Origin: an uncultured Pelagibacteraceae bacterium
GTDB lineage: Bacteria; Pseudomonadota; Alphaproteobacteria; Pelagibacterales; Pelagibacteraceae
NCBI GenBank assembly: GCA_902607525.1
Contig: CACLKK010000004.1
Span: forward strand, 1-44,835
Direction: 5' to 3'
Length of the DNA: 44,835 nucleotides
Below, one piece after another: positions 1 through 44,835 of this stretch (positions are counted from its first letter, which is position 1; the number at the start of each line of letters is the position of its first letter). The notes under the pieces were generated by a model. That model saw only the letters and a list, made by a program, of their open reading frames with translations. It was not told where the DNA came from and made no database searches. Position numbers and translations under genes: made by a program.

Positions 1-1037
1 TAAAACCAAAAGAACAGTCCATACTAATAGAGCAAAAAATTTTTCAGGGATTTGGTGGTGTAGCAAATTTACAAAAAAAAAGAAAAGGACAACAATTGGG
101 AGAATTTAAACTCAAAAAAGTTGAACAAGAAATTTTATTAGATGCAGCAAAAGCTCATACAGAATTGTTATTAAACAAAAAGAAGGTAAATATTAATTTA
201 ATAAATGTAGATTTATTAGAAAGACAGGTTGAAACAGATCAAAATAGGCTTGAAAAGGGTGAAATAAGTTTAACAGATTTGGCACAATCAGAGTCTTCTT
301 TAGCCGGAGCTACAGCTGCATTAATAGTAGCTCAAAATGACCTAGTTACCAGTAAGGCAAATTTTGAAAAAATAATAGGAAAAAAGTCAGCTACAAAAAT
401 TCAAGAAACAGAGGAAAGTAATTTAAATCTACCAGACAGCTTGGCTCAGGCTTACAAAATAGCTAATTTAGAAAATCCTGACTTGCAAATAGCAATCTTG
501 GAATATGAGCAATCTAAATTAGATGTAACAATAGCAGGTTCAGAGCTTTCTCCGTCTGCCACACTTTCTTATAAAATTGCTGAACAGGATGATATTAGCA
601 CAACAACACAAGAAAGAACTCAGGAAACAGTAACAGCAACTGCATCCTGGCCACTATTTGCTGGAGGTAAAAATGCATTTAATTATAGAAAATTTCAAGA
701 AATAAAAAATCAAAAAGAACTTTTACTTGAAGACCAAAAAAAAACAACAGAAACAGAAGTAGCTAATGCATGGTCTAGCTACCAATCTTCTAAAAGTGTA
801 TTAGATTCTATTAGATCACAAGTAAAAGCAGCAGAAATTGCAAATGAAGGAATTACCTTAGAATATGAATCTGGAAGCAGCAGAACCACTTTGGAAGTTA
901 TTCAGTCACGATCAATTTTGTTAAACTCAAGAATAAATTTAGCTAGCTCAGAAAGAAATTTTCTTATATCTGAATTTAATCTTTTATCGACAATAGGCCG
1001 ACTCACTGCAAATCAGTTAAATTTAAATTCGAATTAG
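1..1037 (+). CDS. TolC-family outer membrane efflux protein, 5'-truncated by the window edge
   Basis: The reading frame of the 96..1037 ORF stays open back to position 3 (KPKEQSILIEQKIFQGFGGVANLQKKRKGQQLGEFKL...). Heptad-rich helices and repeats typical of OEP/TolC (EKGEISLTDLAQSESSLAGA; EYESGSSRTTLEVIQSRSILLNSRINLASSERNFLISEFNLL). Confidence 0.88.
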   Translation, partial: KPKEQSILIEQKIFQGFGGVANLQKKRKGQQLGEFKLKKVEQEILLDAAKAHTELLLNKKKVNINLINVDLLERQVETDQNRLEKGEISLTDLAQSESSLAGATAALIVAQNDLVTSKANFEKIIGKKSATKIQETEESNLNLPDSLAQAYKIANLENPDLQIAILEYEQSKLDVTIAGSELSPSATLSYKIAEQDDISTTTQERTQETVTATASWPLFAGGKNAFNYRKFQEIKNQKELLLEDQKKTTETEVANAWSSYQSSKSVLDSIRSQVKAAEIANEGITLEYESGSSRTTLEVIQSRSILLNSRINLASSERNFLISEFNLLSTIGRLTANQLNLNSN

Positions 1038-1171
1038 TGGATCCTAATATTATTTATTTTACAAAAAACCCTGATTTCAGCTGATTTAATTAACTATTGC
1101 TAAAAAGAACAAAATGTGTACATTTGTTTTCATGATTCGTTAGCTAAATTAAAAACAAAAAAAGGTAAAAC

Positions 1172-2269
1172 ATGACTAAAAATAACTTAAAAATAGTAAA
1201 ATCAGGAAAAAATCAGGAAGTGGAAATTAAACAGAAAAACAAAGCTTTAGAAGCAGCTATTAGCCAAATAGATGAGAATTTTGGAAAAGGCTCGGTAATG
1301 AAACTAGGCCAAAAGGCGGCTATAAATGTTGAGGCCATATCAACGGGATCTTTAAGCCTAGATTTAGCTCTTGGAATTGGTGGTCTTCCTAAAGGAAGGG
1401 TTGTAGAAATTTATGGACCAGAATCATCTGGTAAAACTACCTTAGCTTTACAAGTTTTAGCTGAAGCACAAAAAACAGGTGGTATTTGTGCGTTTGTTGA
1501 TGCAGAACATGCGTTAGATCCAGTATATGCAAAGAAATTAGGAGTTAAAACTGAAGAACTTTTAATATCTCAACCAGATACCGGTGAACAAGCTTTAGAA
1601 ATAGCAGATACACTAATTAAATCAGGATCAGTTTCAGTTTTAGTAGTTGATTCAGTAGCGGCACTAACGCCCAGAGCAGAACTCGAAGGAGAAATGGGAG
1701 ATCATCATGTGGGATTACAATCTCGATTGATGAGCCAAGCTCTAAGAAAACTAACTAGCTCTATAGCAAAAACTAATACGATGGTAATTTTTATAAATCA
1801 AATAAGAATGAAAATAGGAATTATGTTTGGTAATCCAGAAACAACATCTGGAGGAAATGCACTAAAATTTTATTCATCAGTAAGAATGGATATTAGAAGA
1901 ATAGGGGCCATTAAAGATAAAGAACAAATTATTGGAAATTCTACTCGTGTAAAAGTGGTTAAAAATAAGGTATCCCCACCGTTTAAAGTTATAGAGTTTG
2001 ATTTAATGTATGGAAAAGGAATTAGTAAATCAGGTGAACTAATAGACTTAGGAGCAAAAGCGGATGTAGTTGAAAAATCAGGTGCATGGTATGCCTACAA
2101 AGGCGAAAAAATTGGCCAAGGTAGAGAAAATGCAAAAATATATCTAGAACAAAATCCAAAAGTTGCTGCAGAAATTGAAATGGCAATAAGGACAAAAGCT
2201 GGTTTAATTTCAAAGAAAATTGAAGGCAATCCAACGGTTGAAAAAACAGATCCTAGTAAAAAAGATTAA
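1172..2269 (+). CDS. recA: Recombinase A
   Basis: Walker [68 protein letters not shown]. Confidence 0.99.
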
Positions 2270-2292
2270 ATATTTAAATAGTTAGCTCTCTT

Positions 2293-2327
2293 AAGAAAGG
2301 TGTCTAAATAGGCACCTTTCTTCTCTT
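2293..2327 (+). terminator. Rho-independent terminator of recA
   Basis: Stem AAGAAAGGTGTC-taaata-GGCACCTTTCTT followed by a T-rich stretch, just after the recA stop. Confidence 0.8.
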
Positions 2328-2364
2328 CTAGACATAATTCTAAAAAACTGTATTTAATAGATAA

Positions 2365-5040
2365 ATGGCAGAAAAAACATTAAAAAATGTAAGAAAGTCA
2401 TTTTTGAATTATTTTTCAAATAGAGGCCATCAAATTATAGAATCTAGCAATTTGGTGCCAGGAAACGATCCTACTTTAATGTTCACCAATTCCGGAATGG
2501 TGCAGTTCAAAAATGTTTTTACGGGTTTAGAAAAGCGTGATTATAAACGAGCTACCACTTCACAGAAATGTGTTAGAGCAGGAGGAAAACATAATGATTT
2601 AGAAAATGTGGGTTACACACCCAGACACCATACTTTTTTCGAAATGTTAGGAAATTTTTCTTTTGGAGATTACTTTAAGGATATCGCAATAGAATTAGCA
2701 TGGAATTTAATAACCAAGGAATTTCAGATACCGAAAGATAGATTGTGCGTAAGTGTTTACTCAGAAGATAAAGAGGCTTTTGATCTATGGAAAAAAATTG
2801 CAGGCCTACCGGAAAGTAAAATTTATAAAATATCTACTAGTGATAATTTTTGGTCAATGGGTGACCTTGGGCCCTGCGGGCCTTGCTCAGAAATATTTTA
2901 TGATCATGGAGAGCAGTTACAAGGAGGGCCTCCAGGAAGCAAAAATCAAGATGGTGACCGCTTTATAGAAATATGGAATTTAGTATTTATGCAATTTGAA
3001 CAAATTTCTAAAGAAAAAAGAGTCAGTCTTCCAAAACCATCGGTAGATACAGGAATGGGTCTAGAAAGAATTTCAGCATTACTTCAGGGAACTCATGATA
3101 ATTATGCTACAGATCATTTCAAAACTTTAATTAATGCCTCTTCAAATTTAACTAAAACCAAAGTTAGTAAGGAAAATATAGCTAGCCACAGAGTTATTGC
3201 AGATCATCTTAGAGCTAGTTCATTTTTAATTGCAGAAGGAGTCTTACCGTCTAATGAAGGAAGGGGTTATGTTTTAAGAAGAATAATGAGAAGAGGAATG
3301 AGACACGCTCATACATTGGGTAGCAAAGAAACAATTTTTTATAAAATGGTACCAACATTAATTAATGAAATGTCAGATTCCTATCCAGAATTAAAGAGAG
3401 CAGAACCTTTGATTACTGAGACATTAAAAACAGAAGAAGAAAAATTTTCTTCATTATTAAACAGAGGAATAGAAATTTTAAATGATAATTTAAATAAAGT
3501 GAAAAACAATTCTTTCCCTGGAGAAGTTGCTTTTAAATTATATGATACTTACGGTTTTCCACTAGATCTTACTGCTGATATTTTGAAAAACAAAAATATA
3601 AAAGTAGATAAAATAGGTTTTGAAAAAGAAATGGAAAAAAGTAAAAAATTAGCTAGAGCTAATTGGAAAGGATCTGGAGATAAATCTTTAGAGGAAAAAT
3701 GGTTTAAAGTTAGAGAACAAATTAGTCCTACAGAATTTTTAGGTTATGAATTTGATAAACTTGAAGGAGTTGTACTTAAAATTTCAAAAGGTAAAGATTT
3801 TGTGAATGAAGCAAAAGCAGGCGATAAAATAGAGATAGTAACCAATCAAACACCATTTTATGCAGAGTCGGGAGGTCAAGTTGGTGATCAAGGTGTAATT
3901 TATTCTAATGATTGCAAAGTTGAAATAGAAGACACGCAAAAAAAAATGGGAGATCTTCATGTCCATTTTGGAAAAGTTAACAAAGGTTCTTTAAAAATTA
4001 ATCAAAATGTAAATCTTGAAATTGATGTAAAAAGAAGAAACGATGCTAGAGCTTATCACTCAGCAACACATTTGCTTCACGAGGCTTTAAGAAGAACTTT
4101 AGGTAAACATGTTACTCAAAAAGGCTCTTTAGTTAGTCCGGAAAAACTTAGATTTGATTTTAGTCATAATAAACCTATTGAAAAAAATGAAATTGAAAAA
4201 ATAGAAAAGTATGTGAATGACATGGTTAACACAGCAGCAGATGTTAAGACTAGGATTATGACACCTAAAGAAGCTGTCGAAAAAGGTGCTCTAGCTATGT
4301 TTGGCGAGAAATATGGAGATGAAGTTAGAGTTTTATCTATGGGTAAAGAAAATCGAGGCTATTTTTCTACTGAACTTTGCGGTGGTACTCATGTTAAAAA
4401 TACAAAAGATATTGGAAAATTTAAAATAATAAACCAATCATCAATTTCAGCAGGAGTTAGAAGAGTGGAAGCTTTAAGGGAGCAGCAATTAGAAAATTAT
4501 GAAAAATCTTTAGAAAAAAATAAATCTTTAAAAAATAAATCTTTAAAAGATGAGATAGAATCAATCAAAAAAGAATTATTAAAATATAATGTTAAACCTG
4601 ATTACAAAGAGGACCTAGAGTTACTTGAAAATATTAAAAATTTAAATAAACAATTAGATAAAATTAAAATTCAAATTATAATTAAGGACAAAAATAAGAA
4701 TGTTATTAAAGATAAAAAAGTAGGCTCCTTTACTTTAAGGTATCAAGTTCTAACTGATTTTCCTCCAAAGGAACTGAGAAACGTAGTAGATCAAAGTAAA
4801 AAAGATATTAAGAAAGGTGTTGTCGTTGGATTTTCTACATTTGAAGGTAAAGTTGGAGTTGCGGTTGGGGTAACTAATGAATTAACAAAAAAATATGATG
4901 CAGTATCACTTGTAAAAATTGCTTCAGAAGTCCTTGGTGGAAAAGGCGGAGGTGGAAGAAAAGATTTTGCACAAGCTGGTGGCGCAAATAAAGATAAAAT
5001 TCAAGAGGCTTTTAATGCTTTAAATAAAAAAGTTAATTAA
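2365..5040 (+). CDS. alaS: Alanyl-tRNA synthetase
   Basis: [49 protein letters not shown], editing domain [13 protein letters not shown]-terminal [16 protein letters not shown]. Confidence 0.99.
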
Positions 5041-6247
5041 GACTTTTTTTTAAATTAGAATCTATGGATTCTAAAAATTCATTTGTAGTTAAATATTTTT
5101 GATTTTTACCAACTAATCTAGCTAAATCTTTAGTCATAAAACCATCTTCAACCGTCTGTACACAAACCTTTTCTAAAGTTTTTACAAATTTTTTTAAGTC
5201 TTCATTGTTATCCAATTTACCACGATGATAAAGACCTCTTGCCCAAGCAAAGATTGAAGCAATTGGGTTTGTTGAAGTTTCTTTACCTTGTTGATGTAAT
5301 CTGTAGTGCCTTGTTACTGTGCCATGTGCGGCTTCAGATTCTATAGTTTTACCATCTGGTGACATCAAAACACTTGTCATGAGACCTAATGATCCAAATC
5401 CTTGCGCTATTGTATCTGATTGAACATCACCATCGTAATTTTTACATGCCCAAATGTAATTACCATTCCATTTCATTGCGCATGCAACCATATCGTCTAT
5501 AAGCCTATGTTCATAAGTTATCATTCTATCCTTAAATTTTTTTTCAAATTCTTTTTCATAAATTTCTTGAAATAAATCTTTAAATCTACCATCGTATTTT
5601 TTTAAAATTGTGTTTTTTGTAGAAAGATAAACTGGCCATTTTCTATTTAATCCATAGTTCATACAAGCTCTTGCAAAATCTTTAATGGATTGATCTAGGT
5701 TGTACATTGATAAAGCAATCCCGGGTCCACTAAAATTAAAAACTTCAAACTCTTTTTTTTGTTTTCCATCTTCTGAAGTCCATTTTATTTCTAACTTTCC
5801 TTTTCCTGGAACTTTGAAATCTGTAGCTCTGTATTGATCTCCAAAGGCATGTCTTCCTATGACAATTGGATTAGTCCAGCTAGGAACTAGTTTCGGGATA
5901 TTTTTACAAATTATTGGTTCACGAAATACAGTGCCCCCTAAAATATTCCTTATTGTCCCATTAGGAGATTTCCACATCTTTTTTAATTTAAACTCTTTTA
6001 CACGATTTTCGTCAGGAGTAATTGTTGCACACTTAATACCTACCCCTACTTTTTTTATAGCATTAGCGCATTCAATTGTTATTTTATCTGATGTTTTATC
6101 TCTATTCTCTATACTCAGGTCATAATACTGTATGCCGATGTCTATATAGGGAAGAATTAGCTTCTTTTTGATAAAGCTCCATATTATTCTTGTCATTTCG
6201 TCGCCATCTAACTCGACAACGGGGTTTTTTACTTTAATTTTAGCCAT
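5033..6247 (-). CDS. icd: NADP-dependent isocitrate dehydrogenase (eukaryotic/monomer-like type)
   Basis: [55 protein letters not shown]. Confidence 0.96.
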
Positions 6248-6321
6248 TAATATTTGTTTTTATTAATTGAATTAAATTCTTAAATATACATATTAGCTTA
6301 AAATTAAAAAGAGTTTAAATT

Positions 6322-6972
6322 ATGTTTAATTTTATTGTACAGAAACTTCATAAAGAAGGTTACAGATTTGTAGCTATAGCTGCCGTTATCACATTTATTC
6401 TTTTGTTAATTAATAATTATTTAGGATTGATTGGCTTAGTAATCACAATTTGGGTCTATTATTTTTTTAGAGATCCAGACAGATTTCCAATTAAAGATGA
6501 AAATTATTTGCTTAGTCCCGCAGACGGGAAAATAACACAAATTATGGAAATGGAAGGACCAAAGGAATTAGGCTTAGAAGGAAAAAAATATACTAGAATA
6601 AGTGTATTTATGGATGTGCTTTGTTGCCATGTTAATAGATTTCCTTACACTGGAACGGTTGATAAAATATTTTATAAAGCTGGGAAATTTATAAATGCAA
6701 CGCTTGATAAAGCCAGTGAAGATAATGAGAGAAATTATGTAAAAATAAAAAATTCAAATGGAGATGAAATAGTTGTGGTGCAAATAGCAGGAATGATAGC
6801 AAGAAGGATTGTTTGTGACGTAAAAGAAGGAGATACACTCAATCAAGGAGATAGATTTGGAATGATTAGATTTGGTAGCAGGGTAGATATATATTTTCAA
6901 AATTATAATTTGTTAGCTCGGAAAGGTCAAAATACTGTAGCTGGAGAAACTTTATTAGCTAAAAAAAATTAA
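6322..6972 (+). CDS. psd: Phosphatidylserine decarboxylase family protein
   Basis: YYFFRDPDR..LLSPADGKI, SVFMDVLCCHVNR.PYTG, cleavage-site region GMIRFGSRVDIYF; followed directly by pssA. Confidence 0.94.
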   Translation: MFNFIVQKLHKEGYRFVAIAAVITFILLLINNYLGLIGLVITIWVYYFFRDPDRFPIKDENYLLSPADGKITQIMEMEGPKELGLEGKKYTRISVFMDVLCCHVNRFPYTGTVDKIFYKAGKFINATLDKASEDNERNYVKIKNSNGDEIVVVQIAGMIARRIVCDVKEGDTLNQGDRFGMIRFGSRVDIYFQNYNLLARKGQNTVAGETLLAKKN

Positions 6973-6976
6973 TATT

Positions 6977-7777
6977 ATGTTAGAAAGTAAAAAAGAATTT
7001 AAACTTATCCCAAAAAAAACTCCTAGATCACTTCTTCCAAACACCCTTACTATTTTTGGAGTTTGTTTAGGACTAAGTTCAATAAAATTTGCACTTGATA
7101 CAAATTATGGTATGGCAATAATTGCAATTGGGTTTGCTGCCATTCTAGATACCTTAGATGGTAGAGTAGCGCGCTTAATAAAAGGAACTTCAAAAGTTGG
7201 CAAAGAATTAGATTCTCTTACAGATGTTATTAGTTTTGGAGTTGCACCAAGCTTTATAATGTATTTTTGGGCTTTAAATGAAGTAGGAAAATTTGGATGG
7301 ATGTTCGTTTTAATTTATACAGTATGTTGTGCTCTTCGCTTAGCTAGATTTAATCTAACAGTAATCGAAGAAAATGAGACTTGGAAGGTTAATTTTTTTG
7401 AAGGTGTTCCATCACCTGCAGCTGCTGGTCTAGTACTGCTTCCACTAATATTAAATTTAAGTGGGATAATTAAATTTGAAAACTATGCTGTTTTAAGTTC
7501 AATAGCAATTTTGCTAACATCCATTTTAATGGTTAGTAAAATACCTACATATTCTTTAAAAAGAATTTTGATTCCACGAAATTTTGCTATTTTTTTACTA
7601 CTAGGTATTGGAATTTATATAAGTCTTTTAATTTTTTACACTTTTGAGACATTATTTTTTACTGGTATAATTTATTTGTTACTAATACCAATAAGTTTTT
7701 TTCACTATAGAAATAAAAATAAAAAAACATCTATAACATCAAAAGAAGAACAAGAAGAAGATGAAGATGTGTTGTAA
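6977..7777 (+). CDS. pssA: CDP-diacylglycerol-serine O-phosphatidyltransferase
   Basis: CDP-alcohol phosphatidyltransferase motif DTLDGRVARLIKGTSKVGKELDSLTDVISFGVAP. Confidence 0.95.
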   Translation: MLESKKEFKLIPKKTPRSLLPNTLTIFGVCLGLSSIKFALDTNYGMAIIAIGFAAILDTLDGRVARLIKGTSKVGKELDSLTDVISFGVAPSFIMYFWALNEVGKFGWMFVLIYTVCCALRLARFNLTVIEENETWKVNFFEGVPSPAAAGLVLLPLILNLSGIIKFENYAVLSSIAILLTSILMVSKIPTYSLKRILIPRNFAIFLLLGIGIYISLLIFYTFETLFFTGIIYLLLIPISFFHYRNKNKKTSITSKEEQEEDEDVL

Positions 7778-7789
7778 ATTATAAAATAC

Positions 7790-8407
7790 TTGACAAAAAA
7801 TAAAATTTCAAAAAATTGGTTAATAAAGAAAAAAAAAGATCCTTTTTTTAAGCTTTCAAAGATTAAAGGATTTAGATCTAGATCGGCTTTTAAATTAATA
7901 GAAATGAATAAAAAGTTTAAGTTTTTAAAAGAAAATTCATTGTTACTAGATTTAGGATCTTTTCCAGGAGGATGGTCTCAGGTAGCAAGCAAAGAAATTA
8001 CAAAAGGCAAGATATTATCAATAGATATAAAATTTATGGAAAAGATTGATAAAGTTGATTTTATAAAAGGTGACTTTCTCCAAGACAATATTTTCGAAAA
8101 AATAATTTTTTATTTTAATAGTAAAGTAGATGTAGTCTTATCTGACATGGCTGCAAATACCACTGGAAACAAAACATTAGATTCTTATAGAACCGGAGAA
8201 CTATGTTTAGGCGCAATGGATCTAGCAACAAAAATTCTATCAAAAGATGGAGTTTTTTTGTCAAAAGCTTTTATGGGCACAATATTTAATGAGATTAATG
8301 AAAGTGCGAAAAAAAACTTTAGAAAAGTTGTTAAATACAAACCAATATCTAGCAAAAAAGAATCAAAAGAAATTTATATTTATTGCCAAGGAATTTTAAA
8401 TATATGA
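7790..8407 (+). CDS. rlmE: 23S rRNA (uridine-2'-O) methyltransferase RlmE/RrmJ
   Basis: FRSRSAFKLIEMN, LLDLGSFPGGWSQVA, DVVLSDMAANTTGNKTLD, FLSKAFMG. TTG start. Confidence 0.93.
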   Translation: MTKNKISKNWLIKKKKDPFFKLSKIKGFRSRSAFKLIEMNKKFKFLKENSLLLDLGSFPGGWSQVASKEITKGKILSIDIKFMEKIDKVDFIKGDFLQDNIFEKIIFYFNSKVDVVLSDMAANTTGNKTLDSYRTGELCLGAMDLATKILSKDGVFLSKAFMGTIFNEINESAKKNFRKVVKYKPISSKKESKEIYIYCQGILNI

Positions 8408-8432
8408 TACATAATAAAATAAAAACTGGACA

Positions 8433-8882
8433 ATGAAAAAAAGTTATTTTTTTATAAAAGCGCTTGTTATATTTTTTCTCTGTAACTCAATTGGGACAGC
8501 AAAAGAGTCTTCTTATTTCATCAAGGGAAAAAAATTCTTTGAAAAGAAAGAATTTGATAAATCAAAAATTTTATTTGAAAGAGATTTAGTTTTTAATCCA
8601 AAAAGTGAAAAATCTTATCTTTTTCTTGCAAAAATTTTTGAAAAGGATGAAAACGACGAGGAACAAGAGCATAATTTAAATAATGTTCTTCTGTTAAATC
8701 CCATAAATGATGAAGCAATATATATGCTTGCACTTATGAAAATTAAACAATCCGATTACAATGAAGCAAAAAAATTAATTAATAAATTCAGTTTGGTTTG
8801 CAAATCTTTCTGCTCAAAAAAAAAAGAAATTGAAGAGAAATTAAAAAAGTTGACTCCAGAAAATGCAAAAAATAACAATTAA
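8433..8882 (+). CDS. TPR-repeat protein with signal peptide
   Basis: N-terminal hydrophobic signal, then TPR-like repeats (FIKGKKFFEKKEFDKSKILFERDLVFNPKSEKSYLFLAKIFE). Confidence 0.7.
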   Translation: MKKSYFFIKALVIFFLCNSIGTAKESSYFIKGKKFFEKKEFDKSKILFERDLVFNPKSEKSYLFLAKIFEKDENDEEQEHNLNNVLLLNPINDEAIYMLALMKIKQSDYNEAKKLINKFSLVCKSFCSKKKEIEEKLKKLTPENAKNNN

Positions 8883-9642
8883 AAAAATTTTAAATAAAAA
8901 AAATAAGTCTCCAATAGCTTGTTTAACCGCATATTCAAAAAATACAGCTCAAGTAGCAGATAAATATTGTGACATAATTTTGGTTGGAGACTCTTTAGGT
9001 ATGGTTCTATACGGAATGAAAACAACAAGAGATGTTAAAATTGAAACAATGATCCTTCATGCTAAAGCTGTAAAAAAATCTACAAAGAAAAGTTTAGTAG
9101 TTTTTGATATGCCTTACAAAACATATCCAAATAAACTTGCTGCATATAAAAATGCTAAAAAAGTAATTAAGCTTACCAAATGTGATGCTGTTAAATTAGA
9201 AGGGGGAACTAAAATTGTAAATATAATTAAATATTTAGTTAAAAGAAAAATTCCTGTAATGGGACATATTGGACTTTTACCTCAAACTTCAAAAAAATTT
9301 AAAGTCAAAGGAAAAAATTCAATTCAAAAAAATAAAATTTTAAAAGATGCATTAGCTGTATCAAAATCTGGAGCCTTTGCAATTGTAGTTGAATGTGTTG
9401 TGGAAAATTTAGCTAAAACTATTACTAGAAAAGTTCTTATTCCAACAATTGGGATAGGAGCTTCTAAATATTGTGATGGTCAAATACTAGTTACAGAGGA
9501 TATGTTAGGATTAAATGATGTTTCACCAAAGTTTGTGAAGAAATATGTAAATTTGAATAAAATTGTGGAAAAATCTATAAAAAATTATGTAAAAGATGTG
9601 AAGATGAAAAGATTTCCATCCACAAAATATGCGTATAAATAA
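8863..9642 (+). CDS. panB: 3-methyl-2-oxobutanoate hydroxymethyltransferase
   Basis: ACLTAYSKNTAQVADKYCDIILVGDSLGMVLYG, VVFDMPYKTY, VMGHIGLLPQ, IPTIGIGASKYCDGQILVTEDMLGL. Confidence 0.97.
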   Translation: MQKITIKKILNKKNKSPIACLTAYSKNTAQVADKYCDIILVGDSLGMVLYGMKTTRDVKIETMILHAKAVKKSTKKSLVVFDMPYKTYPNKLAAYKNAKKVIKLTKCDAVKLEGGTKIVNIIKYLVKRKIPVMGHIGLLPQTSKKFKVKGKNSIQKNKILKDALAVSKSGAFAIVVECVVENLAKTITRKVLIPTIGIGASKYCDGQILVTEDMLGLNDVSPKFVKKYVNLNKIVEKSIKNYVKDVKMKRFPSTKYAYK

Positions 9643-9661
9643 TAAACAATATAGAATTTAG

Positions 9662-10312
9662 ATGGCAGATAATTTATTTGAAGCTCGGTATGATTTAACA
9701 AAGAAATCGAAATTTAGAAGATTTTATGAATCTAATAAAATTTTGATTTATCTTTTACTTTTATTATTGGTAATTTTATTTGGATCGATAAGTTATTTTT
9801 TAGATAATAAAGAAAAAAAAAGAATTGCTTTATCAGAAAATTATGTTCAATCAAAAATCTATCTTGAAAACGAGAATAAAGAAAAAGCTATTAATTTATT
9901 AAAAGATATAATTTTTGCTAACGATCCAACTTATTCAACTTTATCTTTGTTTATGATTTTAAATCAAAATTTAATTAATGATAATAATGAAATATCAAAT
10001 TTATTTGATCATTTATTATCAAATAACAAATACGATAAGGAGATTAGAAATTTGCTGGTTTATAAAAAAGCTTTATATAACTCAAATTACATGAGTGAAT
10101 CTGAGCTATTAGAAGAAATAAAATCACTAGTAAATAAAGAATCTATTTGGACGCCTTATGCATTACTATTGGCAGGTGATTACTTTATGTCAAAAAAAGA
10201 ATATAGTAAGGCTAAAGATTTTTATATAGAGATTTTATCAATAAATAATTTAGAAAAAGATATATACGATCAAGCAAAATACCAACTAAAATATATTGCT
10301 AATGTTCAATAA
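9662..10312 (+). CDS. YfgM-like/tetratricopeptide membrane-anchored protein
   Basis: Single N-terminal TM helix (ILIYLLLLLLVILFGSISYF) plus TPR-like C-terminal domain, directly upstream of bamB. Confidence 0.7.
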   Translation: MADNLFEARYDLTKKSKFRRFYESNKILIYLLLLLLVILFGSISYFLDNKEKKRIALSENYVQSKIYLENENKEKAINLLKDIIFANDPTYSTLSLFMILNQNLINDNNEISNLFDHLLSNNKYDKEIRNLLVYKKALYNSNYMSESELLEEIKSLVNKESIWTPYALLLAGDYFMSKKEYSKAKDFYIEILSINNLEKDIYDQAKYQLKYIANVQ

Positions 10313-11651
10313 AAAAAAATTAATTTTTTTTTTAATACTACTATCATTAAACAACTGTTCCTTTGATAACAAGACGGGCATATGGAGTGATAGTGAAAAG
10401 GAAAAAATAAGAATTTCTGAATTAGAGAAAAAACAAAAAGAGATAATTGATGTAGAAATAGTTTATTCCTCAGATAGTATTTTTAAAAATGAAAAAAAAT
10501 TAAGCAAAAGTATTATTTTATCTGAACCAAAGAATTACCAAGAATGGGGCATGACTAGCTTAAATTTAGAAAATTTTATTGGAAACATCTATTTATCTGG
10601 AATTGATAATGTTTTTTTAAAAAAAAAAATTGGTAAAGATAAATTTTCTGCACATAATGCAATGACACCTCTTTTAGTTTTTGACAATAATATTATTTTA
10701 TCTGATGACAAGGGTACAATTTTTAATATTACTAAAAGAGGAAAAGTAAACTGGAAAAAAAATGTATATAAAAAGGTGTATAAAAGAATACACAAAAGTT
10801 TAGTTTTTTCTATAAGTGAAAATAATATTTATGTAGCTGATAATATTGGTTTTATTTATTCTATTGATATATCTAATGGAAATGTTCTTTGGATAAAAAA
10901 TTATGCTGTTCCAATAAAATCTAATATGAAAATTTTTAATAATAAAATTTTTTTAATAGATCAAGACAATAAAATTTTATGTTTTAGTACAAAAGATGGT
11001 TCTTTAATTTGGGACTTTCTTTCAATTTCATCTTTTATAAAATCGCAAAATCTTCTTTCTTTGGCGGTGTCAAAGGATGGGCATTTATTTGCTATAACAT
11101 CATCAGCAGATGTATATAAAATTAAAGTTGATACGGGGCAAATTATTTGGTCAAGAAATTCTGCTGAGTCACTATATGCTGATTCTACAGATTTTTTTAA
11201 CTCATCGGAAATTGTATTAAATGATGATGATGTTATTTTTTCATCGAGTTTTACGATGTATTCATATGATTCAAATACAGGAATTACAAATTGGAAAAAT
11301 GATATTAATTCTGTAGCGACACCAATTGTAGATGGAGATAATATCTTCATTGTAACAAAAAATGGATATTTTGCTATTTTAAATAAAAATTCAGGAAAAA
11401 TAAATTCTTCAGTAAATATTTTAAAAGTTTTAAAAAGAAAGAAACGGCAAACTAAAGTTACAGGTTTTATTATGGGATCTGGTAAAATTTACTCTATAAC
11501 TTCTAATGGTTTCATAATAGTTAGTTCAGCAAATACAGGCAAAGTTGAGTATTTCAAAAAAATAGGTGAACAGAATATATCACCACCAATTATAAATAAT
11601 GGAGAATTATTTATTTTAATGAAAAGTTCGAAAATTATTGGATTAAATTAA
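10302..11651 (+). CDS. bamB: Outer membrane assembly lipoprotein BamB-like (PQQ-type beta-propeller)
   Basis: Lipobox LLSLNNC; propeller repeats (DISNGNVLWIKNYAVPIKSNMKIFNNKIFLIDQDNKILCFSTKDGSLIW; VDTGQIIWSRN; SNTGITNWKND). ATG at 10302 preferred over the track start at 10296. Confidence 0.88.
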   Translation: MFNKKKLIFFLILLSLNNCSFDNKTGIWSDSEKEKIRISELEKKQKEIIDVEIVYSSDSIFKNEKKLSKSIILSEPKNYQEWGMTSLNLENFIGNIYLSGIDNVFLKKKIGKDKFSAHNAMTPLLVFDNNIILSDDKGTIFNITKRGKVNWKKNVYKKVYKRIHKSLVFSISENNIYVADNIGFIYSIDISNGNVLWIKNYAVPIKSNMKIFNNKIFLIDQDNKILCFSTKDGSLIWDFLSISSFIKSQNLLSLAVSKDGHLFAITSSADVYKIKVDTGQIIWSRNSAESLYADSTDFFNSSEIVLNDDDVIFSSSFTMYSYDSNTGITNWKNDINSVATPIVDGDNIFIVTKNGYFAILNKNSGKINSSVNILKVLKRKKRQTKVTGFIMGSGKIYSITSNGFIIVSSANTGKVEYFKKIGEQNISPPIINNGELFILMKSSKIIGLN

Positions 11652-12121
11652 TCGTGCAAACTAAATCTTTTTGCATAAAATGTTCTAAATAACCAATATA
11701 AAATTAATCCTATTGGACCTGTAAAATAAACGATAATTAAACTTATCCCTGTAAGTTTACGTGGGATGTTATATTTAAATGCATCTCTAGATATCCAGGA
11801 TGCAAGAAAAAGATTTAATGCTACAAAATGAATCCAAAAAACCAATAAAAAACTTTCAGTAGCAAAAATTGTATAAAGGTTATCAAGATTTAAATATAAT
11901 TTAAAAATATCAGATACTGGATCATCTAATAAAAATGCTTGGTATATAATGTATGCATACACAACTCCCAAAATAAGAGGCATAATTACAGAATTTACAA
12001 AAAACTGCGTAATTTTTGAGTTTGGAATAATAATAAGTAAAAGCCAAAAAGGTAGAACAGCAAAATTTACCCACAAATATATATTTTCAAAAGTTAAATA
12101 TTCTTCAAATTGAATTAGCAT
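11648..12121 (-). CDS. DUF4281/ABA4-like membrane protein
   Basis: Multi-TM protein ending HFVALNLFLASWISRDAFKYNIPRKLTGISLIIVYFTGPIGLILYWLFR, resembling the ABA4-like family. Confidence 0.7.
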   Translation of the reverse strand: MLIQFEEYLTFENIYLWVNFAVLPFWLLLIIIPNSKITQFFVNSVIMPLILGVVYAYIIYQAFLLDDPVSDIFKLYLNLDNLYTIFATESFLLVFWIHFVALNLFLASWISRDAFKYNIPRKLTGISLIIVYFTGPIGLILYWLFRTFYAKRFSLHD

Positions 12122-12156
12122 AATAATATAAAATTATAATATAATATATTAAAATC

Positions 12157-12717
12157 ATGAATCCTATTAAAAATAAAAAAAATTTAGAAACAAAGATTGA
12201 GGAAATTAGAAATTTTGCTTATGTTTATATTGAAAAATATAGCCCTTCTAAACAACAGTTAAGAACATATTTATTTAAGAAGCTTATTAAAATACAACAA
12301 AAAACATCAAGCAAGAAAGAAATTTTCGACTTGATCGATTCAGTGATTAATTCATTGGTTGATCAAAAATTTTTAAATGACAAATATTATTCTGATGCTA
12401 AATCAAAAGCATTCTATAGAAAAGGTTATTCGTTAAATAAAATTAGATACAGTTTAATAAAAAAAGGGATAGATCAAAAATATATTCAAGATAGCATTTC
12501 TAAAATTAAAGAAAATGAATCTGATCCTGATTTTTTTTCAGCTATTAGGATTTGTAAAAAAAAAAGGATTGGTCCAAACAGAGAAGAAAATAATAGGTCT
12601 TTATTTTATAAAAAAGATATTGGAATATTAGCAAGATCTGGCTTTAGTTACGAAACATCGAAAAAAGTTTTGGATATTCCAAAAGAAGAATTTATCAAAT
12701 TTTGCAAAATGTTATAA
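12157..12717 (+). CDS. recX: RecX-family regulatory protein
   Basis: RNFAYVYIEKYSPSKQQLRTYLFKK, LVDQKFLNDKYYSDAKSKAFYRKGYSLNKIRYSLIKKGID; divergent but family-like helical repeats. Confidence 0.75.
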   Translation: MNPIKNKKNLETKIEEIRNFAYVYIEKYSPSKQQLRTYLFKKLIKIQQKTSSKKEIFDLIDSVINSLVDQKFLNDKYYSDAKSKAFYRKGYSLNKIRYSLIKKGIDQKYIQDSISKIKENESDPDFFSAIRICKKKRIGPNREENNRSLFYKKDIGILARSGFSYETSKKVLDIPKEEFIKFCKML

Positions 12718-12731
12718 TAAATTCATTTTTT

Positions 12732-12860
12732 TTATTTTTTTTTATTATTTTTTGATAAATAATAATCTAATTGATTTTTTAATTTTCTTTTAACGTATAA
12801 AAAAAATAAAATCCCAAAAACTGCAACTGAAAAAACAATAATTAGTATTGTTTTAAGCAT
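12732..12860 (-). CDS. Putative 42-aa single-TM membrane microprotein
   Basis: Manual translation: MLKTILIIVFSVAVFGILFFLYVKRKLKNQLDYYLSKNNKKK*. N-terminal TM helix plus a basic tail; not in the supplied ORF track because of its length. Confidence 0.4.
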   Translation of the reverse strand: MLKTILIIVFSVAVFGILFFLYVKRKLKNQLDYYLSKNNKKK

Positions 12861-12894
12861 TTTAAATAATTATTGATAATAGATGAATTGTTTT

Positions 12895-13161
12895 TTAGGG
12901 AGAAGTAGTTTTGTTTTCTAAATTTTTCGGTAGATATGTTGATTGTAGTACTTCTTTTGTTATTGAATCATAAGCATGCTGTCCAATCGTTTTTCCTGTA
13001 CTTTTTTTAACCATGTAACTGGCTCCAGTTGTTACACCAGATTGTATAATTGATGCCGTGCTAAATCCCGATGCCGCTGGTCCTATTAAAGCCATAGGCG
13101 CCATAAAACATCCAGATAACATTACTCCAAGCGTTGCTATTATGAGCAATCTTTTAATCAT
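12895..13161 (-). CDS. Small lipoprotein
   Basis: MIKRLLIIATLGVMLSGCFMAP with lipobox LSGC; GASYMVKKSTGKTIGQHAYDSITKE. Confidence 0.7.
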   Translation of the reverse strand: MIKRLLIIATLGVMLSGCFMAPMALIGPAASGFSTASIIQSGVTTGASYMVKKSTGKTIGQHAYDSITKEVLQSTYLPKNLENKTTSP

Positions 13162-13262
13162 CGAATCCCCTCGTTTTTTTATTAAGTCTATATATCTTTT
13201 AATGTTAGATAAAGAATTATTAATGTGTGTAATAAATTAATAATACAACTTAGAGTAGAAAG

Positions 13263-14039
13263 TTAATTATTTAATTTTTGTGATCTTTTAGCAATAATTG
13301 GCAAATTTTTATAATTTTCTTTACCATAAAAAAACTCTTTTTCATCAAATGAAGTCATGGATCCGCCTGCATGGAATAATATTGCATGGCCTGCTGCAAT
13401 ATCCCATTCAAAAGCCCTGGCATTAGCAGCATAAATATCGGCTTCACCAGAGGCTATAATACAAAACTTTAGAGAGCTTGACATTTTAATGGTTTTCGAA
13501 ACTTGGTTTTCTTTGTAAATCTTCCAAACTTCTTCTGGAGTTTTTCCCGAGTTTTCTAATCCAATTATTTCGTTTTTATTTTTTTTTTCACAAGTTAATT
13601 TTACTGTTTTTCCACTATTAATTTCAAAAGCAAGATTTTTTCCATAAGAATAGAATAATCTATCTTTTGCAGGCGCATATATAATGCCAATGGAAGGTTT
13701 AAAATCAACTATTAAAGCTGCATTTATAGTATATTCATCTCTTTTCTTTATATAGTCCTTGGTTCCATCTATTGGATCAATTAACCAAAAAGTATTGCTC
13801 TCATTTTTAATATTTAGATCAACCGTCTCTTCAGAAATGATAGGTATATCAAGAGTTAATTTTTTAATTTTTTCTCTTAATATTTTATCTACAGCTAAAT
13901 CTCCATCAGTTACAGGCGATTTGTCAGCTTTAATTGTGATTTTAACTCCCTTCTTACTTATTTCTTTAGCAATTTTGCCTGCTTCTAAAAAAGGGTCTAT
14001 TAGATCTTCTGTTATTTTTTTTAAATTCAAATTAATCAA
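13263..14039 (-). CDS. cysQ: 3'(2'),5'-bisphosphate nucleotidase (inositol monophosphatase superfamily)
   Basis: SPVTDGDLAVD, ISEET, FWLIDPIDGTKDYIKKRDEYTINAALI, AFEWDIAAGHAIL. TTG start. Confidence 0.93.
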   Translation of the reverse strand: MINLNLKKITEDLIDPFLEAGKIAKEISKKGVKITIKADKSPVTDGDLAVDKILREKIKKLTLDIPIISEETVDLNIKNESNTFWLIDPIDGTKDYIKKRDEYTINAALIVDFKPSIGIIYAPAKDRLFYSYGKNLAFEINSGKTVKLTCEKKNKNEIIGLENSGKTPEEVWKIYKENQVSKTIKMSSSLKFCIIASGEADIYAANARAFEWDIAAGHAILFHAGGSMTSFDEKEFFYGKENYKNLPIIAKRSQKLNN

Positions 14040-14208
14040 TTTTTTTAATTCTTTCTAAAAGAACTTCCTTACTATTTATAACCTTCTTTCCTACATTTTC
14101 AAAATTTACTGTTACCTTATTTTTAATAATTGACTGGATTTGTCCCATTCCCCAATCCTTATTTTTGGGGTTAATTACAAAATCACCAGGTTCATAATTC
14201 AAAAACAT
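14032..14208 (-). CDS. Small DUF3553-like protein
   Basis: Manual translation: MFLNYEPGDFVINPKNKDWGMGQIQSIIKNKVTVNFENVGKKVINSKEVLLERIKKID*; overlaps the cysQ start by a few bases (operon-like). Confidence 0.65.
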   Translation of the reverse strand: MFLNYEPGDFVINPKNKDWGMGQIQSIIKNKVTVNFENVGKKVINSKEVLLERIKKID

Positions 14209-14254
14209 TTGTGGAAAATTTGCATTTTATATAATAAAACAATTACATTAATTT

Positions 14255-15403
14255 ATGAACATCTCAGTACAAAAAATTAACTCTTTGGGCATAGAAAAGC
14301 AACCTAAAGATACAAAAGTAGTAGTGGCAATGTCAGGTGGTGTAGATTCATCTACTGTGGCAGGCTTAATGAAAAAAGAAGGATATGAAGTAATTGGGGT
14401 TACTCTTAAACTCTATGATGATACTAAAAAATCAAAGGAAAGCAGACAATGCTGTGCTGGTCAAGATATATTAGACGCTAAAAGAGTTTCGCAACAATTA
14501 AATATTCAACATAGAATTTTATATTATCAAAAAAATTTTAAGAGAGATGTTATTGAATCTTTTATTGATAGTTATGTTGCAGGAGAAACACCAATACCAT
14601 GTGTACAGTGTAATCAAACCGTTAAATTCAGAGATTTATATGATTACGCCAAGGAATTAAAAGCTGATGCTTTAATAACAGGACACTATGTTAGTAGAAT
14701 TCAAAAAAATGGTAAAGCTGAACTATATAGAGCTGCAGATTTAAAAAGAGATCAAAGTTATTTTCTTTTCGCAACAACTCAAAAACAGCTAGATTTTTTA
14801 AGGTTTCCTTTAGGAAAAATGGATAAAAATGAAACACGTAAAGTTGCTTTACAACTTAATTTAAATGTTGCTGATAAACCAGATAGTCAAGATATATGTT
14901 TTGTTCCAGGTGGTAATTATGCTGCAGTAATTAAAAAATATAGGCCAAAATCTTTTAAAACTGGTGATATTTTAAATATTAATGGAGATGTAATAGGAAA
15001 ACACGAGGGTATAATCAATTATACAGTTGGTCAAAGAAAAGGAATTAAAGTCCCTCATAGCGAACCTCTTTATGTCGTGGATATTGATGCGGTACAAAAT
15101 AAAGTTGTAGTGGGAACAAGAGAGGCTTTATCTATTAAAAAAATATATCTAAAAGATTTAAATTTACTAAGTGATGTAGAAAAATATAACGAAAATTTAT
15201 TTATAAAAGTAAGATCTACTGGAAAATTAATTAAAGCAAAAATAAAATTAGAAAATACTCAAGCAGAAGTAGTTTTAGAAGAAAATGAATTAGGAATATC
15301 ACCGGGACAAGCATGTGTTTTTTATTCAAAAGATAGAATTGGGGATAAAGTTTTAGGTGGAGGCTGGATAACCAAAACATCCAACAAATATTTATCCACA
15401 TGA
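14255..15403 (+). CDS. mnmA: tRNA-specific 2-thiouridylase
   Basis: [67 protein letters not shown]. Confidence 0.98.
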
Positions 15404-15479
15404 TCAACAGGCAATTTCTTTAAATTAATTTTATCAACTAATTAGTGATTTAAATTTTTTGTTCACTATGATTAAATGA

Positions 15480-15668
15480 TAAGTGACTTAAGAGGCAACT
15501 CTTAACTGGCCAGGTAAGGAAAGACCGAGAGGTTCAAGCTCACCGGGCAGAAAACCCTGCAGAGTAGCGCTTAACATAGTAGGGTGGCGGGTTCGACGGT
15601 AGCGCATACAACGGCGAACCAAAAATTAAAAGTTCTAGCATGAAAGTGTTAGAACTTTTGGTTTTTTA
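15480..15668 (+). ncRNA. Structured non-coding RNA candidate (family not identified); 5' end uncertain
   Basis: Non-coding stretch clearly GC-richer than its surroundings, with hairpins TTAAGAG-GCAA-CTCTTAA (15488-15505) and GGTTCG...CGAACC (15590-15620), GGGCAGAAAACCC elements, ending in a strong intrinsic terminator. Confidence 0.6.
15628..15668 (+). terminator. Rho-independent terminator of the ncRNA candidate
   Basis: AAAGTTCTAGCA-tgaaag-TGTTAGAACTTT stem followed by ggttttttagg. Confidence 0.8.
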
Positions 15669-16370
15669 GGGCCTTTTTTTCCAAAATAAAAAAGTTAATA
15701 GATAAAAAAGAACTATCCCAACAAAATAATTCCATTCCAAAGCATGTTTAAAATGAGTGTTTCCGGATGAAGTTAAAATAGGCAATGAGGCCAAAGCAAC
15801 AATAATTAATAAAGAGACTAAAATTATTTTTAAAATAAGTACTTTATTATTTATTATTTCAGAAATTTTATTTTTAATTTTAAATAAGGAAATTACTAAT
15901 AAAGTTTGAGCAACAATTTCAAATATAATAAATCCGAGAAGTACAAACCTTCTGAAAAGTTTATATAAATCATACTCAAAATTGATACCTAAAAAAATTG
16001 AATGCGCAATTAAAAATATAGCAGACAAAACACCAAAAGTTAAAAAACCTTTATTTTTTTCGGATTCATTATTAATTTTTTTTATTACAGTATTATTTGC
16101 ATACCAGTATTTTATTAAAAGAATAGCGGTAATTATCATAACAGGTTTAAATAAAAGGTAGGCAGGGTATGTTCTTGCTGTTCTGCTTATTGATACAGAT
16201 CCATCAACATAAGGTATGGTAAATCCAGTTCTACCTATTTGATCTACAACAAATATTGTATTTTCAAAAAGATGATAATTAACTGAAATAAATAAGCACA
16301 AATTTAAAACCGTTATAGGCAGTATAAAAATCCAGATACTTATCTTTCTTATTTTACTTATTTTTTCCAC
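15666..16370 (-). CDS. Multi-pass membrane protein, unknown function
   Basis: 234-aa ORF with several hydrophobic segments; no family recognised. Confidence 0.65.
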   Translation of the reverse strand: MEKISKIRKISIWIFILPITVLNLCLFISVNYHLFENTIFVVDQIGRTGFTIPYVDGSVSISRTARTYPAYLLFKPVMIITAILLIKYWYANNTVIKKINNESEKNKGFLTFGVLSAIFLIAHSIFLGINFEYDLYKLFRRFVLLGFIIFEIVAQTLLVISLFKIKNKISEIINNKVLILKIILVSLLIIVALASLPILTSSGNTHFKHALEWNYFVGIVLFYLLTFLFWKKRP

Positions 16371-16380
16371 TTATTAACTT

Positions 16381-16464
16381 TTATTTTCTTTTGTTTCTTT
16401 TACGAGCTCTTCTTTTTTTAGAGCCCATTTTTCTACGGCCTCTATGTTTTTTTGGATATCCCAT
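16381..16464 (-). CDS. 27-aa highly basic microprotein
   Basis: Manual translation: MGYPKKHRGRRKMGSKKRRARKRNKRK*. AGGAG Shine-Dalgarno 8 nt upstream of the ATG. Immediately upstream of the 15666..16370 ORF on the same strand. Confidence 0.6.
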   Translation of the reverse strand: MGYPKKHRGRRKMGSKKRRARKRNKRK

Positions 16465-16543
16465 ATAAATTCTCCTATTAAATTAATTTAATTGATTTTA
16501 TTCAGTGGATATAGCATTCTCCTATTTTGTTATCAAATATTTT

Positions 16544-17722
16544 ATGCCAAAATCAGTTAAAACATATTTAAAAACTGCTGCTAAAGATTATAGATCGAGG
16601 TCAGTTAACCCACCTGTAGTACGCGCATCTACAATTTTATTTAAAACAATGCAGGAGTTAAGAAAACACCAAAAAGATATAGCAAAAAAAAAGGACGTTG
16701 AATTTTGGGATTACGGAAGACAAGGAACACAAACTACAGTTCAATTACAAAAATTACTTAGAGGATTGGAAGAAGCCTATCAAGTATTTTTAACCCCAAC
16801 AGGTTTTGCAGCAGTTGCTTTATCAATAATGAGTATATGTAGACCAGGAGATGAAATATTAATTTCTGATGGAGTTTACAGACCAACACAAAAAATTACA
16901 GATGATTTGCTTAAAGAATTCAAAATAAAAGCTGTTTGGTATAATCCAAATAATTTTGAAGATTTTAAAAAAAAAATAACAAGAAGAACAAAACTTATTT
17001 ATGTTGAGAATCCTGGAAGTAATACTTTTGAAATGAATGATTTGGGAAAAATAGTTTCTTTGGCAAAAAGTAAAAATATATTTACAGCGATTGATAATAC
17101 TTGGGCAACAGCATATTTTTTTAAACCTTTAAAATTAGGTTTTGATATATCAATTACATCTGCAACTAAATATTATTCTGGACATTCTGATGTTATGGCT
17201 GGAACTGTTGCTGTTAATAAAAATGCTTATGATAAAGTTTGGTGGTACAACCACGTGTCAGGTTACAGATTGTCAGCTGATGATGCTTATTTAGTTATAA
17301 GAGGTTTAAGGACTTTAGATATAAGATTAGAAAAACATCAAGAAAATGCAAAAAAAATTATTAATTTTTTAAAAAATCATAAAAAAATATATAAAATATT
17401 ATATCCTTACAAAACCTCATCAAGGGAATTTAAACTATTAAAAAAATATTATTCAGGAGCTTCTGGTTTATTAAGTGTAATAATAAAAAGTAAAAGTAAA
17501 AATTCAGTATACAAATTTGTTAATTCATTAGAACTATTCGGTATTGGCTATAGCTGGGGTGGCTTTGAAAGCCTCGCTGTTTATACTGACCCAGTAGAAT
17601 TAGGAGTAAGGCGCTACTTTAAATTGGAAAAAAATGAGCATCTGGTTCGTTTACATATCGGTCTTGAAGATCCAAAAGATTTAATTGAAGATTTAAAAAA
17701 GTCTTTAAAATTCATCAAATGA
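16544..17722 (+). CDS. metC: Cys/Met-metabolism PLP-dependent enzyme, cystathionine beta-lyase-like
   Basis: DYGRQGTQTTVQLQKLLRGLEEAYQVFLTPTGFAAV, YVENPGSNTFEMNDL, IDNTWATAYFFKPLKLGFDISITSATKYYSGHSDVMAG (PLP Lys context). MPKS start at 16544 preferred over 16505. Confidence 0.9.
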   Translation: MPKSVKTYLKTAAKDYRSRSVNPPVVRASTILFKTMQELRKHQKDIAKKKDVEFWDYGRQGTQTTVQLQKLLRGLEEAYQVFLTPTGFAAVALSIMSICRPGDEILISDGVYRPTQKITDDLLKEFKIKAVWYNPNNFEDFKKKITRRTKLIYVENPGSNTFEMNDLGKIVSLAKSKNIFTAIDNTWATAYFFKPLKLGFDISITSATKYYSGHSDVMAGTVAVNKNAYDKVWWYNHVSGYRLSADDAYLVIRGLRTLDIRLEKHQENAKKIINFLKNHKKIYKILYPYKTSSREFKLLKKYYSGASGLLSVIIKSKSKNSVYKFVNSLELFGIGYSWGGFESLAVYTDPVELGVRRYFKLEKNEHLVRLHIGLEDPKDLIEDLKKSLKFIK

Positions 17723-18948
17723 TTAAAGAAAAGTTTTTTCCAAGTAACACAGCTCTTTTTACACTTATTTCAGCATGTCTAATAGTTGCGGTATTTATGG
17801 GACTCCGTATGGTCTTTGGATTATTTACGGATTTTTTTGTTGAAGACTTACAGTGTACAGTTACTGAGTTTGGGTTGGCAATCGGTTTACAAATGTTGAT
17901 GTGGGGTATGTTCGCACCAATCTTTGGAGCGTTAGCAGACAAAATTGGAAGTGCAAAAGTAACAATAATCGCAGCTGGTTTTGTAGGACTAGGAATTTAT
18001 TTGCTTTATTCAGGACCAAATACAGGAATATTTTTTCAAATTAACCTTGGTTTATTAATTGGAATTGGTTTAGGTGGAACGGCAATAAGTGTTCAGATTG
18101 GAGCGGTAGGAAAACATTTCCCAAATAAAACTAGAGGTATGGCTATAGGAATTGTAGTCGCTATGGCATCTATAGGTTATTTTTTTTCTCCTATATACAC
18201 AAAATTTGCTTTATCCACTTTTGGCTGGGAAAAAACACTAAACACATATTTGTACTTTGTTTTATTTGGAATAATTGCAGCAATGTTTCTACGCGAAGTT
18301 AAGAAAGAAAAGAATATAAATAACAACAGTCAAACAGATAATCAAACACTTGTAGAAGCTTTAAAAGAAGCATTGAACCACAAAGGCTTTATACTTTTAA
18401 CACTTGGTTTTTTTGTATGCGGCTTTAATATAACTTTAGTTTCAGCACACATACCTATGTACATTCAAGAACGTGGCTTTGAAATATGGACTGCTGCTGC
18501 GATATTATCTTTGATAGGTCTTTTTAATGTTTTTGGAACATTAACATTTGGTTATTTATCAGGAAAGTATAGTAAAAAAATATTATTAAGCATTTTATAT
18601 TTTGCACGTGGAATTGTACTAATTTTGTTTCTAATTCTTCCTACATCAACCTACGTAGCAATAGGTTTTGGAGTGCTCTATGGATTTCTTTGGTTAGCAA
18701 CTATTCCACCAACAAATGGTGTTATTTCTCAAATTTTTGGAACAAAATATTTAGCAACTTTATATGGAATAGTTTTCTTTAGTCATCAAATTGGATCTTT
18801 TTTAGGTGCTTATTTAGGTGGATATTTTTATGATCAATATGGATCATTTGATTATGCTTGGTATCTATCAATAGTACTTTCCTTTTTTGCAGCATTAGTA
18901 CATTTGCCAATAGATGAGAGACCACTACCTAGACTTGCTACAGTATAA
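17719..18948 (+). CDS. MFS transporter
   Basis: 12-TM-like pattern; GALADKIGSAKVTIIAAGF signature; GYLSGKYSKK in the second half. Start overlaps the metC-like stop. Confidence 0.88.
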   Translation: MIKEKFFPSNTALFTLISACLIVAVFMGLRMVFGLFTDFFVEDLQCTVTEFGLAIGLQMLMWGMFAPIFGALADKIGSAKVTIIAAGFVGLGIYLLYSGPNTGIFFQINLGLLIGIGLGGTAISVQIGAVGKHFPNKTRGMAIGIVVAMASIGYFFSPIYTKFALSTFGWEKTLNTYLYFVLFGIIAAMFLREVKKEKNINNNSQTDNQTLVEALKEALNHKGFILLTLGFFVCGFNITLVSAHIPMYIQERGFEIWTAAAILSLIGLFNVFGTLTFGYLSGKYSKKILLSILYFARGIVLILFLILPTSTYVAIGFGVLYGFLWLATIPPTNGVISQIFGTKYLATLYGIVFFSHQIGSFLGAYLGGYFYDQYGSFDYAWYLSIVLSFFAALVHLPIDERPLPRLATV

Positions 18949-18969
18949 AAACTAAAGTATATAAATTTT

Positions 18970-19377
18970 ATGAAAAAAATACTTGTTATGGGCTTACCAG
19001 GTTCTGGTAAAACTACTTTAGCATCAGAATTAGTTCCGTTACTAAAAGCAAAATGGATTAACAATGATAAAGTAAGAAAAGCTGCTAACGATTGGGATTT
19101 TTCTGAAACCGGAAGAACACGACAGGCAAAACGCATGTCAGATTTAGCTGATAAATATAAAAAGGAGGGAAGTTATGTCGTTTGTGATTTTATTTGTCCA
19201 ACTCCTGAATCAAGAAAATTATTTAATGCAGATATTACCATTTGGGTTGATACAATTAAAAAAGGCAGATTTGATGATACAAATGCAATGTTTGTGAAAC
19301 CTGAAAAATTTGATTTCCATGTAACTTCCCAAGATGCTAAAGTTTGGGCAGCTCAAATAGCAGAGAAAATAAAATAA
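18970..19377 (+). CDS. Short APS-kinase-like P-loop protein
   Basis: Walker A GLPGSGKTTLA; NNDKVRKAANDWDFS..GRTRQAKRMSDLADKYKKEGSYVVCDFICPTPESRKLF resembles the CysC core; truncated relative to typical CysC. Confidence 0.78.
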   Translation: MKKILVMGLPGSGKTTLASELVPLLKAKWINNDKVRKAANDWDFSETGRTRQAKRMSDLADKYKKEGSYVVCDFICPTPESRKLFNADITIWVDTIKKGRFDDTNAMFVKPEKFDFHVTSQDAKVWAAQIAEKIK

Positions 19378-19751
19378 TGTCATACGAGTGGGATAACAAA
19401 AAACCAACAGCACAAATGCTAGGTAGATGGCAACCTTTTCACGATGGTCATTATGCACTCTTTGAAGAAATAATTAAAAAAACTGGACAAGTTTGTATTC
19501 AAGTTAGAGATGTACAAGGTGTTGATGATAACCCTTTCGATTTTGAGTCAGTTAAAAAAAATATAGAAGAGATATTAAATCCAAAATATAAGAATAGATT
19601 TAAGATTATGTTGGTTCCTAATATCACCAATATTAGCTATGGAAGAGGAGTTGGGTATAAAATTGAAGAAGTTGTTCTTCCTGAAAAAATTCAGCAAATC
19701 TCAGCAACAAAAATTAGAGCAAAAATGAGAAAAGACGGAAAACTAAAATAG
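19377..19751 (+). CDS. Small nucleotidyltransferase (cytidylyltransferase-like HxGH superfamily)
   Basis: GRWQPFHDGHYALFEEII (HxGH) and ISATKIR (ISxTxxR). ATG overlaps the upstream stop (TAATG), indicating translational coupling. Track start 19344 judged too early. Confidence 0.8.
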   Translation: MSYEWDNKKPTAQMLGRWQPFHDGHYALFEEIIKKTGQVCIQVRDVQGVDDNPFDFESVKKNIEEILNPKYKNRFKIMLVPNITNISYGRGVGYKIEEVVLPEKIQQISATKIRAKMRKDGKLK

Positions 19752-19846
19752 GTAATTACAACTTAAAGTTGATAAAAATTTTCCTATTGGACTTTAATCC
19801 TTCTTGATTAAATAGTGGAAAAGGATAATGATCTGTTAAAATAAAT

Positions 19847-20530
19847 ATGGAGGCTACTATGTTTTCAAAAGAACTAAATGCAAAACTAGACAAATATCAT
19901 CTACTTAACCATCCTTTTTATAAGGCATGGAATGAAGGTAAATTGACTAGAGAAATAATAAAGGATTATGCTGAGCAGTATTACCAACATGTAAAGGCAT
20001 TTCCACGTTATATAAGCGCAACGCACTCATTATGTGAAGATTTAGATAAAAGAAAAATTTTACTAGAAAATCTTCAGGATGAAGAGAAAGATGGAGCAGA
20101 CCATCCAAAACTTTGGAAAAATTTTGCAGTTGCTATTGGAGCTGATAGTAAAAAGATTGAAGATGTGAAGAAAGAAAAATTTACTTCAGAATTGATCGAT
20201 AATTTTTTTAAAAATGGTAGATCAAGTTATGCTGAAGGCTTAGCATCTCTTTACACTTACGAAAGACAAATTCCAGAAATTGCTGAAACAAAAATTAGAG
20301 GCTTAAAAAATCATTATGGAGTTACTTCAAAAGAGGGACTTGAATTTTTTGAAGTTCATAAAGCTGCTGATGTTTATCATAGAGAGGCCTGTGAAAAATT
20401 GCTTGATGGTTTGTCACCTGATGAACAAAAAAAAGCAGAAGATTCAGCTCTATCTACAGCTAAGTATCTGTGGAACTTTTTGTCAGGTATTGCTGAAAAG
20501 CATAATTTACCGCGACAGGTTGCTGCTTAA
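19847..20530 (+). CDS. CADD/PqqC-like heme-oxygenase-fold diiron oxidase; candidate self-sacrificing pABA synthase
   Basis: YYQHVKAFPRYISATHSLCED, DEEKDGADHPKLWKNF, YTYERQIPEIAETK, EFFEVHKAADVYHREA. Ligand spacing E-x6-H ... E ... H-x3-D-x2-H. Confidence 0.85.
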   Translation: MEATMFSKELNAKLDKYHLLNHPFYKAWNEGKLTREIIKDYAEQYYQHVKAFPRYISATHSLCEDLDKRKILLENLQDEEKDGADHPKLWKNFAVAIGADSKKIEDVKKEKFTSELIDNFFKNGRSSYAEGLASLYTYERQIPEIAETKIRGLKNHYGVTSKEGLEFFEVHKAADVYHREACEKLLDGLSPDEQKKAEDSALSTAKYLWNFLSGIAEKHNLPRQVAA

Positions 20531-20553
20531 TCAAACAGGAATTTTAATTTATA

Positions 20554-20596
20554 AATTATAGATGGTTCTTTTTAGAACCGTCTATAATTGTTTTTA
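20554..20596 (+). terminator. Rho-independent terminator after the CADD-like gene
   Basis: AATTATAGATGGTTCT-tttt-AGAACCGTCTATAATT (one wobble), then GTTTTT. Confidence 0.78.
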
Positions 20597-20612
20597 AATA
20601 GGAGAAAAGCTT

Positions 20613-21413
20613 TTGATTGCTACAAATCCATTTTCAACACTTTCTGAAACCATACCAGCTATTGCAATGCAAAGTTTTGTTATTGTTATGGGAGTGTTAG
20701 TAGTCATAGGAACTTTAGTAGATATAATTCATAAAAAAAATGTAAAATATTTTTTTGAAAACGCTAAGAAAGCTAAAAAATCAGCAAAAAAAATACTTAC
20801 TACAAGTGAAAGAACTTCAGTAATTATTAAAACAATAGCTAGTGATATAGCAACTACATCAGAACTCGGAGCAGGCAAAAGGAGAGTAGCTCATCTTCTT
20901 GGTATGTATGGAACTATTTTATTTTGGATTGGTTCTGTTGTAATGATTTTTTGTTATGCTTCACTAAATTCAAATACTCCATCAATATGGCCAATCATGT
21001 GGCATGTTGGTGCTATAATGACTGTTTTAGGAGGATCTTGGTTTTGGTTTTTCCTAAGAGTAGATGTTTATTCGGAAGCTCAACCTTGGTATAGAATTAT
21101 ACAAGCAGACCTATTCGTATTAGCACTTCTTGCTTCTTCTTTATTTGGTTTAATTTGGTCATTTTTACAATCATTAAATTTAAATGATAGATGGGACGAT
21201 AAGGTATTTTTAATTTTATTTATTATATCTAATCTTGTTTTATTTGGTGGCGTATATTGGTCCAAGTTTGCGCATATGTTTTATAAACCAGGGGCAGCAC
21301 TTCAAAAAAACTTAGCAGAAGCAGATGGTTCAAGAGATAACATGCCACCACCAGCCGATGCGCCAGAAAAATTTGGCTTGGGTATTAAGCGTGAGGCACC
21401 AAAGCACTATTAA
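20613..21413 (+). CDS. aprM: AprM-like membrane protein (QmoC/DsrM-related)
   Basis: Multi-TM protein directly upstream of aprBA with RVAHLLGMYGTILFWIGSVVMIFCYAS; TTG start. Confidence 0.82.
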   Translation: MIATNPFSTLSETIPAIAMQSFVIVMGVLVVIGTLVDIIHKKNVKYFFENAKKAKKSAKKILTTSERTSVIIKTIASDIATTSELGAGKRRVAHLLGMYGTILFWIGSVVMIFCYASLNSNTPSIWPIMWHVGAIMTVLGGSWFWFFLRVDVYSEAQPWYRIIQADLFVLALLASSLFGLIWSFLQSLNLNDRWDDKVFLILFIISNLVLFGGVYWSKFAHMFYKPGAALQKNLAEADGSRDNMPPPADAPEKFGLGIKREAPKHY

Positions 21414-21452
21414 TATGTATATAAATTATATAAATAGAAAGCAGAAATAATT

Positions 21453-21923
21453 ATGTCGACTTTTGTATATATGACTCGTTGCGATGGATGTGGACACTGC
21501 GTTGATATTTGTCCGTCTGATATTATGCATATTGATGAAACTATAAGAAGAGCCAAAAATATAGAACCTAATTTTTGCTGGGAATGCTATTCATGTGTAA
21601 AAGCATGTCCAAATCATGCAATTGATGTTCGTGGGTATGCAGATTTTGCTCCGATGGGTCACAGTGTAAGAGTTAGAAGAGAAGAAGAAAAAGGAACTAT
21701 CTCTTGGAAAATAAAATTTAGAAACGGAACAGAAAAAGATTTTGTTTCTCCAATAACAACAAAACCATGGGGGAAATTTATTCCAAAACTTGCTGAAGGC
21801 GACAAACCAAACCAAGGAGAAATTAAATCCCAAATTCTTTATTCTGAACCTCAAGGTTTGAATACTAAAAAAGATTTACCAACAATTGATAAAAATTCAT
21901 TTAAAAAAGGAGTTTATTATTAA
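21453..21923 (+). CDS. aprB: Adenylylsulfate reductase beta subunit (4Fe-4S)
   Basis: CDGCGHCVDICPSDIMHID ... CWECYSCVKACPNHAIDVRGYADFAPMGHSVRV. Confidence 0.97.
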   Translation: MSTFVYMTRCDGCGHCVDICPSDIMHIDETIRRAKNIEPNFCWECYSCVKACPNHAIDVRGYADFAPMGHSVRVRREEEKGTISWKIKFRNGTEKDFVSPITTKPWGKFIPKLAEGDKPNQGEIKSQILYSEPQGLNTKKDLPTIDKNSFKKGVYY

Positions 21924-23782
21924 TGCCAAAACGTAAAACTCACCATGAAGAATGCGATATACTTGTAGTAGGTGGTGGAATGGCAGGAACCGGTGCTACA
22001 TTTGAAGCGAGACACTGGGGGAGAGATCTAAAAATTATTTGTGTTGAAAAAGCAAACATTGATCGAAGCGGAGCAGTTGCTCAAGGTCTTTATGCAATTA
22101 ACTGCTATATGGGCATGCAGTGGAATGAAAATCAACCCGAAGATCATGTACGTTACGCTCGTAACGACTTAATGGGATTAGTAAGAGAGGATCTTGGTTA
22201 TGATATGGCTCGCCATGTGGATTCAACAGTTCACATGTTTGACGAATGGGGTTTGCCTATGATGAAGAATCCAAAAACTGGACGATATCAAAGAGAAGGT
22301 AAATGGCAAATAATGATTCATGGTGAAAGTTATAAACCTATAGTGGCTGAAGCTGCTAAAAAATCTGCTGATAAAATTTATAATCGAATAATGATTACTC
22401 ATTTGTTGATGGATGAAAATGATGAAAATAGAGTTGGTGGAGCAGTAGGATTCAATATGCGTACAGGAGATTATTATGTGTTTCGTGCTAAAACAGTAAT
22501 TGTTGCAGCAGGTGGAGCATCTCACATTTTTAAACCAAGAGCAGTCGGAGAAGGAATGGGAAGAACTTGGTATGCACCTTGGAGTAATGGATCTGCATAT
22601 GCTTTACCAATTGAAGCTGGTGCAAAAATGACTCAAATGGAAAACCGAATTGTTTTATGCAGATTTAAAGACGGATATGGTCCTGTTGGAGCTTATTTTT
22701 TACATTTAAAAACTTACACACAAAATGCCAATGGAGAAAATTATGAAAAAAAATGGTATGAACAAACAAAAAAATTAGTAGGTGAATATATTGATCATCA
22801 TCCAACACCAACATGTTTGAGAAATCATGCTTTTGTACAAGAAGTAATGGCAGGTGGTGGACCAATTCAAATGGTAACCAAAGAAGCTTTTCAAGATCCG
22901 CACCTAGAAACGGTTGGTTGGGAAAACTTTCTTGGAATGACAGTTGGGCAAGCAGTTGTTTGGGCTTCTCAAAATATTGATCCCAAATACACAAATCCGG
23001 AATTAACAACTTCAGAACCATATGTAATGGGTTCTCACGCAACATGTTCGGGAGCTTGGGTAAGTGGCCCAGAAGATATATCTCCACCAGAATATTTTTG
23101 GGGGTATAATAGAATGACCACAATCCAAGGGCTTTTTGGTGCAGGTGACACAGTTGGAGGAAGTGCACATAAATTTTCTTCAGGCTCTTTCACAGAAGGT
23201 CGTTTGGCTGCCAAAGCTGCAGTTAAATATATAGAAGATCAAAAAGCAAAAAATATAAAAGTTAGTGATAAACAATGCGAAGATTTTAAAAAAATTATAT
23301 ACAAACCATTAGAAAATTATACTGTTGGCAGAAATGAAATTACTGGAGGTACAGTTTCGCCAAGTTATTTTTCTCCAATTCAAGGTCTTCAGCGCCTTCA
23401 AAAGATTATGGATGAATATGTTGGAGGAATTTCAGTAAATTATATGACAAACGGAAATTTACTTAAAAGAGGCCTAGAATTATTGCAATGGTTGCACGAA
23501 GATTTAGAACATATCGGAGCTGAAGATTATCATCAGCTTATGCGTGCTTGGGAACTAAAACATCGTGCGATAACTTCACAGTGCGTAACAGAACATACAT
23601 TATTTAGAGAAGAAACACGCTGGCCAGGATATTATTATCGAGGTGATCACATGAACTTGGATGATAAAAATTGGCATTGCTTAACTGTATCTAGACGAGA
23701 TCCTAAAACTGGTAAGTTCACAATGGAAAAAATGCCTGTTTATCATATAATTGGCGATGAAGAGAAAAAAAAGGCTTCATAA
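21923..23782 (+). CDS. aprA: Adenylylsulfate reductase alpha subunit (FAD)
   Basis: ECDILVVGGGMAGTGATFEARHWG, VEKANIDRSGAVAQGLYAINCYMG, MTTIQGLFGAGDTVGGSAHKFSSGSFTEGRLAAKAA, TRWPGYYYRGDHMNLDDKNW. Confidence 0.98.
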   Translation: MPKRKTHHEECDILVVGGGMAGTGATFEARHWGRDLKIICVEKANIDRSGAVAQGLYAINCYMGMQWNENQPEDHVRYARNDLMGLVREDLGYDMARHVDSTVHMFDEWGLPMMKNPKTGRYQREGKWQIMIHGESYKPIVAEAAKKSADKIYNRIMITHLLMDENDENRVGGAVGFNMRTGDYYVFRAKTVIVAAGGASHIFKPRAVGEGMGRTWYAPWSNGSAYALPIEAGAKMTQMENRIVLCRFKDGYGPVGAYFLHLKTYTQNANGENYEKKWYEQTKKLVGEYIDHHPTPTCLRNHAFVQEVMAGGGPIQMVTKEAFQDPHLETVGWENFLGMTVGQAVVWASQNIDPKYTNPELTTSEPYVMGSHATCSGAWVSGPEDISPPEYFWGYNRMTTIQGLFGAGDTVGGSAHKFSSGSFTEGRLAAKAAVKYIEDQKAKNIKVSDKQCEDFKKIIYKPLENYTVGRNEITGGTVSPSYFSPIQGLQRLQKIMDEYVGGISVNYMTNGNLLKRGLELLQWLHEDLEHIGAEDYHQLMRAWELKHRAITSQCVTEHTLFREETRWPGYYYRGDHMNLDDKNWHCLTVSRRDPKTGKFTMEKMPVYHIIGDEEKKKAS

Positions 23783-23800
23783 TCTAAAAAAAATTAATTA

Positions 23801-24151
23801 ATGGATCTTCTAGATAAAAAGGATCAAGAAATATTCAAAATTGCCGAACCTATATGGGACAACCTGGTAAAATCTTCAAACATGAAAGATTACGGTGGTT
23901 TTACCAGAGATTTTTCATCACAAATGTTATACGGGGCTAACGAAGTAGAACTTGGTAAGCAGTGGGCGAGTAATAAATTATTAACCAATTTATCACAGAA
24001 AAAAGAATTTTTAGGATGCATAAGGAGAGATAATTTTATAACTGTTCTTATAAAACAAAAAAGCGATGTCGTTTCAGGAGAGTTTTTAGGTAGACTTGTA
24101 TTAGGAGTTGAGGGGGATCAGATCAAGGTGTTTGGTGCGACAATCTTTTAG
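23801..24151 (+). CDS. Conserved hypothetical protein following aprA
   Basis: 116-aa ORF in the apr gene string with short spacing and no recognised domain. Confidence 0.65.
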   Translation: MDLLDKKDQEIFKIAEPIWDNLVKSSNMKDYGGFTRDFSSQMLYGANEVELGKQWASNKLLTNLSQKKEFLGCIRRDNFITVLIKQKSDVVSGEFLGRLVLGVEGDQIKVFGATIF

Positions 24152-24197
24152 CATTACATTTTATAGAAAAAATTTGGAAGTTGTGCTACTTAAATCC

Positions 24198-24317
24198 ATG
24201 ATTTTAAAAAAGCTACCAAGACAATATAACGGTAAGACTTGGAAAATTGCGCTTTATACCGCACTTCTAATCTGTTGGTTAGTTATTATTGTTGGAAGCT
24301 TTTCACTATTTAACTAA
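24198..24317 (+). CDS. 39-aa single-TM microprotein
   Basis: MILKKLPRQYNGKTWKIALYTALLICWLVIIVGSFSLFN*. TM helix; shorter internal start chosen because the 24108 start would overlap the upstream ORF. Confidence 0.5.
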   Translation: MILKKLPRQYNGKTWKIALYTALLICWLVIIVGSFSLFN

Positions 24318-24376
24318 AATTTAGAAATTTAACAAACCTTCCCTTTTCTATCTTCATCTTATAAGTTTAATTATAG

Positions 24377-24694
24377 ATGATCAGAATAGTGAAAATAATT
24401 ATATATATTTTATTTTTATTAAATTTTTTTAGTTCAGTTTATGCAGACTCCAAAATGGAATTAGGTTTAGAAGTTTATAAAAACAAAGCTATGTGTGGAA
24501 CTTGCCATGTTTTGCAAGCTGCTAAATCATCAGGTGAGATTGGTCCTAACTTAGATCAATTAAAACCATCATTAAATCAAATTATATACGTTGTAACTAA
24601 TGGTATTGGAGTCATGCAATCATGGGAAGGAATTTTAACCAAAGAAGAAATTGAGGCAGTAGCTTACTATGTCTTTAAAAGTACAAATGAATAA
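24377..24694 (+). CDS. Exported monoheme cytochrome c
   Basis: Signal peptide IIIYILFLLNFFSSVYADS; heme motif CGTCH; distal Met in GIGVMQSWEGILTKEEIEAVAYYV. Confidence 0.9.
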   Translation: MIRIVKIIIYILFLLNFFSSVYADSKMELGLEVYKNKAMCGTCHVLQAAKSSGEIGPNLDQLKPSLNQIIYVVTNGIGVMQSWEGILTKEEIEAVAYYVFKSTNE

Positions 24695-25604
24695 AAACTA
24701 TTTTTCCAAAATAAGAATTCTCGATGGCGGAATGGGTCAAATGTTACTTGCTAAAGGGCTAAAACCCAAAGGCTCTCTATGGTCGGCAACTGCTTTAGTT
24801 GATAAAAAATATCATGAACTAGTGGTAGAAGCACATTTAGATTTTATTAAATCTGGAGCTGAAGTAATAACAACAAATAACTTTGCTGCAAGGAGAATAA
24901 GAATGATCCAAAATAATGTTGAAGATCATTTTAATTATGCAAACGAAAAAGCAGGTGAACTTGCTGTAAAAGCTAAAGAAATTTCAAAAAAAAATATTTT
25001 GATAGCTGGTAGTTTGCCGGCCCAAAATGATACCTATGTATTAGATAAAAGGGATAAAAAAATAATCGAGAAAGGTTTTCATGAACAAGCTGTATTATTA
25101 AAACCTTTTGTAGATTTTTTTTACTTAGATGTTTTGTGCGGCAGCAAAGAATGCGAAATAGCACTTAATGTTACAGAAAAATTAAACCTACCTGTTTTAG
25201 TTGGATTGCATATTAAAAAGAACGGTAAATTACCATCAAATGAAAGTTTAAGCGAAGTAGTTGAAAATTGTAAGAACAAAAACTGGTTAGGTGTAATATT
25301 AGCCTGCGTATCTCCTGAAATAATAGAAAATTCAGCTGATGAAATGAAAAAACTAAATTTACCTTTTGGTTATAAAGCAAATCTTTGGAAAGCAGAAGAG
25401 CCAGTGCCCGTACATAATTTTGCATCTCCGGATGATAAAATTGGAGCAAATCCTGTTGAAACTATGGGAACAAGAGACGAATATACTGCTGAAAAGTTTT
25501 TAGAATTTGGTAAAAAAATGAAAAATAAAGGTGTCACAATATTTGGTGGTTGCTGCGAAACAAAACCTGCGCATATAAATAAAATTGCTGTTCTTAAAAA
25601 TTAA
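24687..25604 (+). CDS. Homocysteine S-methyltransferase (BHMT/MmuM-like)
   Basis: ILDGGMGQMLLAKGL, EVITTNNFAARR, C-terminal GGCCETKPAHI zinc motif. Start 24687 overlaps the cytochrome c stop. Confidence 0.9.
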   Translation: MNKNYFSKIRILDGGMGQMLLAKGLKPKGSLWSATALVDKKYHELVVEAHLDFIKSGAEVITTNNFAARRIRMIQNNVEDHFNYANEKAGELAVKAKEISKKNILIAGSLPAQNDTYVLDKRDKKIIEKGFHEQAVLLKPFVDFFYLDVLCGSKECEIALNVTEKLNLPVLVGLHIKKNGKLPSNESLSEVVENCKNKNWLGVILACVSPEIIENSADEMKKLNLPFGYKANLWKAEEPVPVHNFASPDDKIGANPVETMGTRDEYTAEKFLEFGKKMKNKGVTIFGGCCETKPAHINKIAVLKN

Positions 25605-25611
25605 ATATTTG

Positions 25612-26781
25612 TTAAGCACTTCTATAAAGTTTTGTTATAACAAATTCTTTATGTCCTAAAGCTTCCGCACAAGTAATTCTTCCATTGGCAGTTTTTACAG
25701 TAATATCTATTAAAGCATCGCCTGCTTGATTTAAATTCATTTCTCTTTTTAATATTTTAGAAACATCTAAATCAATATGTTCACTCATTGTTAAAGCAGT
25801 TTTTGGATTAGCAGTTAATTTAACAACTGGTTCGATGGGATTACCAACAACATTTCCTTGCCCTGTAGGAAATAAGTGTACTGTAAAACCGGCAGCTGCT
25901 TGAAGCGTTACGCATTCTGCAGCAGCAGAAGAAGTATCCATAAAGTATAAGCCCTTACCATTTTTAGGTTCTTCAGCTGGCTCTAGAACATCAACGTATT
26001 TAACTTTTTTTCCAATTTTTTGTAAATTACCAAAAGCTTTTTCTTCTATTGTTGTTAATCCACCTTTTATATTACCAGCTGTTGGTTGGCTTTCTGACAA
26101 ATCATTTGTTTTATTTTCTAAAATAAAATTATTATAATTATTCCAAGTATCTAAAAATTTCTTCTTTGCTTTTTCATCTTTACCTCTAGCTGTACATACC
26201 ATTTCTGCTCCTGTGATTTCTGACGTTTCACCAAAGCAAAGGTGAACTCCATAGGGTTCAAGTTTATCCATTAAATTTCCAACCGCTGGGTTTGAAGCCA
26301 ACCCTGACGTTGTATCTGATTCACCACACTTTACTGAAATCCATAAATCACTTAAAGGACATTCAACTCTTTGTTTTTCACTTGCCCACTGTACAAATTC
26401 TTGAGCTTTTTTTGAGGCTTTCATTGTTGTGGCAATATCGCCAAGACCTTCTATACTAAATCCTTCAACAGGCTTTCCAGTTTTTGCAATTTCTTCTACA
26501 ACTTTTTTTGTCCACTTCGGTTCGATTCCTACAACAATTACAGCAGCGACATTTGGATTTTTTCCTGTACCTATTATCGTTCTAAAAAATAATTCTAAAT
26601 CTTTTCCAAATTGTAATCTTCCATAAGAATGTGGAATAGCAACTGTTCCTTTAATATTATTCCCAATAGCTTCCGCGCATGCGTTAGAAATATCATCCAC
26701 AGGTAAAATTATTACATGATTTCTAATTCCTACTCTTCCATTCTCTCGCTTGTAACCCATAAATGTTTTTGTAATAGACAT
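25612..26781 (-). CDS. suyB: (2R)-sulfolactate sulfo-lyase large subunit (UxaA/altronate dehydratase family)
   Basis: [102 protein letters not shown]; separate small subunit adjacent. Confidence 0.87.
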
Positions 26782-26787
26782 AATTAA

Positions 26788-27081
26788 TTACCACTTTTTA
26801 GTTTTGACGTTATGAACATGTACATGATCGCCTTTTTTAATTGGAGCTACTACTTTTCCAATATCATGACCATATTTTAATATAGTATCTCCAGATTTGA
26901 AATCTTTAAGCGCAATTTTATGGCCTAATGGAATTTCGCTATTTGATTTTATTTTAATTGTCTTATCATTTTCCATTATCCAACCAATACATTCTTGATT
27001 TTTTGAAGTTTTATCAATAACAACTACAGCTACATTGTCTTTTTCATCATGAATAATCAAATCTGTTTGAGGCATTTTCAT
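26788..27081 (-). CDS. suyA: (2R)-sulfolactate sulfo-lyase small subunit (SAF domain)
   Basis: IPLGHKIALKDFKSGDTILKYGHDIGKVVAPIKKGDHVHVHNVKTKKW, a typical UxaA N-terminal/SuyA domain. Confidence 0.87.
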   Translation of the reverse strand: MKMPQTDLIIHDEKDNVAVVVIDKTSKNQECIGWIMENDKTIKIKSNSEIPLGHKIALKDFKSGDTILKYGHDIGKVVAPIKKGDHVHVHNVKTKKW

Positions 27082-27134
27082 ACTGGATATAGCCTTAAAA
27101 TTGATATATTTAAAGTATTTTTTAAGGATTTATC

Positions 27135-28911
27135 ATGACGAAAATGACAACCGAAGAAGCCTTTGTAAAAGTTTTGCAGATGCATGGCATAGAGCATTCA
27201 TTTGGAATTATTGGTTCAGCTTTTATGCCAATTTCTGATCTGTTTCCAAAAGCAGGTATTACCTTTTGGGATGTTGCTCATGAATCAAACGGGGGATTAA
27301 TTGCAGATGGTTATACTCGCTCTACAGGTAAAATAGCAATGTGCATAGCTCAAAACGGACCAGGTATTACTGGTCTAGTAACTCCTATTAAAACAGCATA
27401 TTGGAATCACACTCCAATGCTTTTAGTAACTCCACAAGCGGCAAATAAAACAATTGGTCAAGGAGGATTTCAAGAAGTTGAACAAATGAATCTTTTTAAA
27501 GATATGGTTTGTTATCAAGAAGAAGTAAGAGATCCATCTAGGATGGCAGAAGTATTAAATCGTGTTATAGAAAAAGCAATAAGAGGATCTGCACCAGCAC
27601 AAATAAATGTTCCTAGGGATTATTGGACTCAAGTAGTTGATGTAGAGTTACCCCCAATTGTTCGTTTAGAAAGACAATCAGGTGGATTAAGTGCAGTTTC
27701 TAAAGCAGCAGAATTATTATCTAATGCAAAATTTCCTGTGATATTATCCGGAGCGGGTGTAGTTATTGGTAATGCGATTGAAGATTGCAAAAAATTAGCT
27801 GAACGATTAGATGCACCAGTCTGTTCTGGATATCAACACAATGATAGTTTTCCAGGAAGTCATCCTTTAGCAGTAGGTCCTTTAGGATATAACGGTTCAA
27901 AAGCAGCAATGGAATTAATTTCAAAAGCAGATGTTGTTTTGGCTTTAGGTACTCGACTAAATCCTTTTTCAACCTTGCCTGGGTATGGAATTGATTACTG
28001 GCCTAAGAAAGCTAGTATAATACAAGTTGATATGAACTCAGATCGAATCGGTTTAACAAAAAAAGTAACAGTTGGAATTTGTGGAGATGCGAGGTTAGTT
28101 GCACAACAGTTATTATCAAAGTTGTCAAAAAAATGCAGGTAATAATGATAGAGAAAAACGAAAAGCTTTAATTCATCAAACAAAATCAGCATGGTTACAA
28201 AAATTAACAAGTTTAGATCATGAAGAAGATGATCCAGGCACTACATGGAATAAAGATGCCCGCAAGAGAGATAAAGGTAGAATGTCACCACGTATGGCAT
28301 GGAGAGCAATTCAAGCAGGACTGCCCTCCAATGCAATTATTTCAAGCGATATTGGAAATAATTGCGCTATAGGTAATGCCTATCCTACGTTTGAAGAGGG
28401 CAGAAAATATTTAGCTCCAGGTCTTTTTGGTCCTTGTGGATATGGATTTCCAGCAATACTTGGTGCAAAAATTGGATGTCCTAATGTTCCTGTTGTTGGT
28501 TTTGCTGGTGATGGTGCTTTTGGAATAAGTATGAACGAAATGAGTTCTTGCAATCGAAAAGAATGGCCATCTGTTACTATGGTAATTTTTAGAAATTATC
28601 AGTGGGGAGCAGAAAAAAGAAACTCAATACTTTGGTTTGATGATAATTTTGTAGGAACGGAACTGGACCCTGAATTAAGTTATGCAAAGGTAGCAGAAGG
28701 TTGTGGATTAAAGGGAGTTCAGGTTAAAACACAACAAGAATTAACTGAAGCTTTAAAAAAATCATGCGAGGAACAAAAAAAAGGCGTGACAACTTTTATA
28801 GAAGTAATTTTAAATCAGGAGCTTGGAGAACCTTTTAGAAGAGATGCTATGAAAAAGCCAGTTAAAGTAGCAGGAATTAATGCAAAGGACATGCGTCCTC
28901 AAAGAACTTAA
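27135..28911 (+). pseudogene. xsc: Sulfoacetaldehyde acetyltransferase (ThDP enzyme), interrupted by a frameshift at the A7 run 28127-28133
   Basis: MTTEEAFVKVLQMHGIEHSFGIIGSAFMPISDLFPKAGITFWDVAHE ... INVPRDYWTQVVDVELP in the first ORF; the second ORF (28099 frame) continues colinearly NAGNNDREKRKALIHQTKSAW ... GDGAFGISMNEMSSCNRKEWPSVTMVIFRNYQWGAEKRNSILWFDDNFVGTEL. Called pseudogene only because of the frameshift; it may be functional or a sequencing error. Confidence 0.9.
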
Positions 28912-28917
28912 AATATT

Positions 28918-30069
28918 TTAACCTATAACTAAATCTAATTTTTTTTTACCTAATCTTTCATTTCCAGTGTCAGTTACTAAATAAGTTTCTCCCAAATTCA
29001 TTGCAAGCTGGTTTTCACTATCCATTAAAATCATATGCATAAAAAAGACCATTCCCTTAGCTAAAATAAAAGGATTTCCTGTATATAACATAGGCCAGTC
29101 CATCCAATTAGGAGCAAAGGTAGCGCCCATAGAGTAACCACAAGCATTCATTCTAGATTTTTTGTAACCCATTTCATCAAAAATTTTAGCATGAGCATCA
29201 AAAACATCGCCTATTTTATTACCAGGTTTTAATTTATTTTCACAGGCTTTTAGAGATTCAAAACAGACTGAATACATTTTTTTTTGTTTTTTGTTTACTT
29301 GACCAATAGGTATAGTTCTAAACATTGCTGAGTGATAATGTTTATATGTTCCGGCCCATTCTATCGATAATTGGTCATTTTTATCTAACTTTCTCTTTTC
29401 ACTTTGATAACGACAAAGCAAAGCATTTTTTCCTGATCCTATTATAAATTCATTGGCAGGATAATCTCCACCGCCACTAAATATAGCTCCTTGCATTTCA
29501 GATAAAATTTTTGATTCATTTACTCCTGCATGTGAATGTTTCCAAGCTGACTCCATAGCTCTATCTGCTAACTCCGCTGCTTTTCTAACATATATTATTT
29601 CAGCTGGAGATTTTATAACTCTTAGCAAAGACACTAATTCAGATTGATCGTAAAGTTTTGAAAAATTTTTTAAAGAAGCATTTAGTTTAAGAGCATTCCT
29701 TCCAGTTAATCCATAAGCTTCATACTCAACACCTAAATTAGAATTCGCTAAGCCAAGTTCAGATAAAATATTTTTTAATTCATTTGCTGGATTAGATTCT
29801 TCTTTATCTACCCAAATTCTAATATCTTTTATAATAGAAGTATTTTCAGCTTGTCGTAAGTCAGGTGCTCTTGTTAATAGAATTAAATCTCCTTTTAAGG
29901 TTAAAACTAGACACTGAAAATAAACATAACCAAAAGTATCATAACCCGTTAGCCAATACATTGATTCTTGTCTAAACATTAACAATCCATCAAGATTCTG
30001 TTTTTTTAATTTTTCTATTACTTTAGATTTTCTTTCTAGGAATTCTTCTTTTTTAAAATGAATGGTCAC
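28918..30069 (-). CDS. M24-family (Xaa-Pro peptidase/creatinase-like) hydrolase with degenerate metal site; possibly ectoine-hydrolase-like
   Basis: Creatinase N-terminal domain (GLLMFRQESMYWLTGYDTFGYVYFQCLVL) and pita-bread domain (GVNESKILSEMQGAIFSGGGDYPANEFIIGSGKNALLCRYQ; IEWAGTYKHYHSAMFRTI). Confidence 0.83.
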   Translation of the reverse strand: MTIHFKKEEFLERKSKVIEKLKKQNLDGLLMFRQESMYWLTGYDTFGYVYFQCLVLTLKGDLILLTRAPDLRQAENTSIIKDIRIWVDKEESNPANELKNILSELGLANSNLGVEYEAYGLTGRNALKLNASLKNFSKLYDQSELVSLLRVIKSPAEIIYVRKAAELADRAMESAWKHSHAGVNESKILSEMQGAIFSGGGDYPANEFIIGSGKNALLCRYQSEKRKLDKNDQLSIEWAGTYKHYHSAMFRTIPIGQVNKKQKKMYSVCFESLKACENKLKPGNKIGDVFDAHAKIFDEMGYKKSRMNACGYSMGATFAPNWMDWPMLYTGNPFILAKGMVFFMHMILMDSENQLAMNLGETYLVTDTGNERLGKKKLDLVIG

Positions 30070-30077
30070 TTATTAAA

Positions 30078-30449
30078 TTACTCAACAAATTGTTTTAAAT
30101 CAGGTTCGGAATAATTTGGTCCTTTCATAACTTTACCTTTTTCATTATAGATGGGTTTTCCATCTTTACCTAATTTGCTCATATTTGCTCTTTGTACTTC
30201 CTTAAAGCATTTATCTAAATCTATTCCATAAGCACAACCCGCTCCATAGGTAACATAAAGAATATCTGTCAAAGCATCAGCGACTTCTTTTAAGTCTTTT
30301 TCTTTTATCGCCTCCTCTAATTCGTTTAGTTCTTCTTTGATTAAATCAAACCTAAGTTTAATAGTTTTTTCATCTGGAAATTGTGGTTTAGTGATTACTT
30401 TTTGACCAAATGTTTTCATAAATTTTTTAACATCTTCAAAATTACTCAT
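30078..30449 (-). CDS. MazG-like/phosphoribosyl-ATP pyrophosphohydrolase family protein
   Basis: LRFDLIKEELNELEEAIKEKDLKEVADALTDILYVTYGAGCAYGIDLDKCFKEVQRANMSKL. Confidence 0.88.
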   Translation of the reverse strand: MSNFEDVKKFMKTFGQKVITKPQFPDEKTIKLRFDLIKEELNELEEAIKEKDLKEVADALTDILYVTYGAGCAYGIDLDKCFKEVQRANMSKLGKDGKPIYNEKGKVMKGPNYSEPDLKQFVE

Positions 30450-30463
30450 TTGTACCTACCTCT

Positions 30464-31231
30464 TTATATTGCTGTCCATCCACCATCAACTAAAATTGAA
30501 GTTCCGGTAATCATTTTAGATGAGTCTGATGCTAAAAATGCAACAGCTGTTGCTACGTCACTTAACTCAGCAAATTTTCCCATAGGGATTTTTTTAAGCG
30601 TATCATTTTTAAATTTTTTACTTTTTAAAAATTTTTTTGTCATTGGAGTGACCACAAAGGTTGGGCACACTGTGTTCACTCTAATATTGTTCTTAGCTAA
30701 ATCGATAGCCATTCCTTTAGTTAATCCTTCTAGACCTGATTTTGTCATATTATAAACACTTCTGTTAGGTCCTCCCACATGTGCCATTTGTGATGACATA
30801 TTTATTATAGATCCACCAATTTTTTTTCTATTTTTTTCTTCCAGCATTTTAAGAGTACATAACTGCGCCACATGAAATGTAGATATAGTATTTAGTTTTA
30901 TTAAATATTCCATATTTTTTTTTTGAACTTTAGTAAAATGTTCTGGGATATTGTGCCCGGCATTATTAACTAAAATATCAATTTTTTTTTGTTTATTTAT
31001 AACGTTTTTAATCTGATTGTAGTTAGTAACATCGCAAGCATAAGCTGAGCATTTTGATCTTAATTTTTTTATAACTTTAGAAATATTATTTAAATCTTTT
31101 TGAGTTCTACTAACAATAATAAGATCAGCTCCAGCTTCAGCAAGGGCTATTGCACATGCTTTACCAATACCTTTTCCAGCACCAGTAACTAAAGCAGTTT
31201 TATTTTTTAAATTAATTTTCTTAAGGTACAT
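30464..31231 (-). CDS. Short-chain dehydrogenase/reductase
   Basis: ALVTGAGKGIGKACAIALAEAGADLIIVSR, NNAGH, YNMTKSGLEGLTKGMAIDLAKNNIRVNTVCPTFVVTPMT. Confidence 0.93.
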   Translation of the reverse strand: MYLKKINLKNKTALVTGAGKGIGKACAIALAEAGADLIIVSRTQKDLNNISKVIKKLRSKCSAYACDVTNYNQIKNVINKQKKIDILVNNAGHNIPEHFTKVQKKNMEYLIKLNTISTFHVAQLCTLKMLEEKNRKKIGGSIINMSSQMAHVGGPNRSVYNMTKSGLEGLTKGMAIDLAKNNIRVNTVCPTFVVTPMTKKFLKSKKFKNDTLKKIPMGKFAELSDVATAVAFLASDSSKMITGTSILVDGGWTAI

Positions 31232-31235
31232 AGTT

Positions 31236-31811
31236 TTATATAAATATTTTTAAATCAGTATAAATTAATTCTAAGGCGACCGCCAGTATTGCTATCAAAC
31301 CTATCCATCCTATCCATTTATATTTTTTGATCCATTTAGATATGATAGTTGCTACTGTAGCCATAAGTATAATTGATAAAATTAAACCAAAAACTAATAA
31401 AAAGTAATGATCTCTAGCAGCTCCTGCTACACCCAAAACATTATCAAGGCTCATACTAACATCGGCAATTATAACGGTTATTATTGCCTTAAAAAAATTT
31501 GAGTTGCTGGCTTTAATTTTATTTTCATTATTTATTTCAGCTTTAATGACATCTTTGTAAAGTTTGTAAGCAATATAGAGTAGAAGTAGTCCACCAATAG
31601 TTTTGAGTCCATTAATTTGCAGAAGATATGCGGTTATTAAAGTAAATATTATTCTTAAAATAATTGCTGCACCAATGCCCCAAAATATAATTTTTTTTCT
31701 TATCTCATCTTTAAACTGTGAGGCAACCATTCCAATAATAATTGCGTTATCACCCGCTAAAACTAAATCAATAAATACTATTTGAAAAAAAATTACTATT
31801 TGTTCGATCAT
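31236..31811 (-). CDS. TerC-family membrane protein
   Basis: [48 protein letters not shown]. Confidence 0.9.
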
Positions 31812-31996
31812 GATTTGCTATCTTCTATTATCATGTCAGAAGCTTTTTCAGCAATCATAATAGTTGGAGCGTTAGTATTTTCTGGAGTTATATGTGGCAT
31901 TACTGAAGTATCTACATCTAGTTTTGTGGCTACAAACTCTAATTTATGGACTATAGCGTAAAACCTTTTATATTTAGCCGCTGATTCAAGATAAAA
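31808..31996 (-). pseudogene. C-terminal remnant of a GMC-family (choline dehydrogenase-like) oxidoreductase
   Basis: Manual translation: [60 protein letters not shown]. The [28 protein letters not shown] string is the GMC C-terminal signature; an in-frame TAA lies just upstream and no N-terminal part is present. Confidence 0.75.
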
Positions 31997-32077
31997 ATAT
32001 TAGTAATTTAACTTTTATCATAATTAAAAAATGGGTAGTATTCTCAAACTTTAAAATAACAATTAAAGAGGGAGATT

Positions 32078-33508
32078 ATGAGTAAAGTAAGAAGTAGAGA
32101 TAGACGCTTATACAATAAAGATTTAGCTCCAACTGATAAAAAAAAGAAAAATTGGGGATGGTTTGAAATCTTTAACGTTTGGGCAAACGATGTTCAAAGT
32201 TTATTTGGTTATACTTTGGCTGCATCTTTGTTCTTAACTTATGGCCTAAATGGTTGGGCTGTATTCTTAGCGATTCTTCTCGCAGGATTTTTTATAATGT
32301 GGTTAGTAAACCTTTCAGGAGCTCCAAGTGTTAAACATGGAATTCCTTATCCGGTATTTGCACGAGCAAGTATGGGAGTCATTGGCGCAAACTTTCCGGC
32401 AATGGTTAGAGGTATTGTTGCTATGTTCTGGTATGGTGCACAAACATATTTTGCATCAACAGCAGTAGCACTTTTACTTAAAGGTTTATCAGGATCAGAC
32501 GGTGGAGATGCAATTCTTTTAGGAATGAATGGGATTGAATGGATTTCATTTATTTTTGTTGCAGGATTCCAAATTTATTTATTCTGGCAAGGTATTGATT
32601 TAATAAGAAAATTTTTAAATTTTGCTGGACCAGCAGTATATGCAGTAATGATAGTATTAATGTTAGTGATTTGGGGTAAAGCAGGAGGAAATCTTCTGTC
32701 CGAGGTTGGTAACATTTTCTCTGGAGTTGGTGATTACAGTGGTGGAGCTTTTGCTGCTTTCTTAGCAATTTTCGGAACTATGGTTGCATACTTTGCTGCG
32801 GTGGTAATAAATTTTGGTGACTTTTCAAGATTTGTAAAAAATGAAAAAGAAATGAGAAAAGGAAATCTTTGGGGATTGCCTGGTAACATTTTCTTATTCT
32901 CTTTTATAGCTTTGATGGTCACAGCAGGGACAGTTTCAGTTTTTGGCGAAACTATTACAAACCCAACTGATATGGTTGCACGTGTTGGTAACTTAGGATT
33001 AACAGTTATTGCAGCATTTGCATTCTTTGCAGCCACAATTGGAATTAATATGGTAGCGAACTTTATTCCACCAGCTTACGATTTAGCAAACTTGATACCA
33101 AGTAAAATTGATTTTAGAACGGGTGGACTAATTACCTCTATAGTTGGTTTTATTATTGGCGCACTATGGGTTTCTTTCATTAGTCAAGTTGGAATGTTTC
33201 CATTTGTAAATACACTTGGAGCAATACTAGCGCCAGTTTATGGAATAATGATTGTAGATTATTATGTAATCAAGAAAGGAAGACTTGATGTTAATCAGTT
33301 ATTCTCTTCTAAAAAAGGTAGCAAGTATTATTACAATGATGGTTGGAACCAAAAAGCTTTTGTTGCATGGGCAATAGCTGGTGTGTTCTCAGTACTAACA
33401 GTATGGCACCCTGCATTATCAGGTTTAGGTGGATATGCATGGATAATTGGTGCTGCTTTAGGAACGGTATTACATCTTATGATGTCAGGCCAAAAGTCTA
33501 GAAGATAA
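32078..33508 (+). CDS. NCS1-family permease (allantoin/cytosine/uracil type)
   Basis: NVWANDVQSLFGYTLAASLFL, GIPYPVFARASMGVIGANFPAMVRGIVAMFWYGAQTYFAS; adjacent to allantoin degradation genes. Confidence 0.92.
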   Translation: MSKVRSRDRRLYNKDLAPTDKKKKNWGWFEIFNVWANDVQSLFGYTLAASLFLTYGLNGWAVFLAILLAGFFIMWLVNLSGAPSVKHGIPYPVFARASMGVIGANFPAMVRGIVAMFWYGAQTYFASTAVALLLKGLSGSDGGDAILLGMNGIEWISFIFVAGFQIYLFWQGIDLIRKFLNFAGPAVYAVMIVLMLVIWGKAGGNLLSEVGNIFSGVGDYSGGAFAAFLAIFGTMVAYFAAVVINFGDFSRFVKNEKEMRKGNLWGLPGNIFLFSFIALMVTAGTVSVFGETITNPTDMVARVGNLGLTVIAAFAFFAATIGINMVANFIPPAYDLANLIPSKIDFRTGGLITSIVGFIIGALWVSFISQVGMFPFVNTLGAILAPVYGIMIVDYYVIKKGRLDVNQLFSSKKGSKYYYNDGWNQKAFVAWAIAGVFSVLTVWHPALSGLGGYAWIIGAALGTVLHLMMSGQKSRR

Positions 33509-33527
33509 TATTTAAATTTTAAAAATT

Positions 33528-33562
33528 AAAACCCGCTGTAGAAATATAGCGGGTTTTTTTTT
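33528..33562 (+). terminator. Rho-independent terminator after the NCS1 permease
   Basis: AACCCGCT-gtagaaatat-AGCGGGTT followed by TTTTTTT. Confidence 0.85.
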
Positions 33563-33567
33563 ATTTT

Positions 33568-34062
33568 CTAATAATTAAGAATGATCTTTTCTTTTTCAAA
33601 CTTATGAATAATTAAATTTTCACCTTTACCCATCCTGTCAATTACAAGAAAATTTATATCTTCTGTTGAAATTAAAGGAAAATGCCAGATTCCAGGTTTG
33701 TAATTTATTCCAGTTTTTGGCGGTATAATAAAAGATTGAATTTTATTTATCTCAGGGTATTCGCCTTGTGGTGCCACAAAACAAAGAAAAGTAGTTTCTT
33801 TCATTGGTATAAAAGCCTGACTACCTAGAGGGTGTTTTTCCATCATATCTACAGTCATAGGGAAAGTTCTTTTTAAGGCTGAAAAAATGCTTACTATAGT
33901 TTTTCCATCATCTTTTGAGGTATTCAGATTTGCTAGATTGTCAAAACGTTTTGCATACCCTGCGTTTATATCTATGGGATTAATATCATCTGTTGTTATT
34001 AAATCGCCATACGCAGCAAAGTTTGACCTGTTTATCTTTATTGGTTTAATGATTTTTTGCAT
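33568..34062 (-). CDS. allA: Ureidoglycolate lyase/hydrolase
   Basis: FAAYGDLI, INAGYAKRFDNLANL, MEKHPLGSQAFIPMKETTFLCFVAPQG, GINYKPGIWHFPLI. Confidence 0.93.
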   Translation of the reverse strand: MQKIIKPIKINRSNFAAYGDLITTDDINPIDINAGYAKRFDNLANLNTSKDDGKTIVSIFSALKRTFPMTVDMMEKHPLGSQAFIPMKETTFLCFVAPQGEYPEINKIQSFIIPPKTGINYKPGIWHFPLISTEDINFLVIDRMGKGENLIIHKFEKEKIILNY

Positions 34063-35054
34063 TATTCTGGTCTACCTAAAAGTCTGATTCTTGAAATGCC
34101 TCCATCAGGATAAATATTTATTTTTATGTAATTAATTTTTTTATTTTTCATCAACTTATTATTAAAATTATGCTTTCTATGAGCATGAAGTTTAACTTTG
34201 TTTAACAGCAATTTCCAATTTTTTGATTTCTTAACAATATTTTTAGATGAGATGTTATTATTTAAGTAGGTAGCTTGTAAGGAACATTTGTCAGGATAAT
34301 TACCTTTGAAGTGGTGAGTATCAATTTGAATTTTATTTATTTTACCGGCAGTTGCGCATTTTAAAATTAACCAATCGAAATTTTTTCCTCTGCTTCTTCT
34401 TGTTTCCCATCCATCACCCATATTTTTGCCCACTCCTGGCGCTAAGATATTTTCTGCTCTTCCAAAATGTTCATTATTACAAGCAATAGGTGTGGCTCCA
34501 CTTAAAACAGAAGTAAGATTCATCATTTTTTTTTTAAATTTTTTATTAATTTTCATTTCACCATAAATTCTAATTCTGGCTACGCCACCATCAGGGTAAA
34601 TGTTTAATTTTATATGAGAAAAGATAGATTTATTTTTTATATTAAAAAAATGATGGCTATTAGGTTTAGTTGTTTTTTTTTTTAAAATTTTTATCCATTT
34701 TGTATTTTTATTAGGCAATTTATTTTTACTATAACATGCATCAAGTGAAATTTTGCTTGGCTGATTTCCGTTAAAATAAGAAGTATCAATATCTACTTTA
34801 TGTATTTTACCTGGTCTACCCAGTTTTAAAATTAAATAGTCATGACCTTTGTTTCTTTTTCTTCTTGTCTCCCATCCATCCATCCATTTTCCATGTTTGT
34901 CAAAAACTCCTTCTTTAAATATTGGAGGCCAAGGATTAATAATTCTTTTAGCTGGAGCAAAAAACTCGTCCGTTTTATATACGATACTTGATCCCAAGCG
35001 TGATTGCGCCAAATCAATTAAACCATTTAAAAAAATATTTTTATTTTTACTCAT
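34062..35054 (-). CDS. alc: Allantoicase
   Basis: Two repeats: GKWMDGWETRRKRNKGHDYLILKLGRPGKIHKVDIDTSYFNGNQP and GDGWETRRSRGKNFDWLILKCATAGKINKIQIDTHHFKGNYP; YPDGGVARIRIYGE. Confidence 0.95.
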   Translation of the reverse strand: MSKNKNIFLNGLIDLAQSRLGSSIVYKTDEFFAPAKRIINPWPPIFKEGVFDKHGKWMDGWETRRKRNKGHDYLILKLGRPGKIHKVDIDTSYFNGNQPSKISLDACYSKNKLPNKNTKWIKILKKKTTKPNSHHFFNIKNKSIFSHIKLNIYPDGGVARIRIYGEMKINKKFKKKMMNLTSVLSGATPIACNNEHFGRAENILAPGVGKNMGDGWETRRSRGKNFDWLILKCATAGKINKIQIDTHHFKGNYPDKCSLQATYLNNNISSKNIVKKSKNWKLLLNKVKLHAHRKHNFNNKLMKNKKINYIKINIYPDGGISRIRLLGRPE

Positions 35055-35062
35055 AATTAAAA

Positions 35063-35968
35063 TTATATATTTGAATAATTTTTAATCCAATGTTCAGCTA
35101 TATCAATTCTTTTACACAACCAGACATCATCATGTTTTAAAACATAATCTAAGAATTTTTTTAGAGATTGGATTCTTCCAGGTCTGCCAATTAATCTACA
35201 ATGCAATCCTACAGACATCATTTTTGGATTTGTTTTACCTTCTTCATATAGAGCATCAAAACTATCTTTAAGGTAAGTAAAAAACTGATCACCACTATTA
35301 AAACCTTGATTGGTTGCAAATCTCATATCATTATTATCTAGCGTGTAAGGAATTATTAATTGTTTCTTTTTTCCTTTAATTATCCAGTAAGGTAAATCAT
35401 CACTATAAGAGTCACTGTCGTAAAGAAACCCCCCCTCTTCGATAACTAAATCTCGAGTATTAGGACTGCAACGACCTGTGTACCAACCCAAAGGTCTCTT
35501 ACCAAATATTTTTTTGATTGATTGAATAGCAAGTTGCATATGTTTTTTTTCTGTTGCTTTCGGTATTTTTTGATAATCAATCCATCTCCATCCATGTGAG
35601 GCAACTTCATAATCAGATTCTTTGATAGCATCGCATACATCTTTATTTCTTTCTAAAGCCATTCCAACACCAAAAATAGTTATAGGAATTTTATTTTTTT
35701 GAAAAAGTTCATGCAATCTCCAAAAACCTCTTTTTGAACCATACTCATAAAAAGATTCCATATTAATGTGTCTTCCTTTAATTGGTTGAGCACCAATTAT
35801 TTCTGACAAAAAAGTCTCCGACATTTTATCACCATGCAATACAGAGTTTTCAGCTCCTTCCTCATAGTTTAAAACTATTTGAAGAGCTATTTTTGCACCA
35901 TTTGGCCATTTTATGACTGGTGTTTTTGACCCATAACCAATCATATCTCTTGGATAATTCTTTTTCAT
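35063..35968 (-). CDS. puuE: Allantoinase, polysaccharide-deacetylase type (PuuE)
   Basis: PRDMIGYGSKTPVIKWPNGAKIALQIVLNYEEGAENSVLHGD, YEYGSKRGFWRL, ESDYEVASHGWRWIDYQ. Confidence 0.94.
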   Translation of the reverse strand: MKKNYPRDMIGYGSKTPVIKWPNGAKIALQIVLNYEEGAENSVLHGDKMSETFLSEIIGAQPIKGRHINMESFYEYGSKRGFWRLHELFQKNKIPITIFGVGMALERNKDVCDAIKESDYEVASHGWRWIDYQKIPKATEKKHMQLAIQSIKKIFGKRPLGWYTGRCSPNTRDLVIEEGGFLYDSDSYSDDLPYWIIKGKKKQLIIPYTLDNNDMRFATNQGFNSGDQFFTYLKDSFDALYEEGKTNPKMMSVGLHCRLIGRPGRIQSLKKFLDYVLKHDDVWLCKRIDIAEHWIKNYSNI

Positions 35969-36020
35969 AGAATAAAATATTTATATATTAAATTAAAAAT
36001 AAAATCATAAAAATTCATAT

Positions 36021-37307
36021 ATGGCTATAAAATATTTAAAAAAAGCAATTAAAACTCCATCATCTGACGATAATAAGACTAGAGCAACTGTTCAAAGCAT
36101 TCTTAATGATATCGAAAAAAGAAGAGAAGACAGTATTAAAGAAATTACAAAAAAATTTGATAAATATGAAGGTGAGATAATTGTTTCAAAAGAAAAGATA
36201 GAGGAAGCTACAAAAAAAGTTCATCAAAAAACAAAAGATGATGTTCAGTTTGCTTATGAAAGAATCAAAAAATTTGCAGAACTCCAACTTAAAAGTATGA
36301 ATAATGAATTTGAGGTCGAACTTTCAAAAGGATTATTTGCAGGTCAAAGACTTATACCAGTCAGTTCAGCAGGTTGTTATATACCAGGAGGACGATATGC
36401 ACATATTTCCTCCGCAACAATGGCTATAACTCCAGCTAAGGTTGCTGGAGTAAAAACTATAATTTGTGCAAGTCCACCAAAAGATAAGAATGGAGCTCAT
36501 CCAGGAATTATTTATGCAGCAAATCTTTGTGGGGCTGACATTATATTAAATTTAGGAGGCATAGCAGCTATAGGTTCAATGACCTATGGATGCTTTGGTA
36601 ATCCTCCAGTTGATTTTTTAGTTGGTGCTGGAAACCAATATGTATCTGAAGCTAAAAGAATAGTTTACGGACAAGTAGGAATAGATCAATTTGCAGGTCC
36701 TACTGAGATAGCAATTATTGCAGACAAATCTGCTGACAAAGAAATAGTTGCGGCAGATATAGTGGGCCAGGCAGAGCACGGTTACAATTCACCTGGATGG
36801 GTTTTTACTACAGATAAATCAGTTGCTGATTATGTAATGAAAAGAATCCCAGAACTAATTGCTGAATTACCTGAGGGTCCAAGATCAAGCGCTGAACCAG
36901 CATGGAGAGATTATGGGGAAGTAATTCTTTGTGATACTAATGAAGATATGGCACAGATTAGCGATCAGTATGCGGCTGAACACTTAGAGATTCATGCTGA
37001 AAAATTAGATTGGTGGTTAAAGAGATTAAAAAATTATGGATCTTTGTTTTTGGGTGAAGAAACAACAGTGGCTTATGGAGACAAATGTTCTGGACCTAAT
37101 CATATTTTACCAACCAAAGGAGGGGGAAGATATACTGGAGGTTTATCCGTTGGGAAATTTATTAAAACATTAACTTTCCAAAGGATGACCAAAGAGGCTA
37201 ATAAAATTGTTGGAGCTACTGCGGCTAGACTGGGTAGAGCGGAAGGAATGGAAGCTCACGCAAGAACAGGAGATATAAGATTACAAAAGTATGGCCATAC
37301 TAAATAA
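36021..37307 (+). CDS. hpsN: Sulfopropanediol 3-dehydrogenase (HisD-like, HpsN)
   Basis: HisD-superfamily fold, but with HpsN-like strings: IPVSSAGCYIPGGRYAHISSATMAITPAKVAGVKTI, QAEHGYNSPGWVFT, YAAEHLEIHAEKLDWWLKRLKNYGSLFLGEETTVAYGDKCSGPNHILPT, GRAEGMEAHARTGDIRL. Genomic context with suyAB. Confidence 0.85.
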   Translation: MAIKYLKKAIKTPSSDDNKTRATVQSILNDIEKRREDSIKEITKKFDKYEGEIIVSKEKIEEATKKVHQKTKDDVQFAYERIKKFAELQLKSMNNEFEVELSKGLFAGQRLIPVSSAGCYIPGGRYAHISSATMAITPAKVAGVKTIICASPPKDKNGAHPGIIYAANLCGADIILNLGGIAAIGSMTYGCFGNPPVDFLVGAGNQYVSEAKRIVYGQVGIDQFAGPTEIAIIADKSADKEIVAADIVGQAEHGYNSPGWVFTTDKSVADYVMKRIPELIAELPEGPRSSAEPAWRDYGEVILCDTNEDMAQISDQYAAEHLEIHAEKLDWWLKRLKNYGSLFLGEETTVAYGDKCSGPNHILPTKGGGRYTGGLSVGKFIKTLTFQRMTKEANKIVGATAARLGRAEGMEAHARTGDIRLQKYGHTK

Positions 37308-37359
37308 ATATGTGGGCAAGGAAATTCAAGATGGATCTTGTAGTGCGCCAAAAATAGTT

Positions 37360-38274
37360 TTATTGATCTAAAGATACTACAGCAGCAGCTATTGAAGCCA
37401 ATCTAGCTTCAGCTTCATCTGATCGACTAGTAATAACGACTGGAGCTTTACCTCCAAGAACAACACCTGCTGCACATGCCCCCATAAAATAAATCATCAT
37501 TTTTACTAGAGCATTACCAGCTTCTACATTGGGAACTAACATAATATCTAAATTACCAGAAACATTATTTTTAATTTTTTTGATGGCAGCTGATTTTTTT
37601 GAGACTGAATTGTCAAAAGCTAAGGGGCCAAATACATCAGCATTAATATTTTCTTCTTTAGCACGTTTTGTAATTTTATCAGCATCAATTGAGCTGGGAA
37701 CACTTTCTAAAATTTCTTCAGTTGCAGATAATATAGCTACTTTAGGTTTAGAAATTCCAATTTTATTTGCAAAGTCCACCGCATTTTTAAGTATATGCAT
37801 TTTGACTTCTAATTTTGGTAGTACGTTAACAACTCCATCAGTAATAATTAATGGCTTATCATCAGTTCCTAAGGTCATATGCCAGACATGACTTAATCTT
37901 TTTTTTCCAATTAAATTTAAATCTCTTTTTAAAACAGCTTTCATCAAGATATCTGTATGAATATGTCCTTTAACTATAATTTTTACTTTTCCTTCGCTTG
38001 CTAGTTTTGCTGCTATAGGAGCCGTGTCATTTTCATTTTTTTCACTAATTAATTCGTATTTAGAGATATCCCAGCTTAGTTTTTCTGCATATTTTTTTAT
38101 TTCGATTTCGTTTCCTATAAATATAGGATTAATTAAATTATTTTTAACTGCTTTTTGCACAGATTCCATTGGAAAAATTTCTCCAGCATTGACAATGGCA
38201 GCATCGACCTTACCAACTTTTTTAGCTACATTAATAAGGTTATTTGGACATACAATTTTTTTATTTGATAACAT
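37360..38274 (-). CDS. pta: Phosphate acetyl/butyryltransferase family (Pta-like)
   Basis: IVKGHIHTDILMKAVL, LSHVWHMTLGTDDKPLIITDGVVNVLP, DIMLVPNVEAGNALVKMMIYFMGACAAGVVLGGKAPVVITSRSDEAEARLASIA. Confidence 0.88.
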   Translation of the reverse strand: MLSNKKIVCPNNLINVAKKVGKVDAAIVNAGEIFPMESVQKAVKNNLINPIFIGNEIEIKKYAEKLSWDISKYELISEKNENDTAPIAAKLASEGKVKIIVKGHIHTDILMKAVLKRDLNLIGKKRLSHVWHMTLGTDDKPLIITDGVVNVLPKLEVKMHILKNAVDFANKIGISKPKVAILSATEEILESVPSSIDADKITKRAKEENINADVFGPLAFDNSVSKKSAAIKKIKNNVSGNLDIMLVPNVEAGNALVKMMIYFMGACAAGVVLGGKAPVVITSRSDEAEARLASIAAAVVSLDQ

Positions 38275-38303
38275 ACTTATTTATTTATGCTAATAAGTAA
38301 AAT

Positions 38304-38948
38304 ATGCAAGATATAAGTTTTGTTTTACTTGGATTTTTTACAGGATTAAGTTTAATTTTAGCCATTGGTGCACAAAATATATTTGTTATAGAGCAAGGTC
38401 TTAAAAAACAATATGTTATTTTAGTTTGTTTAATTTGTTCAATATCAGACCTGTTGTTAATTTTCTTTGGGATTTTTTTATTTGAATACTTTAGAAGCTT
38501 TTTTAATAATATCGTAGAGTTAATTTTCAACATATTGCTTTTAGCTTTTCTCGTTTACTTTGTAATTGGTAAAATAAGAATTAAATATGACAACTTAAAG
38601 ATTAATTTTGAAAATAGCACTATTTCATTAAAAAATACGGCAATTAAAACATTAGGTTTTACCTATTTAAACCCTCATGTTTATTCAGATACTGTTTTTT
38701 TTCTTGGAAATTTTTCTAAGAATTTTCTAATTACACAAAAGTATTATTTTGGTGTAGGGGCTGCAATTGCTTCTTTTTTGTTTTTTTTTAGTCTAGGTTT
38801 TTTGTCTAAATTTCTATCAAAATATTTAAAAAATCAAACGGCCTGGAAATTTATAAATCTATTTATTGTAGTTTTCATGAGTATTTTGGCTTTTTATGTT
38901 TTATTAGATATTATCCTTTTCCTCTCCATGGAATTGTTTTATCTATAA
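38304..38948 (+). CDS. LysE/ArgO-family exporter
   Basis: FFTGLSLILAIGAQNIFVIEQGLKKQYVILVCLICSISDLLLI; LGFTYLNPHVYSDTVFFLG. Confidence 0.92.
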   Translation: MQDISFVLLGFFTGLSLILAIGAQNIFVIEQGLKKQYVILVCLICSISDLLLIFFGIFLFEYFRSFFNNIVELIFNILLLAFLVYFVIGKIRIKYDNLKINFENSTISLKNTAIKTLGFTYLNPHVYSDTVFFLGNFSKNFLITQKYYFGVGAAIASFLFFFSLGFLSKFLSKYLKNQTAWKFINLFIVVFMSILAFYVLLDIILFLSMELFYL

Positions 38949-40797
38949 TTTTTCTAATCGTTAAATCAAATAGTAGTCCTAACATTCCCATTACGAATAT
39001 TGTGATCCAAATTACTTCATACTGCATATACTTTCGAGCTACATTTTCAACAAACCCAATACCAGTTGTTCCTGCCAAGAACTCAGCAGCTACTAGTGTT
39101 CCCCAACACATACCAACAGCAACTCTTATTCCTGTTAGTATTTCTGGTAGAGAGTTAGGAAATATAACCTCTCTAATGATTTGCCATCTAGAAGCTCCAA
39201 GTGAGTGAGCAGCATGAATTTTTGATAGTTGAGTTCCTGATGCACCTGCTCTTGCTGAAATAATCATAATCGAAAAAGAAACCATAAATAATAAGAAAAC
39301 TTTTCCAACGTTATCAATTCCAAAAACTGTTATTACTAATGGCGCCCAAGCAAGCGGAGGAACTGGTCTGTATAATTCAACCATGGGATCGAAAAATCCT
39401 TTAGCAAATCTATTTAATCCCATAAATAAACCTAAAGGAACACCAAGTATTATTCCAAGAGACAATCCTAAAAATACTCTTAAAAAAGAATCCCAAATGT
39501 GTCCTGTAGGAACTGGAATTTTGAAAGCTTCAAACTCACCAGTAACAATATCTAAAACTTTACTTTTGAAATTTGGATCAACTGTTCCATCTTGGTTATG
39601 TACTGGGTATTTACCTGGCATGATATCAGCTATCCAATCAGGAAGAATAAACCCAACAATTTTATTAACTCCCATCATTTCATACCAAAGCATAGGAATC
39701 ATTTTATATCCAACGCTTGGTTTCAACATCTCACCAAAAATTCTAAAAGTATCAGAAGGTTTTGGTAACCATCTACCAGGACCAGCTTCTGAACATTGAG
39801 GACCGCTTGCAACAATTGTTCCAGCTGGAAATAAAAGAATATCTATTGTTCTTAAATTTCCTTGTTCATTATTTTGAACTTTGTCAAAAGCTCTAATTGA
39901 ATTTTCTAATTCATCTAAAGTTTTGGGAGGAAAAATACTTGCGTACTCAATTCTACGTACAAGTTTTTTAATATCTTTTATATAATCTAATTCTAACCCA
40001 TCATCCAATCCATCCATGTATTCTTTAATTTCATTAAAAATTGCCTCTGCCTGTCTTAAGTACTCAGGGTTATGATTTCTCATTTCAAAAAATTCATCAC
40101 TAATAGAATTTAATTCTGCCGCCGCTGCATGGAATTTTAAACCTTTTTTACTTTCAGGTAGAGGAGGAACTTCCATACCAGTTGCACCCCATCCCAATTG
40201 TTTTTTTAAACCTTCGTTTATTTCATTTTCTTCTTCTTCACTCAAATTGGGATAATTATCTTTTGGAAAATCTTCTGTTAGTTGCTTTAATCTAATAGTT
40301 AATTCATTTATTATGTTTTGTGTTTCATCTTGTAAATATCTTTCATCAGTTAAAGATGGAATCATCAACTTGGTATTGCGAAGTATATTTATAAATATTT
40401 CTTTGTCTTGATTTTTTAAGTTTGGATCGTTTTGAATTAAAGTTATTTTATCTTCTATATTGATGTTTTCTCGTTTTATAATCGCAGTACTTTTATGCTG
40501 TCTTTCTACAATTGGAAAAAGATATTTTAAAGATAACAATGACTCGTTAACTTTAGCAACTTGACAAAGTTCATTTGCCGATTTTGGATAGAAAGATTTT
40601 GCTATATCCCATGAATAATAAAGCCATGATAGTAAAAGAAAACTAGATCCAACAACAACCCAATGAATTCCACCTTTAGCTCTTTCCGGATTTCCAAAAA
40701 CAGCATCACTTTTTTCTCTTTTAATTAATTTTCGTCCATAAAGAATGGCACCTACAACTGCAAAGATAGTAAAAAATGTAATAAATCCTGTAATCAT
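38911..40797 (-). CDS. tauC: Taurine/sulfonate-type ABC transporter permease with a large inserted domain
   Basis: C-terminal BPD permease (GHIWDSFLRVFLGLSLGIILGVPLGLFMGLN; ILTGIRVAVGMCWGTLVAAEFLAGTTGIGF; AHSLGASRWQIIREVIFPNSLPEI) preceded by ~400 residues including two TM segments and a soluble region. Confidence 0.85.
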   Translation of the reverse strand: MITGFITFFTIFAVVGAILYGRKLIKREKSDAVFGNPERAKGGIHWVVVGSSFLLLSWLYYSWDIAKSFYPKSANELCQVAKVNESLLSLKYLFPIVERQHKSTAIIKRENINIEDKITLIQNDPNLKNQDKEIFINILRNTKLMIPSLTDERYLQDETQNIINELTIRLKQLTEDFPKDNYPNLSEEEENEINEGLKKQLGWGATGMEVPPLPESKKGLKFHAAAAELNSISDEFFEMRNHNPEYLRQAEAIFNEIKEYMDGLDDGLELDYIKDIKKLVRRIEYASIFPPKTLDELENSIRAFDKVQNNEQGNLRTIDILLFPAGTIVASGPQCSEAGPGRWLPKPSDTFRIFGEMLKPSVGYKMIPMLWYEMMGVNKIVGFILPDWIADIMPGKYPVHNQDGTVDPNFKSKVLDIVTGEFEAFKIPVPTGHIWDSFLRVFLGLSLGIILGVPLGLFMGLNRFAKGFFDPMVELYRPVPPLAWAPLVITVFGIDNVGKVFLLFMVSFSIMIISARAGASGTQLSKIHAAHSLGASRWQIIREVIFPNSLPEILTGIRVAVGMCWGTLVAAEFLAGTTGIGFVENVARKYMQYEVIWITIFVMGMLGLLFDLTIRKIIDKTIPWRGKG

Positions 40798-40798
40798 T

Positions 40799-41596
40799 TT
40801 ATATTTCTTTGCCCATTATTTCTTCTTCCATATTCCAGATCATTGATAAAATTTCTTCCCTTTTAGAAACAAACTCTTTATCGTTTTTAATTTTTCTTAA
40901 ATCTCCCTTTAAACCCATCGAAGCAAAAGGAAGTTTGTATTCCTTATGTATTCTTCCAGGTCTAGGAGCCATTACATACACTCGCTCACCTAGCAGCAAA
41001 GCTTCTTCAACAGAGTGTGTAATTAAAATAATTGTTTTCCCAGTTTCTTTCCAAATTTTTAAAACTAGGGACTGCATTTTTTCCCTAGTCAAAGCATCTA
41101 GAGCACCAAGAGGTTCGTCCATTAGAATTAAGTCAGGGTCGTTTATTAGACATCTTGCAAGCGCTACTCTTTGCTGCATACCTCCAGATAATTGATATGT
41201 CGGAGTATTGCCAAAACCTTTTAGTCCAACTATATCAAGCCATTCTTCAACTTTTTTTGCTGTTTTAATTGGATCTTCTTTCTTCATTCTTAAACCAAAA
41301 TTTACGTTTTGATTTACGGTTAACCATTCAAACAAAGCTCCTTGTTGAAAAACCATTCCTCTTTCAACTCCGGGACCATTAATTTCTTTATCACCTAAAG
41401 TAATACTTCCAGAAGTTGGTCGAAGAAAACCAGCGGCGATATTTAGTAAAGTTGTTTTTCCACAGCCAGAAGGACCAAGGACAGTTAAAAGTTCACCTTT
41501 TTTAAGAGAAAAAGTTATATCTTTAAGAGCATGAACATCTTCTCCTTTAAGGGATTTAAATATCATGTTTACTTTTTGAGAAATTAGGTTGCTCAT
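40799..41596 (-). CDS. tauB: Taurine/sulfonate-type ABC transporter ATP-binding protein
   Basis: GPSGCGKTTLLNIAAGFLRPTSG, YQLSGGMQQRVALARCLINDPDLILMDEPLGALDALTREKMQ. Confidence 0.9.
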   Translation of the reverse strand: MSNLISQKVNMIFKSLKGEDVHALKDITFSLKKGELLTVLGPSGCGKTTLLNIAAGFLRPTSGSITLGDKEINGPGVERGMVFQQGALFEWLTVNQNVNFGLRMKKEDPIKTAKKVEEWLDIVGLKGFGNTPTYQLSGGMQQRVALARCLINDPDLILMDEPLGALDALTREKMQSLVLKIWKETGKTIILITHSVEEALLLGERVYVMAPRPGRIHKEYKLPFASMGLKGDLRKIKNDKEFVSKREEILSMIWNMEEEIMGKEI

Positions 41597-41620
41597 AAAA
41601 ATAATATATTAAAGTTTTTA

Positions 41621-41662
41621 TCAAAAAAATAGGCACCAATTTATTAAAATTGGCGCCTATTA
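41621..41662 (-). terminator. Intrinsic (possibly partial) terminator between tauA and tauB
   Basis: On the minus strand AATAGGCGCCAATTT ... AAATTGGTGCCTATT followed by a run of T. Confidence 0.72.
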
Positions 41663-41684
41663 TTATTTTATATAACTCTTATAT

Positions 41685-42665
41685 TTACGGTAGGTACTTT
41701 GTAGTAACTACTTTAGAGTAATTTCTAAGAGCTGGGTTTTCCGCAGTAGCGAACATGTTGCCCATAACATCTAGATATTTCATAAGTATTCCACCTTTAT
41801 TCATATACTTAGATTTTATCGTAGCTGCATCTGGGAATCCAAAACCACCCATTTGTTTTTTTGTACCAGCAAGATCCATAGCTGCATCTTTAGCTATAAC
41901 ATTCATATTAGATTTGCCTGCTCTAAATTTAGCATTGTACTCATGAGTTATTTCTACAAATGTTCTAACCATTCCTGGGTTTTCTTTTAAGAATTTGTTA
42001 GTTACAGAAGTTATATCGATACCAGATATTCCAGCATCAGTAGCTTCTTTAACTGTTAACATTCTTGTTCCAGCTTTAAGCGCATTCTCGATAGATTTAC
42101 CACCGAATAAACATGCCATAGCAACGTCTCCGTTTTGAAGTGCAGCAGAACCGTCTTCAGGGTTCATGTCTACAACTGATACTTTACCAGCATCAGCTCC
42201 AATAACTTTCATTGTTTCTTTAAAAACATAGTCAGCCATTGTTCCTACAGGAACAGCAACTTTTTTACCTTCCAACTGAGCGGCATTTGCTTTTGTAATA
42301 CCTGATGCATTAGAAACTATACAAGTAGTATTACCCATTCCGTATGTAACGGCGATATCTACAAGTTTGATAGGTGCTTTTGCATTAACAGCATTTACAA
42401 ATGGCGTTAAACCTTGTGAGTAAGAGATATCAATATCTCCAGACAACATAGCTTCCGTCATCTCTCCACCTGTTGCAAAGTTTGTCCACTTCACAGGAAC
42501 TCCTAAAGCATCGTCAAAAACTTTTTTAACTTTAGCTTCTTGATTTGGAGTTGCCCATTCTAAGAAGAATGCTACTCTAACTTCATTTGCAGCCGACAAG
42601 GCTACTGACGTAGTTAAAATAAAAGCAGCTATACTTCCTAGCAATAAACTTATTATTTTTTTCAT
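41685..42665 (-). CDS. tauA: Taurine-type ABC transporter substrate-binding protein
   Basis: Signal peptide; VRVAFFLEWATPNQEAKV, VKWTNFATGGEMTEAMLSGDIDISYSQGLTPFVNAVNAKAPIKLVDIAVTYGMGNTTCIV. Confidence 0.87.
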   Translation of the reverse strand: MKKIISLLLGSIAAFILTTSVALSAANEVRVAFFLEWATPNQEAKVKKVFDDALGVPVKWTNFATGGEMTEAMLSGDIDISYSQGLTPFVNAVNAKAPIKLVDIAVTYGMGNTTCIVSNASGITKANAAQLEGKKVAVPVGTMADYVFKETMKVIGADAGKVSVVDMNPEDGSAALQNGDVAMACLFGGKSIENALKAGTRMLTVKEATDAGISGIDITSVTNKFLKENPGMVRTFVEITHEYNAKFRAGKSNMNVIAKDAAMDLAGTKKQMGGFGFPDAATIKSKYMNKGGILMKYLDVMGNMFATAENPALRNYSKVVTTKYLP

Positions 42666-42816
42666 GTTTTCCCCTTAATAATTATTAAGTTAAGAGTGGT
42701 ATTAAAAATGAAAAGTTGAGATAAGTAAAATGAAATAAAATACTACCTAAGGTTGTACTATATAATTTTTTATTGGTAGTTTTGATCCAAATGATAGTCT
42801 ACAAACTTATAAAAAT

Positions 42817-44154
42817 ATGAGTTCGCCAGATACATCAAAAATTCCTAATTCTTTGCAAGAGCATTGGATGCCCTTTACATCCAATAAAGATTTTAAAGAA
42901 AATCCAAGATTAATAACTGAAGCCAAAGGTGTTTATTTAAAAAACCACCATGGAAAGACTATGATAGATGCAAGTTCAGGATTATTTTGTAATCCATTAG
43001 GTCATGGAAGAAAGGAAATTACTAATGCTGTAGCTAAACAATTAGAACAATTAGATTATGTTCAGCCCTTTCAACAAGGTTTTGGAGGATCTTTTGAATT
43101 AGCTAGAAGAATAGCAAAACACACACCAGGAAATTTAAATAGAATTTTTTATACTATATGTGGATCTACAGCTGTTGAGACTGCTATTAAAATTGTAATT
43201 GCGTATCATAAAGCAAGAGGTCAAGGACAAAGATTTCGTTTTGTAGGTAGAGAACGCGCATATCACGGAATGAATATAGGAGCTACATCAGTTGGAGGAA
43301 TGATAAATAACGTAAAAACTTTTGCTAGCGTTTTAATGCCAGGTGTTGTCCATATGAGGCATACTCATTTACCAGAACATAAATTTGTTAGAGGTCAACC
43401 AACGACAGGAGTAGAGATGGCAGAGGACCTAGAGCGTATATGTGTAAATTTTGGTTCTGAAAATATTGCAGCATGCATAGTCGAGCCAGTAGCAGGATCA
43501 ACAGGAACTTTAGTACCACCAAAAGGATATCTAAAACGTCTAAGAGAAATTTGCGACAAGCATGGAATAGTCTTAATTTTTGATGAAGTAATTACAGGCT
43601 GGGGAAGAATGGGTTCAGCCTTTGCTTCACAGGAGTTTGGAGTTACTCCTGACGTTATAACTATGGCAAAAGCTACTACAAATGGAGTTGTTCCAATGGG
43701 AGCGGTGGCAGTAAAAGAAGAAATTTATGATGCTGTAATGGATGCATCTCCAAAAGGGGCCGTAGAATTATTTCATGGTTATACCTATTCAGGAATTCCT
43801 ATTGCAGTTGCAGCTGCATTAGCCGTTCAGGATATTTTTGAAAAAGAAGATATTTTTAAAAAATCAAAAGAAATGTCCCCATATTTTTTAGATGGATTAT
43901 TTTCATTAAAAGATCTCAGCGGAGTAGATAATATCAGAGGCTATGGAATGATGGGTGGTGTTGACATGAAATTAAAAGAAAAACCTGGAAGAGCAGGGTA
44001 TGAATGCTTCAAGGCCTGTTATGAAGCTGGGGTAAATTTTAAAGCAACCGGAGACTGTTTAATTATTGCTCCACAATTTATTTGTGAAAAAAAACATATT
44101 GATGAAATAATTGAAAAATTAAGAACCGGTATTTCAAATTACATGAAAAAATAG
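42817..44154 (+). CDS. Class-III aminotransferase: omega-amino acid/beta-alanine/taurine-pyruvate aminotransferase (tpa candidate)
   Basis: LQEHWMPFTSNKDFKENPRLI, YTICGSTAVETAIKI, FVGRERAYHGMNIGATSVGG, LIFDEVITGWGRMGS, MAKATTNGVVPMGAV; divergent from tauABC and followed by ald. Confidence 0.85.
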   Translation: MSSPDTSKIPNSLQEHWMPFTSNKDFKENPRLITEAKGVYLKNHHGKTMIDASSGLFCNPLGHGRKEITNAVAKQLEQLDYVQPFQQGFGGSFELARRIAKHTPGNLNRIFYTICGSTAVETAIKIVIAYHKARGQGQRFRFVGRERAYHGMNIGATSVGGMINNVKTFASVLMPGVVHMRHTHLPEHKFVRGQPTTGVEMAEDLERICVNFGSENIAACIVEPVAGSTGTLVPPKGYLKRLREICDKHGIVLIFDEVITGWGRMGSAFASQEFGVTPDVITMAKATTNGVVPMGAVAVKEEIYDAVMDASPKGAVELFHGYTYSGIPIAVAAALAVQDIFEKEDIFKKSKEMSPYFLDGLFSLKDLSGVDNIRGYGMMGGVDMKLKEKPGRAGYECFKACYEAGVNFKATGDCLIIAPQFICEKKHIDEIIEKLRTGISNYMKK

Positions 44155-44156
44155 TC

Positions 44157-44835
44157 ATGCGTATTGGGGTACCGAAAGAAATTAAACCGCAAGAAAATAG
44201 AATAGGTTTAACTCCTGATAGCGTAAAAGTTTTAACAGCAAGTGGCCATAAGGTTCTAGTTCAAAATAATGGAGGTTTTGAAGCTGGATTTTACAACAAT
44301 CAATATATAAAAGCAGGAGCCACGATTGTCGAAAAAGCAGAAGATATATTTAACGATTCAGAAATTATAGTAAAAGTTAAAGAACCTTTAACCGATGAGA
44401 TAAAGATGATCAAAGAAAACCAAATTGTCTTTACCTATCTTCATTTAGCAGCTGCAAGAGAGTTAACGGAAGGTTTAGTAAAGTCAAAATCAATATGTAT
44501 AGCTTACGAAACAGTAACAGATGATAATGGACGACTACCACTTTTAGCTCCAATGAGTGCGGTAGCAGGAAGAATGTCAATTCAAGCAGGAGCTCATTCT
44601 TTGGAAAAAAATCAAAAAGGAAGAGGAATATTACTAGGAGGAGCTCCAGGTGTAGAGCCGGCAACCGTAGTTATTCTTGGTGGAGGAGTAGTTGGAGAAA
44701 ATGCAGCTTTAATTGCAACTGGGATGAAGGCAAAAGTTTATATAATAGACAAATCTCCTCAAAGATTAGAACAGTTAAAAGGAATTTTTGGCGACACAAT
44801 TATTCCAAGACAAAGTGACAAAGTTGATTTAAAAA
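44157..44835 (+). CDS. ald: Alanine dehydrogenase (3'-truncated by window end)
   Basis: Manual translation: MRIGVPKEIKPQENRIGLTPDSVKVLTASGHKVLVQNNGGFEAGF ... VTDDNGRLPLLAPMSAVAGRMSIQAGAHSLEKNQKGRGILLGGAPGVEPATVVILGGGVVGENAA. Confidence 0.97.
   Translation, partial: MRIGVPKEIKPQENRIGLTPDSVKVLTASGHKVLVQNNGGFEAGFYNNQYIKAGATIVEKAEDIFNDSEIIVKVKEPLTDEIKMIKENQIVFTYLHLAAARELTEGLVKSKSICIAYETVTDDNGRLPLLAPMSAVAGRMSIQAGAHSLEKNQKGRGILLGGAPGVEPATVVILGGGVVGENAALIATGMKAKVYIIDKSPQRLEQLKGIFGDTIIPRQSDKVDLK

Follow-up and report, generated by a model that had tools for sequence, protein, structure and literature searches.

What the gene just upstream of aprM encodes, and how its SAR11 host obtains p-aminobenzoate (pABA) for folate, is the question raised by the window, a 44,835-nucleotide stretch of DNA from an uncultured member of the Pelagibacteraceae (SAR11). 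We conclude that the gene very probably encodes a self-sacrificing pABA synthase of the CADD/PabS type, which would feed folate synthesis instead of PabA, PabB and PabC. The first-pass annotation of the window had proposed this route in place of PabABC, and the proposal is well supported by the family assignment, by residue conservation and by the finding that CADD and PabB/PabC exclude each other across the order. The reaction of such enzymes is already known and the family is already labelled in NCBIfam; the interest lies in a SAR11-wide split between two routes to pABA and in a hybrid pair of metal-selecting residues.

The window protein scores 305 bits against TIGR04305 (cut-off 200) and covers profile positions 1–211 of 212; this curated NCBIfam family is named 'CADD family putative folate metabolism protein'. 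Its best sequence matches in the PDB, at E-values of about 1e-46, are 1rcw (CT610), 8va9 ('4-aminobenzoate synthase', CADD) and 9pj4 ('4-aminobenzoate synthase'); the phmmer values of 1.2e-46 to 1rcw and 4.7e-46 to 9pj4 are far beyond chance. Entry 9pj4 appears to be NePabS (NE1434, Nitrosomonas europaea), because its sequence fits the NePabS peptides quoted in PMC11965152 and because taking Y25 as the anchor correctly numbers K159, F148, F177, Y41, Y45 and W99. An AlphaFold2 model of the window protein, built from 29 homologues (mean pLDDT 91.7, pTM 0.89), has a heme-oxygenase-like fold, and four CADD chains top the list of PDB matches, with an rmsd of 1.6 Å over 211 columns and TM-scores of 0.88–0.93 to 8vag, 8va9 and 1rcw.

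The true start of the gene is probably Met5, at 19859, which would give a protein of 223 residues: GGAGG stands 5 bases upstream of this ATG, and SAR11 homologues begin MFS. Residue numbers given here follow the 227-residue frame counted from M1; in the shorter frame Y25 becomes Y21 and K149 becomes K145.

Table 1. Features of the window around the CADD-family gene.
Feature	Position	Strand	Basis
metC-like gene (cystathionine beta-lyase family); keeps its place upstream of CADD in the part of SAR11 to which the window belongs	16505..17722	+	TIGR01324, 373 bits; synteny
MFS transporter; stable upstream neighbour	17719..18948	+	PF07690; synteny
Small nucleotidyltransferase-like (NMNAT-like) protein; position relative to CADD varies in relatives	19374..19751	+	weak matches; synteny
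CADD-family protein, predicted self-sacrificing pABA synthase (PabS-like); 227 aa as called	19847..20530	+	TIGR04305, PDB matches, AlphaFold2 model
GGAGG, Shine-Dalgarno-like site, putatively for the Met5 start	19849..19853	+	sequence; homologues starting MFS
Tyr25 codon TAT, equivalent to sacrificial CADD Y27 and NePabS Y25	19919..19921	+	alignment; 80/80 SAR11 homologues
Lys149 codon AAA, equivalent to amine donor CADD K152 and NePabS K159	20291..20293	+	alignment; 80/80 SAR11 homologues
Terminator-like hairpin, with a T run, in the CADD–aprM gap (16-pair stem and 4-nt loop)	20554..20589	+	
aprM-like membrane protein; neighbour, outside pABA function	20613..21413	+	weak QmoC similarity, 23.8 bits; precedes aprBA in relatives
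aprB; neighbour	21453..21923	+	TIGR02060, 188 bits
aprA; neighbour	21923..23782	+	TIGR02061, 997 bits

Alignment identifies E79, H86, E139, H171, D175 and H178 as the dimetal ligands, three histidines and three carboxylates. Column by column, Y25/E79/H86/Y138/E139/K149/F167/H171/D175/H178 correspond to Y27/E81/H88/Y141/E142/K152/Y170/H174/D178/H181 of CADD and to Y25/E88/H95/F148/E149/K159/F177/H181/D185/H188 of NePabS. The first-pass annotation had matched the ligands to those of CADD, had named Y25, K149 and Y138 as equivalents and had seen F167 at the place of Y170; the alignments with CADD and NePabS bear this out, and all ten of its positions are correct when counted from M1. Residues Y41, Y45 and W90 further correspond to Y41, Y45 and W99 of NePabS, and Y41 to position 43 of CADD; in NePabS, Y41 is essential and altering Y45 or W99 lowers activity (PMC11965152). 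At the 13 positions checked, which include the ligands, Y25, K149, Y41, Y45 and W90, all 80 SAR11 loci (loci of named genomes) are invariant, and four further CADDs above the cut-off agree except at position 138 in one of them (L185). The 23 homologues that score below the cut-off all lack Tyr25, and a single one has Lys149.

The closest characterized proteins are the two pABA synthases NePabS and CADD. NePabS (~41% identity) has the same ligands, sacrificial tyrosine and lysine, Y41, Y45 and tryptophan, and likewise a phenylalanine at the Y170 position, but carries Phe148 where the window protein has Tyr138, and a nine-residue insertion that the window protein lacks after the position of H60. 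Chlamydia trachomatis CADD (CT610; ~38% identity over 211 residues) shares the ligands, the sacrificial pair and the Tyr141 equivalent, and matches most closely in structure; it differs in having Tyr170 rather than Phe, so that a strict Mn/Fe preference is not expected in the window protein, and, since the window's host is a free-living marine cell, a role in host cells would not apply.

To place the gene in its metabolic context, we surveyed 117 genomes of the order with a completeness of at least 90% and, in addition, the assembly of the window itself (G000; 770,570 bases, 50 contigs, 57.8% complete). G000 yielded no folP and no chorismate-binding gene, even TrpE, an absence that is uninformative in an assembly 58% complete. 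CADD passes the cut-off in 19 of the 117 genomes. In each of these a single chorismate-binding gene is present, its frame (~480–500 aa) being as long as that of TrpE, and PabB was found in none of them. Both of the chorismate-binding genes that were scored (L044 in G001, L231 in G009) pass the TrpE cut-off of TIGR00564. Two or more such genes, the second of PabB type, are present in 79 of the 98 CADD-negative genomes, and PabC-type matches to PF01063 (72–102 bits, adjoining pabB) are confined to CADD-negative genomes. The exclusion of CADD and PabB gives a Fisher p of 1e-11, a value that is overstated, as the genomes are related and the counts are not independent events. The consumer of pABA, dihydropteroate synthase (folP), is encoded by 38 of 38 complete genomes tested. 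In genus g3, which we take to be Pelagibacter, the second chorismate-binding gene opens a pabB-pabA-pabC operon (387, 185 and 256 aa in L222), a layout repeated in three further loci (L223–L225).

The window's own genus tells the same story. Its 23 genomes (55–93% complete) include 15 with CADD, the window's among them, and 18 with folP, and a PabB-type gene was found in 0 of 23, where about 16 would be expected from completeness if the gene were core. One genome (G520) has a partial 196-bit match, which we read as TrpE because a TrpG-type gene comes after it, as does an ORF as long as TrpD. Outside SAR11, four further genomes with CADD each have folP and zero or one chorismate-binding gene. 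A CADD-negative genome of genus g4 (G038), from which PabB and PabC were also absent in our searches, is read as having a gap in its 60-contig assembly. The exclusion in 19 of 19 genomes, the retention of folP and the lack of PabB across the genus together argue that CADD replaces PabABC in the window's group. The first-pass annotation had held that an intact PabABC would count against its proposal; none was found, a result that is informative in the relatives only, given the state of the window's assembly. As judged by synteny, CADD in SAR11 does not lie beside folate genes, and ne1434 is likewise not clustered with genes for folate synthesis (PMC11965152).

A protein able to make pABA might nonetheless have its main role elsewhere, if the cells meet their demand for pABA or folate mainly by uptake from seawater. 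SAR11 bacteria have streamlined genomes and several auxotrophies, and about nine Pelagibacter-type genomes appear to have folP and neither route, so pABA scavenging may be possible. Against this, CADD and PabBC exclude one another and the sacrificial residues do not vary; we consider such a reliance on uptake very improbable. The nine genomes (G022, G043, G044, G081, G083, G085, G093, G105 and G108; all g3, 92–99% complete), in which CADD, PabB-type and PabC-type genes were sought and not found, could reflect assembly gaps, pABA scavengers or a further route. Strain HIMB114 failed to grow in the defined media that have been published, and the natural-seawater medium used for it contained added PABA and folic acid (PMC6589437); it therefore says nothing on a need for pABA.

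It is also very improbable that the protein is an ordinary catalyst acting on some other small substrate, as PqqC, UndA, BesC and TenA do, and makes no pABA. The heme-oxygenase-like fold is common to all of these enzymes, and Pfam places the window protein in TENA_THI-4 and Haem_oxygenas_2. However, the protein reaches 49.9 bits against the PqqC profile TIGR02111, far below its cut-off of 240; PqqC stands behind CADD and 9pj4 in the PDB sequence ranking, with an E-value of about 1e-8; and the model lies 4.8 Å from PqqC as against 1.6 Å from CADD. Moreover, the tyrosine and lysine present in 80 of 80 SAR11 homologues are essentially absent from the other families, and the presence of CADD tracks the loss of PabB and PabC. 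We therefore rejected assignment to PqqC, TenA or UndA. The suggestion in the first-pass annotation that 'PqqC-like' labels would hide the gene turned out to be wrong, since TIGR04305 names CADD directly.

We infer the chemistry of the predicted pABA synthase from its homology to CADD and NePabS, for which mechanism and residue roles have been described (PMC11965152, PMC13108848); in the literature searched we found no biochemistry of SAR11 CADD proteins. The dimetal site would react with O2, and a radical would travel via aromatic residues, for which Y138, W90, Y45 and Y41 are candidates, to Tyr25. The Cα–Cβ bond of Tyr25 would then be cut, leaving a glycine, and the ring fragment would be oxidised with O2 to the carboxylate, with Lys149 as the putative source of the amine. 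Each protein molecule would yield one pABA and then be spent.

The metal on which this chemistry would run may be set by two positions. CADD has tyrosines at 141 and 170 and prefers Mn/Fe, whereas NePabS has phenylalanines at 148 and 177 and prefers Fe/Fe; among NePabS variants, F148Y proved cambialistic and F177Y showed a preference for Mn/Fe (PMC11965152). The window protein, all SAR11 homologues and three other alphaproteobacterial CADDs (L186–L188) carry the hybrid pair Tyr138/Phe167, which fits neither the Tyr/Tyr pattern of the Mn/Fe type nor the Phe/Phe pattern of the Fe/Fe type. This hybrid pair is a new observation. Because it equals the state of NePabS F148Y, the window enzyme's metal use may be flexible, with either Fe/Fe or Mn/Fe, an expectation based on the mutants of one enzyme; with F167 in place of Y170, the Mn/Fe chemistry of CADD is not simply transferable. 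In the SAR11 pair, nature provides a test case for the rule on metal choice drawn from the NePabS mutants.

The nearest named matches of the window protein come from uncultured Pelagibacteraceae genomes (89–95% identity), and related copies occur in HIMB058 and Candidatus Fonsibacter. In a CADD tree the SAR11 copies form one group with L186 as its sister (98/95 and 100/98, the latter for the placement of L186). L186, L187 and L188 are 45–59% identical to the window protein, and their genomes have zero or one chorismate-binding gene. Searched by tblastn, 50,697 phage records contained nothing matching CADD. In a TrpE tree the CADD-less genus g3 nests inside genera that bear CADD, and family f2 branches beyond them. 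The PabB (493 aa) and PabC of f2 are distinct from the g3 proteins, with which they share just 34% and 23% identity. The simplest reading, which we favour slightly, is that CADD entered once, at the root of the Pelagibacteraceae, and that g3 then lost it and gained a different pabBAC. We regard this history as a lead, since the TrpE tree draws on a single gene, has long branches and leaves forks open. With the same modest leaning, we see CADD as ancestral in the Pelagibacteraceae and Pelagibacter as having swapped it for an unrelated pabB-pabA-pabC, the Tyr/Phe pair of the lineages that kept CADD being expected to take Fe/Fe or Mn/Fe.

If this is true, a bacterial group that ranks among the most abundant on Earth obtains the same vitamin precursor in two ways, through a suicide enzyme in some lineages and a catalytic pathway in others. 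The CADD assignment itself places in several lineages of genome-streamlined SAR11 a way of making pABA that is very expensive, at a whole protein per molecule, and the distribution predicts which SAR11 groups need O2 and Fe or Mn for their folate precursor and which use chorismate. Within a limited coverage of the literature, we found no earlier report of the SAR11 CADD distribution or of the apparent switch back in Pelagibacter.

The first-pass annotation had also described an unexplained link to the apr operon. The adjacency is real; a functional link was rejected, and the relationship is positional only. In many relatives metC-MFS-CADD is intact while the apr block follows it, is inverted (L121), lies elsewhere or is absent. 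The hairpin between CADD and aprM recurs in a relative (L109) with paired base changes, and was not called in L106. In genus g2, CADD is flanked by an HU gene on one side and by a phosphoglycerate-dehydrogenase cluster on the other; g4 and g5 seem to share this setting, to judge from their ORF sizes. The apr genes adjoin CADD and share its direction, both in the window and in many relatives; the idea that CADD serves their sulfur pathway is almost certainly wrong, given the terminator-like hairpin that separates the two, the retention of CADD beside metC-MFS in relatives whose apr block is inverted or missing (L121, L130, L137 and others) and its place beside HU and serine-pathway genes in other genera.

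In apr-less relatives (L130, L137–L139, L143, L144, L155, L164, L168, L170, L174, L179 and L059) the next recognisable gene after CADD is a homologue of window positions 42817–44151, and the intervening 22 kb of the window (20600–42800), with aprMBA and other genes, therefore looks variable or inserted. Upstream, at 18970–19751, a P-loop APS-kinase-like ORF (135 aa) and the NMNAT-like nucleotidyltransferase gene overlap by a few bases; the former is often missing in relatives, and the latter lies on either side of CADD. A Fonsibacter-like genome encodes a second, distant heme-oxygenase-fold protein (L022; G009:C1:107051-107596), which scores 38 bits against TIGR04305 and is without Tyr25 and Lys149. 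Finally, six homologues (L064, L068, L063, L070, L172 and L183) have an extra residue right after the sacrificial tyrosine, HPFY-QIY-WNEGK as against HPFY-KA-WNEGK, and the insertion places a second tyrosine three residues on, or a phenylalanine in some others.
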